NCBI RefSeq assembly: GCF_017939745.1
Contig: NZ_JAGKQQ010000001.1
Coordinates: forward strand, 6,773,299 to 6,837,298
Length of the DNA stretch: 64,000 nt
Origin: Gemmata palustris
Lineage (GTDB): Bacteria > Planctomycetota > Planctomycetia > Gemmatales > Gemmataceae
Direction: 5' to 3'
This document shows, piece by piece, positions 1 to 64,000 of the stretch. The notes under the pieces were generated by a model. That model saw only the letters and a program-made list of their open reading frames with translations. It made no database searches and was not told where the DNA came from. The position numbers and the translations under genes were made by a program. How positions within the stretch are numbered: the stretch's first letter is position 1; each line of letters opens with the position of its first letter.

Positions 1-873
1 GCGAACGTGCCGCGGCTCGTGAAGCACTGGGACAAGCCCGTCGTGGTCGCGCGCCACGGGTTCGGCGACCAGTACAAGGCGAGCGAGATCCTGTTCCCCG
101 GCGCGGGCACGGTGAAGCTCACCTACACCCCGGCCGACGGCGGACCGGCGATCGAGAAGGAAGTGTTCAAGGCGCCCGGCGGTGGCGTGACGCTCGCGAT
201 GTACAACCTCGACGACAGCATCCGCGGGTTCGCGCGGGCGTGCTTCAACTACGGGCTCGGCCGCGACTATCCCGTGTACCTCTCGACCAAGAACACCATC
301 CTGAAGGTGTACGACGGCCGGTTCAAGAACCTGTTCCAGGAGGTGTTCGATACCGAGTTCAAGGCGCAGTTCGACGCCAAGAAGCTCACCTACGAGCACC
401 GGCTGATCGACGACATGGTGGCCGCCAATATGAAGTGGAACGGCGGCTACTTGTGGGCGTGCAAGAACTACGATGGCGACGTGCAGAGCGACACCGTGGC
501 CCAGGGGTACGGCTCGCTCGGCTTGATGACCAGCGTGTTGACGACGCCGGACGGCAAGACGGTCGAAGCGGAAGCCGCCCACGGCACCGTGACGCGGCAC
601 TACCGCGAGCACCAGAAGGGCAAGCCGACGAGCACGAACCCGATCGCGTCGATCTACGCCTGGACCCGCGGGCTGATCTATCGCGGCAAGATGGACGACA
701 CGCCGGACGTGGTGAAGTTCGCGGAGACGGTGGAGAAGGTCTGCGTCGACATGGTCGAGAGCGGCAAGATGACGAAGGATCTCGCGATCCTCATCAGCGA
801 CAAGACGCCGTACCTGACCACCGAGCAGTACCTCGACGCGGTGGACGCGGAGCTGAAGAAGCGGATGGGGTAA
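1..873 (+). CDS. icd: NADP-dependent isocitrate dehydrogenase, C-terminal part (5' end outside window)
   Basis: The reading frame is open from the first base and ends at TAA 871-873, so the N-terminal part lies to the left of the window. The visible ~290 residues match the homodimeric, eukaryote-like NADP-IDH family, which oxidatively decarboxylates isocitrate to 2-oxoglutarate in the TCA cycle. Seen motifs: a [14 protein letters not shown] segment (family form IGRHAHGDQYKAT), the metal/substrate segment [26 protein letters not shown] read in pieces ([10 protein letters not shown] then YDGDVQSD), the NADP-binding [11 protein letters not shown] and the [15 protein letters not shown] helix. A GTG at 7 is only an internal valine. 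No frameshift is visible. Cytosolic enzyme; neighbours to the left unknown. Confidence 0.95.
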
Positions 874-950
874 CGGAAGCGGGCGCGCCCGGTCCTCACG
901 AGGGGCCGGGCGCGGGAACCACTTCAGCACGGCCTTATGTGGGGAACGGC

Positions 951-1481
951 GTGGACGATTTCCGCACGATGGCCCGCAACCCCGAGTTCCGCCGCAAGTT
1001 CGAGAAACTACTGTACCTCGCGGCCCTGCGCGGCGACGCCGATCTCGTCGCGGAGCGGCTGTCGTGGGGCATCGACCCCAACTGCCGCTCCGCCAAAGGC
1101 ATCACCCCGCTCATCGCCAACATTCGCAGTTCGTGCCCCAGTATCGCAACGGTACGGGCACTTCTAACCCACGGCGCTGATCCCAACGCGACCGACGGCG
1201 CCGGTCTGACCGCACTCGATTACGCCCGGCGCAAGCTGATACGTCTGCGAGCCAAACGGCGGAAACCGCGCAAGTCGCCCTCACTCGACGAAAACAACCA
1301 ACTTCAACTGAGCACTGGGGAGCAAGCCGAACTGGACCGAATGCGCCAAGAACTGCCCGACGCGGACCCCGAGTTCTTCCGCATCTGGTGGCAAGAGCGG
1401 CTCCGCGCCGCCCACCGCGTGTTCAACGACCCGGACCAAGTGGAACAAATCGTGTCCGCGCTCGAAGCGGCTTGCGGTTAA
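951..1481 (+). CDS. Small ankyrin-repeat protein
   Basis: Predicted 176-residue protein beginning at GTG 951, preceded by GGGGA about 6 bases upstream; an in-frame ATG at 969 is the alternative. The N-terminal half has two ankyrin-type units: LAALRGDADLVAERLSWGID followed by PNCRSAKGITPLI, and VRALLTHGADPNATDGAGLTALDYA. The second half is charged and probably helical, with no motif I recognise. No signal peptide or membrane segment, so probably a cytosolic protein-binding module. It follows icd by 77 bases on the same strand and may be read through from it. The frame is open much further upstream, but those codons overlap icd and are not used. Specific partner unknown. Confidence 0.75.
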   Translation: MDDFRTMARNPEFRRKFEKLLYLAALRGDADLVAERLSWGIDPNCRSAKGITPLIANIRSSCPSIATVRALLTHGADPNATDGAGLTALDYARRKLIRLRAKRRKPRKSPSLDENNQLQLSTGEQAELDRMRQELPDADPEFFRIWWQERLRAAHRVFNDPDQVEQIVSALEAACG

Positions 1482-1486
1482 GAGCG

Positions 1487-1581
1487 ACAGGCGAACGGCC
1501 GGTGTGAGCCGGCCGGTGAAAGCAGTGGGCCATCATTGTGCTCGCCACTCACCGGCCGGCTCACACCGGCCGTTCGCCTGT
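1487..1581. repeat. Perfect 33-bp inverted repeat (long hairpin)
   Basis: Arms 1487-1519 and 1549-1581 are perfectly complementary over 33 bases, with a 29-base loop. The arm contains CGAACGGCCGGTGTGAGC and CGGCCGGTGA. It lies between convergent genes (ankyrin ending 1481, VWA ending 1699). There is no T-run, so it is more like a palindromic repeat element than a standard terminator, though it could end transcription from both sides. Confidence 0.85.
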
Positions 1582-1698
1582 CAATGGCGAAGCGTTCGAC
1601 AGGATTGAGGAAAGCCGCGCACGTCAACTCTTGATCCGGTTGATCCTGTAAATCCTGTCAAAAGCTCTTTTGCTCACGCCGGCCGTTTGTCAAAGCAC

Positions 1699-4311
1699 TC
1701 ACTTATCGCGCGAGAAGTATTCGGTTTTGGCGTACACGCTGAGGATTGTGTCGCCGACCTCGAAGAAGGTGCCCTCCTTCTCGTCCTTCGAGAACGCGAG
1801 GTCCGGGTACTTGCCGGCCAGCACGTCCGCCGATTGTGCCTTCGCTTCCACTTCGTCGGGCAACAGACCGGTTGCGCCCACGTAGAAGACGAGCGCGCTG
1901 AGCTTCTCCGCGAACAGCGCGTCGGACCGGGCGTCGAGCTTCTTGCGGGCGTCGGCGAGCGCCTCCACGAACTCCTTGCGCCCGGGCTGTTTGCCCTTCG
2001 CGCGGTCCTTCACGATCGCGGCGAGCTTGTCCGCCCCCGCGCCTTCGAGGATCTTCACCACAGCCCCGTTCGGGCGCAGCCCGAGAAAATCATCGAAGAG
2101 CGCCTTCATGAAGTCATCGACCTTCGTCACCTTCGTCTTCGCCGAGAGCGTCTTGTGCTTGTAGGTCAGGTTCCCATCAAGCACGTCCTCGAACGCCGGC
2201 TTCTCCATCGGTTTGCCGTCCGCGCCGACCACTTCGTACATGCGGTCCAGGAACTTGTTCGCGCTGTGCAGCTTCGAGAGGTTCAGGATGTGCTTGCTGC
2301 CGACGTCGATCTTGTAGCTCGTGCGGGTGTCCACGCTGCCATCGGAGAGCGCGTCTTCGAGCTTCGCATAGGGGTTGGTCGTCGGGAAATTGAGGAACAG
2401 GCTTTTCGAGAGATAGTGTTTCTTCAATTCCTCGACCTGCTCCGGCGCGAGGTCGGCCGCTTCTTCCTTGAGGTGCGCCCCGCACAGGCTGGAGAGCACC
2501 TTGAGCCGGGCGAGTTCGTCGAACACGCCGCCGAGTTCCACCGTGCCCTCGAACGGCGGCACGATCGGGAGCTGGTCGAGCCGCAGCGTGTATTCCTGGT
2601 CCTTGTCGTACTTCGTCGCAGGGGTCCCGTCGAGTTCGATCACGCCCTCGTTCATCAGTTTGTCGAACAGTGACTTGTCCGAAATCTTGACCTTGAGGAA
2701 CGGCACCGTGAGTTCGCCGTCACCCACGAGCGTGTAGTTGTTGAACGTGCTGAGAGTGTCGAGCTTGATCCCCGCGACCTCGGTGATCGGCGCGCCGCCC
2801 GCGGCGGGCACGAGCCGCACCTTGCGCGTGAGCATCATGTTCATCGTCGCGGTGTTCCGGTTCACGTCGAACGACGAGATCGGCAGATACGTGTCCTCGT
2901 TCACGAACTCGGTCTTGAGCGTCGGCTCGGTCACGGTGCCGTCGTCGTTGCGCACGCCCGGGATGCGCTTCAGCCCGCGCCGGACATAAACCTCTTGCAG
3001 CGCCTGCCGGTTGATGACGAAGTTCCCGCGGTTCGCATCGAGCAGGTTGATGAGCACCAGGAACGGGATCTTCTTGTTGACTGGAACCTGATCGAGAACG
3101 GTGTGCGTGCTCAGTTGGCCCGGATCGGAGAGCATGAGCGCATCGAGATCCTGCGCCATCGCCGCGACTTGATTGTTCGTGAGTGCCCGGGCGTGCGCGC
3201 CGACGAGTGTGGCGTCGAACGTGCTGCCGAGCGCGTACTTCGCGGTGTTCAGGTTGCCTTCGCCCAAATTGCCCTTCGCGAACGCGAACACCGCCTCGCT
3301 CGTCTGCTCCACGGGCACGTCGAGCTTGTCGTACTCGGCTTTCGTGAGTTTCCGGTATTTGTAAACGATCGCGTCGTCTTCGGACTTCAGCCCGCGAATG
3401 GAGAGCGTGCTCGTGGTGCCGTTCACGCGGCCCGCGCCGCGCGACACAAACACCTGATAATCGTAGTCGCCGAGCGGCACCTCGATGGGCGGCGTCACGG
3501 AGCTACCGAGCGTCTTCGTGGAGTTGTAGAGCGACGAGTACACCGCGCCGATGTCACCCGCTTTGATGCAGGCCCCGCTCCCTGCGTTCGCCACCCGCGA
3601 GAGCAACCGGAAGTCGGTGTAATTGCCGTAAGCGAGCGTGTTCACGAACACGTCCTTGCCGCTCATGTCGTCGCACAACTTGATGAGCGCGGTCGCCTCG
3701 GAGTTGGACGAGGGGTCGTTGGCGTAGCCGTCGGTGTGGATCGTGATCGCAGTTAACTCGCCGGCCTTCACCTTCTCGGACGCCATGCGCAGCCCCTGCG
3801 AAATGCAGGTCGCGCACGAGGTGCGGATCGACTTGATGTCCTTCTGGTACTTCGAGTCCTTCTTCATGATCTCGCGGATCGGCACGCGCTCGAAGTGGCA
3901 TGTCACGTCGCCCGCGCTGGAGTACGAAATGAGCGTGACGAGCAGGTTGTACTGGGCGTACTCATCAAGCGTCAGAATCTTCAGCAGCGTCTCTTTGGTC
4001 GCCGCGAGGTCGGAGTACATCGACCCGGACCGGTCCACGACGATGACGCTGTGCGCGACCGATTTCGCGCTCCCCGCGGATTCGTCGCGTTCGAGTTCGA
4101 CCGGTTCCACGAGGTAGTAGCCGCGCGGTTGGCCGAGCAAGTTGAACAGCGTGAACTTGCTCCGCGTGTTGATGCGCGCGAGTTCGGTGGCCGGGGCCAG
4201 TGCTGGTGTGCCGGGAGTCACTTTCGCTTTGGTCGTCTTCGGCTTGGCCGCCGGCTTTTTGGGTGCAGCGGCTTTGGGGGTGGTGCTTTTGGTGGCCGCG
4301 GTTTTGGCCAT
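1699..4311 (-). CDS. Large von Willebrand factor A (VWA) domain protein with basic Ala/Lys/Pro-rich N-terminus
   Basis: 870 residues. Residues 1-40 are a Lys/Ala/Pro/Thr tail resembling histone-H1-like tails, with no signal peptide. A VWA domain begins near residue 86: the MIDAS metal site is DRSGSMYS (Asp93, Ser95, Ser97), followed by a conserved ITIHTDGYAND segment and a C-T-S-C-x-x-C-like cluster (RTSCATCISQG). About 500 further residues contain no family I can name. VWA domains bind partners through a coordinated divalent cation; here the location is predicted to be cytoplasmic. The gene is divergent from ileS across 356 bases. The start MAKTAATKS is preceded by GAGGAACC on the minus strand. 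Function unknown beyond the domain. Confidence 0.85.
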   Translation of the reverse strand: MAKTAATKSTTPKAAAPKKPAAKPKTTKAKVTPGTPALAPATELARINTRSKFTLFNLLGQPRGYYLVEPVELERDESAGSAKSVAHSVIVVDRSGSMYSDLAATKETLLKILTLDEYAQYNLLVTLISYSSAGDVTCHFERVPIREIMKKDSKYQKDIKSIRTSCATCISQGLRMASEKVKAGELTAITIHTDGYANDPSSNSEATALIKLCDDMSGKDVFVNTLAYGNYTDFRLLSRVANAGSGACIKAGDIGAVYSSLYNSTKTLGSSVTPPIEVPLGDYDYQVFVSRGAGRVNGTTSTLSIRGLKSEDDAIVYKYRKLTKAEYDKLDVPVEQTSEAVFAFAKGNLGEGNLNTAKYALGSTFDATLVGAHARALTNNQVAAMAQDLDALMLSDPGQLSTHTVLDQVPVNKKIPFLVLINLLDANRGNFVINRQALQEVYVRRGLKRIPGVRNDDGTVTEPTLKTEFVNEDTYLPISSFDVNRNTATMNMMLTRKVRLVPAAGGAPITEVAGIKLDTLSTFNNYTLVGDGELTVPFLKVKISDKSLFDKLMNEGVIELDGTPATKYDKDQEYTLRLDQLPIVPPFEGTVELGGVFDELARLKVLSSLCGAHLKEEAADLAPEQVEELKKHYLSKSLFLNFPTTNPYAKLEDALSDGSVDTRTSYKIDVGSKHILNLSKLHSANKFLDRMYEVVGADGKPMEKPAFEDVLDGNLTYKHKTLSAKTKVTKVDDFMKALFDDFLGLRPNGAVVKILEGAGADKLAAIVKDRAKGKQPGRKEFVEALADARKKLDARSDALFAEKLSALVFYVGATGLLPDEVEAKAQSADVLAGKYPDLAFSKDEKEGTFFEVGDTILSVYAKTEYFSRDK

Positions 4312-4667
4312 TGGTTCCTCGCTGAAGCAGGTGAGAGGTTCGACGCCGCCAATTTAGCTTGTTGGGAGCCGAATCGGGAGCGTTTATTTGTGAAGTTGGG
4401 GTGGAGTGTACCGAGTGTAACGCGGGGTATACAGGTGGGTAGTTTTGGCTTCCGGCGCGTGGGGCAGCGGCACACATTTGAACGTTCCGAATACCACATA
4501 ACGAACGCACGCGCACCTCGCCCACTCGCGCCGGTTCTGAATCGGTTGCGGCCCCTTCCCGTTCCTGTGGCACGCGAGCGCCTCGGCCGCGCCGTGAACC
4601 CGGCTGTCCTGTGATGGGTCAACTGGTAAAGTAACCCACGTGAATTACAGCAAAAGGGGCGTTTGTC
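4312..4667. other. Divergent intergenic region between the VWA gene and ileS
   Basis: This 356-base stretch must hold the promoters of both divergent genes. I see no clear sigma-70 boxes. Bases 4617-4642 contain a short GGGTCAACT / AGTAACCC near-palindrome just before the ileS ribosome-binding site. No T-box-like features or coding potential recognised. Confidence 0.4.
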
Positions 4668-7600
4668 ATGCCGTTCGAGAAGGTCGAATCATCGGTCGAT
4701 TTCCCATCCCTGGAGCGCATGATCCTGCAGTTTTGGGACGACAACGCGATCTTCGAGAAGCGGAAGGCCCTCAACGCCGGCAAGCCGACATGGAGCTTTC
4801 TCGACGGCCCGATTACGGCCAACAACCCGATGGGCGTTCACCACGCTTGGGGGCGCACCTACAAGGACTTGTACAACCGCTACTTCGCGATGGCCGGGCA
4901 CGAACTCCGGTACCAGAACGGGTTCGACTGTCAGGGGTTGTGGGTCGAGGTCGAGGTCGAAAAGTCGCTCGGGCTGAAGAGCAAGCGCGACATCGAGAAC
5001 CTCGTCCCCGGTGACCCGGAAGCGAGCATTGACAAGTTCGTGCAGGCGTGCAAGGACCGCGTTAATCAGTTCGCGCGCGTGCAAACGGAACAGACCATCC
5101 GGCTCGGCAACTGGATGAACTGGGACCGCACCGACGCGGACTGGGCCAAGACCCCGGACGAGCGCAAGTCGTACTTCACGATGAGCGAGGAGAACAACTA
5201 CACGATCTGGTCGTTCCTCAAGAAGTGCTTCTGCAAGGGGCTGATCGGCCGCGGGTACGACGTGATGCCGTGGTGCGGGCGCTGCGGCGTCGGGATCTCC
5301 GAACAGGAGATGAAAGAGGGGTACAAGCTCGTCGAGCACCGCGCCTGCTTCGTGAAGTTCCCGCTTAAGGGGCGCGAGAAGGAAAACCTCCTCGTATGGA
5401 CCACCACGCCGTGGACGCTCACGAGCAACGTGGGCGCCGCGATCAACCCCGAACTCACGTACCTCAAGGTCAAACTGAAGGGCGAGATCTACTACGTCGC
5501 CAAAGGTGCGTTCAAGCTGAACCGCATGGAGGGGAGCGGCGGTGAGGGCGGGGACGATGAGGAAGAAGGCGGTTCCAAGAAGACGCGCCCGTGGTTGAAG
5601 GAGGTGCCGAACCTCGTCACCATCGAGCAGCACTTCAAGGTGAAAGCCGGTAAGGGCGACAGCTACGAGATCGTCGGCGAAGTGAAGGGGAGCGACCTGC
5701 TCGGTTGGGAGTACGTCGGCCCGTTCGACGATCTTCCCGCACAGAACCACGAGTACGGGTACCCGGAAGAAGTCGCGAAGATCACGAAGCAAAGCGGCGA
5801 GTGGAAGCCAGTGACCGCAGTGCAGGCGCACCGCGTCATCGACGGCGGTAAGGACGTGACCGAAACCGAGGGCACCGGCATCGTCCACACCGCGCCGGGG
5901 TGTGGTGCGATCGACTACCAGTGGGGCAAGGAAAACGGCCTTCCGCCGGTCGCACCGATCGGGGACGACGGTGTGTTCGTTCCGGGCTTTGGTTCTCTTA
6001 CTGGCAAGAACGCGGTCGAACCCAGTACCGCCGACGCTGTATTCGAGCAACTCAAGGCGAACGACCGCTTGTTCGCGACGGAGCGCTACGTCCACCGCTA
6101 CCCGCACTGTTGGCGGTGCAAGACGGAGTTGCTCTACCGGCTCGTCGATGAGTGGTTCATCCACATGGGGCCGAAGGGTGAGCGCGTCAACGACGAGTGG
6201 ACCTACCCGCGCGACGACAAGGGATCGTTTCGCGGCGACATCGCCGAAGTCGTTCGCAAGGTCACGTTCCTGCCCGAATCCATCAGCGGGCAGAAGCGCG
6301 AACTCGACTGGCTCGGGAACATGGGCGACTGGATGATCTCCAAGAAGCGCTATTGGGGGCTCGCGCTCCCGATCTGGGTGGACGAGAACGACCCGACGCA
6401 GTACGAGGTGATCGGCAGTTACCAGGAATTGAAAGAGCGCGCGGTCGAGGGCTGGGCGGAGTTCGAGGGGCACACCCCACACCGCCCCTGGATCGACCGC
6501 GTGAAGATCCGAAGCAAGTCCGGGAGCTTGATGTCCCGCGTGCCGGACGTGGGGAACCCGTGGCTGGACGCGGGCATCGTGGGGTTCTCCACGCTGAAGT
6601 ACAACACCGACCGCGCGTACTGGGACAAATGGTACCCCGCGGACTTCATCACGGAGAGTTTCCCCGGCCAGTTCCGGAACTGGTTCTACGCGCTACTGGC
6701 ACTGTCCACGATGATGAGCGACGGCAAGCCGCCGTTCAAAACGCTGCTCGGGCACGGCAACGTGCGCGACCAGTACGGGCACGAGATGCACAAGACCGCG
6801 GGGAACTCCATTGAGTTCATCGCGGCGGCCGATCGGGGTGGAGATATCACGGACCCCAAGGGTAACAAATTGCCCTTTAACGCGATCGGCGCGGACGTGA
6901 TGCGCTGGCTGTACGCCCGGCAGAGCCCGGCCGCGAACCTCAACTTCGGCCCGGAACCGGCGAACGACGTGCGCTCGCGCGTGTTCTTCAAGTTGTGGAA
7001 CACCTACGCGATGTTCTGCAACTACGCGATCGGCGACGGCTTCGACCCGGCCGCGCCGCAAGTACCGGTCGCGGAGCGCCAGGACATCGACCGCTGGCTG
7101 CTCTCGAACCTTCAGTTGCTCGTCAAGGACGCGCGGGCCGCGTACTCCGCGTATGACGTGATGACGTTCGCGCTGAAGGCCGAGGAGTTCATTGAGGGCG
7201 ATCTCTCGAACTGGTACGTTCGGCGCAATAAGGACCGGCTGCACAGTAAGAACGCCGACCTCGATACCGCCGGCCTCAAGGACAAGAGCGCCGCGTACCA
7301 GACGCTCTACGCGACGCTCAAAACGCTGTGCAAGCTGATGGCGCCGTGCGTGCCGTTCATCACAGAAGTGATGTGGAAGAACCTGCGCTTGCCCACTGAT
7401 CCGGAGAGCGTTCACCTGAGCGACTTCCCGGTTGCGGAAGACGCACTCGGTGACGTGGCCCTCTCGGAAGACATGCGGGCCGTTCAGCGGGTGATCTCGC
7501 TCGGCCTCGCCGCGCGCCAGCAAGCCAAACTTAACGTGCGTCAACCGCTCGCAAAACTGGTGGTGGCGCCGTCGCTGGTGAAGGACAAAACCGGTGCTCT

Positions 7601-8231
7601 GTTGGGCGACGCGGACAGGCGGGCAGTCGAGCGCTTCCGGGATCTGATCCTCGACGAACTGAACGTGAAGGTCGTCCGCCTGCACGACCCGGCTACCGGT
7701 TCGCTGCTCACTGCGAGCGTGCAACTCAACAAGAAGGTGGCCGGGAGTAAGTTCGGTCCCAAGCTCAAGGAGGCCGAAGAGACGCTCGCGAAGCAAGACC
7801 CGACAGAATTCGCGTCGCGCCTCGATCGCGGTCCGGTGGAGTTGGTTGGCGTGTCGCTGGACAAGGCCGACTTCAACATCACGTTCGCGGCTGAGGCAGG
7901 TTGGGCCGGCGTTGCGGACCGCGGTACGCAGGTCGCGATCAGCACGACGATCACGGAAGAACTGAAGCTCGAAGGGCTAGCACGCGACGTGGTGCGTCAG
8001 ATCCAGAACGCCCGCAAAGACGCGAAGCTCGACCTGCTCGACAAGATTGCGCTTCACCTGTCGGCGGACGCTCCGGATCTCGCGAAGGCGCTGGCCGAAC
8101 ACCGGCAAACCATCGCGACCGCGGTACAGGCGACGCAGTGGAGCGACGCCCCGCTCAGCGGCGCGGATGTCCACACCGCGACCGTGAAGATCGACGGCCA
8201 ACCGCTCGTGATCGCGTTGCGGAAAGTGTGA
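4668..8231 (+). CDS. ileS: Isoleucyl-tRNA synthetase, IleRS2-type with GXHH signature
   Basis: 1187 residues, full length for a eukaryote-like (type 2) IleRS, which charges tRNA-Ile in the cytosol. ATG 4668 follows AAAAGGGGCG. The class I HXGH signature is replaced by GVHH (residues 56-59, in ANNPMGVHHAWGRTYKD). Other motifs: CGRCGVGISEQEM, the editing-domain segment VWTTTPWTLTSN, HTAPGCGAIDY, CWRCKTELLYR and RELDWLGNMGDWMISKKRYWG (read in pieces). The KMSKS equivalent is EMHKT (about 706-710, in GHEMHKTAGNSIE). Exchange of HXGH to GXHH is known in IleRS2 enzymes and has been linked to extreme mupirocin resistance. A Gly/Glu-rich stretch around residues 285-302 looks like a loop insertion. 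Two small genes follow on the same strand. Confidence 0.95.
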   Translation: MPFEKVESSVDFPSLERMILQFWDDNAIFEKRKALNAGKPTWSFLDGPITANNPMGVHHAWGRTYKDLYNRYFAMAGHELRYQNGFDCQGLWVEVEVEKSLGLKSKRDIENLVPGDPEASIDKFVQACKDRVNQFARVQTEQTIRLGNWMNWDRTDADWAKTPDERKSYFTMSEENNYTIWSFLKKCFCKGLIGRGYDVMPWCGRCGVGISEQEMKEGYKLVEHRACFVKFPLKGREKENLLVWTTTPWTLTSNVGAAINPELTYLKVKLKGEIYYVAKGAFKLNRMEGSGGEGGDDEEEGGSKKTRPWLKEVPNLVTIEQHFKVKAGKGDSYEIVGEVKGSDLLGWEYVGPFDDLPAQNHEYGYPEEVAKITKQSGEWKPVTAVQAHRVIDGGKDVTETEGTGIVHTAPGCGAIDYQWGKENGLPPVAPIGDDGVFVPGFGSLTGKNAVEPSTADAVFEQLKANDRLFATERYVHRYPHCWRCKTELLYRLVDEWFIHMGPKGERVNDEWTYPRDDKGSFRGDIAEVVRKVTFLPESISGQKRELDWLGNMGDWMISKKRYWGLALPIWVDENDPTQYEVIGSYQELKERAVEGWAEFEGHTPHRPWIDRVKIRSKSGSLMSRVPDVGNPWLDAGIVGFSTLKYNTDRAYWDKWYPADFITESFPGQFRNWFYALLALSTMMSDGKPPFKTLLGHGNVRDQYGHEMHKTAGNSIEFIAAADRGGDITDPKGNKLPFNAIGADVMRWLYARQSPAANLNFGPEPANDVRSRVFFKLWNTYAMFCNYAIGDGFDPAAPQVPVAERQDIDRWLLSNLQLLVKDARAAYSAYDVMTFALKAEEFIEGDLSNWYVRRNKDRLHSKNADLDTAGLKDKSAAYQTLYATLKTLCKLMAPCVPFITEVMWKNLRLPTDPESVHLSDFPVAEDALGDVALSEDMRAVQRVISLGLAARQQAKLNVRQPLAKLVVAPSLVKDKTGALLGDADRRAVERFRDLILDELNVKVVRLHDPATGSLLTASVQLNKKVAGSKFGPKLKEAEETLAKQDPTEFASRLDRGPVELVGVSLDKADFNITFAAEAGWAGVADRGTQVAISTTITEELKLEGLARDVVRQIQNARKDAKLDLLDKIALHLSADAPDLAKALAEHRQTIATAVQATQWSDAPLSGADVHTATVKIDGQPLVIALRKV

Positions 8232-8269
8232 CTTCCCTTACTACACTGCGACGCGGATAATGGAGTGCC

Positions 8270-8611
8270 ATGAGCGATTCGCCCGAACGAATGGTCGCAA
8301 TGGTCGTCCGCGTCGCGTCCCCCGGGTCGCCCGCGTTCCAGTTGCGTAAAGGCGAACAAGGGATCTCGGTTTTCGACCCGGCCGCGGTCGATCCGTTGCT
8401 TTCCGAAGACGAGATTCTCGCTGCATTTCGTCCCGGAAGCATCGTGATTTATCGAAGCGTGGCCGTCATTGAGGAGCACGGGTTGCAACTGGAGCACACG
8501 CCCGGCGCGGAATCGCTCCCGGAACGGCTACGAACCGCCCACCGCGAAATCGGACCGGGAGTCGGGATGGATCGCCCCGCGTTCAAGGTCGCGTTACGAA
8601 ACCTGGAGTAA
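8270..8611 (+). CDS. Hypothetical protein, 113 residues
   Basis: Unrecognised protein starting MSDSPERM at ATG 8270, 38 bases after ileS. Alternating hydrophobic strands (VAMVVRVA, GISVF, SIVIYRSVAVIEEHG) suggest a small alpha/beta domain; no signal peptide, membrane segment or cysteine motif. It is followed after 3 bases by the next gene, so the two are probably co-transcribed, possibly with ileS. The longer antisense frames here are less likely because the third-position GC pattern fits this strand. Function unknown. Confidence 0.6.
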   Translation: MSDSPERMVAMVVRVASPGSPAFQLRKGEQGISVFDPAAVDPLLSEDEILAAFRPGSIVIYRSVAVIEEHGLQLEHTPGAESLPERLRTAHREIGPGVGMDRPAFKVALRNLE

Positions 8612-8614
8612 GCC

Positions 8615-8905
8615 ATGTCGATTCAACTCGCGGCCGAGGTAGAGGTTCCCCAGGCGCTACTTGAAGCGATCGCTTCCCTTCCCGTTGCGCGCGATGTGAT
8701 GCATTGTGGGACTACGTTTACGGCCTCGCCGTTTGATATCTACGCGACGTGCCCGGTCTGCCGGACGCGCCTCAAGCTCCGGTCGTTCGGTGCGGTCGCG
8801 GAGGTCCAAGATGTTTTCGATGCTGTGTTCGCGTGGATGAACCAACCCGGTGCGGCTGAAGTGGCACGGAAGCGCCAAGAAGAGGTTGCCGAAGACGCTG
8901 ACTGA
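8615..8905 (+). CDS. Hypothetical protein, 96 residues, with CPVC motif
   Basis: Unrecognised small protein starting MSIQLAAEVEVPQ at ATG 8615, 3 bases after the preceding gene. The middle has a cysteine at MHCGTTF and a CPVC pair (YATCPVCRTRLKL), which could bind zinc or act as a redox site, though only three cysteines are visible. The C-terminal third is an amphipathic charged helix (VARKRQEEVAEDAD). Probable operon with 8270-8611. Function unknown. Confidence 0.6.
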   Translation: MSIQLAAEVEVPQALLEAIASLPVARDVMHCGTTFTASPFDIYATCPVCRTRLKLRSFGAVAEVQDVFDAVFAWMNQPGAAEVARKRQEEVAEDAD

Positions 8906-8933
8906 AGCCGCGAACCCCGACCTGCGCCACGAA

Positions 8934-9000
8934 AAAGTCGAAGGTCATAAAGTCGAAGACTTCCCAAATGGGTGTCTTCGACTTTATGACCTTCGACTTT
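8934..9000. terminator. 27-bp perfect inverted repeat between convergent genes (AAAGTCGAAGGTC family)
   Basis: Arms 8934-8960 and 8974-9000 are perfectly complementary, with a 13-base loop that itself contains CCC-AAAT-GGG. The arms begin with AAA and end with TTT. Lying between convergent stop codons (8905 and 9020), it fits a bidirectional terminator, but a related element with the same GTCGAAGGTCGTAAAGTC word occurs at 19318-19438, so it also belongs to a repeat family. Confidence 0.65.
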
Positions 9001-9019
9001 ACGACTTTCGACTATTTAG

Positions 9020-9661
9020 CTACTTCGCCCCGGCCGTCGCCACGCCCGTCGGGGTGAGCGTCACCGTTGCGGTTTCGCCCGCGCGCACCACGACCGATTC
9101 GGTCACGCGCTCGGTGCGGCCTTCGCGCACCACTTCCGCCGTCAGTTCGTAGCGGTAGGTCTGGCCCGGTTGCAGGGCCGGTGTGCGGAACGTGCGCACC
9201 GCGCCGGTGCCGGTAGCGGCCGTGCCGTTAAACAGCAGCGTCGCGTCCGCCGGGAGCGTCACCGAGACGCGCCCCTCGGCCTTTTCGGGCTTCTTGTCTT
9301 CTTTCGTTGCGGGCTTCGGTTCTTCCTTCGGCCCGCTGCTGACAGGGGCGCCCGAGGACGGTTGAGCCGCTTCTTGGGGCCAGTTATAGTGCCCGCCCGG
9401 TCCGCAGTAGGCGTAGCTCGCGTGCCCGCCGCCCGCCACCCAGTTCGAGTACGGCCCCTGGCTGTAGTTGTAATAGGCGTACCACGGGTAGTACCACGCA
9501 TGTTTGTACGTGTTCGTGTACCACCCCGGCGGCGTGACGCACGGCCAGGTGACCGAGGTCGGGTACGCTCCACCCAGGTGCCTTTGCTGCGCGCTCGCGC
9601 TATCCGCCGACCCCATGACCCCGCCGGCCGCGAGTGCGGCCAGCAGCAATAGCCGTTGCAT
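9020..9661 (-). CDS. Secreted TIGR03000-domain protein
   Basis: 213 residues. The N-terminus MQRLLLLAALAAGGVMGSADSASAQQ is a Sec signal peptide with likely cleavage after ASA (read as LLLLAALAAG then SADSASA). The middle is rich in Tyr, Trp and Gly (WYTNTYKHAWYYPWYAYYNY). A Pro/Lys/Glu-rich linker leads to a C-terminal domain VTLPADATLLFNGTAA followed by RTFRTPALQPGQTYRYELTA, matching the planctomycete-specific TIGR03000 family (about 75 residues, beta-rich, unknown function). Predicted to be exported. Monocistronic; convergent with the 8615 gene. Confidence 0.8.
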   Translation of the reverse strand: MQRLLLLAALAAGGVMGSADSASAQQRHLGGAYPTSVTWPCVTPPGWYTNTYKHAWYYPWYAYYNYSQGPYSNWVAGGGHASYAYCGPGGHYNWPQEAAQPSSGAPVSSGPKEEPKPATKEDKKPEKAEGRVSVTLPADATLLFNGTAATGTGAVRTFRTPALQPGQTYRYELTAEVVREGRTERVTESVVVRAGETATVTLTPTGVATAGAK

Positions 9662-9855
9662 GAGACTTCTCCGGTGTCAGTCCGTGTTGGAATCCTGCCC
9701 CACCAATCGGATTCTGCGCCACAGGCGCCCGTGTTCAACCCATACTCTCCACGGTTCCCAGGTTCCCGGGTGCCGGACATAGGGGTTAACACTCTGGCGC
9801 CGATTGCGGTTAGCTCCGGGAGCGATAAAACACGGGAAGAAACTCCAGGTTCCCC

Positions 9856-9913
9856 GTTCCGGGTTCTCGGTCGGGAGCTGCACGATGCGGCTTCCCGACC
9901 GAGAACCCGGAAC
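9856..9913. repeat. 21-bp perfect inverted repeat upstream of mqnE (GGTTCTCGGTCGGGA family)
   Basis: Arms 9856-9876 and 9893-9913 are perfectly complementary, with a 16-base loop. It sits 34 bases before the mqnE start. Loosely similar GGTTCC-rich inverted sequences occur at 25069-25148 before mcsB and inside the SNF2 gene near 33990-34030. It could act as a leader hairpin or be a passive repeat. Confidence 0.7.
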
Positions 9914-9947
9914 CCGGGACCGATGGGGCGCGAAACTCGGAGCAGAC

Positions 9948-11090
9948 ATGACCACGACCGCCGGCCGGCTCGCCGACATCCGCGATAAGGTGTACTCGGG
10001 CACGCGGCTCACGTTCGACGACGGGCTGTTTCTCGACCAGAACGCGGACCTGTTCGTGCTCGGCGAACTCGCGAACTTCGTGCGCGAGAAGAAGAACGGG
10101 AACGTCACCTATTACAACGTGAACCAGCACCTGAACCCGACGAACGTGTGCGTGTATCGGTGCGCGTTCTGCTCGTTCCGGGCCGACCTGAAATCGCCCA
10201 ACGGGTACGTGATGAGCGACGAGCAGATCCTCCAGCGTGCGCGCGAGGCCAGCACGCAGGGGGCCACCGAACTGCACATCGTCGGCGGGCTGCACCACTT
10301 GCTGCCCTACGAGTGGTACCTGAATATCATCCGCAGCATTCACGAGGCGTACCCCGAGTTGCACCTGAAGGCGTGGACCGCGGTGGAATGGGACTGGTTC
10401 GAGCGCATTACGAAGCGCCCCACACGCGAACTGCTCGCAGAAATGAAGGCCGCGGGCCTCGGCTCGCTCCCCGGCGGTGGGGCCGAAATCTTCCACCCCG
10501 AGGTGCGCTCGAAGTTGTGCGACTACAAAGCGGACGCGAACCAGTGGCTCCGCGTACACAAAGAGTGGCACGAACTGGGCGGCAAGTCGAACGCGACGAT
10601 GCTCTACGGCCACATCGAGAAGCCCGAGCACCGCATCGACCACATGGTTCGTCTGCGCGAGCTGCAAGACGTGACGGGCGGGTTCCAGACGTTCATCCCG
10701 CTCGCGTTCCACCCGACGAACAATCCGCTGGGTCAGGGGATTCCGAAACCGAGCGGCATGACGGACCTGAAGGTTATGGCGGTGTCGCGGTTGATGCTGG
10801 ATAACTTCCCGCACATCAAGGCGTACTGGCAGATGTTGACGGTGAAGGTCGCGCAGGTGGCCCAGAGCTACGGCGCGGACGACATCGATGGCACCGTCGT
10901 CCACGAAACGATCTACCACGCGGCCGGGAGCGATTCACCCCAGGAACTCACCGTGCGCGACCTGCGCCGGCTGATCGAAGAAGCGGGCCGCACCCCGGTC
11001 GAACGCGATACGCTCTACCACGAAGTCGTCCGCGACAAACCGGCTGAGAAGAAGTGGGCGACCGGTCGCAAGCTCGTGCCGCTGAACTAA
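9948..11090 (+). CDS. mqnE: Aminofutalosine synthase (radical SAM)
   Basis: 380 residues from ATG 9948 (GGAG about 7 bases upstream). The frame is open upstream to 9804, but those codons are the palindromic repeat, so the later start is chosen. The radical SAM cluster motif is CVYRCAFC (Cys68, Cys72, Cys75), binding a 4Fe-4S cluster and SAM. SLPGGGAEIFHPEVR and the C-terminal half match MqnE rather than MqnC (which has GGGAEIL). MqnE joins 3-[(1-carboxyvinyl)oxy]benzoate to SAM-derived adenosine to form aminofutalosine in the futalosine route to menaquinone. Cytosolic. Other pathway genes are not in the window. A MITE-like element directly follows the stop codon. Confidence 0.92.
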   Translation: MTTTAGRLADIRDKVYSGTRLTFDDGLFLDQNADLFVLGELANFVREKKNGNVTYYNVNQHLNPTNVCVYRCAFCSFRADLKSPNGYVMSDEQILQRAREASTQGATELHIVGGLHHLLPYEWYLNIIRSIHEAYPELHLKAWTAVEWDWFERITKRPTRELLAEMKAAGLGSLPGGGAEIFHPEVRSKLCDYKADANQWLRVHKEWHELGGKSNATMLYGHIEKPEHRIDHMVRLRELQDVTGGFQTFIPLAFHPTNNPLGQGIPKPSGMTDLKVMAVSRLMLDNFPHIKAYWQMLTVKVAQVAQSYGADDIDGTVVHETIYHAAGSDSPQELTVRDLRRLIEEAGRTPVERDTLYHEVVRDKPAEKKWATGRKLVPLN

Positions 11091-11168
11091 GAGCCTATCC
11101 CATAACCTCGTGAATCATCACCATTCGAGTAGGTTTTGAATCCTTTTCAGGGGTTATGGGATAGGCTC
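11091..11168. mobile_element. 78-bp MITE-like element abutting the mqnE stop codon
   Basis: Terminal inverted repeats GAGCCTATCCCATAACC (11091-11107) and its complement (11152-11168) are perfect over 17 bases. TAA flanks both sides (11088-11090, which is the mqnE stop, and 11169-11171), fitting a 3-bp TNA-type target duplication as seen with IS5-family (IS427-like) elements. No coding capacity. It may also serve as the mqnE terminator. Confidence 0.7.
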
Positions 11169-11179
11169 TAAGTCTTCAC

Positions 11180-12034
11180 TCAGCGGGTTGGCGCGAAGTA
11201 ATAACCATCGGACGTGGGCACGAGCCGGAAGCACGGCCCGAGCGGAACGCCGAAAAGGGCGAGCGTCGGACGAATCTCGACGCTCGGCTGCACGTCGCGG
11301 GTCGCGGTGAGTGTCAGGCGAACTTTCACCGCGGCGCGCCCCACGAGGTGCATGTCGTCGAACGCGCCCGACGGGAGGAACGGGACCGTCTCGAGTAGCT
11401 GGCGGTCTAGTGGCGCGTTGGTGCCTACGAGTTCGACCCAACCCGCGCGATCTCCTCGAAACTCACCGTTAATGCTCCACGAACCCCATTTCGGGTCGTT
11501 CACGGAGCCGGACACAATAATCCGATCGCCGTTTGGAGTGAGCTTCACGTTCACTCCGCTCACCGCGAAATTCGGGCGCCCCTCCTGACGCATCGAGAGT
11601 CGCGCCCCGTCAACGACCACAGCGGGGAAGGCCTCGCTCGTCCCTGGCAGCGACGGGATCGGCGTGAGGACGTTTCCGTCGGTCGAAATCCGTAGCGTGA
11701 GTGCGGGGTTCTTCACGTGAAGTGTTGAAGGCGCGACGCGGCCGGTCACGAAATCGGCGGTGCCAATGTCCGTCGAGGCCGACGGCACGTTCAGCACCTC
11801 GGCCCGCGGATCGGCCGGGTCCATGACGCGAAAACCGAACGACGATTCGCCGTCCTGAACGCTGACCTCGGACACTTCGACCGGCATCCCGAACGCCGTG
11901 CCGAGTCGGTCCGCAACCATTGCCTTACCGCGCGACGACGACAGAAATTTGTGGACTCCGAATCGCGCTGCGCCCGTGAGCAAAAGTGCCGCGCAGCCGA
12001 TCAGCACGGCCCGGCGAAACGAGAAGAATCCCAT
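11180..12034 (-). CDS. AsmA-like membrane-anchored protein
   Basis: 284 residues from ATG 12034 (MGFFSFRRAVLIG), with GGAG about 8 bases upstream; further upstream in-frame codons lack a ribosome-binding site. The N-terminus has one membrane segment (AVLIGCAALLLTGAA) after FRR. The rest is periplasmic beta-rich sequence: GMPVEVSEVSVQDG, APSTLHVKNPALTLRI, VDGARLSMRQEG, and NGEFRGDRAGWVELVGTN, which resemble AsmA-family repeats. Such proteins are linked to envelope assembly or lipid transport. Convergent with mqnE. The family assignment is by general pattern only. Confidence 0.6.
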   Translation of the reverse strand: MGFFSFRRAVLIGCAALLLTGAARFGVHKFLSSSRGKAMVADRLGTAFGMPVEVSEVSVQDGESSFGFRVMDPADPRAEVLNVPSASTDIGTADFVTGRVAPSTLHVKNPALTLRISTDGNVLTPIPSLPGTSEAFPAVVVDGARLSMRQEGRPNFAVSGVNVKLTPNGDRIIVSGSVNDPKWGSWSINGEFRGDRAGWVELVGTNAPLDRQLLETVPFLPSGAFDDMHLVGRAAVKVRLTLTATRDVQPSVEIRPTLALFGVPLGPCFRLVPTSDGYYFAPTR

Positions 12035-12445
12035 GCAAAATCTCCGCGAGAAATGCCTTCGCGGGCGACGATTTTTCGTGTAACGGACGCGGAGAGTACG
12101 TCCACAGATGATGATTAACGCGAACGCCGTGCCGACATACCGCCGGGCACGGGCGGCACAACCCGAAGTGGTGCGCAAAGCCGGAAGGCGGAACGTTTCG
12201 CTCACTTTAAAGAGCCATCACGTCACTTCTTATAGTGCACGATCGGCCCCCTACGCCGCGGCGCTGGTGGCGTTCTCCTCTTTGTCGGTTCAGTCTTCGA
12301 GCTGCTTGAGGAGATGTCGAGAAAATACCTTGAAATCAAGGCGCCTCACAGCGATTGTGCCGTGGAAATGCAGCGTAGCTGTCCTGAGCAATTAGTGCTC
12401 CCGCGGCCAGAGTCAGGTGCAACGCTGGGCTGGCCCGTGGCCGTG
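12035..12445. other. Intergenic stretch with a decayed smc 3'-end copy
   Basis: 411 bases without an intact gene. The upper part (12251-12320) is a decayed copy of the end of smc, listed separately. The remaining bases carry the promoter region of the AsmA-like gene (12035-12240) and unremarkable sequence (12321-12445). Confidence 0.5.
12251..12320 (-). pseudogene. Decayed duplicate of the smc 3' end
   Basis: Bases 12251-12320 align without gaps to 13156-13225, the last codons of smc; about 43 of the first 50 bases agree. On the minus strand it reads ED-stop-TDKEENATSAAA-stop against EDWTDEEENPASAAA-stop in smc. The internal stop (TGG to TGA) shows it is not functional. The intact smc end lies 905 bases away, with one short gene (12446-12967) between the two copies. 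Confidence 0.75.
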
Positions 12446-12967
12446 CTACCATAGCTGCCACCAAGGGCGCCCGGTTGCCCGGTGGAGCCACGACTCTTGG
12501 ACTGCCCAGGCCGCCCGGCGGAAGTCCGGCGAATCGTTCGTGCGCGCCAGGTGGCCAAGAGCGCGGGTCAACGAGTACCCGCACTCGTCGTCGAACGGGG
12601 CCTTCTCGCCAGGTCGGATTGGTTCCCGCACCCCTGATGCGTTGTAAATCACCTTGGCAGCGTCCTCCGCGATGCAGAGGATCGCAGCGTAGACGGCCCC
12701 ACCAAGGTGGGACGCATCCTCTACCAGCGTAAGTTTGCGAACATCCGAGAAGGCGGCATGGGCGCCCCGGAACCGAGACGGGGTGCGACCGATCACGACC
12801 ACGGCCCGGACCTCTTCGGGAATCGTGAGTAGGCGGGAGCAGGCCAGCTCCAAGATGTCGGCCGCCCACCCCGGCCGCAACGACTCTGGGAGTGCATCGT
12901 AGATAATCAAAGCCGCTCGGCCGATCTCACCCGCCTCCCACAACTCGCGAATAGCATCGATGTTCAC
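12446..12967 (-). CDS. Hypothetical protein, 173 residues
   Basis: Starts MNIDAIRELWEAGEIG at ATG 12967 and ends WWQLW. Predicted mostly helical, with an alpha/beta middle (VRAVVVIGRTPSRF, VYAAILCIAEDAAKVIY); no signal peptide, membrane segment or catalytic motif recognised. The pattern of short helices resembles small immunity-like or SMI1-like proteins only superficially, so no function is assigned. It is enclosed between the intact and the decayed copy of the smc end, so it may have arrived with the event that duplicated that end. Confidence 0.6.
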   Translation of the reverse strand: MNIDAIRELWEAGEIGRAALIIYDALPESLRPGWAADILELACSRLLTIPEEVRAVVVIGRTPSRFRGAHAAFSDVRKLTLVEDASHLGGAVYAAILCIAEDAAKVIYNASGVREPIRPGEKAPFDDECGYSLTRALGHLARTNDSPDFRRAAWAVQESWLHRATGRPWWQLW

Positions 12968-13155
12968 GGCGGGCTGCTCGTAAGTCTGATCGACAGATTA
13001 TCCAAACCTGCTTGGCTCGAAGTTCCGATCAGCTTATCTCGGCTCCGAACACGCTGCAACCGGCCGCGGTCTCCCTGGAGCAATGCGGAACGAATGAATA
13101 CATTCGACTGCCAGTCTGCGGTGCGCGTTAACCCGGATTCGTGCAGCAGCGTGCG

Positions 13156-16100
13156 CTACGCCGCGGCGCTAGCCGGGTTCTCCTCTTCGTCGGTCCAGTC
13201 CTCGAACCGCATCGGGAGGAGGCGACTGATGCCGCTCTCCTGCATCGTCACGCCCCAGAGTCGGTCCGCCGCAGCCATCGTGCGCTTCTTGTGCGTGATG
13301 ACGATGAACTGGCTGCGGTCCAGGAACTCGCGGAGCACGCCCGCGAGCCGCTGCGTGTTCGCTTCATCGAGCGCGGCGTCCACTTCGTCGAGGATGCAGA
13401 ACGGCGACGGCTTGTTGCGGAAAATCGCGAGCAACAGGGCCACCGCGGTCAGGGTCTTCTCGCCGCCGGAGAGCAGCGACAGTGCCCGCAGTTCCTTGCC
13501 CGGGGGCCGCGCGGTGATCTCGATACCCGACTCGAGCACATCGGATTCGTCTTCGAGAACAATGTCGGCCTGTCCGCCGCCGAACAGTTTGCGGAACAAC
13601 TCCTGGAAGTACCCGCGCACCGCGGTGAGCGTGTCCATGAACAGTTTGCGGCTGCCGCCGTTGATCTCATCAATGATCTGCTGGAGCGACTGTTGGGCCG
13701 CGTGGAGATCATTGTGTTGCGCTTGCAGCGAGTTAAATTCGCTCTCCACGCGCGTGAGTTCTTCGAGTGCCTCCATGTTCACGCTGCCGAGCCGCGCGAG
13801 TTTGCGCTTCAGCTCGTCGATTTCTTGTGGCGCGTTGAGGAGATCGGGCACGGGCGTCAGCGCGCCCTCCGCCCCGTCCTCGCTCAGCGCGGCGCCCGGA
13901 TCGGGCGGTGGTTCCGGGGGCTCGTCCGTGATCTGTTGCAGTTCGATCCCGTAGTCCTCGCGAATCCGTAGAGCCACGGCATCGCGTCGGGCGCTGAGGT
14001 CGTGAACCGCGAGTTCGCGTGCGTGCGCTGCAGACTGCTTCTCTTGCCACCCGTGGCGGAGTTCGTGGAGCCGGTCGCGGACCCGCTCGCGTGCGGCCCG
14101 GTCGGTCGCGGTCTTCGCGCCGAGTTCGGCGACGAGGCGCTCGCGCGCCTCTTTTTCGTGGTACGCTTCCGCTTGTCCCGACGACGCGCGGAGCGCGGAG
14201 AGGGTGCAGTCCGCGAGCCGACCGCGTGCGTTGCGGTCCGCGGCGCTGAGATCGAAGGCTTCGATTTTCCGCTTACGAATGTCCGACTCGATTTGCGCGA
14301 GGCGGTCGCGCACGCGGTCCCGATCCGCCGCGGCGCGGCTCAGTGCGACCTGTGCGGCGGTGTGGGCCTGTTCGCGTGCGCTGCGCTCCTGGGCACCTGC
14401 GGCGAGAGCCTGCTTCACTTCCGCGAGCCGCGCTGTGAGTTGCGTCGCCGCAAGCTCGGCTTCCTCGGCTGCCATGCGCGCCGCAGTCCACGCGGCCTCG
14501 CCCTCTTGCACCTGCTGTTCGAGCAGGCGGCACTCGCCGCGGTTGAGGTCGATTTCGGCGTCCAGGTTCTCGACCTGCTGCCGCTGGCGCGCGATGCGCT
14601 GGAGCAAGTCGCCGGCTTCGTCGGAGAGGAGCGCGATTTCCGCTTCGACGGCTTCGATCACGCCCTCGGCGGATTCGGCCTGGCGCCGGAGGTCCGCGAG
14701 TTCAATTTCCGTGTCGGTGATGAGTTCGGATGTCGCGCGGAACTGTTCGCGCAACTCGCGCAACTCGCTCTTACGCGACACCAAGCCCGCTCCGGCCTTC
14801 AGCGGGCCGATGGTGAGCGTGCCGTCCGGTTCGAGCAACTCGCCGGTGCGCGTGATGATGCGGTACGCGGGGTGAAGCGCGGACATCCACCGTGCGTCCG
14901 CGAGCGTGTCCGCGAGCAGCACGCGCCCGAGCAACTGTGCGGGGAGCGCGGCGCAGTTCGGGTGATCGCACGAGACGAATTCGGCGAGCGAAGGGCCAGG
15001 GGAACCTCCCCCCCCATCCCCCCTCACTGAAGCCTGCTCCCCCTTCCCTGACAGGAGGGGGTTGTAGGGGGAACCCGCAGGGGGTTCCCCCTCATAAGGA
15101 GCGAGAGGGGCCGGGGGGGGAGGTTCCTCGCCCACCCCCGCCAATGGCACGAACCCGACGCGGCCGGTTACATCCCCCACGGCCGCGGCGACCGCGTCCA
15201 CGACTTCCGGCGAGCGCACGACGAAGCGTTGTGCGGTGTCGCCGAGCGCGAGTTCGACGAGTGATGCGACCTCGCGCGGCACCGTGAGAAGATCGGCCAC
15301 CAGCCCGATGATCGTCGCGGACGAGGGGTGAAGGAGCGGGGACGAATCGGCCGATTCCCCGCCCTTCATCCGGTGCATCACTTGCTGCACGCCGGCGCCG
15401 AGGCCCTCGAACGAGCGCTCCAGACCTTCGAGCACATCAATGCGCCCGCGCAAGTCGCCCTGGCGCACGCGGAAGCCTTCGAGCTGGGCTTGCACGTCGG
15501 CCAGTTGGTCGGCGAGTTGGTCGCGGTTCGTCGTGAGGGTGTCGATCTGTTCGTTCGCGTCGGCGAGTCGCGCCTGAACGTCGGCGTCGGCCTGGGAGAG
15601 CCCGTCGAGGGCGTGTGCGAGCGTCGCGCGCTGGGACGACTTGTGTTCGCGGTCCGCGAGCTTCCGCGTGTACTCTTTCTGCAAGCGGTTGACTTGCGCG
15701 AGCGTGGCCTCGGCGGTGGACTTGCTGGACGCGGACTCGCGAACCAGTTCCATCTGCTGGATCTGGTCTTCCGATTGTTCGCGGTCGAGTTCTGCGAGTT
15801 GCGCTACAATTGCGGCCAGCGCCGCGGTCACTTCGTCCGCGTGCTGCTTTTCCGCGGCCACGCGCGCCTCGGCCGTCGCGCTTTCGGTCGCGGTGCGGGC
15901 CGCGTCCGCCTCGATCACCCGCAGCCGGTAGCCCAGGTCCGCGCGCTGGCGCCCGACCTTCAGTAGCTCCGCTTCGAGGTTCTGCTCGGTGGCGCGCTCG
16001 TGCTTGAGCGTCCCCTCGAAGCCCGTAATCTGTTGCCGCGCATCGGCCAGTTTCGCTTCGTGGTGCCGTAGCGCCTCTTCGCCGCGCGTGACCGCCCAGT

Positions 16101-16914
16101 CGAGTTCCTTCGCCCGCAGTTCGAGGTGCTCGGCCTCGGTCGTTGCGCCGGACACTTCGACCTTGAGCGACGCGAGCGCCTCCTGCTCGGTCATCAGGGC
16201 GGCGGTGAGGGTGCGGAACTCGCGCGCGCTGAGCCCCACGCGCAGTTCGCGCAGGCGGTCCGAGTGCTCCTTGTACTTCTGGGCTTTGGCCGCCTGCATG
16301 CGCAGCGTGCGGAGCTGGCCGTCCAGGGCGTCGAGCCGGTCCTTGGAGCGCGTCAGGTTGAGTTCGACGGACGCGAGCTTGCGAAGGGTTTCGGTCTTTT
16401 TCGCCTTGAACCGGCTGATGCCGGCGGCCTCGTCGAAAATCTCGCGCCGGTCCTTCGTCGAGGCCTGCAGCAGCTCGTCGACGCGGCCCTGCGCGATGAT
16501 CGTGTACCCGCCCGAGCCGGCGCCGCTCCCGAGGAGGATGTCTTTGATGTCCTTCAACCGCGACATCTGGCCGTTAATCAGGTACTCGCCGGTACCGTCG
16601 CGGTAGACGCGCCGCGTGAGTTGCACCTCGTCCGCGTCGACGGCGAGGAGCCGGCGCCCGTTGTCGAACGCGACCGTCACCTCGGCCATTCCGAGACTTT
16701 TGCGCGAACTGGAGCCGTTGAAGATCACGTCGGCCATTTCGCCGCCGCGCAGACTCTTCGCGGACTGCTCGCCCAGGATCCACCGGACCGCGTCCACGAC
16801 GTTGCTCTTGCCGGACCCGTTCGGCCCGACCACGCCCGTGACCCCGGGCGCGAAATCGAACCGCGTCTTATCGGCAAAGGACTTGAAGCCAACGAGTTCC
16901 AGTCTTTTGAGCAT
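13156..16914 (-). CDS. smc: Chromosome segregation SMC ATPase
   Basis: 1252 residues. Walker A GPNGSGKSN at 30-38; long coiled coils (about 170-500 and 690-1000); hinge domain about 520-690; C-terminal signature LLSGGEKTLTAVALLLAIF and Walker B FCILDEVDAALDEAN. SMC homodimers with ScpAB compact and segregate the nucleoid. The hinge carries a Pro/Gly-rich insert at about residues 597-639, just after VTGRVGFVPLAGVGEE, encoded by a palindromic element (15001-15127); length is otherwise usual for a bacterial SMC (about 1150-1200). The start is preceded by a GC-rich segment and a repeat-rich leader. Its 3' end exists as a decayed second copy at 12251-12320. Confidence 0.95.
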   Translation of the reverse strand: MLKRLELVGFKSFADKTRFDFAPGVTGVVGPNGSGKSNVVDAVRWILGEQSAKSLRGGEMADVIFNGSSSRKSLGMAEVTVAFDNGRRLLAVDADEVQLTRRVYRDGTGEYLINGQMSRLKDIKDILLGSGAGSGGYTIIAQGRVDELLQASTKDRREIFDEAAGISRFKAKKTETLRKLASVELNLTRSKDRLDALDGQLRTLRMQAAKAQKYKEHSDRLRELRVGLSAREFRTLTAALMTEQEALASLKVEVSGATTEAEHLELRAKELDWAVTRGEEALRHHEAKLADARQQITGFEGTLKHERATEQNLEAELLKVGRQRADLGYRLRVIEADAARTATESATAEARVAAEKQHADEVTAALAAIVAQLAELDREQSEDQIQQMELVRESASSKSTAEATLAQVNRLQKEYTRKLADREHKSSQRATLAHALDGLSQADADVQARLADANEQIDTLTTNRDQLADQLADVQAQLEGFRVRQGDLRGRIDVLEGLERSFEGLGAGVQQVMHRMKGGESADSSPLLHPSSATIIGLVADLLTVPREVASLVELALGDTAQRFVVRSPEVVDAVAAAVGDVTGRVGFVPLAGVGEEPPPPAPLAPYEGEPPAGSPYNPLLSGKGEQASVRGDGGGGSPGPSLAEFVSCDHPNCAALPAQLLGRVLLADTLADARWMSALHPAYRIITRTGELLEPDGTLTIGPLKAGAGLVSRKSELRELREQFRATSELITDTEIELADLRRQAESAEGVIEAVEAEIALLSDEAGDLLQRIARQRQQVENLDAEIDLNRGECRLLEQQVQEGEAAWTAARMAAEEAELAATQLTARLAEVKQALAAGAQERSAREQAHTAAQVALSRAAADRDRVRDRLAQIESDIRKRKIEAFDLSAADRNARGRLADCTLSALRASSGQAEAYHEKEARERLVAELGAKTATDRAARERVRDRLHELRHGWQEKQSAAHARELAVHDLSARRDAVALRIREDYGIELQQITDEPPEPPPDPGAALSEDGAEGALTPVPDLLNAPQEIDELKRKLARLGSVNMEALEELTRVESEFNSLQAQHNDLHAAQQSLQQIIDEINGGSRKLFMDTLTAVRGYFQELFRKLFGGGQADIVLEDESDVLESGIEITARPPGKELRALSLLSGGEKTLTAVALLLAIFRNKPSPFCILDEVDAALDEANTQRLAGVLREFLDRSQFIVITHKKRTMAAADRLWGVTMQESGISRLLPMRFEDWTDEEENPASAAA
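15001..15127. repeat. Palindromic element inside smc (AACCTCCCCC type)
   Basis: Terminal arms 15001-15015 (GGAACCTCCCCCCCC) and 15113-15127 are perfectly complementary, with inner CCCTTCCCTGACAGGAGGGG and GGGGGAACCC repeats. It adds about 42 residues rich in Pro, Gly and Glu to the SMC hinge without disturbing the frame. It resembles elements at 26253, 38105 and 40762. Confidence 0.75.
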
Positions 16915-17166
16915 CGCGGACCGGAAGGGGACAGAGGACAGGCGTCAGAAAACAGAGATCAGCGGTCAGAAATCAGAGGACAGAGCAAGCAGAGGACAGA
17001 GGTCAGGAAACAGAAGACAGGAACAAAAATAAACGACAGGGGCCAAAGAGCAGAAGTCAGAAGGTCGGAATCGAAGGGTGATGGCCCGTTCGGATTCAGT
17101 CTTCGGCTTTCCGCTCTCTGACCCTGTTTTCTGTTCTGTCTTCTGAACTCTGTTCTCTGTCCTCTG
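16915..17166. repeat. CAGAGGACAG-rich repeat region with imperfect inverted ends
   Basis: Left half holds repeated CAGAGGACAG, CAGAGGTCAGGAAACAGA and TCAGAAAT words; the right half holds their complements (CTGTTCTGTCTTCTGAAC, CTGTCCTCTGAGT), so the ~250-base block could fold into one large imperfect hairpin. It fills the gap between smc and the FlgI-like gene, both on the minus strand. No coding function is apparent. Confidence 0.7.
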
Positions 17167-17170
17167 AGTG

Positions 17171-19168
17171 TTACTGTCCCCCGGCGGGCACAACGGCCGA
17201 GTCGAGGATCGGGGCGTCCGCGGCGCGCTTCGACCCGAAGAGCCGGCCCGGGTCGCGGTTGAGCGGCTGCTTCGGCAGGATCGCACCGGCCGGGGTGATG
17301 AGCGGGTCTTGCGCGGTCGGCACCTCGAAGCCGTTCGCGTCGATCGCCGGGCGCACCGTGCCGACCTTCGCCACTTCCACGTTCGCCTTCGCCAGCGTCG
17401 AATCGATCTTGGCGAACCCGCAGAGCTGCTGGATGCTCATTTCGCGCGGGACCGCCTCCGTCACGAGCGGGGCCGAGAGCACCTCCGTGCGCGAGGCCCG
17501 GCGGACCAGTTCGAGGGCCTCGGAGTACCCGCCCCCGAGGTTCGCCAGCGCGGTGAGCACCCCGCCGAGTTCCGCGGAGCAGGGGACTTCCTTCACCTCC
17601 GGCTCGCCCCCCTTGGGGCGCACGACCCGCGTCACCTTCGCGACGCCGTCGTCGGTCACGGAGACGGTGAACTCGCTGCCCACCGGCATCGGCGCCAGCG
17701 GCCCGCGGAGCTTCACGTTGTCGCCGAACACGAGGATCTCGCTGCGCCCGGTCCCGGACAGGTGAACCGCGGACGCGCCGCGCCCGCCGATGCGGTGCAG
17801 GTAGTACGACTTGTTCATCAGCGCGCCGCCGAGGGCCGGGTGCCGCTCGTCCGCGAGCCGCAGGGCGATGAACGCCCCCTGCCGCAGTTCGGCGTCGGAA
17901 CTGGCGAGCATCTCCACGAGCCGGTCGGAGGCGCTCGCGTCGCTCACGGACGCCAGTGCCTTGAGGCACTGCGCGCGGAGCGCCGGGTGGTCTTCCGCGA
18001 GCCGGGCGAGTTCGGCCGCGCCGTCCGTTTGCCCGAGGTACGCGAGCGCCTCCGCCGCCGCGAAGCGCACCCACGGCGAGGCGCTTTCGAGGCCGATTTT
18101 CAGGCTCCGCCGGCAGTCGCCGCCGAGCGCTTCGAGTTTGACCGCGGCGGTGAGCGCGGTCGAGGGGTCCATCAGCTCGTCTTCGAGCTTCTGGCGGTAC
18201 GCGGTCCCGGCGCGGGCCAGGTCGTATGGCACCTGGCGCGCGACGAGCAGGAACCGGTAGTGGTTGTGCCGGTACTCGGTCGGCACGTTCAACAGGATGA
18301 GTTCGCGGTTCTTGGCGTCGGCGACCTTCAGGTTCGCGTCGGCGGTCGTGTGGAACGTGCTGTTGAGGCGCTCGGCGATCGCGGCCCCGATCCGCGGGTT
18401 CTGGTCGTTCGGGTTGAGGAGCAGGTAGTACGCCCGGTTCATTGTGACGCCGGCGCCGCCGGCGATGAACCCGGCCCGGTAGAGCGTGCGCCCGTCGGCG
18501 TCGGTGTCGGCTTTTCCGGCCTTGCCGTCGTCGTCCACGAAGTTGCCGGCCACGAGCGGCCCCTGCGCCTTCGCCCACGTGTTACCCAGCAGCAGGCGCC
18601 CGCCCGGCCCGCTCGCGCTCCCGGTGTGAACCTGCGAGCTCACGTTCGCGGTCGTGTCCGACGTGACCAGCTCCGTGGTGAGCAACTCGCCCCCCTGGAG
18701 GCTCGTCGTCCGGCTGTCGCTCGGGAGCGTCACCTGAACATCGATCAGTTCGCCCTTCCGCGCGCCCGGTGGGATCAGGGCGTTGACGATGACCAGCGAC
18801 GTGGTCCGGCTGGGAGCGTCGAGCAGCTCCTTGATGTTGAGCCCCTGATCCTTCTTGGATTTCTTCAGGTTATCTTCGAGCATGGTGCGCCAGATGCCCG
18901 GCGTCGCGCCGCCCCCGGTGCCGGGCAGGTTGAAGACGAGCCCGACGCCGCTGACCTGGAGCGCCTCGGTGTTGCCCACGGTCGTTTTCGACCCGATGGT
19001 GACGACCGAGTCCGGGTCGGACGGGTCCTCGCCGATCTGCGACCGGGTTTGCACCTTTTTGGCGTCGGTGCTCTTGCACCCGACCATGCCCGCCACGCCG
19101 ACGGCGGCCGACCACGCGAGGAAGTTGCGCCGACTGATCCCCGCCGCGAGTTTCCACGCCCGGTTCAT
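17171..19168 (-). CDS. Tat-exported lipoprotein with FlgI-like (P-ring) domain and HEAT repeats
   Basis: 665 residues from ATG 19168. The N-terminus SRRNFLAWSAAVGVAGMVGC has a Tat-type SRRNFL motif and a lipobox ending in Cys. Residues about 60-270 resemble flagellar P-ring protein FlgI: VSGVGLVFNLPGTGGG (FlgI GYGLVVGLNGTGD) and ELIDVQVTLPSDSRTTSLQG followed by GELLTTEL. Residues about 350-470 are HEAT-type repeats (SPWVRFAAAEALAYLGQTDG, HPALRAQCLKALASVSDAS). The tail is Pro-rich. FlgI forms the periplasmic ring around the flagellar rod; here the domain is fused to a repeat scaffold and no flagellar genes are nearby, so a role as an envelope ring or scaffold is only an inference. Confidence 0.7.
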   Translation of the reverse strand: MNRAWKLAAGISRRNFLAWSAAVGVAGMVGCKSTDAKKVQTRSQIGEDPSDPDSVVTIGSKTTVGNTEALQVSGVGLVFNLPGTGGGATPGIWRTMLEDNLKKSKKDQGLNIKELLDAPSRTTSLVIVNALIPPGARKGELIDVQVTLPSDSRTTSLQGGELLTTELVTSDTTANVSSQVHTGSASGPGGRLLLGNTWAKAQGPLVAGNFVDDDGKAGKADTDADGRTLYRAGFIAGGAGVTMNRAYYLLLNPNDQNPRIGAAIAERLNSTFHTTADANLKVADAKNRELILLNVPTEYRHNHYRFLLVARQVPYDLARAGTAYRQKLEDELMDPSTALTAAVKLEALGGDCRRSLKIGLESASPWVRFAAAEALAYLGQTDGAAELARLAEDHPALRAQCLKALASVSDASASDRLVEMLASSDAELRQGAFIALRLADERHPALGGALMNKSYYLHRIGGRGASAVHLSGTGRSEILVFGDNVKLRGPLAPMPVGSEFTVSVTDDGVAKVTRVVRPKGGEPEVKEVPCSAELGGVLTALANLGGGYSEALELVRRASRTEVLSAPLVTEAVPREMSIQQLCGFAKIDSTLAKANVEVAKVGTVRPAIDANGFEVPTAQDPLITPAGAILPKQPLNRDPGRLFGSKRAADAPILDSAVVPAGGQ

Positions 19169-19317
19169 GCGTTGGTCCTTGTTCGTCCCGGAACGACGGC
19201 GCCCGAGTTCCCCCGAACCGGGCCGCCCCGCGAACAATGTGTTTCGATTGAGTTGCGGTAGATAGCCGCGCGAAAAGTCACGTCAAGATCAACTTGAGGG
19301 GAAAATGCGAAATGAGC

Positions 19318-19438
19318 GTCGAAGGTCGTAAAGTCGAAGGTCGTAAAGTCAAAGGCACACACGGCGTTAGTCTTCGACCTGACGACTTTCGACGTCGCGG
19401 CTTTTGACTTTACGACCTTCGACTTTACGACCTTCGAC
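19318..19438. repeat. 36-bp perfect inverted repeat built of GTCGAAGGTCGTAAA units
   Basis: Arms 19318-19353 and 19403-19438 are perfectly complementary. Each arm is a tandem repeat of the unit GTCGAAGGTCGTAAA, the same word as in the hairpin at 8934-9000. The loop holds GTCTTCGACCTGACGAC, a further partial unit. It lies between two minus-strand genes, just after the stop of the membrane protein gene in terms of position, and could end its upstream neighbour's leader or be a passive element. Confidence 0.75.
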
Positions 19439-19442
19439 CCGC

Positions 19443-21341
19443 CTATGGGTGTTCCCACACCAGCGTGATGCGGGGGACCGGACCGGGGGTTCTGAGGCGG
19501 ATGTGGTTGATGGGGTCGCGCCCGGTGGGGTCGGGGAACGAGTCAATTTTCACGTAACTGGGGTACACGCGCAGGCCCTCGAAGACGTGCAGGCTGAGGT
19601 CGACGTAGCCATCCGCGTTGGGGCGCACGTCGGTCAGTACGATCCGCTGCGCGTCGGCCGACGTCCAAACCGCGTACCCTTTCAGCACGAACGAGTGGTT
19701 CCGTGTGATCTTGAAGAGGACGACCGGCTGCCCGCCCTCGGAGAGGCGCGCGACGGCTTTCGCTGTCGGGTACTTGCCCCACCGCTCGGCGGTACTCCCC
19801 CCCCGGCACACGACCCAGCCCACGTTGTACCACTCGCAGAAGTCGGTCAGTTCCGCGTCGGTCCACTCCACGAGCGGGCGCCCGTTGAGGCGCTGGTCGG
19901 CGAGCGCGCAGTGCCCGTGCTCGATCTCCGACTCGGTATCGAGCCCGCCGAGGTACGCGCGGTTCGTGTACATCGGGAGCAGCGCGGACCAGCTCCGGCC
20001 GGACCGCGCTTCCGCATCGTCCCACAGGATGCGCGCGCTGGGGCCGGTGTGTGCATCAATCGCCGCGAGCAACTGCTGCTGTTCCGCGGTGAAGCCGAGT
20101 ACGAACGGCGGGGTGTGGACGCCGGTCGCGTGGGCGAGCGGCGCGCCGGGGCCGTCCGCCCAGCCGACGGTCAACAATCCCACCGCGACGAGAACGGAGC
20201 CGACTTTGGCCGCGTGCGCGCGCCGCAAAACTTCCCACACTCCGAACGCCGCGGCCGGCGCCAGGAACGCGAGCGCGAGCGGCGCCACGCGCCCCGGGAC
20301 GTCCGCGGGTACCCGCGGCCACGCCGCCGAGAGGCGCGCCGTCAGTACCGCGAGTACCGCCGCGACGAAGGCGAGCCACGCCGCGGCGCGGTGCCCCGCG
20401 GCCCACACCAGAACCAGCCCCCCGATCGCGACCAGCGGAACCACCGGCCCGCCGGGGAGCCCGGCACACAGGTTCGCGTAGTCGCCGGGGCCGCCGAGGA
20501 CCTCGAACACGCCCGGCAGCGGAATGTTGTCCTCGGCCGACGGTTGCCGCAGCCACCAGTATTTGCCCCAATCCACCAGCCACCACGCATTCGGCACGAT
20601 CCCGGCCGACGTGATTCCGGCGAGCCCGAGGTGCCAACCCGGTCCGTGCTGGGGGGCACAAACGAGGTAGAAGACGAGCACGATCGGGAACAGCCCGAGC
20701 CACACCAGCGGGTGCGCGTACCAGCCGATGAGGGCGAGGCCCGCCAGCACGAGACACGATTCGGGTCCGGGGTGTTTGGCGTAACGGCCGAGCCAGGGAA
20801 CGAACACCGCCGCGGCCAGGCCCGCCCCGAGCAGGTCCAGTTGCCCCTCTTCCAACATGAAACGCACGGCCGGGCACCACCCGATCAGCACGCCGAAGCA
20901 GCCCGTAAGGACCGCCGCGCCCCCGGGTAACCCCGCGCCGCGCGCCGCCGCAATGAACCCGACCGGGATCAGCAGCAGGAACACGAACACGCCGAACTTG
21001 TACGCGGCGGGGCGGTACCCGCGCCCCCCGAGCAGCGCGAACAGTTCCGCCGGCCGGCTCCCGCCGTCGAACACCGGAGTTTTGGGGTACCCGGCCTGAA
21101 ACGCCGGGTCGTAGCACGTGGCGGTGCGGTGGTCCCGAAACGCGCTGGCGCCCAGCGTGCCGTGGTACAGGTGGAGCGGGTGCCGCCCGGAAAGGACGGG
21201 GCGGTCGTCGGTCACGGCCGACCACTGGCGCGCCGGTCCGAAGAGGGCCAGCGCCAATCCCGCCTGGGCCACCACCACCACGGCCGCGGCCACCAGCCAC
21301 GCGGGCTGTTCGCGAAATCCGTTGGTCGGTGCTTCGGTCAT
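19443..21341 (-). CDS. Polytopic membrane protein with large C-terminal extracytoplasmic domain
   Basis: 632 residues, start MTEAPTNGF. At least ten hydrophobic segments are visible (e.g. WLVAAAVVVVAQAGLALALF, FGVFVFLLLIPVGFIAAA, VPLVAIGGLVLVWAAG, VALAFLAPAAAFGVWEVL-like). After the first segment the loop HPLHLYHGTLGASAFR then CYDPAFQAGYPKTPVFDGGS resembles membrane glycosyltransferase or PMT-like loops. The last ~200 residues are soluble, with ILWDDAEARSGRSWSALLP, CEWYNVGWVVCRGG and a beta-rich end. It may act on an envelope sugar or lipid-linked donor, but no catalytic motif is certain. Monocistronic. Confidence 0.65.
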   Translation of the reverse strand: MTEAPTNGFREQPAWLVAAAVVVVAQAGLALALFGPARQWSAVTDDRPVLSGRHPLHLYHGTLGASAFRDHRTATCYDPAFQAGYPKTPVFDGGSRPAELFALLGGRGYRPAAYKFGVFVFLLLIPVGFIAAARGAGLPGGAAVLTGCFGVLIGWCPAVRFMLEEGQLDLLGAGLAAAVFVPWLGRYAKHPGPESCLVLAGLALIGWYAHPLVWLGLFPIVLVFYLVCAPQHGPGWHLGLAGITSAGIVPNAWWLVDWGKYWWLRQPSAEDNIPLPGVFEVLGGPGDYANLCAGLPGGPVVPLVAIGGLVLVWAAGHRAAAWLAFVAAVLAVLTARLSAAWPRVPADVPGRVAPLALAFLAPAAAFGVWEVLRRAHAAKVGSVLVAVGLLTVGWADGPGAPLAHATGVHTPPFVLGFTAEQQQLLAAIDAHTGPSARILWDDAEARSGRSWSALLPMYTNRAYLGGLDTESEIEHGHCALADQRLNGRPLVEWTDAELTDFCEWYNVGWVVCRGGSTAERWGKYPTAKAVARLSEGGQPVVLFKITRNHSFVLKGYAVWTSADAQRIVLTDVRPNADGYVDLSLHVFEGLRVYPSYVKIDSFPDPTGRDPINHIRLRTPGPVPRITLVWEHP

Positions 21342-21574
21342 GAGTGCGCCTTACTCGCGGTCCTTCGAGGCGGCGGAAGGTAACCGGATTGGGGCGAATG
21401 GGGCAAGAGATGTTCCGGGGCGGATTTAAGGAGGGCGTTAGTGTGCATTTCCCAGATGACCCTCGGCATTTGACATGGCATGTGCGCCGGCACTCTGGAA
21501 ATCCCAGCGTTTCCGACCATTCCCTGCCGAAATGACCGAGGGACCCAGCGGGCGACCACCGAAATGACCCGCTC

Positions 21575-21930
21575 CGCGTCGGTTTCGACCGCGAGATCAA
21601 GCTCGAGTTCTACGGCTCGACCGTCACCAGTGGCGCCGGATTGTTGGTCTACCGGGAACTCGACGACGCCCTCGGATTGACCACCACCGCCGCGACCGGC
21701 CTGCACTGGCGCTCGCGGCGCGTGGTCCGTTTTTACAACAAGCGCGGTACGGCCGAGCAGTGGATCAAGGAAGGCAAGAACGCCGTGAACTAGACTAAGT
21801 GACTGTCCCATATGTGCGAAAAAGCCTGAGAAATCGTGGGTGACAACTCGAAAATACGGCGATTTCGAGGCATATGGGACAGTCACTAAGCTGTCGTGCC
21901 GGCGGTTGGCGTGCGACACGGGATGAGGGT
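21575..21930 (+). pseudogene. IS1380-family transposase relic, internally deleted and interrupted
   Basis: From 21575 the frame reads [20 protein letters not shown] then [15 protein letters not shown], matching the N-terminus of IS1380 transposases, and jumps directly to [20 protein letters not shown] then KNAVN, from their C-terminal half, followed by a stop (TGG to TAG, 21791-21793). After the MITE at 21800-21885 the same frame resumes as LSCRRL, which continues the family's NWTKLSCRRF segment, then decays. The middle part with the catalytic core is deleted. Confidence 0.75.
21800..21885. mobile_element. 86-bp MITE with 5-bp target-site duplication
   Basis: Terminal inverted repeats TGACTGTCCCATATG (21800-21814) and its complement (21871-21885) are perfect. 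CTAAG occurs directly on both flanks (21795-21799 and 21886-21890) as a target duplication. Removing the element and one CTAAG restores the reading frame of the IS1380 relic, so it inserted after that transposase gene had reached this locus. No coding capacity. Confidence 0.85.
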
Positions 21931-22145
21931 GGGCGCGTTTGCGAAACCGAACCGTCCATCGTGGCTAGTTAATGTCGCCAGCAGGGGTCGCGGTGCGTCC
22001 CTCAGCCGTTTTCGACGATTCCGGAGGCGAAAAATGCTCGGTGCGTGATTTTGGGAACCGTTCGACGGTGGTCGAGACCTCATCCGGGTGCGAAAATCGT
22101 GGCAGGCGACCCTTCGCGGGGGGTAATCTGTGACCTGACAGCCGG

Positions 22146-22668
22146 TTGCGGAAGGTGCGGACCGACCCCGACGACCTGGACGCGGTGTTCGCTGACGCGA
22201 CCGAACAACCGGTACATCGCCCCGAGCGGAAGCAACGGCGCAGTTATTCGGGGAAGAAGAAGCGTCACATGGTGAAGCACCAGGTCGCGGTGGCACGGAA
22301 GCGGAAGGGGCCGGGGAGTAGCAGAAGGTGCGGATCAAGGCCGTATCGAAAGCGGCGCCGGGGCGCGTTCACGACAAGAGGGTGTACGCCCACTAGCGGC
22401 TGCGAATCCCTCCGGGGGTACCGAGGTCCGGCGATAGCGGATACCAGGGAGAGCGCCCTGCGGGTGCCCGAGAAGAAGCCGAGGAACGGCTCCTTGAATG
22501 ACGAGGCGATCGAATCGACGACTGGCGAAGGAACGGATCGTGGCGGAGCACGGGATCGGGAAGATGAAGATCTGGCGCATCGCGGCGGACCGGTGCCGCA
22601 ACTCGCCGCGCCGGCACACGGTCAGGATGGAGAACGTGGCCGGACTCCACAACCGCATGTACGGATAA
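22146..22668 (+). pseudogene. IS5-family-like (DDE_Tnp_4) transposase relic, frameshifted
   Basis: In one frame the segment ADATEQPVHRPERKQRRSYS then GKKKRHMVKHQV matches the catalytic-Asp region of IS5-type DDE transposases (DATE, YSGKKKRHT). A frameshift near 22318 leads to VRIKAVSKAAPGRVHDKR then a stop. A third piece in another frame (about 22500-22668) reads RRLAKERIVAEHGIGKMKIW and NVAGLHNRMYG, the usual C-terminus with the catalytic Glu helix. The gene is not functional. Confidence 0.75.
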
Positions 22669-22754
22669 CGCCCACCCCGGACCGCGCGGCCGGAGGTCGC
22701 CTGAACCAACGCCTATTGAGCAACGACTCTATTCTTGCCCGAGGGGAGTATCCG

Positions 22755-23462
22755 ATGCTGGTATCCACGATTAAGGCCGTTCGCGAACCATTCCGTCGCG
22801 CCGGACGCAAGCTGTTCTACCGGCAGCTAATAGAGCGCATCCGCTCCAGCGGGCCGATGAGCGATCCCGCGAGCATCTTCGACTACGGCGCGCGCGGCAA
22901 TCTCGGGCTGATTTCGCCGATCCAGTCGCGCCAGGAGCTGGTGCCCGTGCTCGAGATCGTGCGCCAGGCGCGGCCGCGCACCGTGATGGAGATCGGCACC
23001 GCCAATGGCGGCACGCTCTTCATGCTGACGCGTGTGGCGGCGCCGGACGCAACGATCATCAGCCTGGATTTGCCGGGCGGTGACTGGGGCGGCGGCTACG
23101 CGGCGGAGCGCATCCCGCTTTACGAGGCGTTCGGGTTGCCGGCCCAGAAGATGTGCCTGCTGCGCGGCGACTCGCACCGGCCCGAGTCGCTCGATCAAGT
23201 GCGCGAGATCCTCGCCGGCAGGACGATCGACTTTCTCTTCATCGATGGCGATCACACTTACGAAGGTGTGCGTATGGATTACGAGATGTATTCGCCACTG
23301 GTGACGCCCGGCGGCATGATCGGATTTCACGATATCGCCTACACCGAGGGCGTCACCCGTCTGTGGAACGAGGTAAAGGCGAACTCCGCGCAACCTCGCG
23401 AGTTCGTTTCCACGGCGGCCCCCGTTTACGGTATCGGCTTGGTACGAACCCCTCCTGCCTGA
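22755..23462 (+). CDS. Class I SAM-dependent methyltransferase (CmcI/macrocin-like)
   Basis: 235 residues from ATG 22755, with GAGGGGAG 8 bases upstream; upstream in-frame codons belong to a transposase relic. Rossmann fold motifs: TVMEIGTANGGTLFML (glycine-rich SAM site), IISLDLPGGDWGGG (acidic residue), IDFLFIDGDHTYEGVRMDYE (the DGDHTYEG segment typical of the cephalosporin-hydroxylase/Methyltransf_24 group, metal-dependent in several members) and LVTPGGMIGFHDI. Such enzymes often modify sugars or natural products; the substrate here is unknown. Lone gene between IS relics, so possibly acquired. No signal peptide. Confidence 0.8.
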   Translation: MLVSTIKAVREPFRRAGRKLFYRQLIERIRSSGPMSDPASIFDYGARGNLGLISPIQSRQELVPVLEIVRQARPRTVMEIGTANGGTLFMLTRVAAPDATIISLDLPGGDWGGGYAAERIPLYEAFGLPAQKMCLLRGDSHRPESLDQVREILAGRTIDFLFIDGDHTYEGVRMDYEMYSPLVTPGGMIGFHDIAYTEGVTRLWNEVKANSAQPREFVSTAAPVYGIGLVRTPPA

Positions 23463-23558
23463 TCGCGGTGGGGCCGACTCATCTCGACTTTGATCGCCGG
23501 CCTCTCGGTCAATGTGCTTTTTAGTGTGCGATAGTGTACAGGTCCATGTGGCTCCACT

Positions 23559-23582
23559 CGCGAGTGCTAACGAGCGGGTGGA
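23559..23582. repeat. Partial copy of the GCTAACGAGCGGGTGG palindromic element
   Basis: Bases 23559-23582 are identical over 24 bases to 57279-57302, the right arm of the hairpin upstream of metH's neighbour. The left arm is missing except for CCACTCG, so this is a half element. Confidence 0.7.
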
Positions 23583-23730
23583 TGTGCTCAATCACCACCC
23601 GCGGTGAATTTTACTGGATTTCCGTATACATATCGCCTATAATTCACTACTCAGCGAGTGCCGCGCTCGAAGCACGCGAGGGCGTGATCGGTAACACGGG
23701 GAGCGAAAACGAGCGTCGTGCGAGGGGCTG

Positions 23731-23868
23731 TGTTAGCGAATGTTAGCCACGGTTACCGTGCCCAGGAGGGCCGAAATGGTGCGACTCCTGGAAATTTCAG
23801 CCGTTCGTATCGCAATCATCGGGTACGGGCCGCTCGCGGGCCAAAATGTTAGCGAATGTTAGCGACGG
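23731..23868. promoter_or_regulatory. Two heptad direct-repeat boxes upstream of mcsA (candidate operators)
   Basis: TGTTAGCGAATGTTAGC occurs at 23731-23747 and 23847-23863, each followed by SACGG. Each box is the heptad TGTTAGC repeated directly with a 3-base spacer (GAA). The CtsR operator of Firmicutes, which controls ctsR-mcsA-mcsB, also is a heptad direct repeat with a 3-base spacer (GGTCAAA), but with a different sequence. The boxes lie 302 and 186 bases before mcsA. A regulatory role is inferred. Confidence 0.4.
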
Positions 23869-24032
23869 CCCCTCGGCTCGGGGCACGGGTGCGGAATTTC
23901 GGGCCGAAATCGCTGCGCCAGTGGACACAAACCCGTTAACGGAATGGGCGGCTCTCGGGCTCATGACGTCGCGGGCGCCAATGACAACGAGTGCCTCGAC
24001 TGTTAGAATGCCCTTACGCGGAGGGGCGGCCA

Positions 24033-24506
24033 ATGAAGTGTCTGCGGTGTCCGAAGCAAGCCACCTACCACATTACCGAAGTGCTCCCCGGGGACCGGTT
24101 CGAGGAGGTCCACCTGTGTGAGGACTGCGCCAAGAAGTATCTCGTAGAGCCGCAGAAAAAGGCCGCGGCCGGGCCGACCGTTGACGCGAGCGAGGCCGCC
24201 GAGGAGGTCTTCGCCCGCCCCACGTGCGAGTCGTGCGGGCTCTCGTACCTGGAGTTCCGCAACCACGGGCGGTTCGGCTGCGCGCACGACTACGACGTGT
24301 TCAAGGGGGAACTGCTCCCGCTGCTGGAGAGCATTCACGGCGACGTGCGGCACGTCGGCAAGGCCCCGCGCCGGTTACCGCGTGCGCAAGGCGCACAGGT
24401 GGAACTCACCGCGCTCCGCCGCCGCTTGCAACAGCTCGTGACCGAAGAGAACTACGAAGAAGCGGCCCGGGTCCGCGACCGCATCAAGGAGCTGGAGAAC
24501 GGCTAA
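24033..24506 (+). CDS. mcsA: McsA-like zinc protein with UvrB/UvrC motif (first copy)
   Basis: 157 residues from ATG 24033 (GAGGGGCG 8 bases upstream). Two zinc knuckle pairs: MKCLRCPKQATYHITE with HLCEDCAKKY, and CESCGLSYLEFRNHGRFGCA followed by HDYDVF, the classic McsA layout. The C-terminus ends in a UvrB/UvrC (UVR) helix pair LQQLVTEENYEEAARVRDRI. In Bacillus, McsA binds and activates the arginine kinase McsB. It is first of a likely operon mcsA-mcsA-mcsB-vanZ on the plus strand; 68 bases separate it from the second copy. Cytosolic. Confidence 0.85.
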   Translation: MKCLRCPKQATYHITEVLPGDRFEEVHLCEDCAKKYLVEPQKKAAAGPTVDASEAAEEVFARPTCESCGLSYLEFRNHGRFGCAHDYDVFKGELLPLLESIHGDVRHVGKAPRRLPRAQGAQVELTALRRRLQQLVTEENYEEAARVRDRIKELENG

Positions 24507-24574
24507 CCGTTCGCGCGTTTCATTGTGTTTCGATTGCGTGCCTCGAATTTGCTTGTTCCCGCACAGGGTGCGGC

Positions 24575-25057
24575 ATGAAGTGTCAGACCTGCGACAACCC
24601 GGCCACTGTTCACCTGACTGACATCGTGAACAAAAAGAAGCGCGAGCTGCACCTGTGTGAGACGTGCGCGCGCGAGCGCAACCTCATTCCCGAACAGCCC
24701 GGCCCGCAGATCGACCTGAAGGCGCTCCTGAGCCTGCTCACGACCCCGCACGCGCCGGGGAGCACCGGCGCCGAGCCGCGCCCGGAGCCGGTCGCGACCG
24801 CGTGCGAGATCTGCGGGATGACGGTCGCCGAGTTCAAGGCCGCCGGGCGCCTCGGGTGCCCGCACGACTACGAATCGCTACGTTCCACTTTGGAACCGCT
24901 GTTGGAGCGCATCCACCGGTCGATGGCGCACGCGGGCAAGGCGCCGCGGGCCGTGCGGGTGCGCGACTGGAAGAAGCAGATGCAGGTGGCGGTCGCCGCA
25001 GAGGACTACGAAGAAGCGGCCCGGCTCCGCGACCTGATCCGCCGACACGAAGCATAG
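24575..25057 (+). CDS. mcsA: McsA-like zinc protein with UvrB/UvrC motif (second copy)
   Basis: 160 residues from ATG 24575. Same layout as its neighbour: MKCQTCDNPATVHLTD and LHLCETCARER, then CEICGMTVAEFKAAGRLGCP followed by HDYESL, and a UVR segment AVAAEDYEEAARLRDLIRRH. The two copies share the frame GRxGCxHDY and the UVR helix but differ strongly in the linker (here Pro-rich, ALLSLLTTPHAPG). They are tandem paralogues, not a recent duplication. A role in activating or targeting McsB/ClpC is inferred from the family and the adjacent mcsB 94 bases downstream. Confidence 0.85.
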   Translation: MKCQTCDNPATVHLTDIVNKKKRELHLCETCARERNLIPEQPGPQIDLKALLSLLTTPHAPGSTGAEPRPEPVATACEICGMTVAEFKAAGRLGCPHDYESLRSTLEPLLERIHRSMAHAGKAPRAVRVRDWKKQMQVAVAAEDYEEAARLRDLIRRHEA

Positions 25058-25151
25058 TTCCGAGTACCGGGTTCCAGCAGTTCCGAGTTCGACGGCGGGC
25101 GCTGCTGGGGATTTCCAACTCGGACCTCGGAATTCGGAACTGGAACCAGCA

Positions 25152-26219
25152 ATGAATCTCGACAGCCTGCTCCCCAACCTGGGCGAATGGCTCCGCGGCA
25201 CCGGCCCCGAGTCGGACGTGGTCGTGTCCACGCGCATCCGCCTGGCGCGCAACCTCGCCGATTTGCCGTTCGCCACGCGCGCCACGAGCGCCCACAAAAC
25301 CGAAGTGATCGGCCGGGCGAAGGACGCGCTCGCCAAGTCCGACGCGGCGCTGAAGCTCGAGTACATCGACATCCCGTCGATGGCCGCCCTCGACCGCCAG
25401 TTCCTCGTCGAGCGGCAGCTCATCAGCCGCGAACTCGCGGGCGGGCTCGACGGGCCGCGCGGGGTCGCGTTCGATCCGACCGAAACCGCCAGCGTGATGG
25501 TGAACGAAGAGGATCACTTGCGCCTCCAGGTGCTCCGCAGCGGCTTCGCCCTCGACGAAGCGTGGCAGGACATCGACCGCCTCGATGACGCGCTGGAGCA
25601 CCGGCTCAGTTACGCCTTCCACACGCAGTTCGGCTACCTGACCGCGTGCCCCACCAACGTCGGCACCGGGATGCGTGCCAGTGTGATGCTGCACCTCCCC
25701 GCGCTCGGGCTGACGAAGCAGATCGACAAAGTGTTCCGCGCGCTCCAGAAGATCAACCTCGCGGTCCGCGGGCTCCACGGTGAGGGGTCGCGCGCGTTCG
25801 GCGACCTCTACCAGATCTCGAACCACGTGACTCTCGGAAAGAGCGAAGCGAAGATTCTGGGCGAGATCCGCGAGGTGATCGTCACGATCCTGCAGTACGA
25901 GCGCCAAGCGCGCGGCGCGATCGTGAAGGAGCGCCGACAGGCGGAACACGACCGCGTCGCCCGGGCCATCGGGACGCTCGGCAGCGCGACGATGATTACC
26001 GCCGAGGAGACGATGGAACTGCTCTCCGCGGTCCGGCTCGGCATCCACCTGAACTTGCTCGACGGCATCCCGGTCACGGCGGTGAACCAGCTCTTCATCC
26101 ACACGCAATCGGCCCACCTGCAGAAGCTCGCGGGGCACAACCTCGACGGCGAGGAACGGAACTCCGCCCGCGCGAAGTACCTGAAAACCAAACTCCGCGA
26201 ACTCGGTTCCCATAAGTGA
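25152..26219 (+). CDS. mcsB: Protein-arginine kinase McsB
   Basis: 355 residues from ATG 25152. It belongs to the guanidino (creatine/arginine) kinase family in its bacterial protein-arginine kinase form: VVVSTRIRLARNLADLPF (nucleotide-binding arginines), ASVMVNEEDHLRLQ, and the catalytic-Cys segment GYLTACPTNVGTGMRASVML. The N-terminal kinase-specific helical domain is reduced, as usual for McsB, and a C-terminal dimer domain is present. McsB phosphorylates arginines on misfolded proteins and marks them for ClpCP. The leader holds an imperfect GGTTCC inverted repeat (25069-25148). The vanZ-like gene overlaps its stop. Confidence 0.93.
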   Translation: MNLDSLLPNLGEWLRGTGPESDVVVSTRIRLARNLADLPFATRATSAHKTEVIGRAKDALAKSDAALKLEYIDIPSMAALDRQFLVERQLISRELAGGLDGPRGVAFDPTETASVMVNEEDHLRLQVLRSGFALDEAWQDIDRLDDALEHRLSYAFHTQFGYLTACPTNVGTGMRASVMLHLPALGLTKQIDKVFRALQKINLAVRGLHGEGSRAFGDLYQISNHVTLGKSEAKILGEIREVIVTILQYERQARGAIVKERRQAEHDRVARAIGTLGSATMITAEETMELLSAVRLGIHLNLLDGIPVTAVNQLFIHTQSAHLQKLAGHNLDGEERNSARAKYLKTKLRELGSHK

Positions 26220-26809
26220 AGTCAGAACCTCAGATTCCAACTCCGGCGGCCAAACCTACCCCCCCGTCCCCCCTCCCTGAAGGGAAGGGTGGGAAAGAAA
26301 ACTCTGGGGTAGGTAGTGTGTCCTCAAGCACAGCGCGCGCCTGCTCCCCCTTCCCTTCAGGGAGGGGGGACGGGGGGGTAGGTTCTTCTGGCGGTTTCAC
26401 CCCTTCAGGGGGGGGGAATTCCTCCCGCGGCAGCCGCCTTCGTTTCTTCGTGTTCGCGCTGTTTCTCGGCCTCTGGACGTGGAAACTGCTCGAGCCGATC
26501 CCGGTTCCCGAAGCGCTGGTGGGGCGCCTCGGCGACTGGAAGTTCTACGCCGCGAAGTTGCTCCACGCGGGCGCGTATGCGTTCCTCACGGTGTTGGCCG
26601 TGACGCTGCCGCTGCCGCGCTACTGGCGCTGGTATTTCGTGGGCTTACTCGCACTGCACGGGGGCGCGACCGAAATTGGTCAGACGTTCGTCCCCAGCCG
26701 CACCGGTAGCGTGCGCGACGTGGCGATCGACTGGGTGGGAATCAGCTTGGGCTTACTGACGTGGTTCGTGATGAGCGGCGGGCGGTTGGCGAAAAGGAGT
26801 GATGAGTAA
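26216..26809 (+). CDS. VanZ-like membrane protein with element-encoded N-terminal insert
   Basis: 197 residues from GTG 26216, overlapping the mcsB stop (GTGA), so probably translationally coupled. Residues about 13-57 are encoded by the 132-base palindromic element 26253-26384 (exactly 44 codons) and are Pro/Gly/Ser-rich (PTPPSPLPEGKGG). The rest is a VanZ-type protein: FFVFALFLGLWTWKLLEPIP, YAAKLLHAGAYAFLTVLAVT, WYFVGLLALHGGATEIGQTF followed by VPSRTGSVRDVAIDWVGISLG, giving about four membrane segments and the conserved E...Q and RxGsxxDxxxD motifs. VanZ-family function is poorly known (envelope, glycopeptide tolerance). A start after the insert (no ATG present before SRLRFF) is not obvious. 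Confidence 0.75.
   Translation: MKSEPQIPTPAAKPTPPSPLPEGKGGKENSGVGSVSSSTARACSPFPSGRGDGGVGSSGGFTPSGGGNSSRGSRLRFFVFALFLGLWTWKLLEPIPVPEALVGRLGDWKFYAAKLLHAGAYAFLTVLAVTLPLPRYWRWYFVGLLALHGGATEIGQTFVPSRTGSVRDVAIDWVGISLGLLTWFVMSGGRLAKRSDE
26253..26384. repeat. Palindromic element inside the vanZ-like gene (AACCTACCCCC type)
   Basis: Arms 26253-26284 and 26353-26384 are perfectly complementary over 32 bases, beginning AACCTACCCCCCCGTCCCCC and ending CTCCCTGAAGGG. Total 132 bases, a multiple of three. It is the cleanest member of the family also seen at 15001, 38105 and 40762. Confidence 0.85.
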
Positions 26810-26871
26810 AGAGGACGTTGCGGGGCGAATGCACCCGGCCTCGGCTCTCATCACTCGCCGCCCGGGAGCCG

Positions 26872-27339
26872 TCAGGCCGCGCTCTTCATGAACTCCGCGC
26901 AGCGCCGTTGCATCTCTTCGATGGACACGTCTTCGATGTGCGTGGCGAGCGTCCAGACATGACCGAACGGGTCGGTGACGGTACCGGAGCGGTCGCCATA
27001 GAACTGATCCTGCACCGGCTTGAAGACCTTCGCGCCGACCGCGACCGCGCGGGCGACCGCTTCGTCCACGTTCGGTAGGTAGACGCACAGCCCGCCGCTG
27101 GTGCCGCCGAGCGACTCTGGCCCGCGGTTGCCCCACTCGGGCATTTCGTCGCCGAGCATCACGCGCGAACCGCTGATCTCGATTTCGGCGTGCGCGACGC
27201 TGCCGCCTGGACCATCGAACCGCATGATCTCGGTCGCGCCGAACGCCTGCTTGTAGAACTCGAGGGCCTTTACCGCCCCTCGAACCGTGATGTACGGAAC
27301 AATCGTGTGGTAGCCGGCCGGTACGTGGTTGACGGGCAT
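26872..27339 (-). CDS. VOC (glyoxalase-like) family protein, PhnB-type
   Basis: 155 residues from ATG 27339, with AAGGAGG 8 bases upstream; the extra in-frame codons upstream are not used. Two VOC half-folds: YHTIVPYITVRGAVKALEFY then KQAFGATEIMRFDGPGGSVAHAEIEI, and GGLCVYLPNVDEAVARAVAV followed by DRSGTVTDPFGHVWTLATH. This is the PhnB/YdhR-like type often annotated as glyoxalase or bleomycin resistance; metal ligands would be His/Glu on the strands (GSVAHAEIE, FGHVW). Substrate unknown. C-terminal helix EEMQRRCAEF. Cytosolic, monocistronic. Confidence 0.85.
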   Translation of the reverse strand: MPVNHVPAGYHTIVPYITVRGAVKALEFYKQAFGATEIMRFDGPGGSVAHAEIEISGSRVMLGDEMPEWGNRGPESLGGTSGGLCVYLPNVDEAVARAVAVGAKVFKPVQDQFYGDRSGTVTDPFGHVWTLATHIEDVSIEEMQRRCAEFMKSAA

Positions 27340-27530
27340 CGCGCGGACCTCCTTCGGGTAAGTGAAACCGCCCGAAAGGTAATCACCTGTCAATGTGTAC
27401 GCAAGGCCAGATTTGGCCGCGAGTGTATCCGCCGTCTCGTTCAGGCGTTGTGCGCGGTCCCTGCGTTACTTCTGTTGTGGAGCAGGGAGAGTCGTACTCC
27501 GGGTGCGGTGAAGTGGCGAGTCGGGTGGCA

Positions 27531-27968
27531 TCACACGCGATTGTCGATTGCGAGCCGCTCGGCCAAAACGTGCTGGACGCGCACCAACTCACGGTCCGCC
27601 CCGCCGTCCCACGGTTCGATCGCGACCCACCTGTCGCGCTGGTCCGGTCGAATCCATCCCGCGTCATCATCAACGAACAGAACCTCTTCCGGCGCCGCAC
27701 CGACAATGAACGCGAGATCCTTGTGCTCGCCGACCCAGGGAACATAGCCCAACGGGTCAACGAGTTCCGCGGGAACGTGGCCGCACTCGACGAGATGGTC
27801 GAGCGCACTTCGGGCATCCGCTTCCTCCACGGTGGTGAACAAGACGACGCGCTCGAACCGAGCGAGGCAGAACGCCAGAAACTCCGACAAACCGGGCCGC
27901 GGGTTCGCGTTGTTCGCATCGGAGATCAACGTCCGTTCGAGATCGAGCGCGAGAACTCGGATCGCCAA
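27531..27968 (-). CDS. HAD-superfamily (NIF/FCP-like) phosphatase-like protein
   Basis: 145 residues if it starts at TTG 27968, which has GGAGG about 6 bases upstream; the frame is open further to 28079, overlapping the DinB gene. Motif I is LALDLERTLISDANN: the nucleophile Asp is kept but the second residue of DxD is Glu (DLE). Motif II is ERVVLFTTV and motif IV EEVLFVDDDAGWI. The short insert LVDPLGYVPWVGEHKDL resembles NIF-type phosphatases. The DLE motif could affect acid-base catalysis, so activity is uncertain. Lies 52 bases downstream of the DinB gene on the same strand. Confidence 0.65.
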   Translation of the reverse strand: MAIRVLALDLERTLISDANNANPRPGLSEFLAFCLARFERVVLFTTVEEADARSALDHLVECGHVPAELVDPLGYVPWVGEHKDLAFIVGAAPEEVLFVDDDAGWIRPDQRDRWVAIEPWDGGADRELVRVQHVLAERLAIDNRV

Positions 27969-28020
27969 ATTGTACCTCCCGCGCCCTTCTATGTTGTTCG
28001 GGCACGTCCCCGGGATTCTT

Positions 28021-28536
28021 TCAGGCCCCGGCGAGCCGCTTGCGGAGGATGCCGCCGTGGTGCCGGACGTGGCCCACAAGGATGTACGCGAGCGCCCGCA
28101 CGCTGATGCGGTTCCCGTTCGCGTCGCCCGCCCGTGCCCAGGCCGCTTCGGGCAGGTTGCGGAACAGCCACAAACTCGACCGGCGCACGGCCTCGAACTC
28201 GCTCACGACGTCCGCGAGCGCGAGGCGCTCGTACCCGCCCGACTTCGCGTAGTCGTTTTCCTCGAACCCGGGCAGTGGGGTCGCGTCGCCGCGCGCGAAC
28301 CGCAGCGCCCGGTACCCGAATATGCGCTCCCCGTCGGTGAGGTGCCCGATGACTTGTTTCACGGTCCACGTGTAGGGCGGGTGGCAGACGTCCCCTTGCG
28401 CTTCGGGCACGCTCCGCCAGAGCGCGAGCGCGTCGTCCAGTTGCACGGCCATCGCCGCGAGCACGTCGGTCTCCGGCACGAGATCGATGTACTTCGAGTA
28501 GAACGCCGCGTGCTCCGTCTTGTCCGGTCGCTCCAT
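28021..28536 (-). CDS. DinB-family protein
   Basis: 171 residues, start MERPDKTEHAAFY. Four-helix-bundle DinB fold with the three metal-binding His positions typical of the family: TVKQVIGHLTDGERIFGYRA (first His) and LAYILVGHVRHHGGILRKRL (second and third). Members bind a divalent metal and include thiol-dependent (bacillithiol or mycothiol) transferases and damage-inducible proteins of unknown function. The GGAAGC segment is the nearest ribosome-binding site. Probably co-transcribed with the HAD gene downstream. Confidence 0.85.
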   Translation of the reverse strand: MERPDKTEHAAFYSKYIDLVPETDVLAAMAVQLDDALALWRSVPEAQGDVCHPPYTWTVKQVIGHLTDGERIFGYRALRFARGDATPLPGFEENDYAKSGGYERLALADVVSEFEAVRRSSLWLFRNLPEAAWARAGDANGNRISVRALAYILVGHVRHHGGILRKRLAGA

Positions 28537-28963
28537 GTTGCTTCCTCTCCAAACCGACGGACTCGAGGTAATTCAGCGCACTATACGGACCGCTCACGGC
28601 CGGCACAACCGGCCGGCGCTGTGACTTCGCTTCCTGACGGTGAACGGGCCGGAATCAAAGAGGTTTGGTCCCATAGCCCTTTGTGGGCGGGCAGAGAAGG
28701 AATTTCGCGCCCCGCACGAAGTGCGCAGTTACCAGGCCGTTACCTCGAAACCGGGCGCTCGATCGTCTTATCAGTAGACGGCTCGGTGAAGATTCGCACA
28801 GTTACACGAATTCGTGCGGAACGGTCGGCGCGGGCCGGAAACGTCTCCTACAGTGAAGTGGTGCCCCGTGGTCCGAAGCCCCGAATACGAGCCGGCGGGC
28901 ACGGAGCTGCCGGACAACACGACAGGAATCCGCCGCCGGAGTTGCCGACGCGGTGCGTCGCCC
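28537..28963. other. Divergent intergenic region upstream of DinB and pseudokinase genes
   Basis: 427 bases. It contains a short hairpin CGGCCGG-CACAA-CCGGCCG (about 28600-28618), related in sequence to the palindrome at 1487, and otherwise non-coding sequence that should hold both promoters. No clear promoter boxes recognised. Confidence 0.4.
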
Positions 28964-30316
28964 ATGCAGACCACTCACACACTTACCGATCGCGACGCGC
29001 TGCTGGAAGCGGCGAGCGCGGCCGGATTGCTCTCCCCCAACCAGCTCCAAAAGGCCGCGGACCGCACCGCGGCCGGTCCCGCGCGCGCCGCGGCCCGTGT
29101 TCTGGTCGCCGCCGGGTTACTCACGCAATTCCAGGTCGATCGCCTGCTCGCCGGGCGCACCGACGGGTTCCGAATCGGCCAGTACGTCGTTCTCGATCAG
29201 GTCGGTCGCGGGTCAAAGAGTTGCGTGTACAAGGCGAAGCACCAGACGATGCACCGGTCGGTCGCGATCAAGGTGTTCGCCGCCGATCTGACGCGGACCA
29301 CCGAAGAGCGGCAGGCGTTCCAGGACGCGGTCCACGCGGCCGGCAAGCTCTCGCACCCGAACATCGTTACAGCCTTCGACGCGAACGAACTGCACGACCG
29401 GTTCTACCTCGTGCTGGAACTCGTGGACGGCCCGGGGTTGGACGCCCTCGTGCGGCAGCACGGCCCGCTCCCGGTCGGTGAGGCGTGCGAAATCGTGCGG
29501 CAAATTGCGCACGGTTTGAATCACGCACACGACCACGCAATGGTTCACGGCGCCCTGGAACCGAGTGGCATTCTCGTAACGCGGGCCGCGCCGATGGCCC
29601 GGCCCACGGTCAAGATCGCGAACTTCGGTGTCCCGCGGTTCGAGGCCGGGCTACCCGACTTCACCGCGCCCGAGCAACTGCGCAAACCCTCCGCCGCCGA
29701 CGCCCGCGCCGACCTGTACTCGCTCGGGTGCGTCTTCTATTTCCTCCTGACGGGGCACGCGCCGTTCACGAGCGGCACGCCCGAGGAGACCGTGCGGCGC
29801 CAACTGTTGGAAGATGCTTCGCGCATCGAGCGCCTGCGGCCGGACGTGCCGCCCGATGTGGGCGCGATCGTTCACCGGTTGCTGATGAAACTGCCCGGCG
29901 AGCGGTTCGCGTCCGCGGCGGACCTGCTCGCGCACCTGGACGCGGCCCACGTTCCCACCGCGTGCCCGGTCGGGTACGTCAGTTTCGATATGCCGGTCGC
30001 CGCGCCGTACCCCTACGACAGCGGCTACCTCACCGGGCACTACGTGCAGCCGGACGGGTCGGGCGCGTACCCGATGTCCCATTCGGGCTTCGGGCTGCCG
30101 GTGGTGCCGTCGCCGTGGGAGCAGATCACCGATGACGCGGTGTGTGAAGTGACCGCGGTTGATCTGGGCGCCACGCCCGCGCCGCCCAAGGTGCTGCGCC
30201 CGCCGTCCGGTCGGCGCGGACCGGGGCCGCTCTGGACGAGCGCCGCGCTCCTCGTCGGCGCGGTACTGCTCTCCATGATGGGCATCGGCGCGGTCGTCAG
30301 GCTGATGGCGAAGTAG
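28964..30316 (+). CDS. Membrane-anchored protein kinase-like protein, predicted pseudokinase
   Basis: 450 residues from ATG 28964. An N-terminal helical module (residues 1-65: LLEAASAAGLLSPNQLQKAA, then VLVAAGLLTQFQVDRLLAG) is common in planctomycete kinases. The kinase fold keeps the P-loop VGRGSKSCVYKA and VAIK Lys103, and TAPEQLRKP with DLYSLGC. It lacks the alpha-C Glu (Ala122), HRD (here H195-G-A197), the catalytic-loop Lys and Asn (HGALEPSGIL for HRDLKPSNIL) and the DFG Asp (NFG at 220-222). Catalysis is therefore unlikely; a binding or scaffold role is inferred. A single membrane helix (ALLVGAVLLSMMGIGAVV) ends the protein. It overlaps the MFS gene tail-to-tail by 20 bases. Confidence 0.88.
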   Translation: MQTTHTLTDRDALLEAASAAGLLSPNQLQKAADRTAAGPARAAARVLVAAGLLTQFQVDRLLAGRTDGFRIGQYVVLDQVGRGSKSCVYKAKHQTMHRSVAIKVFAADLTRTTEERQAFQDAVHAAGKLSHPNIVTAFDANELHDRFYLVLELVDGPGLDALVRQHGPLPVGEACEIVRQIAHGLNHAHDHAMVHGALEPSGILVTRAAPMARPTVKIANFGVPRFEAGLPDFTAPEQLRKPSAADARADLYSLGCVFYFLLTGHAPFTSGTPEETVRRQLLEDASRIERLRPDVPPDVGAIVHRLLMKLPGERFASAADLLAHLDAAHVPTACPVGYVSFDMPVAAPYPYDSGYLTGHYVQPDGSGAYPMSHSGFGLPVVPSPWEQITDDAVCEVTAVDLGATPAPPKVLRPPSGRRGPGPLWTSAALLVGAVLLSMMGIGAVVRLMAK

Positions 30317-31670
30317 GCCCTTCGACCGTCTTGGTCGCGTCGAGCATCAGCCCACAAATCGCAGCAATGACGTAACACGTCGCGCACAGCCCGAACGCGG
30401 CCTCCCACCCGCCGCTCCGTTTCGTTTCGCCCAAGAGGAGCGGCGAGAGCGCCGCACCGAAGTTGCCCAGCATGTTCCCGAAACCGAGCGCGGCCCCGAC
30501 ACTCGTTCCGCCCACGTCCTGCGCGTAGGCCCATACGGACGGGATGCCCAAGTCCTGGCAGAATGCCATCAGCGCCAGCGCCGCGACCGCGAACCACAAC
30601 CCCGGCGCCGAACTCAGTACGGCACACATGGCCGCACACAGCGCCATCATCGTGCCGATGGGCACGCTCCGCCCCCACCGGGCGCCGAGCCGTTGGCGGG
30701 TCGCGTCCGTTACGAGCCCGCCGACGATCATGCCCACGCACCCGGCCAGGAGCACGCCGGTCTGGATGTTGCCGCGCAGCGCGATGTCTACGTTCGCGTC
30801 CTTCAAGTAGGTCGGGAGCAGCGTGACGAGGAACGCCCACGAAATGTTGTTGCAGAACTGCAGCGTACCGAAGAGCCACATGCCCCGGCTGCTGGTGAGA
30901 GCGGCGAGTTGGCGGCCGAACGCGGGTGGGGCGGACGCCGGGTTCGTGAGGGAGACCGCGTGCTCATTAGCCCCGGGCTCGTCCGCCTGGTTCGCGGGCG
31001 GGAGCGCGTGCCAGTCGGCTCCCGGGCCTTCTTCGGGTACCGCGCGAGCGGGTTCCGGGTGCGGTTCCCGTGGGTAATCGCGAACGATGAGCCAGAACAA
31101 GATTGCAACGACCAACCCGCACGCGCCGTAAAGGACGAACACGCCGCGCCAGTTCATCCCGGATTCGCCCGCGGCGATCCCCGCGACGGCTACGCCCGCG
31201 AGGATCGTTCCGAGCGTCGTGGTCAGAGTCGGAGCAAACGCCCCACCGATCCGCCCACCGAGCGACACGACCGAGTTGAAGCGCCCGCGCTCGTGCGGGC
31301 GCGCCCACCGCTTGATGAGGCAGGCCGCGGCCGGGTACGCTCCCGCTTCGGACAGCCCCAGGAGCAACCGCACGCCCAGCAGCGCGCCGAACGACCACGC
31401 CAGCCCGGTTAGCGCCGTAACCACCGACCACAGGGCAATGGACGCGCTGAGAACGAGGCGCGGGCCGTACCGGTCCGCGAGCGCGCCGACGGGGATCTGG
31501 AACAGGGCATACGTGAAGAAGAACGCACTGAGCGCGGACTCTTTTTGGCGCTCGCTCAGTGCGAGATCGGTTTGAATAGGGTCCGCGAGGATCGAGATGC
31601 AGACGCGGTCGATGTACAGCAGGAGCGCGGCAAAAGCGGTGATACCAACGATGAAGTAGCGCTGGGGCAT
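30297..31670 (-). CDS. MFS transporter (anion:cation symporter-like)
   Basis: 457 residues from ATG 31670 (MPQRYFIVGITAF). Twelve hydrophobic segments. Motifs: IDRVCISILADPIQTDLALS after TM1, the MFS motif A-type loop GALADRYGPRLVL between TM2 and TM3, and LGLSEAGAYPAAACLIKRWA, as in the ACS (hexuronate/sialate-like) family. A long central loop (about residues 205-260, Pro/Ala-rich) separates the halves. Likely imports an organic anion with H+ or Na+; substrate not deducible. Inner membrane. Convergent overlap with the pseudokinase gene. Confidence 0.85.
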   Translation of the reverse strand: MPQRYFIVGITAFAALLLYIDRVCISILADPIQTDLALSERQKESALSAFFFTYALFQIPVGALADRYGPRLVLSASIALWSVVTALTGLAWSFGALLGVRLLLGLSEAGAYPAAACLIKRWARPHERGRFNSVVSLGGRIGGAFAPTLTTTLGTILAGVAVAGIAAGESGMNWRGVFVLYGACGLVVAILFWLIVRDYPREPHPEPARAVPEEGPGADWHALPPANQADEPGANEHAVSLTNPASAPPAFGRQLAALTSSRGMWLFGTLQFCNNISWAFLVTLLPTYLKDANVDIALRGNIQTGVLLAGCVGMIVGGLVTDATRQRLGARWGRSVPIGTMMALCAAMCAVLSSAPGLWFAVAALALMAFCQDLGIPSVWAYAQDVGGTSVGAALGFGNMLGNFGAALSPLLLGETKRSGGWEAAFGLCATCYVIAAICGLMLDATKTVEGPTSPSA

Positions 31671-31924
31671 GGGGCTCCAGGTGAGTCGGCGCGGACCGCG
31701 GTCGCGGTGTGTGAGGCGCGCACGTCGGCGCCTTCGGGTGGGAGTATCGAAGTGTAGCAACCCGGGCGAGCGGATGCACGGAGAAACGCCGCGGACGTTT
31801 CGGTTCACCCGCGGACCGTTCCGTTCGGTTGGGACCGGATCACCTTGGGGCGGACACCCACATCGCGGTACAATCGCGGTGAGGGCGAACACCGATGTGG
31901 CGCCGGGTTTCGTAAAGGGGACTC

Positions 31925-34261
31925 ATGCTCCGCGAAGTGCAGATCGACATCCGCCGGCAGCGCGCGAAAGCGGTCAAGTTTCAGATCGAGAACCTGGGCA
32001 AGAACCGCGTGTTCTCCGACTACCGAATCACCAACCCGGAGTCCGGCGGGCAGTACACGGTGTCCGTGAAGGGGTTCGAGGTCGGGGATAACGCCTGCAC
32101 GTGCCCGGACTTCAAAGCGAACACGCTCGGCACCTGCAAGCACATTGAGGCGATTCTCGACCACCTCAAGGACGAACTGCCGCCGCACCTGCAAAAGAAG
32201 AAGGCCGCGGTCACCAAGCCCGAAATCTTCCTCCACTACGGCGAGCAACTGCAACTGGGGGCGCACCTCCCCCCTCGGCACTCCGACAAACTCGCGAAAC
32301 TCGCGCACACGTACTTCGACGAAAAAGGGTTGTGGTCGGGGCGCGGGAAGTACACCGATCTGATTCGCGACGTGGAGGCGGTGCCCGAAGAGGTCACCGT
32401 GATGTCCGACGCGCTGGAGTTCGTGGATCGCGAAATCGAGCGCGCAGAGATGCTCGCCCGCGAACAGATGTGGCTGAAACAGCTCGAAGCCGGAACCCTC
32501 GACCTGAATTTGCTTTCCGTCCCGCTCTACGACTACCAGATGCGCGGGGTGCTGTTCCTCGCGTGCCGCGGGCGCAGCATCCTCGGCGACGACATGGGGC
32601 TGGGGAAAACGGCCCAAACGCTCGCGGCCGTCGAACTACTCGCACGCGAACGCGGCATCCAGCGCGCGCTCGTGGTCGCGCCCGCGTCGGTGAAGTACCA
32701 GTGGGAATCGGAGATCCGAAAGTTCACCACGCGGCCGGTGCAGGTCATCGATGGCAACCCGGAAGCGCGGCTCGACCAGTACGCGGAGCCGACCTTCTTC
32801 CGCTTGGTGAACTACGAGCAGGTCGTGCGCGACCGCGAGGCGATTAACGCCTGGAAGCCCGATGTGATCGTGCTTGATGAGGCCCAGCGCATCAAGAATT
32901 GGGAAGCGAAGACCAGTAAAGAGGTCAAGAAGCTCAAGAGCCGGTACGCGATGGTGCTGACTGGCACGCCGCTCGAAAACAAGCTCGAAGAGCTTTACAG
33001 CATCGTGCAATTTGTGGACGAACGGCGCTTCGGTCCGGCGTTCGAGTTCCTCTACGAGCACCGCGTCCTCGACGAGAACGGTAACTTGAAGGGGTACCGC
33101 AACCTCGACAAAATTCGCGAGAAGCTCGCCCCGATCTTCCTGCGCCGCACGCGCGGCGAGGTGCTCACGCAACTACCGGCCCGCACCGACAATACGGTGT
33201 TCGTCGAACTGGCGCCCGAACAGCGCACGCATTACGAAGAACAGCGCACCACGCTCGCGCGACTCTTGCAAAAGAACTACCTCACCGACCTCGACCGCAA
33301 GCGCATCCTCGCGTGCCTGGTGAACCTTCGCACCATCTGCGATAGCTTGTTTCTCTTTGACCGACAGACGCGCATTTCGCCCAAACTCGACGAGTTCGCG
33401 GAACTGGTGCCGGAACTACTTAGCGACCCCTCCCCAACAGTTGCCCTAGAAACCGCAGGGCTTAACCCCGACGGTGCGACACCTCCCGTTGGGGCATCAA
33501 CCGATCACAAGCTGGTCGTTTTCTCGCAGTGGGAAACGATGGCGATGGAAGCGGCGAAGGTGCTGGACAAGCTCGGCGTCGGGTACGTTCTGCTGCACGG
33601 CGGGCTGCCCGGTAAGGAGCGCAAGGCGGTGCTGGAGCGGTTCCAAACGGACCCCGCGTGCAAAGTGTTCCTCAGCACCGACGCGGGTGGGACGGGATTG
33701 AACCTTCAGACCGCCGATACCGTGGTGAATCTCGAACTACCGTGGAACCCGGCCGTGCTGGAGCAGCGCATCGCGCGCGTGCATCGGATGGGTCAGAACC
33801 GCCCGGTTCGGGTGATCAATTTTGTCACGCGCGGCACAATTGAAGAGAAGGTGCTGCGCACGGTCGAAGCCAAACAGGGGTTATTTACGGGTCTGTTCGC
33901 GGGCGATGCCGACGAGATCCCGTTCGAGGCGATCAACACCGGCGGGTTCCTCGACTCGATGCGCGAACTGGTCGGCGAAGAGGCGGGGGACCGGGGGCCG
34001 GGAACCGGGGTGAAGAGGCGGGAAACGGGTACCAAGACGCGCGGTGAAGGTGCCGCGCTTCAGCCCCTCGAACGCCCCTCTCGCTCCGTGCTTCCCGCAC
34101 TCGACTCCGTGTGGCACGGAATCGCCCAGATTGTTGAAGGGGCGTGCGCGGTCATCGCGGACCCCGATGCGGCCAAGCACATCCCGTCCGAAGTTCGCGA
34201 CCGGCTCCAAGTCGCAATTCGTTCGCTCACAAGCAATCTCGGGCCGGAACCGGCGAATTAA
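31925..34261 (+). CDS. SWIM zinc-finger SNF2-family DNA translocase
   Basis: 778 residues. SWIM finger near the N-terminus: CTCPDFKANTLGTCKHIEAI (Cys58, Cys60, Cys71, His73), a DNA/protein-binding zinc site. SNF2 motor: Walker A DDMGLGKTAQTLAA (about 222), DEAQRIKNWEAKTSK (DEAQ box), TGTPLENKLEELYSI, then the C-terminal helicase half LVVFSQWETMAMEAA, HGGLPGKERKAVLERF, LSTDAGGTGLNLQTAD and RIARVHRMGQNRPV. RapA/HepA-like enzymes remodel protein-DNA complexes. A Gly/Arg/Thr-rich tail segment (GDRGPGTGVKRRETG, about 692-712) stems from a GGAACCGGG repeat. Cytosolic. Starts after a 254-base divergent region. Confidence 0.92.
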   Translation: MLREVQIDIRRQRAKAVKFQIENLGKNRVFSDYRITNPESGGQYTVSVKGFEVGDNACTCPDFKANTLGTCKHIEAILDHLKDELPPHLQKKKAAVTKPEIFLHYGEQLQLGAHLPPRHSDKLAKLAHTYFDEKGLWSGRGKYTDLIRDVEAVPEEVTVMSDALEFVDREIERAEMLAREQMWLKQLEAGTLDLNLLSVPLYDYQMRGVLFLACRGRSILGDDMGLGKTAQTLAAVELLARERGIQRALVVAPASVKYQWESEIRKFTTRPVQVIDGNPEARLDQYAEPTFFRLVNYEQVVRDREAINAWKPDVIVLDEAQRIKNWEAKTSKEVKKLKSRYAMVLTGTPLENKLEELYSIVQFVDERRFGPAFEFLYEHRVLDENGNLKGYRNLDKIREKLAPIFLRRTRGEVLTQLPARTDNTVFVELAPEQRTHYEEQRTTLARLLQKNYLTDLDRKRILACLVNLRTICDSLFLFDRQTRISPKLDEFAELVPELLSDPSPTVALETAGLNPDGATPPVGASTDHKLVVFSQWETMAMEAAKVLDKLGVGYVLLHGGLPGKERKAVLERFQTDPACKVFLSTDAGGTGLNLQTADTVVNLELPWNPAVLEQRIARVHRMGQNRPVRVINFVTRGTIEEKVLRTVEAKQGLFTGLFAGDADEIPFEAINTGGFLDSMRELVGEEAGDRGPGTGVKRRETGTKTRGEGAALQPLERPSRSVLPALDSVWHGIAQIVEGACAVIADPDAAKHIPSEVRDRLQVAIRSLTSNLGPEPAN

Positions 34262-34387
34262 ACGTGTAGCCGGCCCGGTTGGTACGAACCGTGCAAGTTT
34301 AGCTGGTGTCGAATCGGCCCGACGCGGATCGCCGGGCCTTGATTCGCTTCCCGGTGCCAAACGGGAGGCGCCACCAGAGGATTTGCA

Positions 34388-34756
34388 ATGAGGGTTAAAG
34401 CACTGGTGCTTGCGGCCGCGGTCACCGCGGGGCTGTTCTGCACCGCGAATTCCGCCGACGCACAGTACCGATACCGGAACGGGCGCTCGTACAGCTACGT
34501 GGCCCCGACGTATTACGCGCCGACGTACACGGCACCGATCTACACGCCCCCGACGTACAACGGGGTCGTGGGAGTCGGCAGTTATACGCCGCTCGGGGGC
34601 ACGAGCATGGTCGTTCCGGGCGGGTACTCGTCGTCTTACTACAACCCGACGTACAGCTATCCGGCGTACAGTTATCCGACGTACAGCGGCTTCTCCAGTG
34701 GCGGTGTTTACGCCGCACCTTCCGGGGCGTGGCGCGGCCGGGGTTGGCGCTGGTAG
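34388..34756 (+). CDS. Short secreted Tyr/Pro/Ser-rich repeat protein (copy 1)
   Basis: 122 residues. Signal peptide MRVKALVLAAAVTAGLFC then TANSADAQ. The mature part is built from short Tyr-Pro-Thr units (VAPTYYAPTYTAPIYTPPTY; YNPTYSYPAYSYPTYSG), and ends GRGWRW. Low complexity and secretion suggest an envelope or matrix protein. A second protein of the same type follows after 128 bases. No recognised family. Confidence 0.7.
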   Translation: MRVKALVLAAAVTAGLFCTANSADAQYRYRNGRSYSYVAPTYYAPTYTAPIYTPPTYNGVVGVGSYTPLGGTSMVVPGGYSSSYYNPTYSYPAYSYPTYSGFSSGGVYAAPSGAWRGRGWRW

Positions 34757-34766
34757 CACGCAACGT

Positions 34767-34800
34767 TAACGAGCCGCGAAGCTGACTTTATGGCTCGTTA
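34767..34800. terminator. Short hairpin after the Tyr-rich protein gene
   Basis: TAACGAGCC (34767-34775) pairs with GGCTCGTTA (34792-34800), with a 16-base loop. It is 10 bases after the stop of 34388-34756 and could be a terminator; the T-run is weak (TTTTTTATT about 10 bases on). Confidence 0.45.
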
Positions 34801-34884
34801 CAATTCGCAGTGAAAGAGATTTTTTATTACCCGGTATGATCTAACGTACCACGAACACGTGGACTTCAACATAGGAGGCACATC

Positions 34885-35241
34885 ATGAAACGCTTTGCTG
34901 TCGCGGCCGTTCTAGCAGCCGCCCTCGGTTTCGGAACCGCGTCTACCGCCAACGCACAGTACGTTCAGCGGTACACGACCATCACCCCGAACGGTGGCGT
35001 GGTGATTAACAACGGGTATTCCAACTGGGGCGCGTACCAGACGAACAACACGTACATCTCGCCGTTCGGGAGCGTCAAGCAGCGCTCGTACTACGGTGAC
35101 GTGTTCGGCAACACCTACGGCCGCTCCACCGGCTACAACTTCTACAGCGGGTACGGTTACAATCGCGGGTTCTACCAACCCAGCCCGTTCGTGTACCCGT
35201 CCGGCGGCTTCAACTACAGCTACTACGGCCGCCGCTGGTAA
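34885..35241 (+). CDS. Short secreted Tyr/Gly/Asn-rich protein (copy 2)
   Basis: 118 residues, start with strong AGGAGG 8 bases upstream. Signal peptide MKRFAVAAVLAAALGFGTAS then TANAQ. Mature part: YVQRYTTITPNGGVVINNGY, GSVKQRSYYGDVFGNTYGRS, GYNFYSGYGYNRGFYQPSPF, ending YYGRRW. It shares with its neighbour the signal peptide style, the QY start after cleavage and the Tyr-rich -RW end, but not clear sequence identity. Probably an abundant exported structural protein, judging by the strong ribosome-binding site and terminator. No recognised family. Confidence 0.75.
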   Translation: MKRFAVAAVLAAALGFGTASTANAQYVQRYTTITPNGGVVINNGYSNWGAYQTNNTYISPFGSVKQRSYYGDVFGNTYGRSTGYNFYSGYGYNRGFYQPSPFVYPSGGFNYSYYGRRW

Positions 35242-35264
35242 GCGGGTCGGGTAGCATCGATTTC

Positions 35265-35298
35265 AGAGCGGGCCGCGGATGAATCCGCGGCCCGCTCT
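35265..35298 (+). terminator. 16-bp stem terminator after the secreted protein gene
   Basis: Arms 35265-35280 and 35283-35298 (AGAGCGGGCCGCGGAT) are perfectly complementary with a 2-base turn, followed by GTTTATC. The right arm and tail (ATCCGCGGCCCGCTCTGTTT) recur directly at 35462-35481. Confidence 0.75.
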
Positions 35299-35331
35299 GT
35301 TTATCAGGTGGTGGCCTACGAATGCTGCACA

Positions 35332-35445
35332 AGCACAGGGCTCCCGCCCTGTGCTACAAACGCCGGCCGCTCCGCGGCGGAAGAGGGTTCTGGTCTTCGC
35401 CCTGGAGGGGCCGTCTTTCGTAGCACAGGGCGGGAGCCCTGTGCT
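35332..35445. repeat. 26-bp inverted repeat of two AGCACAGGGC palindromes
   Basis: Arms 35332-35357 and 35420-35445 are complementary over 26 bases, and each arm is itself a near palindrome (AGCACAGGGC TCCC GCCCTGTGCT). The block is flanked by a 20-base direct repeat of the preceding terminator arm (35283-35302 and 35462-35481), suggesting a duplication when it arrived. Confidence 0.75.
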
Positions 35446-35487
35446 CTCTCTCGTGTGCGACATCCGCGGCCCGCTCTGTTTACCACA

Positions 35488-35874
35488 TCACGGCAGCGCC
35501 TTGACCTGGAAATTGACTTCGGCGTTCGAGCCCGCTTTCACCTCGGCCGTGAGCTTGGTCTGCTGATTGAATTCCGGGCCGATGGCCGCTTCTCGGGCCG
35601 CGGCTCCCATGACGGGGTCGGGCTTCTTGGTGGGCCGGGACGCGGTGATTTTCACCTTCTTGGAACCGGGGGCCACCGACACGGTGTACGCTCCGTTCTT
35701 GATCGGTCCCGCCGCCGGTGTCTTGCTGCCGTCCGGTGATTCGAAGATGATCTCCCCTTCGGGCAGCGGTTTCCCGTCGATCGTAACGGTCCCGCTAACT
35801 TCGGCCGACTTTTCCCCGTCACACCCCACCAGCAGCGGTAGCGCGAGAAGGAAGGCGCTCGCTAGGCGTCGCAT
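35488..35874 (-). CDS. Lipoprotein with carboxypeptidase-regulatory/transthyretin-like fold
   Basis: 128 residues from ATG 35874. Lipoprotein signal MRRLASAFLLALPLLVGC with lipobox LVGC. Mature part: EVSGTVTIDGKPLPEGEIIF, GPIKNGAYTVSVAPGSKKVK, typical of the small planctomycete lipoproteins with one Ig/transthyretin-like beta domain. It follows the DUF1559 gene on the same strand by 73 bases, an arrangement common in planctomycetes. Location: periplasmic face of a membrane. Function unknown. Confidence 0.82.
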   Translation of the reverse strand: MRRLASAFLLALPLLVGCDGEKSAEVSGTVTIDGKPLPEGEIIFESPDGSKTPAAGPIKNGAYTVSVAPGSKKVKITASRPTKKPDPVMGAAAREAAIGPEFNQQTKLTAEVKAGSNAEVNFQVKALP

Positions 35875-35947
35875 GATTAACACCTTTTCGTGAGTGGTTG
35901 GAAATCGGGTGCGCCGGGATCGGTACACCCCGAGGATGATGCGCGGA

Positions 35948-36871
35948 CTAATTGGAAGGTATCACCTCTCCTCCGGCCCGACTGCCCATCCACAACCACG
36001 CCGAAGGGGTAATCGAGTTCGACACGAACCGGACGCTCCCATCGGCCATCACCGCGTTCACCCCGCCGGTGTGCTTGCTGCGGGCCAGCGCGAACGCATC
36101 GTTCACGGACTGGCTCCCGCACGGCGCCCCGTTGACCGGAACGCAGTACCCCATCACGTTGTCGCCGACGGTCGAGTTCGGGGGGTAAATGGTCGAGAAC
36201 GAGGTGCCGGCGTGGATCGAGTTCCAGATGCGCCCGCGGATGTCGTGCTGACTGGTGTCCTGGCTCTGGAGGAGCTCGCTGGCGAGGACCGTGTTCGAGG
36301 TGCCGTCGCTCACATCAGTCAGCCGCACCTTCGATTGACCGTAGAGCATGCCGTCCAGGGTCAGTCCGTTGGCGCCTCCCGGGGTCGCGGTTCCGCTCCC
36401 GTGGCAGACGACGTAGCTCGTGTGTGCCCCCTGACCGAGCGCCGAGACCTTCGGTGAGCCGGGGTCCGACGGGCAGTTTAGCGTGCTGATCGGGAGCGCC
36501 GCGAAGGGGGCGAAGCAGGTGTAGTCGGCGAGGGTAGTCAGGAAGGTCTGGTACTGCGTGCTCATCGCCGTTTGTTCGATGTACGGGAGGAGCGGGCCGA
36601 CCCAGCAGCTCCGGTCGTGGTCCTTGCTCCCGATGTAGGAGTACCAGTTGCCTGTGTAGTACCCGTAGGGTTGACCGGCCGGCAGGGTGCTGAGTGCATC
36701 GTGGTGATTGTGAAGGCCCAGCCCGATCTGCTTGAGGTTGTTGGAGCACTTCATGCGGGCGGCGGCTTCTCGCACTTTCTGAACCGCGGGCAACAGGAGC
36801 CCGATGAGGATCGCGATGATCGCGATCACGACTAACAGTTCGATCAGTGTAAATCCGCGACGTGGAGACAT
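35948..36871 (-). CDS. DUF1559 protein with type IV prepilin-like N-terminus
   Basis: 307 residues. The N-terminus [20 protein letters not shown] followed by [17 protein letters not shown] is a prepilin leader and helix (cleavage predicted between Gly6 and Phe7, Glu at +5). The body [20 protein letters not shown] and CPSDPG segment is DUF1559, and the C-terminus holds the H-X9-DG motif ([18 protein letters not shown]). These proteins are very numerous in planctomycetes and are thought to form pseudopilus-like or S-layer-like surface structures. Probably co-transcribed with the lipoprotein gene downstream. Confidence 0.93.
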
Positions 36872-36977
36872 GGCGGGAACCGGATGGTGGGTGCGGGCGA
36901 CGTGAGAGAACGTGACTGTAGCCGTGCTTTCGGCCGAAGTAAAGAACGAAGATCGGTCGCACTAACAATGCTCATGA

Positions 36978-37757
36978 TTATCTCACTTCGATCAGCCGGC
37001 ACTCGGACAGCATCACTTCGTCGTCGTCCCCCACGAGCAGGAGCTTACCGCCGACGCACCGCGTCGGGCCGTTGTCGGGGCACACGTGGTCCGTCTCGGT
37101 GCCGAGCGCGAACGCGCCGTCCGCGCGGTACGAGGCGGGGTACACGAGCGGCACATGGACCTGGATCGTCGTGCCGTCGCGGAACGTGAGCGAGGCGGGG
37201 CGGTAGAGCTGATCGAGCAGCGCCGCGGCCGGCGCGAGCAGCACCTTTCGGAGCGCCTCCCACGGCACCCACACGTACTCCCCGCCGCGGAACGCTTCCA
37301 GTACGGACGCGAACCGGTCGTCGGCGTCGCGCAGCCCGTCGAACTCGCGCCCGTTGATGAACCCGCGAACGGTGGGGCTAACGGAGTCGGCGGCGTCGAC
37401 GGCCCGGACCGCGTTCTCCGGTTCGGCGCGCCGCAGCAACTTCACCGCCTTCCACCGGCGCGCCGCGTGACTCGGGGGCGGTTCGGGGACGATGGTCGGC
37501 TCGCGCCCGTCGTGCGTGCGCAGCCGTTCGCTCCGAAACAGTCGGTGGAACGAGCGTTCGACTTCCGGCCATTCCGGTTCGTCGCTTTGAATGTGTGTGA
37601 GGTGTTCGAGTGCGGCGTCGAACCGCCCCGCGAACGCGAGTACGTCAATGAGTAGTCGGCGAGCGGCGGGGTCGGTCGGCGCCGCGGCGACCGCGGCCTC
37701 CTGGTGCGCGACCGCGTCCGCCAGCTGACCTTCGGCGAGCATATCGTGAACCGTCAT
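36978..37757 (-). CDS. TagJ/ImpE-like type VI secretion accessory protein (orphan)
   Basis: 259 residues. TPR-like N-terminus: LAEGQLADAVAHQEAAVAAA, DPAARRLLIDVLAFAGRFDA. C-terminal ImpE domain: FINGREFDGLRDADDRFASV followed by LEAFRGGEYVWVPWEALRKV and YRPASLTFRDGTTIQVHVPL. In proteobacterial T6SS, TagJ binds the sheath and helps recruit the ClpV ATPase. No other T6SS gene is visible in the window. The next gene on the same strand starts 899 bases upstream and ends 17 bases before this one, so the two may be one operon. Confidence 0.8.
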   Translation of the reverse strand: MTVHDMLAEGQLADAVAHQEAAVAAAPTDPAARRLLIDVLAFAGRFDAALEHLTHIQSDEPEWPEVERSFHRLFRSERLRTHDGREPTIVPEPPPSHAARRWKAVKLLRRAEPENAVRAVDAADSVSPTVRGFINGREFDGLRDADDRFASVLEAFRGGEYVWVPWEALRKVLLAPAAALLDQLYRPASLTFRDGTTIQVHVPLVYPASYRADGAFALGTETDHVCPDNGPTRCVGGKLLLVGDDDEVMLSECRLIEVR

Positions 37758-37774
37758 TCAAACATCTTACACCA

Positions 37775-38656
37775 TTACGCGGCCCGCGCAACCGCCGGCG
37801 CGTTCTCCGGGACCGTGACCGGCACCCGTTGGCCGATCAACCGCGATAAGGCTTCCATTACCTGGAACGGGTTGAGCGTCTGAACGACTTCCGATTCGAC
37901 CGCCATTTCGGGGAACCGCAGTTCCACATCGAGCGCGGAGCGTATGACCGCCGGCCCGACGATCACGACGCGCTCACCCGCAACTCGCGGCACCGCGGCG
38001 AGTGGTTGCGTCGGCCAGAGCCAATGTTCGCACCCTGCCAACCCGATCGGGAGCGTGCCGTCGGGTAACAGCGCCGCGGACTTGAACATTTGGAGGCCCG
38101 GCTTTTCTCCCCTTCCCTTTAGGGAGGGGGCCGGGGGGTAGGTTGCCTTCGGCCCCGTTTCCGCGAGCAAGCGATGCAGTTGTGCGATCCCGGCCGCGCC
38201 GCGAACGTGCAACCGCACGCCGGCGCGATCGTTGGGCGCGAGCACGAGGAACACTTCGTCGTCCGGCACCGCGAGCAGGTCCGCGAGATCGTTCGCGGCC
38301 GCGCAGTGGGGCGCCATCGCGAGCGCTGCGGACTTGAAACCGTCGATCGCGCGCGCGGCCCGTCGAACCTCGACTCCCGCCACGAGTGCCGGCATTTCCG
38401 TGGTGATGAGGTCGGTCAGTGCGGCGAAGCGATCGGGCGCTGCCGGGCGAACGGATTCGAGTTCGGCCTGGCGCTTCGGGTCGAAGAAGAACGCGACCGG
38501 CTCGTTCCACCGGATCGATCGCGCGTGCTTCGCGGCCCGAACCAGTGCCTCTCGCAGAGCGAGCAGGCGCGGGCGCGCGGCGAACGCCGGATCGGTCGTG
38601 CGGGGCGGCGCAACGGGGAACAGGCCCGCGCGGTGGTCGAAGAGATTAGCGGACAT
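37775..38656 (-). CDS. Hypothetical protein with element-encoded insert
   Basis: 293 residues from ATG 38656 (MSANLFDHRAG). N-terminal half is Ala/Arg-rich and helical; middle EVFLVLAPNDRAGVRLHVRG is beta-like; C-terminus ELRFPEMAVESEVVQTLNPF. Residues about 171-184 (YPPAPSLKGRGEKPGL) are encoded by half a palindromic element (38105-38144). No recognised domain, signal peptide or membrane segment. It ends 17 bases before the TagJ-like gene and may share its transcript. Function unknown. Confidence 0.65.
   Translation of the reverse strand: MSANLFDHRAGLFPVAPPRTTDPAFAARPRLLALREALVRAAKHARSIRWNEPVAFFFDPKRQAELESVRPAAPDRFAALTDLITTEMPALVAGVEVRRAARAIDGFKSAALAMAPHCAAANDLADLLAVPDDEVFLVLAPNDRAGVRLHVRGAAGIAQLHRLLAETGPKATYPPAPSLKGRGEKPGLQMFKSAALLPDGTLPIGLAGCEHWLWPTQPLAAVPRVAGERVVIVGPAVIRSALDVELRFPEMAVESEVVQTLNPFQVMEALSRLIGQRVPVTVPENAPAVARAA
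38105..38144. repeat. Half palindromic element inside the hypothetical gene (AACCTACCCCC type)
   Basis: The reverse strand reads AACCTACCCCCCGGCCCCCT then CCCTAAAGGGAAGGGG, matching one arm of the elements at 26253 and 40762. The second arm is missing. The host frame remains open through it. Confidence 0.75.
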
Positions 38657-38802
38657 ATCGGCACGTCCTCCTTGACGGGCGCGCCGCATTAAACGCGAGA
38701 TCCGGAAACGGTTTCAAGTGGAACCCGGCGAACGTCTAACATCCAGTAGACGGAATCGCCGACGCAGGCTTCCCATTTTGCGCCGGCCCCGCGCCCGGAG
38801 CA

Positions 38803-40734
38803 TCAACCGTTCAGTTCCACGGCCTCTTCCCAGTGTTGGTACAGGAGCGCGAGGGCGTTCTTCGACTTCTCCAGGTCGGCCATTGTGTCACGGAGCCGGG
38901 TCGCGTCCTTGTACACGTCGGGCGTTTGGAGGGCCGCTTCGAGGTCCGCGATCTTCTTTTCGGTCTTCGCGATGTCCGCCTCGAGGTCCGGCACCTTCCG
39001 ATACGGGAACTTGCGCTTGGGTTTCGCGGGTTTCGCGTCACCCGTCGAAGCTCGCGGCGCGCTGCTTGGCTCGGACCCACCGGACTTGCGCCCGGGGTTC
39101 GCCTTTTCGCTCGCTTTGTCTGCTTGTTCGCGCGCTTGACGCAGCAGTTCGTAAGTGTCGTAGTTGCCGTAAACGACTTCCGTGGTGTCGTCGGCGAAGA
39201 CGATCATCAGGTCCGCGACGCGGTTCAAGAAGTAGCGGTCGTGGCTCACGACGATGCACGTGCCCTCGTACTCTTTCAGCGCTTGCTCGAGTGAGTCACA
39301 GGCCCAGATGTCGAGGTGGTTCGTTGGTTCGTCGAGGATGAGCAGGTTCGCGCCGTTCACCGTGAGCTTCGCGAGCGCGGCCCGTGAGCGCTCGCCCCCG
39401 GAGAGCGACTTGATGGGGTGCTCGACGATCTCGCCGTGTAGCCCGAAGCTGCCGAGCAGGTCGCGCATCTTCTGCTCGGTCTGCTGCGGATCGTCGTCGG
39501 GCCACACGGCCCGGATCACACTCTTTTCGGGGTCGAGGATCGCGAGGTGCTGATCGAGGTAGCCCGGAAACACGAGGTGCCCGCGCTGGACGAGGCCGCT
39601 CGTAGGTTCCTCTTCGCCGAGAAGGATCTTGAGTAACGTCGTCTTACCACAGCCGTTGGCGCCCATGATCCCGAGGCGCTTGCCGCGCGGTAAGTCGAAG
39701 CTCAAATTCTCGAACAGCTTTTTCTCGCCGTAGCGCTTCGTCAGATCCTCGGTGTGGAACACGACGTCGCCGGACCGGGCCACTTCACTGAACGCGATGT
39801 TCGGCCCGCTCACCTTCGTCGGCTTTTCGAGTCGGTCGATCTTGTCGAGAGCCTTCACGCGCGACTGCGCCTGTTTCGCGAGCTGCCCGTAGTGCGCCCG
39901 GCGGATGTACTCTTCCTGCTTCTCGATGTACTCCTTTTGCGACTCGAACTCCTTCAGTTCGCGCTCGTACTTCTCGTCGCGGAGCCGCACGTACTGTTTG
40001 AAGCTCCCCGGGTAGCTCGTGATTTTCCGCTGGTGCAGCTCGAACGTCTTGTTCGTCACCTTGTCGAGAAAGTACCGGTCGTGGCTGACGACGAGCATAC
40101 CTTCGGGCTGTTGCGCGAGGTAGTTTTCGAGCCAGCGCGTGGTGCCGATGTCGAGGTGGTTGCTCGGTTCGTCGAGGAGCATCACGTCGGGCGCAGAAAG
40201 AAGCACCTTCGCGAGCAGTAGCCGGCGCTGCTGGCCGCCGGAAAACGTGTTCGCGTCGCGCGCGAAGTCGGCGGCCTTGAAGCCCAGACCCGCGAGCACC
40301 CCCTCGACCTTGTGGTCGAGTTCAAATGCGTCGTGGTGGCGGAGCAGTTCGGTGAGGCGGTCGAATGTCGCGCTCAGTTGTTTGTGCTGGATTTCGTCGG
40401 TCGACGTCGCGAGTTCCTCCGCGACGCGCTCGAACTCGCGCTGCGTCGCGAGCAACTCATCGAACGCGCTTTTTGCTTCCTCGAACAGCGTGCGCCCGAC
40501 GGGGAACTCTGCGACCTGTTGGAGCAACCCGAGGCGCGCGCCCGCGTGCAGTTGGACCTTCCCAGAATCGGGTTCGTCCAGCCCCGCGAGGATGCGCAAC
40601 AGGGTGGTTTTGCCCGCCCCGTTCGGGCCGACGAACCCGACCCGCTCGCCCGCGTGGATCTCGAACTCCACGTCTTCAAAGAGCGGAGTTGCGTCGTACC
40701 CGCGAGACACATTCGTACAGGAAAGGAGCAGCAT
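38803..40734 (-). CDS. ABC-F family ATPase (ribosome-associated)
   Basis: 643 residues. Two ABC domains on one chain without membrane segments: Walker A GPNGAGKTT and GANGCGKTT; signatures TFSGGQQRRLLLAKVLL and SLSGGERSRAALAKL; Walker B VMLLDEPSNHLD and LLILDEPTNHLD. A charged linker between them (YERELKEFESQKEYIEKQEE) fits the P-site tRNA interaction motif, and a C-terminal coiled coil (VPDLEADIAKTEKKIADLEA) fits the Uup/EttA-like group. ABC-F proteins act on stalled ribosomes; some protect against antibiotics. Start MLLLSCTN is preceded by GGAG. The TagJ-like gene and its partner lie downstream after 146 bases. Confidence 0.92.
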   Translation of the reverse strand: MLLLSCTNVSRGYDATPLFEDVEFEIHAGERVGFVGPNGAGKTTLLRILAGLDEPDSGKVQLHAGARLGLLQQVAEFPVGRTLFEEAKSAFDELLATQREFERVAEELATSTDEIQHKQLSATFDRLTELLRHHDAFELDHKVEGVLAGLGFKAADFARDANTFSGGQQRRLLLAKVLLSAPDVMLLDEPSNHLDIGTTRWLENYLAQQPEGMLVVSHDRYFLDKVTNKTFELHQRKITSYPGSFKQYVRLRDEKYERELKEFESQKEYIEKQEEYIRRAHYGQLAKQAQSRVKALDKIDRLEKPTKVSGPNIAFSEVARSGDVVFHTEDLTKRYGEKKLFENLSFDLPRGKRLGIMGANGCGKTTLLKILLGEEEPTSGLVQRGHLVFPGYLDQHLAILDPEKSVIRAVWPDDDPQQTEQKMRDLLGSFGLHGEIVEHPIKSLSGGERSRAALAKLTVNGANLLILDEPTNHLDIWACDSLEQALKEYEGTCIVVSHDRYFLNRVADLMIVFADDTTEVVYGNYDTYELLRQAREQADKASEKANPGRKSGGSEPSSAPRASTGDAKPAKPKRKFPYRKVPDLEADIAKTEKKIADLEAALQTPDVYKDATRLRDTMADLEKSKNALALLYQHWEEAVELNG

Positions 40735-40761
40735 GCGTGAACCGTAAAGGGTACGAAAGGC

Positions 40762-40856
40762 AACCTACCCCCAACCCCCTCCCTGAAGGGAAGGGGCGGC
40801 AAAACCTGCACCTGCTTGAGTTCCCTTCCCTTCTTAGGGAGGGAGTTGGGGTAGAC
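40762..40856. repeat. Palindromic element between ABC-F and inositol-phosphatase genes (AACCTACCCCC type)
   Basis: Left arm 40762-40790 (AACCTACCCCCAACCCCCTC then CCTGAAGGG) pairs imperfectly with 40825-40856 (CCCTTCTTAGGGAGGGAGTT then GGGGTAG). The same family as those inside smc and the vanZ-like gene, here in a non-coding position. Confidence 0.8.
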
Positions 40857-40865
40857 TCCGCAGTT

Positions 40866-41675
40866 TCAGCTTAACAGGATGCGGAGCAGTTCGGGGTGTA
40901 CGCCGGGGTTGCCCGCGACGAGATCGGGCCGGTACGGGTCGAACGGCTTACCATCGGTGGTGCTGAGCACGCCACCCGCTTCCGCGATGAGGGCGGCGCC
41001 GGCCATCACGTCCCACGGGTAGTTGTCATAGGCCCAATACCCGTCGAACCGGCCCGACGCGACGTAAGCCATGCTGAGTGCCGTAGACCCGTTGCGCCGC
41101 AGTGATTGCGCGTGCTCGGTGAGCTTCGTCCAGGCCTCGAGATTGCGGAGTTGCTTTTGGTAGTTCGCGGGGAACCCCGTACTAATCATGCCGTCGGTCA
41201 CGCCCGGCACGGTGCTCACGCGGATCGGCTTGTCGTTCAGGAACGCGCCCAGCCCGTCCGCGGCGCTGAAGAGTTCGTTCTGGCGCGGGTCAAGGATCAC
41301 GCCGACAATGGCCTTCCCCGCGTGCCACAACCCGATGGACACGCAGTACGCCGGCACGTCGTGAACGTAGTTGGCAGTGCCGTCGAGCGGGTCCACGACC
41401 CAGGCCGGCGGCGCATCACTCGGCGGGCGCACGTCTTCGGGCGACTTCCCGACGGACTCTTCTTCGCCGATGAAGACGTGATCGGGGAAGGCATCGAGCA
41501 GAATGTCCTTCACGATCTTCTGCGACGCCGTGTCCGCGTCGGTGACGAGATCGGCGCGGCTCTTCTCACGAACGGAGAACTTGCTGCGCCAGCGCTCCAG
41601 TTCGGCGGCCCCGCGGCGCGCGGCCTCGATCGCGACGGACAGGTACTCACGCAGACGTGTGGCTTCTGTGCTCAT
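40866..41675 (-). CDS. Inositol monophosphatase family enzyme
   Basis: 269 residues from ATG 41675. Metal-site motifs: DLVTDADTASQKIV, FIGEEESVG (Glu), WVVDPLDGTANYVHDVPAY (DPLDGTxN) and NYPWDVMAGAALIAEAGG (WDxxAG). The family removes phosphate from inositol-1-phosphate, PAP or fructose-1,6-bisphosphate with Mg2+ (or related substrates such as histidinol phosphate); which one is unclear. Cytosolic. Start chosen at MSTEATRL, with upstream in-frame codons short. It lies between the ABC-F and HEAT genes, all on the minus strand. Confidence 0.9.
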   Translation of the reverse strand: MSTEATRLREYLSVAIEAARRGAAELERWRSKFSVREKSRADLVTDADTASQKIVKDILLDAFPDHVFIGEEESVGKSPEDVRPPSDAPPAWVVDPLDGTANYVHDVPAYCVSIGLWHAGKAIVGVILDPRQNELFSAADGLGAFLNDKPIRVSTVPGVTDGMISTGFPANYQKQLRNLEAWTKLTEHAQSLRRNGSTALSMAYVASGRFDGYWAYDNYPWDVMAGAALIAEAGGVLSTTDGKPFDPYRPDLVAGNPGVHPELLRILLS

Positions 41676-41735
41676 GCGGGAATGATACACCCCGGGACCG
41701 CACCCGTCCCGGGAACGGAACCGACAGTACGGGTA

Positions 41736-43832
41736 TCACTTCACGCCGGCCTTCTTCGCGGCTTCGGGATCGATCACTTTCACCGCCGTGCGCGCCGCGG
41801 TCGCGAGGGCGTAATCGCGGTGGTTGATGAGCTTCAGCAGTTCGGGAACAGCACCCCGGGCATCAGCGCCGATGCGCCCCAGCGCGCGAGCCGCCATGTA
41901 GCGCTCGTTCTCGCCCCCCGTTCCTTCCAAATTCGATTCCTCCAGTGCCCGAATCAGGAGCGGAACGGCCCGCGCGTTCTTGTTCATCCGCCACGCGGTT
42001 TCGGCTGCAGTAATTCGGACGTAGTGAGTGCGGTAGCTCATTCCGTTTATGACCTCCGGCTCGGCCGCTTTATCGCGGTTTAGCAAGAACAGCGCGAGTG
42101 CCGCGTGGACCCGCACGAGCGCGTCCGGGTGTTCGAGTTTCTTCTTGAGCACGGCCACCGCGTCGTCCTTTTCGGGCGGCAGAATGAGGCCGAGCGCCTC
42201 GCACGCCGCGGACTGCACGAACGCGGGTTCGTCCCCATCGAGGAGCGCAACGAGGGGCTTGGCCGCGCCGCTTGCGTTCGGCCCGATGCGGCCCAGGGCT
42301 TCCGCGCTCGCCGCTCGCACGGACGCGAACGGATCGAACAGTCGCTTCACGAGTTCGGGCACAGCCGCCTTCGCGTCCGGACCGAACTCGCCGCCGATGT
42401 CCACCGCGGCGAGCACGCGCATCTTCGGGTCCGCCGAGCGGAGGCGCTTGGTGATCGAGGGCAGAGCCTGCGCGTGTTTTTCGATGCGCCACAGCGCGAC
42501 CGCCGCGGAGAGTTGCACTTGTTCGTCGGGGCAATCGAGCGCGGCCAAGAGTTCGATGACTACTGCCGGGTTCGCGGGCCGGAGTTGTTTGAGTGCTTCG
42601 GCCGCTTCAGCACGGAGTTCCTTCTCTTCGAGGTAATCCGTGAGCACGCGCGCGGCTTGGGGGGTGGGGGCGATGCGATACGCGGCGGCCGCGGCCTGAA
42701 CGCTGGCGCCGGGCGCCTTGCTTCCCGCGATCTTTTGAAGCGTTTCGAGCGCGTCTTTCCCGTCCGCTCCGAGGTCGCCCAAGGTGTTCAACACGGTGAA
42801 GAGTTTCGCGGGCTCGAGGTCCGGCTGAAGGCACTTGACGAGTCCGGGAACCGCGTCCTTTGATCGGGAACCGAGCGCCTCGGACGCGGCGATCACGTCG
42901 GACGGCTCGTTCGACTTCAATTGCTTGGTGAGTTCGTCCAGCGTTTCCTTCGATTGATCGATGCGCCAGAGCGGGACGTGTGCCAGCCCGCGCCCCTGTG
43001 TCTTGCCCAGCGCGGGGCGGAGCGTTTTGGCGGCGTCCGGGTCGCGGGCGATGCGCCACATCGCGAGGGCGGCCGGTACGCGGAAGAGCGCGGAATTCTT
43101 GTTTTCGACCAGCTTCGTCTTGAGTGCGGGCAGTATGTCCTTCGCGGCCGGCCCGACGCGGCCGAGCGCATCGGCGAGCAGCGTCATCAGAATCGGGTCC
43201 GCGCCGGGCAGATCGTTGTTCACCATCGGCACCGCGGGGGCGGCTTCCGGCCCCAAATCGCCGAGTAGTTTGGCCGCGGTGTATGTTTCCTCAGCTTGTT
43301 CCGCTCTCAGCGCTGTCGTGATGACCGGCAGCACAGTTTCTGCACTCGCGCCGAGCGAAATGAGTGACCCGACGGCGCCGAGTTGCACCGGGGCCGACTT
43401 GTCTTCGAGCGCCTTGGTCAGAGCGGGAATCGCGGAGTGCGCGCCGAGCGAACCGAGCGCGCGGGCCGCGCCCGCGCGCGTTTCCGGGCTCTCATCAGTA
43501 AGCAACCGCACGAGCGACGGCGCGGCCGATCGTGCATCGGCCCCGATCGCGCCGAGAAATGCAATGCACGCGCGCCGCGTGGCGGAATCCGCCCACAGCC
43601 CTTGTGTGAGCGCGGGAACGGCTGCCGGCCCGAGGTCGATGAGTTTCTGCGTCGCTTCCGCGGCTGCTTTGGCGTTCCGACCGATCGAATCCGCAATGAG
43701 CGCGTCGATCGCGGCCTCTGTTGGCGGCCCTGTCTGCGCCTCGGGTGGAATCGGCGGACCGCCCGGGAGAGGCGGGTCCGCGGCAGGCACCGACGCAACC
43801 GACAGGAGCAGAAGCGCAACGACAATTCGCAT
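41736..43832 (-). CDS. Exported HEAT-repeat protein
   Basis: 698 residues. Signal peptide MRIVVALLLLSVASVPAADP. Almost all the rest is HEAT/PBS-lyase-type helical repeats, e.g. ALTQGLWADSATRRACIAFL, ESPETRAGAARALGSLGAHS, AIPALTKALEDKSAPVQLGA and DPFASVRAASAEALGRIGPN, each about 35-40 residues, roughly 15 in all. It is a periplasmic or membrane-side binding scaffold; partner unknown. Such exported HEAT proteins are frequent in planctomycetes. Minus strand, 60 bases upstream of the phosphatase gene's start. Confidence 0.85.
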   Translation of the reverse strand: MRIVVALLLLSVASVPAADPPLPGGPPIPPEAQTGPPTEAAIDALIADSIGRNAKAAAEATQKLIDLGPAAVPALTQGLWADSATRRACIAFLGAIGADARSAAPSLVRLLTDESPETRAGAARALGSLGAHSAIPALTKALEDKSAPVQLGAVGSLISLGASAETVLPVITTALRAEQAEETYTAAKLLGDLGPEAAPAVPMVNNDLPGADPILMTLLADALGRVGPAAKDILPALKTKLVENKNSALFRVPAALAMWRIARDPDAAKTLRPALGKTQGRGLAHVPLWRIDQSKETLDELTKQLKSNEPSDVIAASEALGSRSKDAVPGLVKCLQPDLEPAKLFTVLNTLGDLGADGKDALETLQKIAGSKAPGASVQAAAAAYRIAPTPQAARVLTDYLEEKELRAEAAEALKQLRPANPAVVIELLAALDCPDEQVQLSAAVALWRIEKHAQALPSITKRLRSADPKMRVLAAVDIGGEFGPDAKAAVPELVKRLFDPFASVRAASAEALGRIGPNASGAAKPLVALLDGDEPAFVQSAACEALGLILPPEKDDAVAVLKKKLEHPDALVRVHAALALFLLNRDKAAEPEVINGMSYRTHYVRITAAETAWRMNKNARAVPLLIRALEESNLEGTGGENERYMAARALGRIGADARGAVPELLKLINHRDYALATAARTAVKVIDPEAAKKAGVK

Positions 43833-43920
43833 GATGTGTGTTCCGCTCGGTGGACAACAATCGCGACATTCCCGCTCGCGCCTTTATTCGGGGCGCGGGC
43901 TCGAACCGGCCGGCGGGCCA

Positions 43921-44022
43921 AACGAGCCGCGACCGCAAGGGAGCGGGCTGCGGCCTCCTGTTCGTTGACCGCGCCCCATTGCATTCATTGCGCCTCCCGC
44001 TCTCTTGCGGTCGCGGCTCGTT
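43921..44022. repeat. 27-bp inverted repeat (AACGAGCCGCGACCGC type)
   Basis: Arms 43921-43947 and 43996-44022 are complementary with one mismatch (AACGAGCCGCGACCGCAAG, then G/A, GAGCGGG) and a 48-base loop. It fills the gap between the metallophosphoesterase gene end (44043) and the HEAT gene start. Confidence 0.75.
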
Positions 44023-44042
44023 ACAAAGCCTCCCGCTGCCCG

Positions 44043-45245
44043 TTACAAGGCACCTGCGGGAACCAGTGTAATGCGAACCGCCTGCGGGTTGCAGCGGATT
44101 CGCAGCGGCTCCTTCCCGCTCACCCCGCGGTTCACGACCATCGCGGTTCCGTTCTCCTCGAACACGCCGTAATCGAAGCGCCGACCGTACACGCTCGGCA
44201 CGAAGATCGACCCGATCAGCGGAACGCGAATTCCGCCGCCGTGAACGTGTCCGCACAGCATCAGGTTGATGTGGTGCGCGATGCCCCAATAGAAGTTGTC
44301 CGGCGTGTGACTGAGGCATAGCCGGAACGTGTCCGTCGGTGCGCCCTTCAGATCCGGTTCCGGTTTAAACCACGGCCCTTCGTGGCCGATCGTCACGCAC
44401 TTCACCCCGCGAATCGTAACTTCCCGCCAACCGTTGCCGAGTACCGCGTACCCGGCCGCGGCCAGTTCCGCACGCACACGCTCGGGTTCGTGGTAATCGT
44501 CGTGGTTACCGAGGATGGCGAACTTCGCCCCGGTCGCGTTCAGCCGCCCGAGCAGCGGGCGAATCCATTCGCGGTGCTCGTCGGTGTCCACGACGTCCCC
44601 CGCGAGGCACACCAGGTCGGGGACAGGCCCCGCGGTGAGTTCATCGAAGATGCGGTCGAAGTACGTGCGACTCGGCGTGCCGTGAAAGTGCAGATCGCTG
44701 ACGAGCAAGATCGTAAGGCCGTCCCACGCGGGCGGCAAATTCGGTAGCGCGAGCGTGAGGTTCGTGAGATCGAACTTGAACACGCAGTTGCCGGGTACGC
44801 GAACCGCGTGTCGGTGTTTGCCGTTGCCGACCAACTGCTCGCCGTACTCCGGCCACAAATCGAGCGTGCGCGTCTCTTCGCTCACCACGCACGGGGGCCG
44901 GTCCCGCAAGGCCCGCTGGATCGTGATGTACACGAACATCAGCGCGAAGTAACCGCACACGACGACGTACAGGTACGCGCCGGCGTGCAGAACTGCCGAC
45001 CCGTCCCAGACTTGCGCCGCGTCGTTTTCAGGCGACCCGAAGCTCGCAAGGGGGCGACTTCTCGCGAACGAGATCAGCAGCGGAAACGCGAGGATCGCGA
45101 CCCCGCTGAGCAACCGCCACCCCTTGCGCAGCCCCTTCGGAAGCGGGTGCCCGTACACATTGTTCAGGACCGCGGTCCAGATGCACGCGTGCCCGATCCA
45201 CGCCACCACACCGGCAAGTAAGAGCAAAATCAGCATACCCGACAT
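44043..45245 (-). CDS. Membrane-anchored calcineurin-like metallophosphoesterase
   Basis: 400 residues. Three or four N-terminal membrane segments (LILLLLAGVVAWIGHACIW; GVAILAFPLLISFA; YLYVVVCGYFALMFVYI), then a soluble phosphoesterase domain with all five motifs: VSDLHFHGTP, LAGDVVDTDEH, AILGNHDDYHEP, LCLSHTPDNF and LCGHVHGGGI. The layout resembles YaeI-type phosphodiesterases acting at the membrane. Two-metal (Fe/Mn/Zn) hydrolase; substrate unknown. Start MSGMLILLL follows a GGAG-poor region. Divergent from the intradiol-dioxygenase-like gene. Confidence 0.88.
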   Translation of the reverse strand: MSGMLILLLLAGVVAWIGHACIWTAVLNNVYGHPLPKGLRKGWRLLSGVAILAFPLLISFARSRPLASFGSPENDAAQVWDGSAVLHAGAYLYVVVCGYFALMFVYITIQRALRDRPPCVVSEETRTLDLWPEYGEQLVGNGKHRHAVRVPGNCVFKFDLTNLTLALPNLPPAWDGLTILLVSDLHFHGTPSRTYFDRIFDELTAGPVPDLVCLAGDVVDTDEHREWIRPLLGRLNATGAKFAILGNHDDYHEPERVRAELAAAGYAVLGNGWREVTIRGVKCVTIGHEGPWFKPEPDLKGAPTDTFRLCLSHTPDNFYWGIAHHINLMLCGHVHGGGIRVPLIGSIFVPSVYGRRFDYGVFEENGTAMVVNRGVSGKEPLRIRCNPQAVRITLVPAGAL

Positions 45246-45395
45246 GCTACGGCCGACCGCGAACGGCGTCCGCGCGGACGCGGAGACTCGCGTGTGGTGT
45301 GAATTTCGCGTGTACCGTGGTCTCGGCTCGGAAGTGCTCTGCGTTTAACCCGTACCGTTCAACTCCCCCACTCCCAAACCGAGGTCAGTAACGCC

Positions 45396-46082
45396 ATGAG
45401 CGGGCCGCTATTCAATCCCAATCGCCGCATGTTTCTCGGCGCGCTCAGTGCGTCCGTGCTCACGTCACCGACACTATTCGCGGAACAGTTGCTCCGCACG
45501 CCGCCGCTCACGGAAGGGCCGTTCTACCCGGACAAAATCCCGCTCGACACGGATAACGACCTCATCATCATCGGCAAAAACACCACGCGGGCGGTGGGCG
45601 AGATCACGCACCTGACGGGCAAGGTGTTCGACATCAACGGTGCGCCCGTGAAGAACGCGACCGTCGAAATCTGGCAGTGCGACGCGAACGAGGTGTACCT
45701 CCACTCGTCCGACAGCACCCCGAAAGCCAAGCAACAAGACAAGAACTTCCAGGGGTTCGGCCGCTGCGCCACCACCGATAAGGGCGAGTACCGGTTCCGC
45801 ACCATCAAGCCGGTTCCGTACCCCGGTCGGCCCGCGCCGCACATCCACTTCAAGGTGAAGAAGGGGAACCGCGAGTTGCTCACCAGCCAGTTCATGATCC
45901 GCGGGCACGCGGGCAACGCGCGCGACGGGGTATTCGGTGGCGTCCGCGACGTCATCGACCGCGAACTGATCCTGGTGGACTTCAAGCCGGTCAAGGACTC
46001 GAAAATCGGCGAATTGCAGGCGTACTTCGAGATCGTTCTCGGCGTCACGCCGGACGAGAAGGACATGAACCCGCGGAAGTAA
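45396..46082 (+). CDS. Secreted intradiol ring-cleavage dioxygenase-like protein
   Basis: 228 residues, close to the protocatechuate 3,4-dioxygenase subunit fold. N-terminus SGPLFNPNRRMFLGALSASV is a Tat-like signal (NRRMFL). Conserved: TEGPFYPDKIPLDTDNDLII, VKNATVEIWQCDANEVYLH (first Tyr ligand region), RYRTIKP-like YRFRTIKPVPYPGRPAPHIH (second Tyr and both His Fe ligands: Y...HxH). The ligand set Tyr, Tyr, His, His appears complete. Many planctomycetes encode exported versions whose aromatic substrates are unknown. Gene divergent from the phosphoesterase and followed by the EF-hand gene after 47 bases. Confidence 0.85.
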   Translation: MSGPLFNPNRRMFLGALSASVLTSPTLFAEQLLRTPPLTEGPFYPDKIPLDTDNDLIIIGKNTTRAVGEITHLTGKVFDINGAPVKNATVEIWQCDANEVYLHSSDSTPKAKQQDKNFQGFGRCATTDKGEYRFRTIKPVPYPGRPAPHIHFKVKKGNRELLTSQFMIRGHAGNARDGVFGGVRDVIDRELILVDFKPVKDSKIGELQAYFEIVLGVTPDEKDMNPRK

Positions 46083-46129
46083 CTGCGCGGGCTGAATCGA
46101 ACCCCATCATATCTATTCGGAGACTCCAT

Positions 46130-46864
46130 ATGCGAATGGCAGCAGTGGCATTATTCGTGGGCGGGTTGCTCGCGGTCGTTTCGTTCACCAACGCTCAACC
46201 CCCCGGCGGCGGTAAGGGCGGCGGTGGTAAGGGTGGCGGAGGAGGCGAAAAAGGCGGCAAGGGCGGCCCCGGTGGGCCGGGCGGCGGTCGGGCCGTCAGC
46301 GCCGAAGAAATGGTGACGCGGTTGATGGCCTTCGACAAGAACAGCGACGGCAAACTCACGAAGGACGAGGTCACGGACGAGCGGTTGAAGCCGCTGTTCG
46401 AGCGGGCCGATGCGAACCAGAAGGGCGTTCTCACAAAGGAAGAACTGACCGCGTTCTTCACGAAGGAAATGGCCAATCTCGGTGGCGGCGGCCCCGGCGG
46501 TGGTGGCCCGGGAGGATTCGGTGGTGGTCGGCCGGGTGGCCCGGGCGGTGGCGGCCCCGGGGGATTTGGTGGGTTCGGCCCGCCCCCTCTCGGTCAGATC
46601 ATGCCGGTGTTCCTCCAGGACCAACTGAAGCTGACCGATGCCCAGAAGAAGCAACTCGAAGCCATCCAGAAGGACGTGGACGCGAAGCTCGAAAAGCTCA
46701 TGACCGAAGAACAGAAGAAAACGTTCAAGGCCATGAAGGAACGCGGTCCCGGTGGCCCGGGTGGTCCCGGCGGATTCCCGGGAGGGCCGGGCGGCCCCGG
46801 TGGGTTCCCGGGCGGTCCCGGCGGACCGGGTGGCAACCCTCCGCCCCCGCCGCCGGAACGGTAA
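46130..46864 (+). CDS. Secreted EF-hand protein with Gly/Pro-rich collagen-like segments
   Basis: 244 residues. Signal peptide MRMAAVALFVGGLLAVVSFT then NAQ. A Gly/Lys-rich stretch is followed by an EF-hand pair: DKNSDGKLTKDE (canonical) and DANQKGVLTKEE (degenerate at the sixth ligand position). Then Gly-Gly-Pro-rich segments flank a helical domain (KLTDAQKKQLEAIQKDVDAK, EEQKKTFKAMKERG) that resembles Spy/LTXXQ-type periplasmic helices; the end is FPGGPGGPGGNPPPPPPER. A calcium-binding exported protein. A terminator follows 8 bases after the stop. Confidence 0.85.
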   Translation: MRMAAVALFVGGLLAVVSFTNAQPPGGGKGGGGKGGGGGEKGGKGGPGGPGGGRAVSAEEMVTRLMAFDKNSDGKLTKDEVTDERLKPLFERADANQKGVLTKEELTAFFTKEMANLGGGGPGGGGPGGFGGGRPGGPGGGGPGGFGGFGPPPLGQIMPVFLQDQLKLTDAQKKQLEAIQKDVDAKLEKLMTEEQKKTFKAMKERGPGGPGGPGGFPGGPGGPGGFPGGPGGPGGNPPPPPPER

Positions 46865-46871
46865 AATGCTG

Positions 46872-46895
46872 AACCCCGCCCTTTTGGGCGGGGTT
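46872..46895 (+). terminator. Intrinsic terminator after the EF-hand gene
   Basis: Stem AACCCCGCCC (46872-46881) pairs with GGGCGGGGTT (46886-46895) around a TTTT loop, followed by CGTCTTT. Confidence 0.8.
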
Positions 46896-47051
46896 CGTCT
46901 TTGGGTCTGAACTGTTCGGCTTCCGACGGCAGAACACGGGCGCATCACTCTAAATGTGGACAGAGTAATTTGTTTACCCTCTCTTCCCCTCATGTTATGA
47001 GCGGGTTATAATCGCTGAGTCTTCCGCTCGCCCCGGTAGAGAGACCGGATT

Positions 47052-47378
47052 ATGGCCACAGCAACCCCACTTCCAGACGTCGCCCCCGACACCGAGGCCA
47101 AAACGCGCCGCCAGCCGCCCTACGCGGTCATTCTGCACAACGACGACAAGAACACGATGGAATTCGTCGTGGGCGTGCTACGCAAGGTGTTCGGCTACAC
47201 CGTCGAGAAGTGCGTGAAGCTCATGCTCGACGCGCACCAGAACGGTAAAGCGGCGGTGTGGATCGGGGCGCTGGAAGTGGCCGAGCTGAAAGCCGATCAG
47301 ATCCGCTCGTGCGGCTCCGACCCGTTCGTGAAGCAGGGCGGGCACCCGCTCGGCGTGAGCATCGAACCCGCTGCTTGA
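47052..47378 (+). CDS. clpS: ATP-dependent Clp protease adaptor ClpS
   Basis: 108 residues. ClpS core: PPYAVILHNDDKNTMEFVVG (family form LYNDDYTPMEFVV), LRKVFGYTVEKCVKLMLDAH, and AAVWIGALEVAELKADQI. Asn and Asp of the N-degron pocket are present in HNDDKNTMEF, and the His of LDAHQNG. ClpS binds N-degron substrates and hands them to ClpA/ClpC. An unstructured N-terminal ~20 residues is usual. The other end of the system visible here is mcsA-mcsB at 24-26 kb. Monocistronic; start supported by GGTAGAGAG about 9 bases upstream. Confidence 0.9.
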   Translation: MATATPLPDVAPDTEAKTRRQPPYAVILHNDDKNTMEFVVGVLRKVFGYTVEKCVKLMLDAHQNGKAAVWIGALEVAELKADQIRSCGSDPFVKQGGHPLGVSIEPAA

Positions 47379-47511
47379 AGTCGGCACGCTCGGTTCCTCT
47401 GGTCCTTTCAAAGCACTTTCTGGCTCACTGAGCGTCGCGAAGAAAAAGGGAAAGAAAATCAAAAAGCGCGCGAACCACCCCTTAGAAGCTCGTGTCCGAG
47501 AAGGGTAACCG

Positions 47512-47532
47512 CACCGGGGGTTCGCCCCGGTG
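47512..47532 (+). terminator. GC-rich hairpin downstream of clpS
   Basis: CACCGGGG (47512-47519) pairs with CCCCGGTG (47525-47532) around GTTCG. No T-run follows, so strength as a terminator is uncertain. A second small hairpin, GCCGGG-CGAT-CCCGGC (47619-47634) followed by TTTTT at 47643-47647, lies 85 bases further. Confidence 0.5.
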
Positions 47533-47753
47533 TTCGGTCGTTGGCTCTGAAAATTTGGAAAAATCGGCGAGAGTCGATTGCCAAGCGGATCGCGGCTAGT
47601 TACTGTTACTAGTCCGTGGCCGGGCGATCCCGGCTCGCGTCGTTTTTACCGTGTACCCCTAACCTTTATTTCCCTCTAACCGTTCGAGATGACTTCTTAA
47701 TTCATCCTCTGGCACGGCTCTCAACCGTGTCACAACGTCCGCGGAGGTGTGCG

Positions 47754-48233
47754 ATGGCCCTGAACAACCTGAAGACCCTGACGACGACGACCGCCATTGT
47801 GACCAGCGTGAAGCTGATCGCGACGCCGGCCGATCGCCTCGGTCTGGGGTTCGCGGCTGGAGCCTATTCAGCGGACGACCTGTCCCAGGGGCAATTCCCG
47901 TTGCCCCACAATCCGGAACCCGAACAGGTCCGGTCACGGCAGGACGAGTCCGCACCGCAGATGCGAAAGCAGACGCGGGCGGGCGCTCCAGACGCCGTGC
48001 CCCCGACCGGTCCGGTCGGATGTCATTCCCCTGGTTCCCGTGCCGTCGTCTCGTGGCCGTCCCTATCCGGTGCGAACCGGACAGCGATAGTCACAGATTC
48101 CCGGTGGGATCGCTTGACCACAGTAAGCGTCGTCAGAAGCCGAATCAGCCGCGACTGCCAATCGCCTGCTCGGACCTGCGACAAACAAGGCGTACTGAGG
48201 AAAGTGACCCCGGCGACGACGGCCGGAAAGTGA
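47754..48233 (+). CDS. Possible hypothetical protein, 159 residues (doubtful)
   Basis: ATG 47754 has a good GGAGGTG 5 bases upstream, and the first residues MALNNLKTLTTTTAIVTSVK look like a real start. After about residue 40 the sequence (e.g. RSRQDESAPQMRKQTRAGAP) has no fold-like pattern and the codon bias is weak, so the 3' part may be decayed or out of frame. No domain recognised. It lies between clpS and the sigma factor gene. Confidence 0.25.
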   Translation: MALNNLKTLTTTTAIVTSVKLIATPADRLGLGFAAGAYSADDLSQGQFPLPHNPEPEQVRSRQDESAPQMRKQTRAGAPDAVPPTGPVGCHSPGSRAVVSWPSLSGANRTAIVTDSRWDRLTTVSVVRSRISRDCQSPARTCDKQGVLRKVTPATTAGK

Positions 48234-48795
48234 GGTGACCACTGGCTTAAACGCACCCCCGATTCGGATTGACCACGAGGGCCGGCCCACCGGCTCAGAT
48301 GAACAACCGTAGTCGTTGCGCGTTTACGCGATGGTCACAACCAGGACTTTTAACTTCTATCACGCTGGTCCCGGATTGGTGCGAGTGAGACCTCGTCGGG
48401 TCGCACGGTGCGCCGGTGTCACGAAGCAGACGAAGGCCGCGCGCCTTCAGTCGCCTCGCGAACATCGCCGTCGCATGTGACAACTCACGAACGGGTCCCC
48501 TCAAACCAACCCCTGGGCAAAAGCCGCCGCGGCTTTCCCGGTTCCGGTTCCCGACGATTGTTCGCGCCGATGTCCCTTTCTCAGCAAAGGGGCGCCCGGA
48601 GCGGTCGTGGTGCAGCACATCGCTGCGCCGGACCGCAAGGGAAAGGTGCGAGTCGGTGAGCCGCTACCCAGAAGCCGCCCGGACGCGGGAACGAGCCGCC
48701 CCCTTCTCTGATCCGAGGAGGGCCGCGTTCCCGAGTCGGTCGCGCGTCGCCAGCGCCGCAAAACACGGGACAAGGATCGGGACAGGAACCCAATC
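48234..48795. other. Non-coding stretch upstream of the sigma factor gene
   Basis: 562 bases with no convincing gene in any frame. It should contain the sigma factor promoter and leader. I see no strong promoter boxes or long palindromes. Together with 47379-47753 it forms the emptiest part of the window. Confidence 0.4.
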
Positions 48796-49392
48796 ATGAG
48801 CTGGACCGAAATCACTGTGTTGGTTGAGAAGGCGAAGACCGGCGACCGCGAGGCTTACGGCGAGTTGGTCACCCGGTTCCAGAGCAGCGTCTACGCGATG
48901 GCGCTGGGCCGGGTGCGCGACCCGCTCGAGGCGCAGGAACTGGCCCAGGACGTGTTCGTCCACGCGATGCGGAAGCTGCCGCAACTGCGCGACCCCCGGT
49001 GCTTCGCCGGCTGGTTGCGGCGGATCACCGCGCGGATGGCGATCAACCGGCTGACCCGGCGCGGCCCGCTCTTCGGGGCCGACACCGAGGTGCTCGACGC
49101 GGTCGAGGCCCGAACCCGGACCGCGGAGGAGCAGTTCGCGGTCGGCGAGGCCGTCGATCAGCTCAAGGAGGGGCTCGCCGAGTTGAAGCCGCTCGATCGG
49201 CAGACCCTGGAAGCGTTCTACATCCGGGGCCGGAGCCTGAAGCAGATCGCGCGGGAGTTCGCGGTCCCGACGGGGACCGTGAAGCGGCGGTTGCACGTCG
49301 CCCGGTTGCGGTTGAAGGAAGTGCTCGAAGGCATCGACCCGTCGCTGGCGGAGCGGTTCGCGAACGACGGGGCGGAACTGGCCGCCGTGTGA
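48796..49392 (+). CDS. ECF-like sigma-70 family RNA polymerase sigma factor
   Basis: 198 residues. Region 2: DREAYGELVTRFQSSVYAMA, DPLEAQELAQDVFVHAMRKL and FAGWLRRITARMAINRLTRR. Region 4: LDRQTLEAFYIRGRSLKQIA followed by REFAVPTGTVKRRLHVARLR, a helix-turn-helix reading the -35 element. No region 3 is visible, as in ECF factors. No anti-sigma gene is adjacent; the neighbouring exported LCCL protein is not one. A short C-terminal extension (EGIDPSLAERFANDGAELAA) may be regulatory. A terminator follows. Confidence 0.9.
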   Translation: MSWTEITVLVEKAKTGDREAYGELVTRFQSSVYAMALGRVRDPLEAQELAQDVFVHAMRKLPQLRDPRCFAGWLRRITARMAINRLTRRGPLFGADTEVLDAVEARTRTAEEQFAVGEAVDQLKEGLAELKPLDRQTLEAFYIRGRSLKQIAREFAVPTGTVKRRLHVARLRLKEVLEGIDPSLAERFANDGAELAAV

Positions 49393-49417
49393 GTTAAGTA
49401 AGTGAGTGTGTTCTCGG

Positions 49418-49442
49418 CGCCCCGGGGTTCGTCCCCGGGGCG
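49418..49442 (+). terminator. Strong GC hairpin after the sigma factor gene
   Basis: CGCCCCGGGG (49418-49427) pairs with CCCCGGGGCG (49433-49442) around TTCGT, followed by TTACGTTTT. Confidence 0.75.
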
Positions 49443-49660
49443 TTACGTTTTGGTGCCCCGGGTGCGAAATCGATAAAGGCGCTTTACGGCGCGAAACATT
49501 TCGCGGATGATTTTCATCATGAACGAACGCGCGGGTCGGCGAATTGGGGTAGCGTTCACGCTGGGACATTGATTAGCCTATCCCGATAGGATTCCGACCC
49601 GCGGGGGAACGGAAACTCCCCTTTTGAGAACGGCTCCCAACTTTTCGGAGGGCGACCCCC

Positions 49661-50620
49661 ATGCCCACGGTTCGCAAGGTTCTCTGGATCGTTCCCGTTG
49701 CTTTAGCCGTCGGGCTCTCCGCGGCCCCGATCGTCGGCGGGCCGCAGCCCGCGCAAACGTCCGAGGCGAGCAAGCCGCGCACGGGTACCGACGTCGAAGT
49801 GAAGTACATCGACGACAGCGTCATGAAGCTGAAGTTGCTCGACGAGAAGCTCGAACTCGTCACCAAGCACGGCACCCTGCGGATCGCGGTGTCCGAGATC
49901 CGGCGCATCGAGTTCGCGACCCGGCTCCCGGCGGCCACCACGGATAAGGCCGCGGCCGCGATCGCCAAGCTGAACCACTCGGACTTCAAGGTGCGCGAGT
50001 CCGCCACCGAGGAACTCAAGGAGCTCCGCGACCGGGCGTACCCGTCCCTCGTAAAGGCCCTCAAGCACGAAGACCCGGAGGTCTCGCGCCGGGCCGAAGA
50101 GGTCGTGAAGTTCGTTCGCAACAAGGTGCCCGCCGCGAACTTGGAGCATCGCGAGTTCGACGTGATCCACACGGACGATTCCAAGATCGCGGGGAAACTG
50201 ACGACCGAGTCGCTCCGCGTGGGCACGTTCCAGTTCGGCGAGCAACACCTCAAGCTGACCGACGTGCGCCTGGTTCGCACCGGTCCCGAGCCGACCGAAC
50301 AACTGGTCAACGCGCAGCCGGCCCCGCCCAGCCTGTTCAACTACGCGAACCAGTTCGGCAAGGAGTTCGTGTTCCGCATTACCGGAGCCCAAGGGCAAGG
50401 GCAGGGCGGTGCGATCTGGGGCAGTGGGACCTACACGCTCGATTCAAACCCGCAGATGGCGGTGGTCCACGCGGGGTTCGCGAAGCCGGGTGAAACCGTC
50501 GTCGTGAGAGTGCGCATTATCGCGCCGCCCGCGCAGTTCGCTGGAACGACCCAAAACGGCATCACATCGGCCCCGTTCGGTCCGTTCCCGTCGGGCGCGT
50601 TCGAGTTCCTCCCGAAGTGA
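49661..50620 (+). CDS. Exported protein with C-terminal LCCL domain
   Basis: 319 residues. Signal peptide PTVRKVLWIVPVALAVGLSA then AAPIVGG. Residues about 45-85 are beta-rich (DVEVKYIDDSVMKLKLLDEK). Residues about 95-150 contain one HEAT-like pair (LNHSDFKVRESATEELKELR, HEDPEVSRRAEEVVKFVRNK). The C-terminal 100 residues resemble LCCL: GAIWGSGTYTLDSNPQMAVV followed by HAGFAKPGETVVVRVRII and TTQNGITSAPFGPFPSGAFE (family: AAVHAG...V..G.V......Y.GS..NGV.S). The LCCL cysteines seem absent. Periplasmic; function unknown. GGAGGG precedes the start. Confidence 0.7.
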   Translation: MPTVRKVLWIVPVALAVGLSAAPIVGGPQPAQTSEASKPRTGTDVEVKYIDDSVMKLKLLDEKLELVTKHGTLRIAVSEIRRIEFATRLPAATTDKAAAAIAKLNHSDFKVRESATEELKELRDRAYPSLVKALKHEDPEVSRRAEEVVKFVRNKVPAANLEHREFDVIHTDDSKIAGKLTTESLRVGTFQFGEQHLKLTDVRLVRTGPEPTEQLVNAQPAPPSLFNYANQFGKEFVFRITGAQGQGQGGAIWGSGTYTLDSNPQMAVVHAGFAKPGETVVVRVRIIAPPAQFAGTTQNGITSAPFGPFPSGAFEFLPK

Positions 50621-50667
50621 GCCGGACGCGAAGTAGAAGTGTGAGTCCAGGCGGTGGGCCGAGAAAT

Positions 50668-50713
50668 GCGAATCGGCTGCTGCTCACCCGGAGGTGAGCA
50701 GCAGCCGATTCGC
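50668..50713. terminator. 21-bp perfect hairpin between convergent genes
   Basis: Arms 50668-50688 and 50693-50713 (GCGAATCGGCTGCTGCTCAC plus C) pair perfectly around CGGA, followed by GTTT. It sits 47 bases after the LCCL gene stop and probably terminates it. Confidence 0.7.
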
Positions 50714-50742
50714 GTTTCAGCAACTAATCCTGGGAATCGGTC

Positions 50743-50810
50743 CACCCGCTGGTTGGCCCTCGCGGTTCGCCCGAGACTCTTGGCGAACCGCGAGGGCCAA
50801 CCAGCGGGTG
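50743..50810. repeat. 29-bp perfect inverted repeat (ACCCGCTNGTT family)
   Basis: Arms 50743-50771 and 50782-50810 are perfectly complementary with a 10-base loop. The arm CACCCGCTGGTTGGCCCTCG then CGGTTCGCC differs from that at 57233 at a few positions where both arms changed together (e.g. CTGGTTGG against CTCGTTAG), which points to a conserved hairpin. It lies 12 bases from the end of the hydrolase gene. Confidence 0.8.
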
Positions 50811-50822
50811 GGCCTTCCTCTG

Positions 50823-51692
50823 TCACTTCTTTTCCGGTTTCTTGGGTTCCGGCTTCTTTGGCTCCTCTTTTTTCGGCTCTTCCTTCTTCCAATTCAGGAT
50901 CACAATTTTCGGCTCGTCCAGTTTGAGGGTCACGGGGATGACGAGTTCGTTCGTCTCGGGCATCTTCTTGATGTCTTCTTTCTTGATCCCGTCGAGAAAC
51001 TCTTCGGGGCCGGCGAGTTCGTCGTAACCCAGAATGCCGTAGTGCATCGGTAGCGCGTACAGGCGCGGCTTGAGTTGCTTCATCACGTTTTGCGCCTGCT
51101 CGCCGTTGATCGTGTAGATGCCGCCCACGGGGACCATCAGCACGTCGATCTTGCCGACCGCCTTCACCTGTTCGGGCGAGAGTTCGTGCCCCAGGTCCCC
51201 GAGGTGGCAGATCACGAGGCCGTTCATCTCGATGATCCAGATGCTGTTCTTGCCGCGCTGCATCCCGTTCGTGGTGTCGTGGTAGGTCGCGACGGTGCGC
51301 ACGCGGATGTTCCCGCGCTTCTCGTCGATCACCTTCCACTCCTGTTTGCCCGGCTTCGATTCGATCACCCCGCGCAGGATGTCGCCTTCCTTGAACTTGT
51401 CTTCCCTCTTCTCCTTCTCGACCATGTCGAGGAGCGCGTGGTCGTCGTGCGGGTGGCTGACGAGGATGAACTCGGCGGTGGTCGATTGGCGCCCGAACGC
51501 GGGGATCGCGTGCGGGTCGATCGCGATCTGGCGCTTTTCGGCCGATTCGATCTGGAAGAACGACTGCCCGAACCACCGGATCTTGATGGACTGTTCCTTC
51601 GACTCTTGCCCCGCGGCGACCGGGGCGGGCGCGCCCGGGAGTAACGAGAACAGGAGGGCGCAACAACCGATCGCGACGAACAGCCGGCTCAT
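50823..51692 (-). CDS. Exported UlaG-like metallo-beta-lactamase-fold hydrolase
   Basis: 289 residues. Signal peptide MSRLFVAIGCCALLFSLLPG then APAPVAAG. Metal motif VSHPHDDHALLDMV (HxHxDH) with further His in ICHLGDLGHELS and YALPMHYGILG, as in the beta-lactamase_2 (UlaG/ComEC-like) family. A Lys/Glu/Pro-rich tail (KKEEPKKEEPKKPEPKKPEK) may bind acidic surfaces. Likely a periplasmic phosphodiesterase or lactonase-like hydrolase; substrate unknown. Start ATG 51692 with GGAG upstream. Convergent with the LCCL gene. Confidence 0.85.
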   Translation of the reverse strand: MSRLFVAIGCCALLFSLLPGAPAPVAAGQESKEQSIKIRWFGQSFFQIESAEKRQIAIDPHAIPAFGRQSTTAEFILVSHPHDDHALLDMVEKEKREDKFKEGDILRGVIESKPGKQEWKVIDEKRGNIRVRTVATYHDTTNGMQRGKNSIWIIEMNGLVICHLGDLGHELSPEQVKAVGKIDVLMVPVGGIYTINGEQAQNVMKQLKPRLYALPMHYGILGYDELAGPEEFLDGIKKEDIKKMPETNELVIPVTLKLDEPKIVILNWKKEEPKKEEPKKPEPKKPEKK

Positions 51693-51777
51693 GTGTGTCT
51701 CCGCGGTAAAGGGTTCTCAGTGGACGACCCGCACTCGGAATTCCTAACTCCCGCCCGGTCTTATTCTTCGCGCGCGT

Positions 51778-52992
51778 CTACCGCCCCAACCACCACTTCA
51801 TCAGGTGCCAACCCGGATCGAAACTCAGACCGGTCGTCGCAGCGGTCGGTTCGTCGTACCGCTCGGCCGCGTCCGGGGTGATGCCGGTTCCGCACGCGGC
51901 GAACGCGACCGACCCGTAAGCGTGTGCCCGCGTCGCGAGCGTGGTCCGGTGGTCCGGTTCCACCAGAATGCGGTACTCGCCGTAGCGTGGCAGCGCGTCG
52001 AGGAGCGGGCCGACGATGTGTTCGTCGATCTGTTCCAGCGCCTTCACCTTCTCGCCGGCCTTGCCCTCGTGCGAGGCCTCGTCCGGGGCCTCGACGTGAA
52101 CGCACACGAGGTCGAACGCGCCGAGCGCCTCGATCGCGTACCGGCCCTTGTTCGCGTAGTTCGTGTCGAGGTACCCGGTCGCGCCGGGCACATCGATGCG
52201 GTGCCAGCCGACGAGCACGCCGACCCCGCGGACGAGGTCCACCGCGGAAATGATCGCCCCGCGCCCGCCGTACACCTGCGCGAACGGCTCCATGCGCGGC
52301 GCCTTGCCGTGACCCCACAGCCACACCTGCGTCGCCGGCTTTTTGCCCTCCGCGATGCGCTTCGCGTTCACCGGGTGCGCGGCCAGAATCGGCTTGCTCG
52401 CTTCCATGAGCGCGACGAGCATCTCGGCCCCCGGTCCCTGCGGGAGGTAGTCCGCGACCGGCTTGTCAGGGATGTCGTGCGGGGCCTGCGCTTTCGTGCC
52501 GTTCAGCGGGGACGCTTCCGCGTTCGAGCGCCAGACGAGGATGTTGCGGTACTGCACGCCGGGGTGGAACTCGAGCGTCCCGCCGCCCATTTCCCGCCCG
52601 CCGAGTTCGTGCTGGAGCGCCTTGATGAGCGGCGCGCCGTCCTCGCTCGAGATGTGTCCCGCGGTGAAGTCCCGCATGTGGCCGTCGGGCGTGTACACGA
52701 GGTTGCAGCGGATCGCCCAGTCGTTGGGGCCGAGGTGAATGCCCATCGCCGCGGTTTCGAGCGGCGCGCGCCCGGTGTAGAACCGCAGCGGGTCGTACCC
52801 GAACAGCGACAGCGTGGCCACGTCCGACGCGGGCGTGAGCGACGGCGGCACGTTGTTCGACAGCCCCACCACGCCGCTCTTCGCGACGCGGTCCATGTTC
52901 GGCAGTTTCGCGGCTTGGAGCGGCGTCAGGTTACCGAGTTCCGCGACCGGTTCGTCCGCACAGCCGTCGGGAATGACGATGACGTATTTCAT
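51778..52992 (-). CDS. apgM: Cofactor-independent phosphoglycerate mutase, archaeal (ApgM) type
   Basis: 404 residues, start MKYVIVIPDGCADEPVAELG. Alkaline-phosphatase-superfamily metal and Ser/Thr motifs: IPDGCADEP (Asp), SLTPASDVATLSLFGYDPLR followed by FYTGRAPLE (nucleophile Ser in TPASDVA), FDLVCVHVEAPDEASHEGKA and RILVEPDHRTTLATRAH (metal His/Asp). ApgM enzymes interconvert 3- and 2-phosphoglycerate in glycolysis without 2,3-BPG; some relatives were mis-annotated as homoserine kinase. Cytosolic. Minus strand, 85 bases upstream of the hydrolase gene start. Confidence 0.9.
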   Translation of the reverse strand: MKYVIVIPDGCADEPVAELGNLTPLQAAKLPNMDRVAKSGVVGLSNNVPPSLTPASDVATLSLFGYDPLRFYTGRAPLETAAMGIHLGPNDWAIRCNLVYTPDGHMRDFTAGHISSEDGAPLIKALQHELGGREMGGGTLEFHPGVQYRNILVWRSNAEASPLNGTKAQAPHDIPDKPVADYLPQGPGAEMLVALMEASKPILAAHPVNAKRIAEGKKPATQVWLWGHGKAPRMEPFAQVYGGRGAIISAVDLVRGVGVLVGWHRIDVPGATGYLDTNYANKGRYAIEALGAFDLVCVHVEAPDEASHEGKAGEKVKALEQIDEHIVGPLLDALPRYGEYRILVEPDHRTTLATRAHAYGSVAFAACGTGITPDAAERYDEPTAATTGLSFDPGWHLMKWWLGR

Positions 52993-53040
52993 GCTGCTGA
53001 TTGTACCCGAACGGAAAGGCGCGTCGAGCGCCGCGCGGGA

Positions 53041-53397
53041 TCAGGGCCGGACGAGCAGATCCGGGGCGTACACTTGCCCGCCGACGGCGATGACCAGGCC
53101 GGCCGCACCAATTACAGCCGCAACCACCCACGCCACCGGGCCGGTCGTGCGCCGCAGGCCGGAGCCGAAGCCCAAACCGTTTCGCGCGATACCGACGGCC
53201 ACCCACAGGATCACCCCACCGATCACGACGCAGAACGCACGGGCCGCGAGCCGCCCGTTCGCGCGGTGTTCCTCGGCCTGCCGCGCCAGCTCTTCTTGCC
53301 GGCGTGCCTCGGCTTCCCCCATAGGGTCGGCCGACGCGGTGCTGACGAACGCGAGACAAAATGCAAGGGCACAGACACGGGCAAACGTCGGGCTCAT
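53041..53397 (-). CDS. Small membrane protein with signal peptide
   Basis: 118 residues. Signal MSPTFARVCALAFCLAFVST then ASA; a short charged helix (GEAEARRQEELARQAEEHRA); two membrane segments (FCVVIGGVILWVAVGIA, VAWVVAAVIGAAGLVIAVGG). No family recognised. Lies 48 bases downstream of apgM on the minus strand relative to position, but transcribed toward it, so the two genes are tandem. Function unknown. Confidence 0.65.
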   Translation of the reverse strand: MSPTFARVCALAFCLAFVSTASADPMGEAEARRQEELARQAEEHRANGRLAARAFCVVIGGVILWVAVGIARNGLGFGSGLRRTTGPVAWVVAAVIGAAGLVIAVGGQVYAPDLLVRP

Positions 53398-53856
53398 TCG
53401 CGCCTCCAGGGTTCCCGCATTCTACGATCCGGGTCGAATACCAGTACGTTCCGCGGGGCGCCCTCCGGTGGAACGACATCCGTGTGCTTACCCCGCCGGA
53501 AATTGCCCGCTCTTTCTCCACGTTCCCCACACGGTCCGACCCGACTCGAAACCGCGCGAGCGCACAACATTTCCCGCTGATACATTCGACACGTCCACCG
53601 GCCCGCGTTAATGTGGCGCTGTCGGATTTCCTCAAGTCGGCAGCACGCCGCACAAACTTCGCTCACGGAATCTCCAAACGATCCTTTGAGATCCGACCGG
53701 TGAGCGTTATCCTCAGCGGGTAACCCGCCAATCGGCACTCGCGGCGGGATTCCTCTCCCAGCCCCTCACTGTGTGCCACACCTTCGTGGTGTCGGCTACG
53801 CCCGCGCCGGTGCGCCCGGCGCCCCTTTCCTGTCACCCTTTCTGGGGGAAAAACTG
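53398..53856. other. Divergent intergenic region, 53398-53856
   Basis: 459 bases between the small membrane protein gene (minus) and the 53857 gene (plus). It contains a small hairpin (GGGTAACCCGCCAATCGGCA, 53719-53738, partial) and otherwise no recognisable repeat, promoter box or coding pattern. Confidence 0.4.
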
Positions 53857-54156
53857 ATGGCCGTTCTGGAACGCGGTGAACTGCAAGTCGTCGTCCCGGT
53901 CGGGTTCCTGTTAGCGGAGCCACAAGAAGTCACCGTCTCGGTGAGCCGCCCCGGTAACGAACCGCTCCCGGTGCGCTTGCGCCTGATCCCGGCGCGCGCG
54001 CGCCAGGAAGTCGTCGGAGTTGCTGCACTCGCGGACATCCCGGAACCGGTGTCGATTGCGGCCGCGACGCCGTGCTCGATCCCCTGGCCCACGCGCGCTC
54101 GGGTGGCCGAACTCGACGCCGACTTCCCCGAACCGGAGTACGGTGGCGGCGACTGA
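53857..54156 (+). CDS. Hypothetical protein, 99 residues
   Basis: Starts MAVLERGELQVVVPVGFLLA at ATG 53857 (GGGGGAAAAA upstream). A compact, mainly beta-type pattern (LQVVVPVGFLLAEPQEVTVS, PLPVRLRLIPARARQEVVGV) without cysteines, signal or membrane segments. Acidic C-terminus (VAELDADFPEPEYGGGD). No family recognised. Open frame upstream of the ATG reaches 53773 but without a ribosome-binding site. Confidence 0.6.
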   Translation: MAVLERGELQVVVPVGFLLAEPQEVTVSVSRPGNEPLPVRLRLIPARARQEVVGVAALADIPEPVSIAAATPCSIPWPTRARVAELDADFPEPEYGGGD

Positions 54157-54345
54157 AACGAACGGGAGATGTATGGGGCGTCCGGTCGCCACGACGATGA
54201 CCGGACGCAGCCCGTTGGATCACACGCCCGAAGATTGGCTCTCAGTTGTTGAGTCGGCGCTGCTGCGAACTTTCACGTCGCCTTCGCATTAAAATAAATC
54301 GCGCCGACCGCCGAAGTACATCACAACTGGTGTGCGGAGGTGGAG

Positions 54346-54585
54346 ATGAGCGTCAACACCTGGATCGGCGTGTTCCTCATCTCTTCGCTGTTCTGGGCGT
54401 GGATTCTCTTTTTGGGCGGAGCGAACTGGTTGGAAGGGTCGTGGATCGTGGCCTTCATCGTCGATTTCGGCGCGATGGAGTGGACCGCCGATGGCATCCG
54501 ACTGTTCGCGCTGCTGATGTGGATTCTGGAAACCATCTGGTTCGTGATCGGGCTACTCGTTCCAGACGTGCGATTTTGGCCGTGA
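54346..54585 (+). CDS. Very small two-helix membrane protein
   Basis: 79 residues from ATG 54346 (GGAGGTGG 5 bases upstream). Two hydrophobic helices: TWIGVFLISSLFWAWILFLG and LFALLMWILETIWFVIGLLV, with a short acidic linker (DFGAMEWTADG). Possibly a subunit or small membrane peptide; no family recognised. Convergent with the ABC permease gene 76 bases away. Confidence 0.65.
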   Translation: MSVNTWIGVFLISSLFWAWILFLGGANWLEGSWIVAFIVDFGAMEWTADGIRLFALLMWILETIWFVIGLLVPDVRFWP

Positions 54586-54660
54586 TGCCTTGAGACCGCA
54601 GCGGGCACTGGGCCTTTCACCCCTTCACCCGCTCGCCCTTTCACCCCTTCGCATTCAAGC

Positions 54661-55887
54661 TCACTGCCACCCGCGGCGCTTGAACACCCAGCCCGCCGCG
54701 AACAGCCACGCGACGGCCAACCCCAGTGCCGCGGCCAAGTGCTTCCAGTGGGCCGTTTGCACCGCGCCGCTGAGGGCCGCGTGCAGGATGCGCGGGCCGT
54801 GGAACTCGACCGCGAGGTACGACAGGTACGGGATACCGTTGATCGAACAAATAAGCAGCAGCATCGACACGGACAGCAGGTAGCACATCCCGCCGAGGAA
54901 CGCGGCCCGCTGCGTCTTCGCCCACGCCGCGATCGTCATGCCGATACCGAGGAACCCGCCACCGACCGCGAACAGTGCCAGCCAGAAGAACAGGCTCGAG
55001 AGCACGTCCGGTTTGTACACGGCCGCGAGCGTGGCCGCGAGCCCCAACCCGAACGCGGGGTAGAACACGAACTTTGCTACGAGCAGCTCGGTCGGCGAGG
55101 CCGGGGTGAGCGCCTGCGCGAGCAGCACGCCGCGCTCGCGCTCCTCACAGTTGAGCGTCGGGAGCAGGTACACGCACGCGAAGTACAGCGCGAACACCAC
55201 CATACCGGTCGCGATCGCGGCGCGGAAATCGAGTACCTTCCCGCCCAATCCGCGGCGATCGATCACCAGGTCCGGCACGACCGGCGCCGCGCTCTCGACG
55301 CCCTCGTTCTTGCGCACGACTTCGATCTGCTCCTGGAACCGCTTGTGCGCTTCGATCACGAGCCACCGGTCCGAATCGAAGTTCGGTTCCGCCGGGAGCG
55401 TCGCGCCCGGCATTTTCGCTGCGGCCTCGGCCGCGAACGCGCGCCGGCACTCCTTCCAGAGCCACTGTTCGTAGGGCGCGAGGGCCGCGGGCTCGCCGTC
55501 CGGGTGCCACACGTAAATCTGAACCGCGGGCCGTTTGCCCGGGTCGTGCCGGGACGTGAGCTGGATGGAACCGGTACCGGGGGGCGAATCGAGCAGCGTG
55601 CCGATGCGCTCCGGGGGGATCTCGCGGAAGACGACCTGCGCCTTCAGGTCCGGTGGGACGTTCCCCTGCAGGTGCCTGACCAGCGGCGTCGACCGGTCGT
55701 AGTCGACGTAACAGTGGTGGACGCCGCCGACCATGCTCGTGCCGGCCGCCGCGGTTTCCCGGGGGGCGAACACGCTCAGGAGCACGGCGGCCGCGACCAG
55801 GAGGAACGCGAGCGCGATGCCCCCGCGGTTCGCCAGGTGCCGCGCGAACTCTTTCTTGATGAGCGCCTTCAGGATGTACCAGCGCAT
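54661..55887 (-). CDS. ABC-2 type transporter permease
   Basis: 408 residues. A first membrane segment near the start (IALAFLLVAAAVLLSVFA), then a ~170-residue extracytoplasmic domain (VDYDRSTPLVRHLQGNVPPD, IQIYVWHPDGEPAALAPYEQ), then five segments (FRAAIATGMVVFALYFACVY; FVFYPAFGLGLAATLAAVYK; WLALFAVGGGFLGIGMTIAA; GGMCYLLSVSMLLLICSING; LAAALGLAVAWLFAAGWVFK). The CEERERGVLLAQALTPASPT loop is typical of ABC-2 exporters and matches DUF3526/ABC2-membrane types. With the ATPase gene (56261-57100) and the small membrane gene (55919-56251) it forms an exporter of unknown substrate; last gene of that minus-strand operon. Confidence 0.85.
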   Translation of the reverse strand: MRWYILKALIKKEFARHLANRGGIALAFLLVAAAVLLSVFAPRETAAAGTSMVGGVHHCYVDYDRSTPLVRHLQGNVPPDLKAQVVFREIPPERIGTLLDSPPGTGSIQLTSRHDPGKRPAVQIYVWHPDGEPAALAPYEQWLWKECRRAFAAEAAAKMPGATLPAEPNFDSDRWLVIEAHKRFQEQIEVVRKNEGVESAAPVVPDLVIDRRGLGGKVLDFRAAIATGMVVFALYFACVYLLPTLNCEERERGVLLAQALTPASPTELLVAKFVFYPAFGLGLAATLAAVYKPDVLSSLFFWLALFAVGGGFLGIGMTIAAWAKTQRAAFLGGMCYLLSVSMLLLICSINGIPYLSYLAVEFHGPRILHAALSGAVQTAHWKHLAAALGLAVAWLFAAGWVFKRRGWQ

Positions 55888-55918
55888 AGCGGGGTTCGGG
55901 TCCGTTGGGAATCGGTGA

Positions 55919-56251
55919 TTAATTCAACAGGCGCTGCCCGTAGGCGATCCGCGCGACACCTTCTGCGGCCCCGAGTGCGGCAACGAGGGTGAGTACCAGC
56001 AGCCCGATCATTCGGTACTCGGAGGGGCCCGCCCAGGCCCACACCGCGTCGAACGAACGGCCCGCGAGCAGAACCCAGCCGCCCATCAGTACGAGCCAGC
56101 AGCCCGTCACCAGGGCTTCGGGGTGCAACCCCAAGCCGAACGCGACGGCCAAGTGGTTCAGCACGAAGAGGCCCGCCCCGATACCGAGAAACACTTTCGG
56201 GGGCGGTCGATCGGTTCTCTTGCGAACTCCCTTTTTGCCCGCGCCGACCAT
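55919..56251 (-). CDS. Small membrane protein in the ABC exporter operon
   Basis: 110 residues from GTG or ATG at 56251 (MVGAGKKGVRKRT). Basic N-terminus then three segments (VFLGIGAGLFVLNHLAVAFG; LVTGCWLVLMGGWVLLAG; MIGLLVLTLVAALGAAEGVA). No family recognised. It sits between the ATPase and permease genes, 9 and 31 bases away, so it is probably a membrane partner of the exporter or a modulator. Confidence 0.7.
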   Translation of the reverse strand: MVGAGKKGVRKRTDRPPPKVFLGIGAGLFVLNHLAVAFGLGLHPEALVTGCWLVLMGGWVLLAGRSFDAVWAWAGPSEYRMIGLLVLTLVAALGAAEGVARIAYGQRLLN

Positions 56252-56260
56252 ATCGCGGCC

Positions 56261-57100
56261 TCAATCGAATGCCAGCCCCGTGAGTTTCAGGAATGTCGCG
56301 TGGAAGTCGAACTCGCGGGTGCGGATACTCAGCGCGCGCCCGGCCGTTATCAGTGCCGCGAGGTCGGTGCGGCCCGCAGGGGTGTCCATGTCGAAGACGA
56401 ACCGCGCGCCGTCGTCGCGGATCACGTCCACCTTGCGCTCGGTGTGCTGCTGTTTCAGCGCGAGTGGCGAATCGAGCGCGACCAGTTTCCCGCGCGCCAT
56501 AATCCCGACGCGGTCACAGATCTTTTCGACCTCGTCCATGTCGTGCGTGGTCAGGATGATCGTCGCGCCCATCTTCACGCGCTCGCGCAGGATGCGGTGA
56601 ACGACCTCCGCGGAGTGGATGTCGAGGTTCGCGGTGGGCTCGTCGAGGTAAAGAACTTGCGGCTCGTGGAGCAGCGCGCGGGCGAGGAGCAATTTCTTCC
56701 GCATCCCGAGCGAGTACCCGCGCACCTGCAGGTCCGCGGCCTCGTCCAGTTCGACCATCTTCAGCACTTGCGTCACGCGCAACTTCGGCACGTTGTAGAG
56801 CTGGCCGAAGAACTCCAAATTGCGCCGGCCGGTGAACTCCTCGAAGTGGTTCTCGCGGTCGGGCACGTAGCCGAATATGGGTTTGATCCGCGCCCACTCG
56901 CGCACGACGTCGCGCCCGCCGATGGTGACGCTCCCGCCGCTCGGCTGGCGCTGGCCGATGAGCACGCGGATGGTGGTGGACTTACCGGCCCCGTTCGGCC
57001 CGAGCAGCCCGAACAGTTCGCCCCGACGGATGTCGAGGTCGAGCCCGTCGACCGCGGCGAACGCGCCGTACAGCACGCGGAGCCCGGCGATGCGAATCAT
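56261..57100 (-). CDS. ABC transporter ATPase subunit
   Basis: 279 residues from ATG 57100 (MIRIAGLRVLYG); a TTG at 57115 would add five residues. Walker A GPNGAGKSTTIRVLIG; Q-loop region GYVPDRENHFEEFTG; signature SLGMRKKLLLARALLHEPQV with Walker B LYLDEPTANLD; H-loop TTHDMDEV. The C-terminal ~90 residues (ERKVDVIRDDGARFVFDMDT) are an extra domain as in NatA/YhaQ-type exporter ATPases. First gene of the operon with the small membrane protein and permease genes on the minus strand. Confidence 0.93.
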   Translation of the reverse strand: MIRIAGLRVLYGAFAAVDGLDLDIRRGELFGLLGPNGAGKSTTIRVLIGQRQPSGGSVTIGGRDVVREWARIKPIFGYVPDRENHFEEFTGRRNLEFFGQLYNVPKLRVTQVLKMVELDEAADLQVRGYSLGMRKKLLLARALLHEPQVLYLDEPTANLDIHSAEVVHRILRERVKMGATIILTTHDMDEVEKICDRVGIMARGKLVALDSPLALKQQHTERKVDVIRDDGARFVFDMDTPAGRTDLAALITAGRALSIRTREFDFHATFLKLTGLAFD

Positions 57101-57232
57101 TGCGTCGGAAAGCAAGAGTGTTCACCGCAGAGGGCGCGAAGGGCGCGGAGAGAATACCGAAGAGAGAATAGAACAGGATTTCGCCCGTGTCTCTCCTCTG
57201 TCTTCCAGGGGCGTTGAGTGCGCGGAAACACT

Positions 57233-57299
57233 ACCCGCTCGTTAGCACTCGCGGCTCGCCCAGAGATTCCAGGCGAACCGCGAGTGCTAACGAGCGGGT
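57233..57299. repeat. 28-bp inverted repeat (ACCCGCTNGTT family)
   Basis: Arms 57233-57260 and 57272-57299 are complementary with one mismatch and an 11-base loop; the arm ACCCGCTCGTTAGCACTCGC then GGNTCGCC is the metH-side copy of the family at 50743 and, as a half element, at 23559. It lies between the ABC operon and metH, both minus strand. Confidence 0.78.
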
Positions 57300-57342
57300 G
57301 GAACTGCGCAGTTTCTCTCCGCGCCCTCTGCGGTAAACACTC

Positions 57343-60300
57343 TTACTCGTTCGTGTCGCAGCTCGAGTACCGCTCGGTGTTGAAATACTTCGCGTTGGGG
57401 TGGTGAACCACAATGGCCGTGGTGCTCTGCTCCGGTTCGAGCTGGAACTGTTCGCTCAGCGTGATCCCCACGCGGGTCGGATCAATGAGCGCGAAGAGCT
57501 GCTTCTGGTCCTCGAGGTTCGGGCACGCGGGGTAGCCGAACGAGTACCGGCACCCGCGATAATGCCCCTTGAACAGCTTCTCGACGCGCGGCGAATCGTC
57601 CGCACCGATGCCCCACTCCCGGCGCACCTGCTGGTGGAAGTATTCCGCGAGCGCCTCGGCGGATTCGACGCCGAGACCGTGCAGGTAGAGGTAGTCCTGG
57701 TACTTGCCCGCCTGGTACCACTCTTGCGCCACCTTCGTCACCTCGCGACCCATCGTCACCGCCGTGAACCCGACGTAATCGACCGCCTTACCGTCGCGCA
57801 GCGGTTCGACGTAATCCGACAGGCACAGGAACTCGCCGAAGTCCTGGCGCGGAAAGTCGAAGGTGTTGCGCGGGGTGCGGTGGTCGTCCTCGTACACCGT
57901 GAGTTTGGTGCCCGCACTCGCGACCGGGAAGAACCCGTAGGTCACCGCGGGGCGCAGGATGTTCTCGGCCAAACACAGTGCCTTGAGCCGCTCGAACGCG
58001 GGGCGCGCCACTTCCGCGATCTGGCGCGCGTGTTCGGCCGGCTTCACGCCGCCCTTCCTGAACCCCCACTGCGTCCCGAACAGTGTGATTTCGTTGATGA
58101 ACTTGAAAATCTCGTTCATGTCGAAATCGGTGCGACTCCGGGCGCCGAGGAACGGCGGGGGCGGCAGGTCGGGGGCCTTCGGCAGCGACGGCGAGCGCGC
58201 CGGGAGGTCGGTCCGCGGCGCACGCGGCTTGGGTCGGGGGGCGGCGTCGACGGTCGTGCTTCCACCGATCTCGCGCCCCGGGCGTTTCTCCTCGGACTTC
58301 GCGATCGCGCGGCTCGCGCGGCCGATGTCGTACTTCTTGCGGCGCGCGAGCTCGTCCATCACGTGCAGCCCCTCGAACGCATCCGCACCGTAGAACACTT
58401 CGCCCTTGTAGATCGCGCGCAGGTCGTGCTCCACGTACCGGCGGTTGAGGGCCGCGCCGCCGAGGATCACGGGCGGGGCCAGCCCGCGCTCGTTCAGCGT
58501 GACGAGGTCCTCTTTCATGATGACGGTGGATTTCACGAGCAGCCCGCTCATGCCGATGGCGTCCGCCTTGTGGTCCTTGAACGCCGCGATCATCGCGTCC
58601 ACGGGCTGCTTGATGCCGAGGTTGTAGACCTTGTATCCGTTGTTCGTGAGGATGATGTCCACGAGGTTCTTGCCGATGTCGTGAACGTCCCCCTTCACGG
58701 TCGCGAGGACGATCTTGCCCTTCTCCGCGCCCTCCACTTTCACCATGAACTGTTCGAGGTGCGCGACGGACGTCTTCATCACCTCCGCGCTCTGCAGCAC
58801 AAACGGCAATTGCATCTGCCCGCTGCCGAACAGTTCGCCGACCACCTTCATCCCGTCGAGCAGGATGTTGTTGATGATGTCGATGGGCGAATACTTCTCG
58901 CGCGCGGCCTCGAGGTCCGCGAGCAGCGACTCCCGGCGCCCCTGAATGATCGCCTGGCGCAGGCGCTCTTCGATCGTATCGCCGAGCGACTGGCCCTTCT
59001 TGCTCTCGGCCTTCTTGTCCGCGTAGTGCGCGATGAGCATTTGCAGCGGGTCTTCGACGCAGTTGCCCGCAGAATCGAACACCCGCTCGTCGAACAGCAA
59101 CCGGCGGCACAGTTCGCGCCCCGTATCGTCGATGCTCGCCAGCGGCATGATCTTGGCCGCGTGCAAAATCGCGGAATCGAGGCCGTACTGGAGCGCGTAG
59201 TGCAGGTACATGCTGTTGAGCACCTGCCGCGTGTACGGCGCGAGCCCGAACGAGCAGTTCGAGAGCCCGAGGTGCGTGAGCGCGCCGGGCAGGTTCTGCT
59301 TGATGAGCCGCAGCGCCTCGAACGTCGCGATGGCGCTCTTGCGGGTCTGCTCCTGACCGGTGGACAGCGGGAACACGAGCGTGTCGAACATCAGGTCCGA
59401 CGGCGGGATGCCGTACTCGTGGACCACGATGTCGTAGATGCGCTTCGCGACCTCGAACTTCCACTCGGCAGTGTCGGCTTGACCCTTTTCGTCGATGGTC
59501 AGCGCGACGAGTGACGCCCCGTACTTCTTCGCCAGGATCGTCTTCGGGTCGAGCGTCTTGCGCCCGTCCTCGAGGTTGATGCTGTTGATGAGCGCCTTAC
59601 CGCTACACAACTTCAACCCGGCTTCGATCACCGGCACTTCCGTGCTGTCGAGCATGATCGGCTTCGTCAGCACCTCGTTGTAGCGCTTGATGACCTCCTT
59701 CATGTCGCGCACGCCGTCGCGCCCGACGTAGTCCACGCACACGTCGAGGATGTGAACGCCCTCGCGCTCCTGCTCCTTCGCCATCTCCACGAGGCCGTGC
59801 CAGTCGTCCTTTTCGAGCAACTGCTTGAACTTCCGGGAGCCGTTGGTGTTCGTCCGCTCGCCGACGAGCAGCGGGCGCTGGTCGACCAGCAGCTCCTGCG
59901 CGCTCTGGAGGCTGGACACGGCCGGGATGTAGACCGGCGTGCGCTTCGCGGGCTTCTTCCCGGCAACGCGTTGCGCGATCGCACTAATGTGCCCGTGCGC
60001 GTTGCCACAACAGCCACCGACGATGTTCACACCGAACTCGGTGACGAACCGATCAACCCAGTCGGCCATGACTTCCGGGGTCATCGGAAAGTACGTCTCA
60101 TCGCCGCGGGTCTCGGGCAGTCCGGCGTTCGGCAGCACGCTGAGCAACCGGTCGCAGTGCCGGCTTAGGTGCTTGATGCCGTCGGCCATCAGGTCCGGAC
60201 CGACCCCGCAGTTCATCCCGATCACGTCGATCTCGTCGATCGGCTCCAGGGCCACGAGCGCGCCGGGGATATCGGTCCCCGGCAGCATCTTTTGCCGCGC

Positions 60301-60924
60301 GTCGATGATCGTGAGCTGCACCATCAGCGGGAGCCGCACGCCGGCGCGCTTCATTTCTTCAATGGCGGCGATCGCGACGCACTTCGCCTGGAGCGGATCG
60401 AAGCACGTTTCGACGAGGAGGGCGTCCACCCGCTCCTCGAGCATCACGCGGATCTGTGGGCGGTAGGCGTCGGCGAGGGTGTCGAAGTCCGCGTAAATCG
60501 CGGGGTCGGTGAGCGACGGCATCTTGGTGCCCGGCCCGATCGAGCCGATCACGAACCGCGGCCGGTCCGGGGTCGCGAACTCCGCCGCGACCTGCTTCGC
60601 GATGCGGATGTTCAGCCGGTTGATCTCGGCGAGTTTGTCGCCCATGCCGAAATCGTCGAGCACGATCTGCGAGGCGTTGAACGTGTTCGTCTCGACCCCG
60701 TCGCACCCGGCCGCGAAGAACCCGCGGTGGATCTCGGCGATCCACTCGGGCCGCGTGTACACGAGCGCGTCGGACAGGTTCAGCAGCGACTTACCGTTGG
60801 GCGCGTGCCCCCAGTCCTCGTCCGTCGGCTTGTACTTGTGGAGGCTGGTCCCCATTCCACCGTCGAGGATCACGACGCGCTCGCGGGCGGCATTAAGGAA
60901 CGGGTGGTCGAGAGGTGCGGGCAT
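57343..60924 (-). CDS. metH: Cobalamin-dependent methionine synthase
   Basis: 1193 residues, full-length four-module enzyme. Homocysteine module: VILDGGMGTSLHKYKPTDED, zinc Cys in VETCFDPLQA (about 172) and the CC pair NIVGGCCGNAHGHISAI (about 300). Folate module: LLVGERTNTNGSRKFKQLLE. B12 module: VKGDVHDIGKNLVDIILTNN with the axial His in DVHDIG (about 745). A Pro-rich linker (VDAAPRPKPRAPRTDLPARS) leads to the SAM-reactivation module: TWGFRKGG-like WGFRKGGVKPAEHARQIAEV, TYGFFPVASAGTKLTVYEDD and GYPACPNLEDQKQLFALIDP. It methylates homocysteine from 5-methyl-THF. The 5' leader is long (see next feature). Confidence 0.97.
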   Translation of the reverse strand: MPAPLDHPFLNAARERVVILDGGMGTSLHKYKPTDEDWGHAPNGKSLLNLSDALVYTRPEWIAEIHRGFFAAGCDGVETNTFNASQIVLDDFGMGDKLAEINRLNIRIAKQVAAEFATPDRPRFVIGSIGPGTKMPSLTDPAIYADFDTLADAYRPQIRVMLEERVDALLVETCFDPLQAKCVAIAAIEEMKRAGVRLPLMVQLTIIDARQKMLPGTDIPGALVALEPIDEIDVIGMNCGVGPDLMADGIKHLSRHCDRLLSVLPNAGLPETRGDETYFPMTPEVMADWVDRFVTEFGVNIVGGCCGNAHGHISAIAQRVAGKKPAKRTPVYIPAVSSLQSAQELLVDQRPLLVGERTNTNGSRKFKQLLEKDDWHGLVEMAKEQEREGVHILDVCVDYVGRDGVRDMKEVIKRYNEVLTKPIMLDSTEVPVIEAGLKLCSGKALINSINLEDGRKTLDPKTILAKKYGASLVALTIDEKGQADTAEWKFEVAKRIYDIVVHEYGIPPSDLMFDTLVFPLSTGQEQTRKSAIATFEALRLIKQNLPGALTHLGLSNCSFGLAPYTRQVLNSMYLHYALQYGLDSAILHAAKIMPLASIDDTGRELCRRLLFDERVFDSAGNCVEDPLQMLIAHYADKKAESKKGQSLGDTIEERLRQAIIQGRRESLLADLEAAREKYSPIDIINNILLDGMKVVGELFGSGQMQLPFVLQSAEVMKTSVAHLEQFMVKVEGAEKGKIVLATVKGDVHDIGKNLVDIILTNNGYKVYNLGIKQPVDAMIAAFKDHKADAIGMSGLLVKSTVIMKEDLVTLNERGLAPPVILGGAALNRRYVEHDLRAIYKGEVFYGADAFEGLHVMDELARRKKYDIGRASRAIAKSEEKRPGREIGGSTTVDAAPRPKPRAPRTDLPARSPSLPKAPDLPPPPFLGARSRTDFDMNEIFKFINEITLFGTQWGFRKGGVKPAEHARQIAEVARPAFERLKALCLAENILRPAVTYGFFPVASAGTKLTVYEDDHRTPRNTFDFPRQDFGEFLCLSDYVEPLRDGKAVDYVGFTAVTMGREVTKVAQEWYQAGKYQDYLYLHGLGVESAEALAEYFHQQVRREWGIGADDSPRVEKLFKGHYRGCRYSFGYPACPNLEDQKQLFALIDPTRVGITLSEQFQLEPEQSTTAIVVHHPNAKYFNTERYSSCDTNE

Positions 60925-61026
60925 GCTGGGTCCGTTATGAGCGCAATGGGGCTTTAATAGTTGTACCGAAAGTGCCGGTGCGCCTTAACTGGAATATGCA
61001 ACGGATTCGAGCGATGTGAAATAGTA

Positions 61027-61200
61027 GCGGCCGACCCGCTCCGTCCGTGGGCGGGTCGGCCGCAGCCTGCCGTGGCGTCCGTGCCACAGGCCACACAGCC
61101 GGGTTGTGGTTCGCAGCGGCTCTTCGCAGCGGGACAGAGGAAGCGTTTCTGTCCCGGGCGTCTTCCGTGACACCGTTCCCGGCGCATTCCCTGCGGCGGG
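61027..61200 (-). promoter_or_regulatory. Structured metH leader; weak cobalamin-riboswitch resemblance
   Basis: Read on the minus strand, upstream of metH: AGGGAATGCG, then GGGAACGGTGTCACGG, then a hairpin GGGACAG...CTGTCCCGC (with CCCGC), and near the gene a 13-bp hairpin (61027-61063, GCGGCCGACCCGC). Order and wording recall the AGGGAA / GGTG...A...C / CCCGC part of cobalamin riboswitches, but a clear B12 box (GCCACTG) is absent and several spacings differ. Candidate only. Confidence 0.25.
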
Positions 61201-62065
61201 TGCAAAAGAGCCACGAACCGGCCCGGTGCCGTGTTTCGTAACGACGTGGTCCCTACGGCTCTCTCGGAGCCGCTGAGTCGGGGAGCGTCGCGTGTGTGGT
61301 GCTAATCACCGCCGCGAGTTGGCGGAAGGTTCGACTTCGGAGAACGCGGCACACGCGATCCAATTGAGGCGTGCCGTGAACCCGCTCCCGCCGTTACCGG
61401 GCGGAAAGTCCGGGACTGGTTCTCCGACGCGGGAGCTGCGACTTGGACAGGAGAGTTATTCGGGTCATCCCGATTCCTCGCGTCGTTTGCGTCTCAGTCA
61501 TGGGGGGAACGATACCCATTGCGCCGGCTGTGTCAACGGGTAAGCCATTGCCAACGCGGTGTCAGTGAGTAATCGCCCGAACCCACGCTATGCAAACGAC
61601 TTTGGGCGGGCCCACTTGCGCGGTGCGTGTGAGTCAAGTGCCGAGTCACGCGGTGTAACGCAAAAGAAACGCGCTCGCTGCCCGGATCGCAATCCGTTGC
61701 AGCAGCGCGAGTTGGGTGAGTAAGTGGGTGCGCGTGAAGCGGGCGCGAAGAAAAAATCGGATGTGCGGAAAAAGAAAGTGCCTCCACCTGTGCCGTGTGT
61801 GCCGCCAGTTGGGAACCCGCTAATTGAGTAGGGCGCCTCGCCCGAGTGTTTCGGATCCCACTACAGTCCCGACGACGAGCGCCGGGGATGGGCTTGCGAG
61901 CGGCTCGAGCATTAAAATAAAGGCTCCCAAGCAGGTTAGTGTAGGTTCGCCAATATGGAGCGCGACACATCACGAACACCGCAGAGGCGAGATCATATTA
62001 CCCGCCCCGGGCGCGCCGAGCAAACCAAGTGTCTTGTGTGGGACATCGAGTGGAAAAGAAGGGTG

Positions 62066-62241
62066 CTGCGGATCAACGCGGATAACACGGATCAGAACGA
62101 AACAAGAGGAGTAATCCCTACAAAAACGCGCAAAAGGCACAAAAGTAGAACCGAAATCAATTCCAATTTCTCACACCCACTCTTGTGCTTTTCTGCCCGG
62201 TGTTTGTTGTCTTGATTCGTGTTATCGGCGTTGATCCGCGG
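62066..62241. repeat. Imperfect inverted repeat (ATCAACGCGGATAACAC type)
   Basis: Left arm 62066-62095 (CTGCGGATCAACGCGGATAA then CACGGATCAG) pairs with 62212-62241 at about 26 of 30 positions. Inner GCACAAAAG / CTTGTGCTTTT words extend the fold. It ends 35 bases before the ArsR gene's stop, on the downstream side of that gene. Confidence 0.6.
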
Positions 62242-62275
62242 CTCTTCATTCGTGCTTTTTCTGCTTCTGCCACGC

Positions 62276-62620
62276 TCACTCTTTCACTTCGTCTCGACAG
62301 TTCGGCATCTCGATGCGGCAGCAACCGAGGTTCAGCGCGTCCTTCGGGATGCCGGCGTTCACCGCATCTTCGAGTACGCCGGGGCGCAGCGAATACAGCA
62401 CGAACCGGCCCTGTTTCTTCCCGCGAATCAGTCCCGCGTTGCGCAGCACGCCCAGGTGGTGAGAAACGTTCACCACGTTTTTCAGTTTGAGCATGTCTGC
62501 GATCGCGGTCACGTTCTGCGGGCCGTCGGCCAGGAAGCGGACGATCTTCAGCCGCTCGGGCGCGGCGAGCGCGGAGAGCAGTCGCGCACAGCGCTGTGGT
62601 TCGAGTGGGTCTTTGGCCAC
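62276..62620 (-). CDS. ArsR-family winged-helix transcriptional regulator
   Basis: 114 residues from GTG 62620, with GGAGGTG 8 bases upstream; an ATG at 62656 would add 12 residues but lacks a site. Winged HTH: LLSALAAPERLKIVRFLADG, QNVTAIADMLKLKNVVNVSH followed by HLGVLRNAGLIRGKKQGRFV, LYSLRP. The C-terminal LGCCRIEMPNCRDE carries three Cys that could sense a metal. ArsR-type proteins are dissociating repressors. No obvious efflux target gene is next to it; the WD40 gene upstream is divergent in function but on the same strand. Confidence 0.88.
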   Translation of the reverse strand: MAKDPLEPQRCARLLSALAAPERLKIVRFLADGPQNVTAIADMLKLKNVVNVSHHLGVLRNAGLIRGKKQGRFVLYSLRPGVLEDAVNAGIPKDALNLGCCRIEMPNCRDEVKE

Positions 62621-62699
62621 GAGCGGCACACCTCCGGCGGGGCGAGAAACACACACCGGATTTTACCATCATTTATGCGTGTCGGCGAAGGTCAGCCCG

Positions 62700-63674
62700 T
62701 TATCGCTTTTCGGCCACGCGAAACAGCTCCACCGTACCGTCGGCCGTGCCCTTCGCCATGTACCGGCCGTCCGGGGTGAAGGCGACGCGCGTCGCGGGGC
62801 GCCCGGACACTTCCCACTCGCGGAACTGTGTGCCCGATCCGAAGCTCCAGTTGCGCACGCGGAGGTCGTCGCCGACGCTGACGATGGTGTCCGCACCGGG
62901 CGCGATCAACAGCGCGCGAACGGCTCCCGTGTGCCCCCTCAGTTCGGCCCGAACGCTCGGCTTGATCGCGGTCAGATCCCAGAGCCGAATCGCCCCGTCC
63001 TGGCTCGCGGTCGCCAGTGTTTTGCCATCGGGCGCGTACGCCAGGGCGTTCACTTCGCCCCCGTGAGACAACACGGCGCGTTCCGTGGAGCGGATTCGGC
63101 CCAGGGTCCACAGCCGGACGGTCGCGTCGCGTGCCGCGGTCGCCGCCCCCGACCCGTCCGGGCTGAACGCGACCGCCCGAACGGGCTGCGTGTGCCCCAA
63201 CAGGAGCGCTCGGGCCTCGCCGTTGGTGCCGCGTGCGGATTCCCAAATGCGCAGGGTCCGGTCTTCGCCGGCCCCGGCAACGTGCTTACCGTCGGCCGAG
63301 AAACTCAGTGCGTCAATCGCCCCGCGCGCGCCGCGGAGGGTGCCGGCCTCTTGGGGCTTCGAGTCGGACACGTCGTAGAGCCAAATGAAGCCGTTCAGTG
63401 CCCCGGACCCGACCGCGATCGTGCGACTGTTCGGCGCGAACGCGAGCGCATGGAGTCGGTCGCCGGATTGCCGTAAGACGGATCGTTCGCTGGGTTTACT
63501 GCTCGCAATGTCCCAGATGCGGGCCGTCGCGTCGCTGCTCGTGGAGGCGAGCAAACACCGGTCGGGCGAGAACGCGAGGGAAATGATTTCGGCCGTGTGC
63601 CCCTTCAGGCTCGCGATCAGCTTGGCGGGGATGGAGATTAGCGCCATTTTGTTGGCTAAGGCTTGTGCGTCCAC
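62700..63674 (-). CDS. WD40-repeat beta-propeller protein
   Basis: 324 residues. About seven WD40 units, e.g. LKGHTAEIISLAFSPDRCLL with DATARIWD, LLLGHTQPVRAVAFSPDGSG with DATVRLWT, DGKTLATASQDGAIRLWDLT and LRGHTGAVRALLIAPGADTI, ending VAFTPDGRYMAKGTADGTVE. No signal peptide; cytosolic scaffold. Start MDAQALANKM. Its 26-base gap to the ArsR gene's upstream side suggests they are separately transcribed or loosely linked. Binding partners unknown. Confidence 0.85.
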   Translation of the reverse strand: MDAQALANKMALISIPAKLIASLKGHTAEIISLAFSPDRCLLASTSSDATARIWDIASSKPSERSVLRQSGDRLHALAFAPNSRTIAVGSGALNGFIWLYDVSDSKPQEAGTLRGARGAIDALSFSADGKHVAGAGEDRTLRIWESARGTNGEARALLLGHTQPVRAVAFSPDGSGAATAARDATVRLWTLGRIRSTERAVLSHGGEVNALAYAPDGKTLATASQDGAIRLWDLTAIKPSVRAELRGHTGAVRALLIAPGADTIVSVGDDLRVRNWSFGSGTQFREWEVSGRPATRVAFTPDGRYMAKGTADGTVELFRVAEKR

Positions 63675-63926
63675 AGTAATTGCTCCTCGCGCCGGTCCCG
63701 ATTCGGTCCCGAATTCAACAGGGGAACTCTAATACACAACCCGCGGGCGCGCGGGTCGAGCCGGGCCAAAACCTCACCCGGTGTTCCCGTCCGGCCGGAG
63801 GGCACGATACGGCTCGAAAGTGATACTCTGATACGTGAGGACTTGGGGCCAAAATCCCGAAAGAAGCCGTCGGGGTGGTACCGGTTTCTGAGCAGTCACC
63901 ATGAGCCCGCTGCGAACGGAGTTCCC

Positions 63927-64000
63927 ATGACGCACGATGTGTTCGGCAAGTTGCGGTTCCGAGATGCCGACGAGTCGTGGGCCGGGTCCGCTGCGCTCCC
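63927..64000 (+). CDS. Start of a hypothetical protein (3' end outside window)
   Basis: ATG 63927 with GGAG 6 bases upstream; reads MTHDVFGKLRFRDADESWAG then SAAL to the window end. Too short for a family call; FGKLRFRDxDESWxG is reminiscent of small DUF6985-like proteins. Open to the last base. Confidence 0.6.
   Translation, partial: MTHDVFGKLRFRDADESWAGSAAL

Follow-up and report, generated by a model that had tools for sequence, protein, structure and literature searches.

Several described systems resemble the element reported here. In phage and ICE attachment sites, arm-type pairs of direct sites flank a core. REP, REPIN, ERIC and MITE repeats are intergenic, multi-copy and lineage-specific, and they are missing at the same places in relatives. 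Looping operators of the lac and ara type pair two similar sites on the same side of the helix; for lac loops in vivo, fits gave 11.1 and 11.6 bp per turn (excerpt of PMC1762422). Finally, the CtsR operator of Firmicutes, A/GGTCAAA NAN A/GGTCAAA, is made of direct heptads separated by a 3-bp spacer (excerpt of PMC12634643). In a window of 64,000 nucleotides from Gemmata palustris (the whole stretch of DNA that was analysed), a sequence-only reading had pointed to the same 7+3+7 spacing, with a heptad unlike GGTCAAA, ahead of the genes mcsA-mcsA-mcsB-vanZ. Both statements are borne out, since the boxes read TGTTAGC-N3-TGTTAGC, that is direct heptads with a 3-bp spacer.

Two exact copies of TGTTAGC-GAA-TGTTAGC (TGTTAGCGAATGTTAGC) are present on the + strand as that reading had said, box1 at 23731-23747 and box2, 116 bp downstream of it, at 23847-23863. 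A degenerate box with 2 mismatches, TGTTAGC-CAC-GGTTACC (23741-23757, +), overlaps box1 and brings a third heptad, GGTTACC. Between the boxes lies a middle motif found by expectation maximisation, M (CTGGAAATTTCAGCCGTTCGTATCGC, 23788-23813, +, log-odds 14.4), which starts 57 bp past the start of box1 and 59 bp ahead of box2. Upstream, we take 23613-23644 (+) to be the putative sigma70-type promoter P of the module, in the variant TGGATT-N17-TATAAT, from a by-eye match to the same variant at two other loci (L029, L039); the best pick of the P model itself in the window is a different stretch farther upstream (score 10.5). An older mcsA promoter, ATGACA-N17-TAGAAT (23981-24009, +), lies outside the module, in a stretch common to relatives, CAATGACA...GTTAGAATG. 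Among ten of the 18 mcsA loci of the genus, this stretch also precedes mcsA in box-less L132, L133, L134 and L136, is weaker in L137 and L138, and was not seen in L135.

The genes that follow are all on the + strand. Two McsA-like ORFs with a UVR motif, mcsA copy 1 (24033-24506; Pfam 39 bits, NCBIfam McsA 116.1 bits) and copy 2 (24575-25057; 29.8 and 115.9 bits), score above the Pfam cut-off and below the NCBIfam McsA cut-off of 210 bits. They are followed by mcsB, encoding a protein arginine kinase (25152-26219; ATP-gua_Ptrans 226.9 bits; NF002194 425.9 bits, above its cut-off of 385), and by a VanZ-family ORF (about 26450-26809; NF037970 37.5 bits, over the cut-off). The tandem mcsA genes had been thought unusual; on the contrary, both copies are present in 16 of the 18 loci, the remaining two having a single copy in one case and none, on a cut-off contig, in the other.

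The window alone is not decisive for the boxes being more than chance, because shuffled sequences often equal its count: with up to 3 mismatches it holds 3 box matches, the shuffled mean is 1.7 and 27 of 100 shuffles reach 3. Genome-wide counts were called for by the sequence-only reading and leave little doubt. The genome G000 (9.23 Mb) has 106 exact TGTTAGC-N3-TGTTAGC boxes, far above chance, and none of the reversed control pattern; with 2 mismatches the figures are 284 and 48. These counts speak against boxes scattered at random, which had been named as a possible refutation, as had their being mere parts of a GTTAGC palindrome family. Membership in that family was rejected, as it has another core (CGAGTGCTAACGAGCGGGT) and separate copies. 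All 93 mapped boxes of G000 fall outside called genes, as do all 42 mapped in a second genome, G008, where a sample of 40 stretches covered 42 of the 65 exact boxes. The loci described below for G000 are the 81 loci of contig C1 with an exact box, comprising 93 of the 106 boxes (the other 13 are on other contigs); this selection biases the conservation of the box, and not M, P or the spacing.

The boxes are parts of a larger intergenic module, arranged as P - box1 - M - box2; in most loci where every part is seen, it is about 220-330 bp long. A best same-orientation partner box (at most 2 mismatches, within 400 bp) is present at 61 of the 81 loci, always 71-140 bp away and never inverted; a second direct box is absent by the same limits at the other 20, nine of which have an inverted heptad nearby. 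Box-to-box spacing has a period of 11.3 bp (R 0.79), a value that none of 5000 jittered sets reached, so that the paired boxes fall on the same helix face. In the long-spaced class, the span from box1 to box2 is about 124-157 bp.

M was found with a log-odds above 7.5 in 45 of 52 loci, and in 23 of 26 held-out loci against none of 26 shuffled ones. Only the log-odds and held-out tests count for M, because 40 of 52 shuffled sequences also passed the posterior criterion of the first fit. In the 45 loci, the arm from box1 to M measures 56-61 bp (32 loci), 67-69 bp (12) or 50 bp (one), and that from M to box2 58-61 bp (28) or 68-71 bp (17). Typical arms thus measure about 58 or 69 bp on the box1 side and 59 or 70 bp on the box2 side, corresponding to n or n+1 turns of the helix, in the combinations short/short (24), short/long (9), long/long (8) and long/short (4). 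Each arm is periodic at 10.6 bp, with none of 2000 jittered sets as high. Outside P and box2, conservation drops to background; the filler between motifs is hardly conserved, and the motif order and whole-turn spacing are kept. M is not a clear inverted repeat. It was also compared with the IHF consensus, WATCAR-N4-TTR, and rejected as an IHF site, since 2 of 52 class A loci have this pattern; a version shorter by one base, YCAR-N3-TTR, is present at 23 of them (shuffled mean 1.3).

How far, then, does the likeness to CtsR operators go? In both, two direct heptads lie one helical turn apart, and one copy of the module does lie upstream of mcsA-mcsB. A CtsR-like heat-shock repressor controlling mcsAB and other protein-quality genes would call for boxes before such genes, a check that the sequence-only reading had named. 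Modules do directly precede mcsA and one ClpA/B-like gene, which scores below NCBIfam cut-offs; of eight ORFs with a Clp D2-small domain, this is the one with a module immediately ahead, and another stops some 285 bp before a module begins. A heat-shock regulon was not seen: the 56 co-oriented downstream genes, to which the family scan was applied (30 upstream genes pointing away from modules were outside it), are mixed, with no Pfam family in more than three of them among the 25 of 166 families listed. Moreover, the letters differ from those of CtsR, boxes are often paired about 117 bp apart, and they occur at about 90 or more loci before mixed genes. CtsR sites lie on the promoter, whereas at mcsAB the module is upstream of the operon's own promoter, which several relatives have without any box: the -35 starts 117 bp downstream of the end of box2, and neither box overlaps the -35/-10 or the start site. 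In agreement with the earlier remark that no ctsR is visible, PF05848 matched none of the 19 genus genomes, in a search that among 14 control genomes matched only Lactococcus lactis, although Bacillus subtilis, another of these controls, does possess CtsR. We consider a CtsR-type operator highly improbable.

P scores above 8 upstream of the boxes in 48 of the 81 loci, on the other strand in 9 and downstream in 0 or 1, in a model fitted on the forward strand and thereby favouring it; it is absent at this score from 33. P lies between 38 and 272 bp from box1, with 35 of 42 distances within 70-153 bp. Among 19 P-core sites found genome-wide and independently of boxes, 13 have a listed exact box within 350 bp downstream, three more have M within that distance, and three have neither.

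A promoter ahead of the boxes on the same strand, together with the 25 of 81 modules that have no co-oriented gene ahead (10 in convergent gaps, 15 against both neighbours), would also suit a set of small non-coding RNA genes transcribed from P, with the heptads serving as motifs of the RNA. The consensus fold of 25 copies scored -3.8, where shuffled columns gave about 0 and the other strand 0; the mean fold z is -0.87 (other strand -0.42). Such z-scores are weak, however. The consensus score comes wholly from heptads pairing together, with a covariation term of 0.12 and no compensatory support, and neither single-copy folding nor the 25-copy consensus fold revealed a conserved covarying structure. 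An intrinsic terminator-like site was found within about 170 bp downstream at none of the 81 loci (one on the control strand), the window copy matched no Rfam family at gathering score, and the whole-turn spacing points to DNA. Small RNA genes therefore appear very unlikely. A structured RNA or riboswitch-like leader was also rejected, as folding, covariation and an Rfam scan of 23400-24200 were unconvincing; the sole Rfam row, at 22.9 bits against a gathering score of 60, belongs to a snoRNA of trypanosomes and was taken as chance.

The heptad pairs, with one helical turn between heptads, look like protein-binding sites. The best explanation, in which we place about even confidence, is a dispersed intergenic nucleoprotein module with the boxes as its two arms. 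A protein would bind each TGTTAGC-N3-TGTTAGC pair, with both heptads on one helix face. Two occupied pairs, phased both to one another and to a second factor at M, may come together, and the 107-140 bp between them would be bent or looped. Since P, the promoter belonging to the module, would lie upstream of this bend or loop, the complex could gate transcription from it and so modulate the transcription that reaches the neighbouring gene. Several observations weigh against this model: the downstream genes have no function in common, 25 of 81 modules face no co-oriented gene, P is below the score limit at 33 loci and variable in its distance to box1, 20 loci have no second direct box, and partner boxes are scarcer in G008. 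With looping operators of the lac and ara type, the module shares two similar sites on the same side of the helix, a spacing that follows a period of about 11 bp, and short intervals of 71-140 bp. Those operators are palindromes serving one operon, whereas the module, known so far from sequence, has direct heptad pairs, a further conserved site at its centre and numerous copies per genome.

Alternatively, the boxes could be attachment points for a nucleoid protein by which DNA is wrapped or bridged, with no regulation of particular genes. Modules on the main contig are spaced indistinguishably from random (CV 0.94, random 95% range 0.80-1.21), and they occupy every gap type, 10 of 81 being in convergent gaps; their split among gap types, approximate because genes were called by our own codon-usage script, is close to that of intergenic length. 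The span of about 124-157 bp in the long-spaced class and the functionally mixed downstream genes would also suit architecture sites. Nevertheless, a conserved promoter pointing into the module is unexpected for a purely structural site, as is the preference of modules for the direction of genes: in tandem gaps, 41 point along the genes and 15 against (p 0.0007). We hold a purely architectural role to be improbable.

Boxes were found in only three of the 19 genus genomes. The three clade genomes all have two boxes at gdhA (139, 139 and 139 bp apart) and at uppS (117, 118 and 118 bp apart). The module is absent from the stretches of relatives at mcsA (0/15), gdhA (0/15) and uppS (0/16), some of which end early; isolated 3-mismatch matches in them (L169, L186, L190) were taken as chance. 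As the other genus genomes are box-less at these three places, the module is an addition. A comparable box with different letters was sought in 400 kb (about 4%) of the sister genome G002; among the 49 seven-three-seven repeats found there, the same heptad came up repeatedly in a single local array and nowhere else. The sole match outside Gemmata, in AT-rich DNA of a UBP13 MAG (L151), was taken as chance.

The whole-turn spacing is repeated in G008, in fewer loci, namely those with both boxes. Partner boxes were found there at 10 of 40 loci with 2 mismatches and 15 of 40 with 3, and M in 9 of 13 two-box loci (shuffled 0), with arms of 58-59 bp and of 59-62 or 69-71 bp. At least two flanking genes are shared with a G000 locus by 14 of the 40 G008 loci. 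The comparison of both genomes comprised 16 pairs, with L100/L054 and L047/L124 left out of the counts because they share a single gene or a repeated one, and with L092/L050 counted, although its alignment reaches just 42% and it may represent a different gap. Ten orthologous pairs have two boxes in G000, and four of these lack the partner in G008. In IIL30, none of nine stretches had a partner box at 3 mismatches.

Dispersed intergenic copies, missing from the corresponding mcsA, gdhA and uppS sites of relatives as REP or MITE copies would be, would also suit a mobile element, domesticated or dormant: a non-autonomous insertion into intergenic DNA with box-M-box as the assembly site of a recombinase or transposase, P being a leftover. 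Modules lie in long gaps (median 566 bp, against 142 bp for module-free tandem, 290 bp for divergent and 121 bp for convergent gaps), conservation is at background beyond P and box2, and direct site pairs one turn apart around a core recall phage attachment sites, which share the central motif and whole-turn spacing; the module differs from these by its many intact copies per genome and an M without clear inverted repeat. Among the best 70 of 2231 pairs, within-genome copies align at about 61-74% over roughly 150-350 bp, and up to 84% over shorter stretches; seven of the eight best-scoring are orthologous G000-G008 pairs. No recent copies were seen, however, the best within-genome pair among these 70 reaching 74.5% over 318 bp, and neutral relics are not expected to retain M and whole-turn spacing after such drift. 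Unlike REP, REPIN, ERIC and MITE repeats, the module has a promoter-like motif, keeps its motif order and phasing rather than its filler, and lacks an inverted partner box (none within 400 bp at 2 mismatches in 81 loci; other termini were judged by conservation profile). A mobile element as such is, in our view, somewhat unlikely. The nucleoprotein module may instead have spread via intergenic DNA in the clade ancestor, more often along neighbouring genes than against them, and would since have been kept for its architecture while the filler drifted.

More tentatively, these modules could represent a new class of genome-wide, promoter-bearing nucleoprotein modules, which spread to roughly a hundred places between genes in a single Gemmata clade and were domesticated. 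In full copies (box - n turns - M - n turns - box), one protein system would possibly fold DNA alike at many sites and act as a chromosome-wide switch or scaffold that sister species lack. The element is unreported in the titles and abstract openings searched (subscription papers were outside this scope), and is absent from the consulted parts of PMC4672568 and of PMC3733652, which deals with REP repeats and does not mention Gemmata there. One genome offers dozens of natural spacing variants, on whole turns either side of a central site. Helical phasing is usually demonstrated at single promoters by engineered spacing series, and to our knowledge few regulators are known in Planctomycetes. If protein binding were shown, the modules would constitute a looping series made by nature and an example of how a regulatory or structural module can spread within a genome; they would also open a way to study gene control and nucleoid structure in this phylum.

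Finally, marks oriented by replication were considered and rejected on the random module spacing. Relative to the GC-skew halves (turns set by hand at 2.3 and 5.3 Mb), 53 modules are oriented with the leading strand and 28 with the lagging strand, a bias that is also common among genes.

The two copies of TGTTAGC-GAA-TGTTAGC that the sequence-only reading had placed at 23731 and 23847, upstream of mcsA, are exact matches at the correct positions. This box (TGTTAGC-N3-TGTTAGC, two direct heptads) occurs 106 times in the whole genome of G. palustris (G000; 9.23 Mb, 3 contigs) versus 0 for the reversed control pattern; with up to two mismatches, the counts are 284 and 48. Among the 58 relatives searched, exact boxes were found in two other Gemmata genomes, G008 (65) and G010 (62), and once in G044, a more distant member of the class. 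The exact box is absent from the other 55, and in each of 16 other genus members the box at two mismatches is rarer than the reversed control. Searched with an extended box pattern, the GTDB collection yielded 10 matching stretches, 9 of them from Gemmata sp. IIL30, named as the type strain of G. massiliana in an excerpt of PMC4672568.

In G. palustris, a second box on the same strand (at most 2 mismatches, within 400 bp) accompanies the first at 61 of 81 loci, and the best-matching partner lies without exception 71-140 bp away; no inverted partner at two mismatches was found within 400 bp at the 81 loci. The distances cluster around 72, 82, 107, 117, 128 and 139 bp, with outliers at 96 and 122, and this periodicity (R 0.79 at 11.3 bp) was matched by none of 5000 jittered sets. 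For lac repression in living E. coli, fits excerpted from PMC1762422 put the helical repeat at 11.1 and 11.6 bp. Outside the long-spaced class of 52 loci are 9 loci with boxes 71-96 bp apart, 11 with a single box, and 9 further loci where an inverted heptad precedes the box by 10-45 bp.

An EM search between the long-spaced boxes yielded a middle motif, M (CTTGAAATNTCAGCAGTTGGTGCG). Its posterior exceeded 0.8 at 49/52 loci, a criterion that is worthless because shuffled sequences reached it at 40/52; with the posterior discounted, support for M comes from the likelihood gain (760 versus 314 for shuffled sequences), the log-odds (>7.5 at 45/52 loci), the arm lengths and a held-out test, in which a model built from half the loci found M in 23/26 of the other half and in 0/26 shuffled sequences. 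The arm from the first box to M measures 56-61 bp at 32 loci, 67-69 bp at 12 and 50 bp at one, and that from M to the second box 58-61 bp at 28 and 68-71 bp at 17. The arms combine as short/short (24), short/long (9), long/long (8) and long/short (4), with a periodicity of 10.6 bp on either side of M.

Upstream of the boxes, on the same strand, we found a sigma70-like motif, P (tTTGTaTTcttnTGTnCAcTAGnnTAtAATT). It scores above 8 upstream at 48 of 81 loci, on the other strand at 9 and downstream at 0 or 1, a count biased toward the forward strand on which the model was fitted. A box-independent whole-genome search detected the P core in 3 of 19 genus genomes, namely the three that carry boxes. 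At least 13 of its 19 sites in G. palustris have an exact box within 350 bp downstream; at least three more have M, and at most three have neither inside that distance. Conservation runs from some 6 bp ahead of P (34 loci) to a few bases past the second box. In the window, a variant at about 23613-23644 (+ strand) is a candidate P, assigned by eye. The P spacer TGTNCACTA (e.g. G000:C1:367355-367373) is as conserved as the -10 and -35, and a second regulator may therefore bind there; it is reminiscent of a DnaA-box core.

The module layout recurs in other genomes, with the complete two-box form more frequent in G. palustris than elsewhere. Of 40 G008 loci, 10 show a partner box at two mismatches and 15 at three, at distances of 72, 72, 108, 117-121 (8 loci), 128, 128, 129 and 139 bp. 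The G. palustris model recognises M at 9 of the 13 G008 loci spaced by at least 100 bp (shuffled, 0), with arms of 58-59 bp, then 59-62 or 69-71 bp. All nine IIL30 stretches have a single box, and a second was not found in them.

Heptads one turn apart would lie on the same helix face, and pairs and M whole turns apart would share a face over about 124-157 bp. The same geometry would be expected of an assembly site of a mobile element or of a nucleoid scaffold, both of which are possible. The simplest mechanism, and the most likely one, is that a putative protein occupies the heptad pairs; beyond binding, we infer that a bend at M, downstream of P, would let the bound pairs meet and that this box-M-box complex would thereby control transcription leaving the module. 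Folding as a structured RNA yielded heptad self-pairing only (covariation term 0.12), and M did not fit the IHF consensus; both candidates were rejected.

All 93 exact boxes at the 81 G. palustris loci, and all 42 at the 40 G008 loci, lie outside called genes. Box-bearing gaps in G. palustris have a median length of 566 bp, and box-free gaps medians of 142 (tandem), 290 (divergent) and 121 bp (convergent). Fifteen loci fall in divergent and 10 in convergent gaps; in tandem gaps, boxes point along the genes at 41 loci and against them at 15 (p 0.0007), a real bias toward gene direction. A co-oriented gene ahead is missing for 25/81 modules. The 56 co-oriented downstream genes include those for glutamate dehydrogenase, glutamate synthase, DNA polymerase A, undecaprenyl diphosphate synthase and two sigma factors, among others, and no Pfam family accounts for more than 3 of the 56. 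At L048 and L061, in a tightly packed gene row, a lone box sits no more than about 10 bp from a stop codon; G. palustris and G008 both retain it, with different spacer letters.

The proposal that the boxes are CtsR-type operators is not supported; they differ from these in both letters and placement. CtsR was found in none of 19 genus genomes, by a search that picked it up in just 1/14 controls and failed to detect it in B. subtilis. A ClpA/B-like gene (L075; NCBIfam scores under cut-off) starts 14 bp past a module, and at L103 a second Clp-type ORF ends about 285 bp upstream of one. These are noteworthy, but no heat-shock regulon is seen.

At mcsA, a box is lacking, even at three mismatches, from all 15 stretches taken from relatives, and several of these box-free relatives share the promoter adjoining the gene. 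At gdhA, two boxes stand 139 bp apart in all three box-bearing Gemmata genomes and are absent at that place from 15 other orthologous stretches; a -10-like TATAAT or TACAAT occurs close to the gene in 16 of 17 stretches inspected, the sequence of L169 stopping short of the upstream region. At uppS, the box pair of the three genomes is spaced by 117 or 118 bp; in G008 and G010 it lies further upstream, behind another gene, and 16 other stretches lack boxes there. Isolated three-mismatch matches in L169, L186 and L190 are taken as chance. These absences in other relatives argue that the module is an addition within one clade.

At least two flanking genes are shared with a G. palustris module locus at 14 of 40 G008 loci. 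For 10 orthologous pairs with two boxes in G. palustris, the second G008 box stands at the same spacing (+/-1 bp) in 6, once with 4 mismatches, and was not found in 4; the six spacing-matched stretches align at 54-63% identity. Among the best 70 of 2231 module pairs, copies within a genome are mostly 61-74% identical, and 7 of the 8 pairs with the highest scores are orthologous. This comparison reads as an old spread of the module followed by partial retention of its layout.

The tandem mcsA genes, called unusual in the sequence-only reading, are both present at 16/18 genus loci examined, and the two McsA copies (24033-25057) are only about 36% identical, which marks the pair as an old duplication. 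A long inverted G/C-run repeat lies between mcsB and vanZ (about 26250-26405), and a similar stretch occurs upstream of the module at L071. A separate palindromic family, CGAGTGCTAACGAGCGGGT (1 mismatch), often in inverted pairs about 48 bp apart, has window copies at 23561-23579, 57233-57251 and 57281-57299. It numbers 41 copies in G. palustris, 63 in G008, 40 in G010, 1 in G016 and 0 in 15 other genus genomes, so that the genomes rich in it are those with box modules. In fetched stretches of the main contig (C1), GC skew changes sign near 5.2-5.4 Mb and 1.7-2.3 Mb, possibly the origin and terminus; the best DnaA match is at 6.15 Mb.
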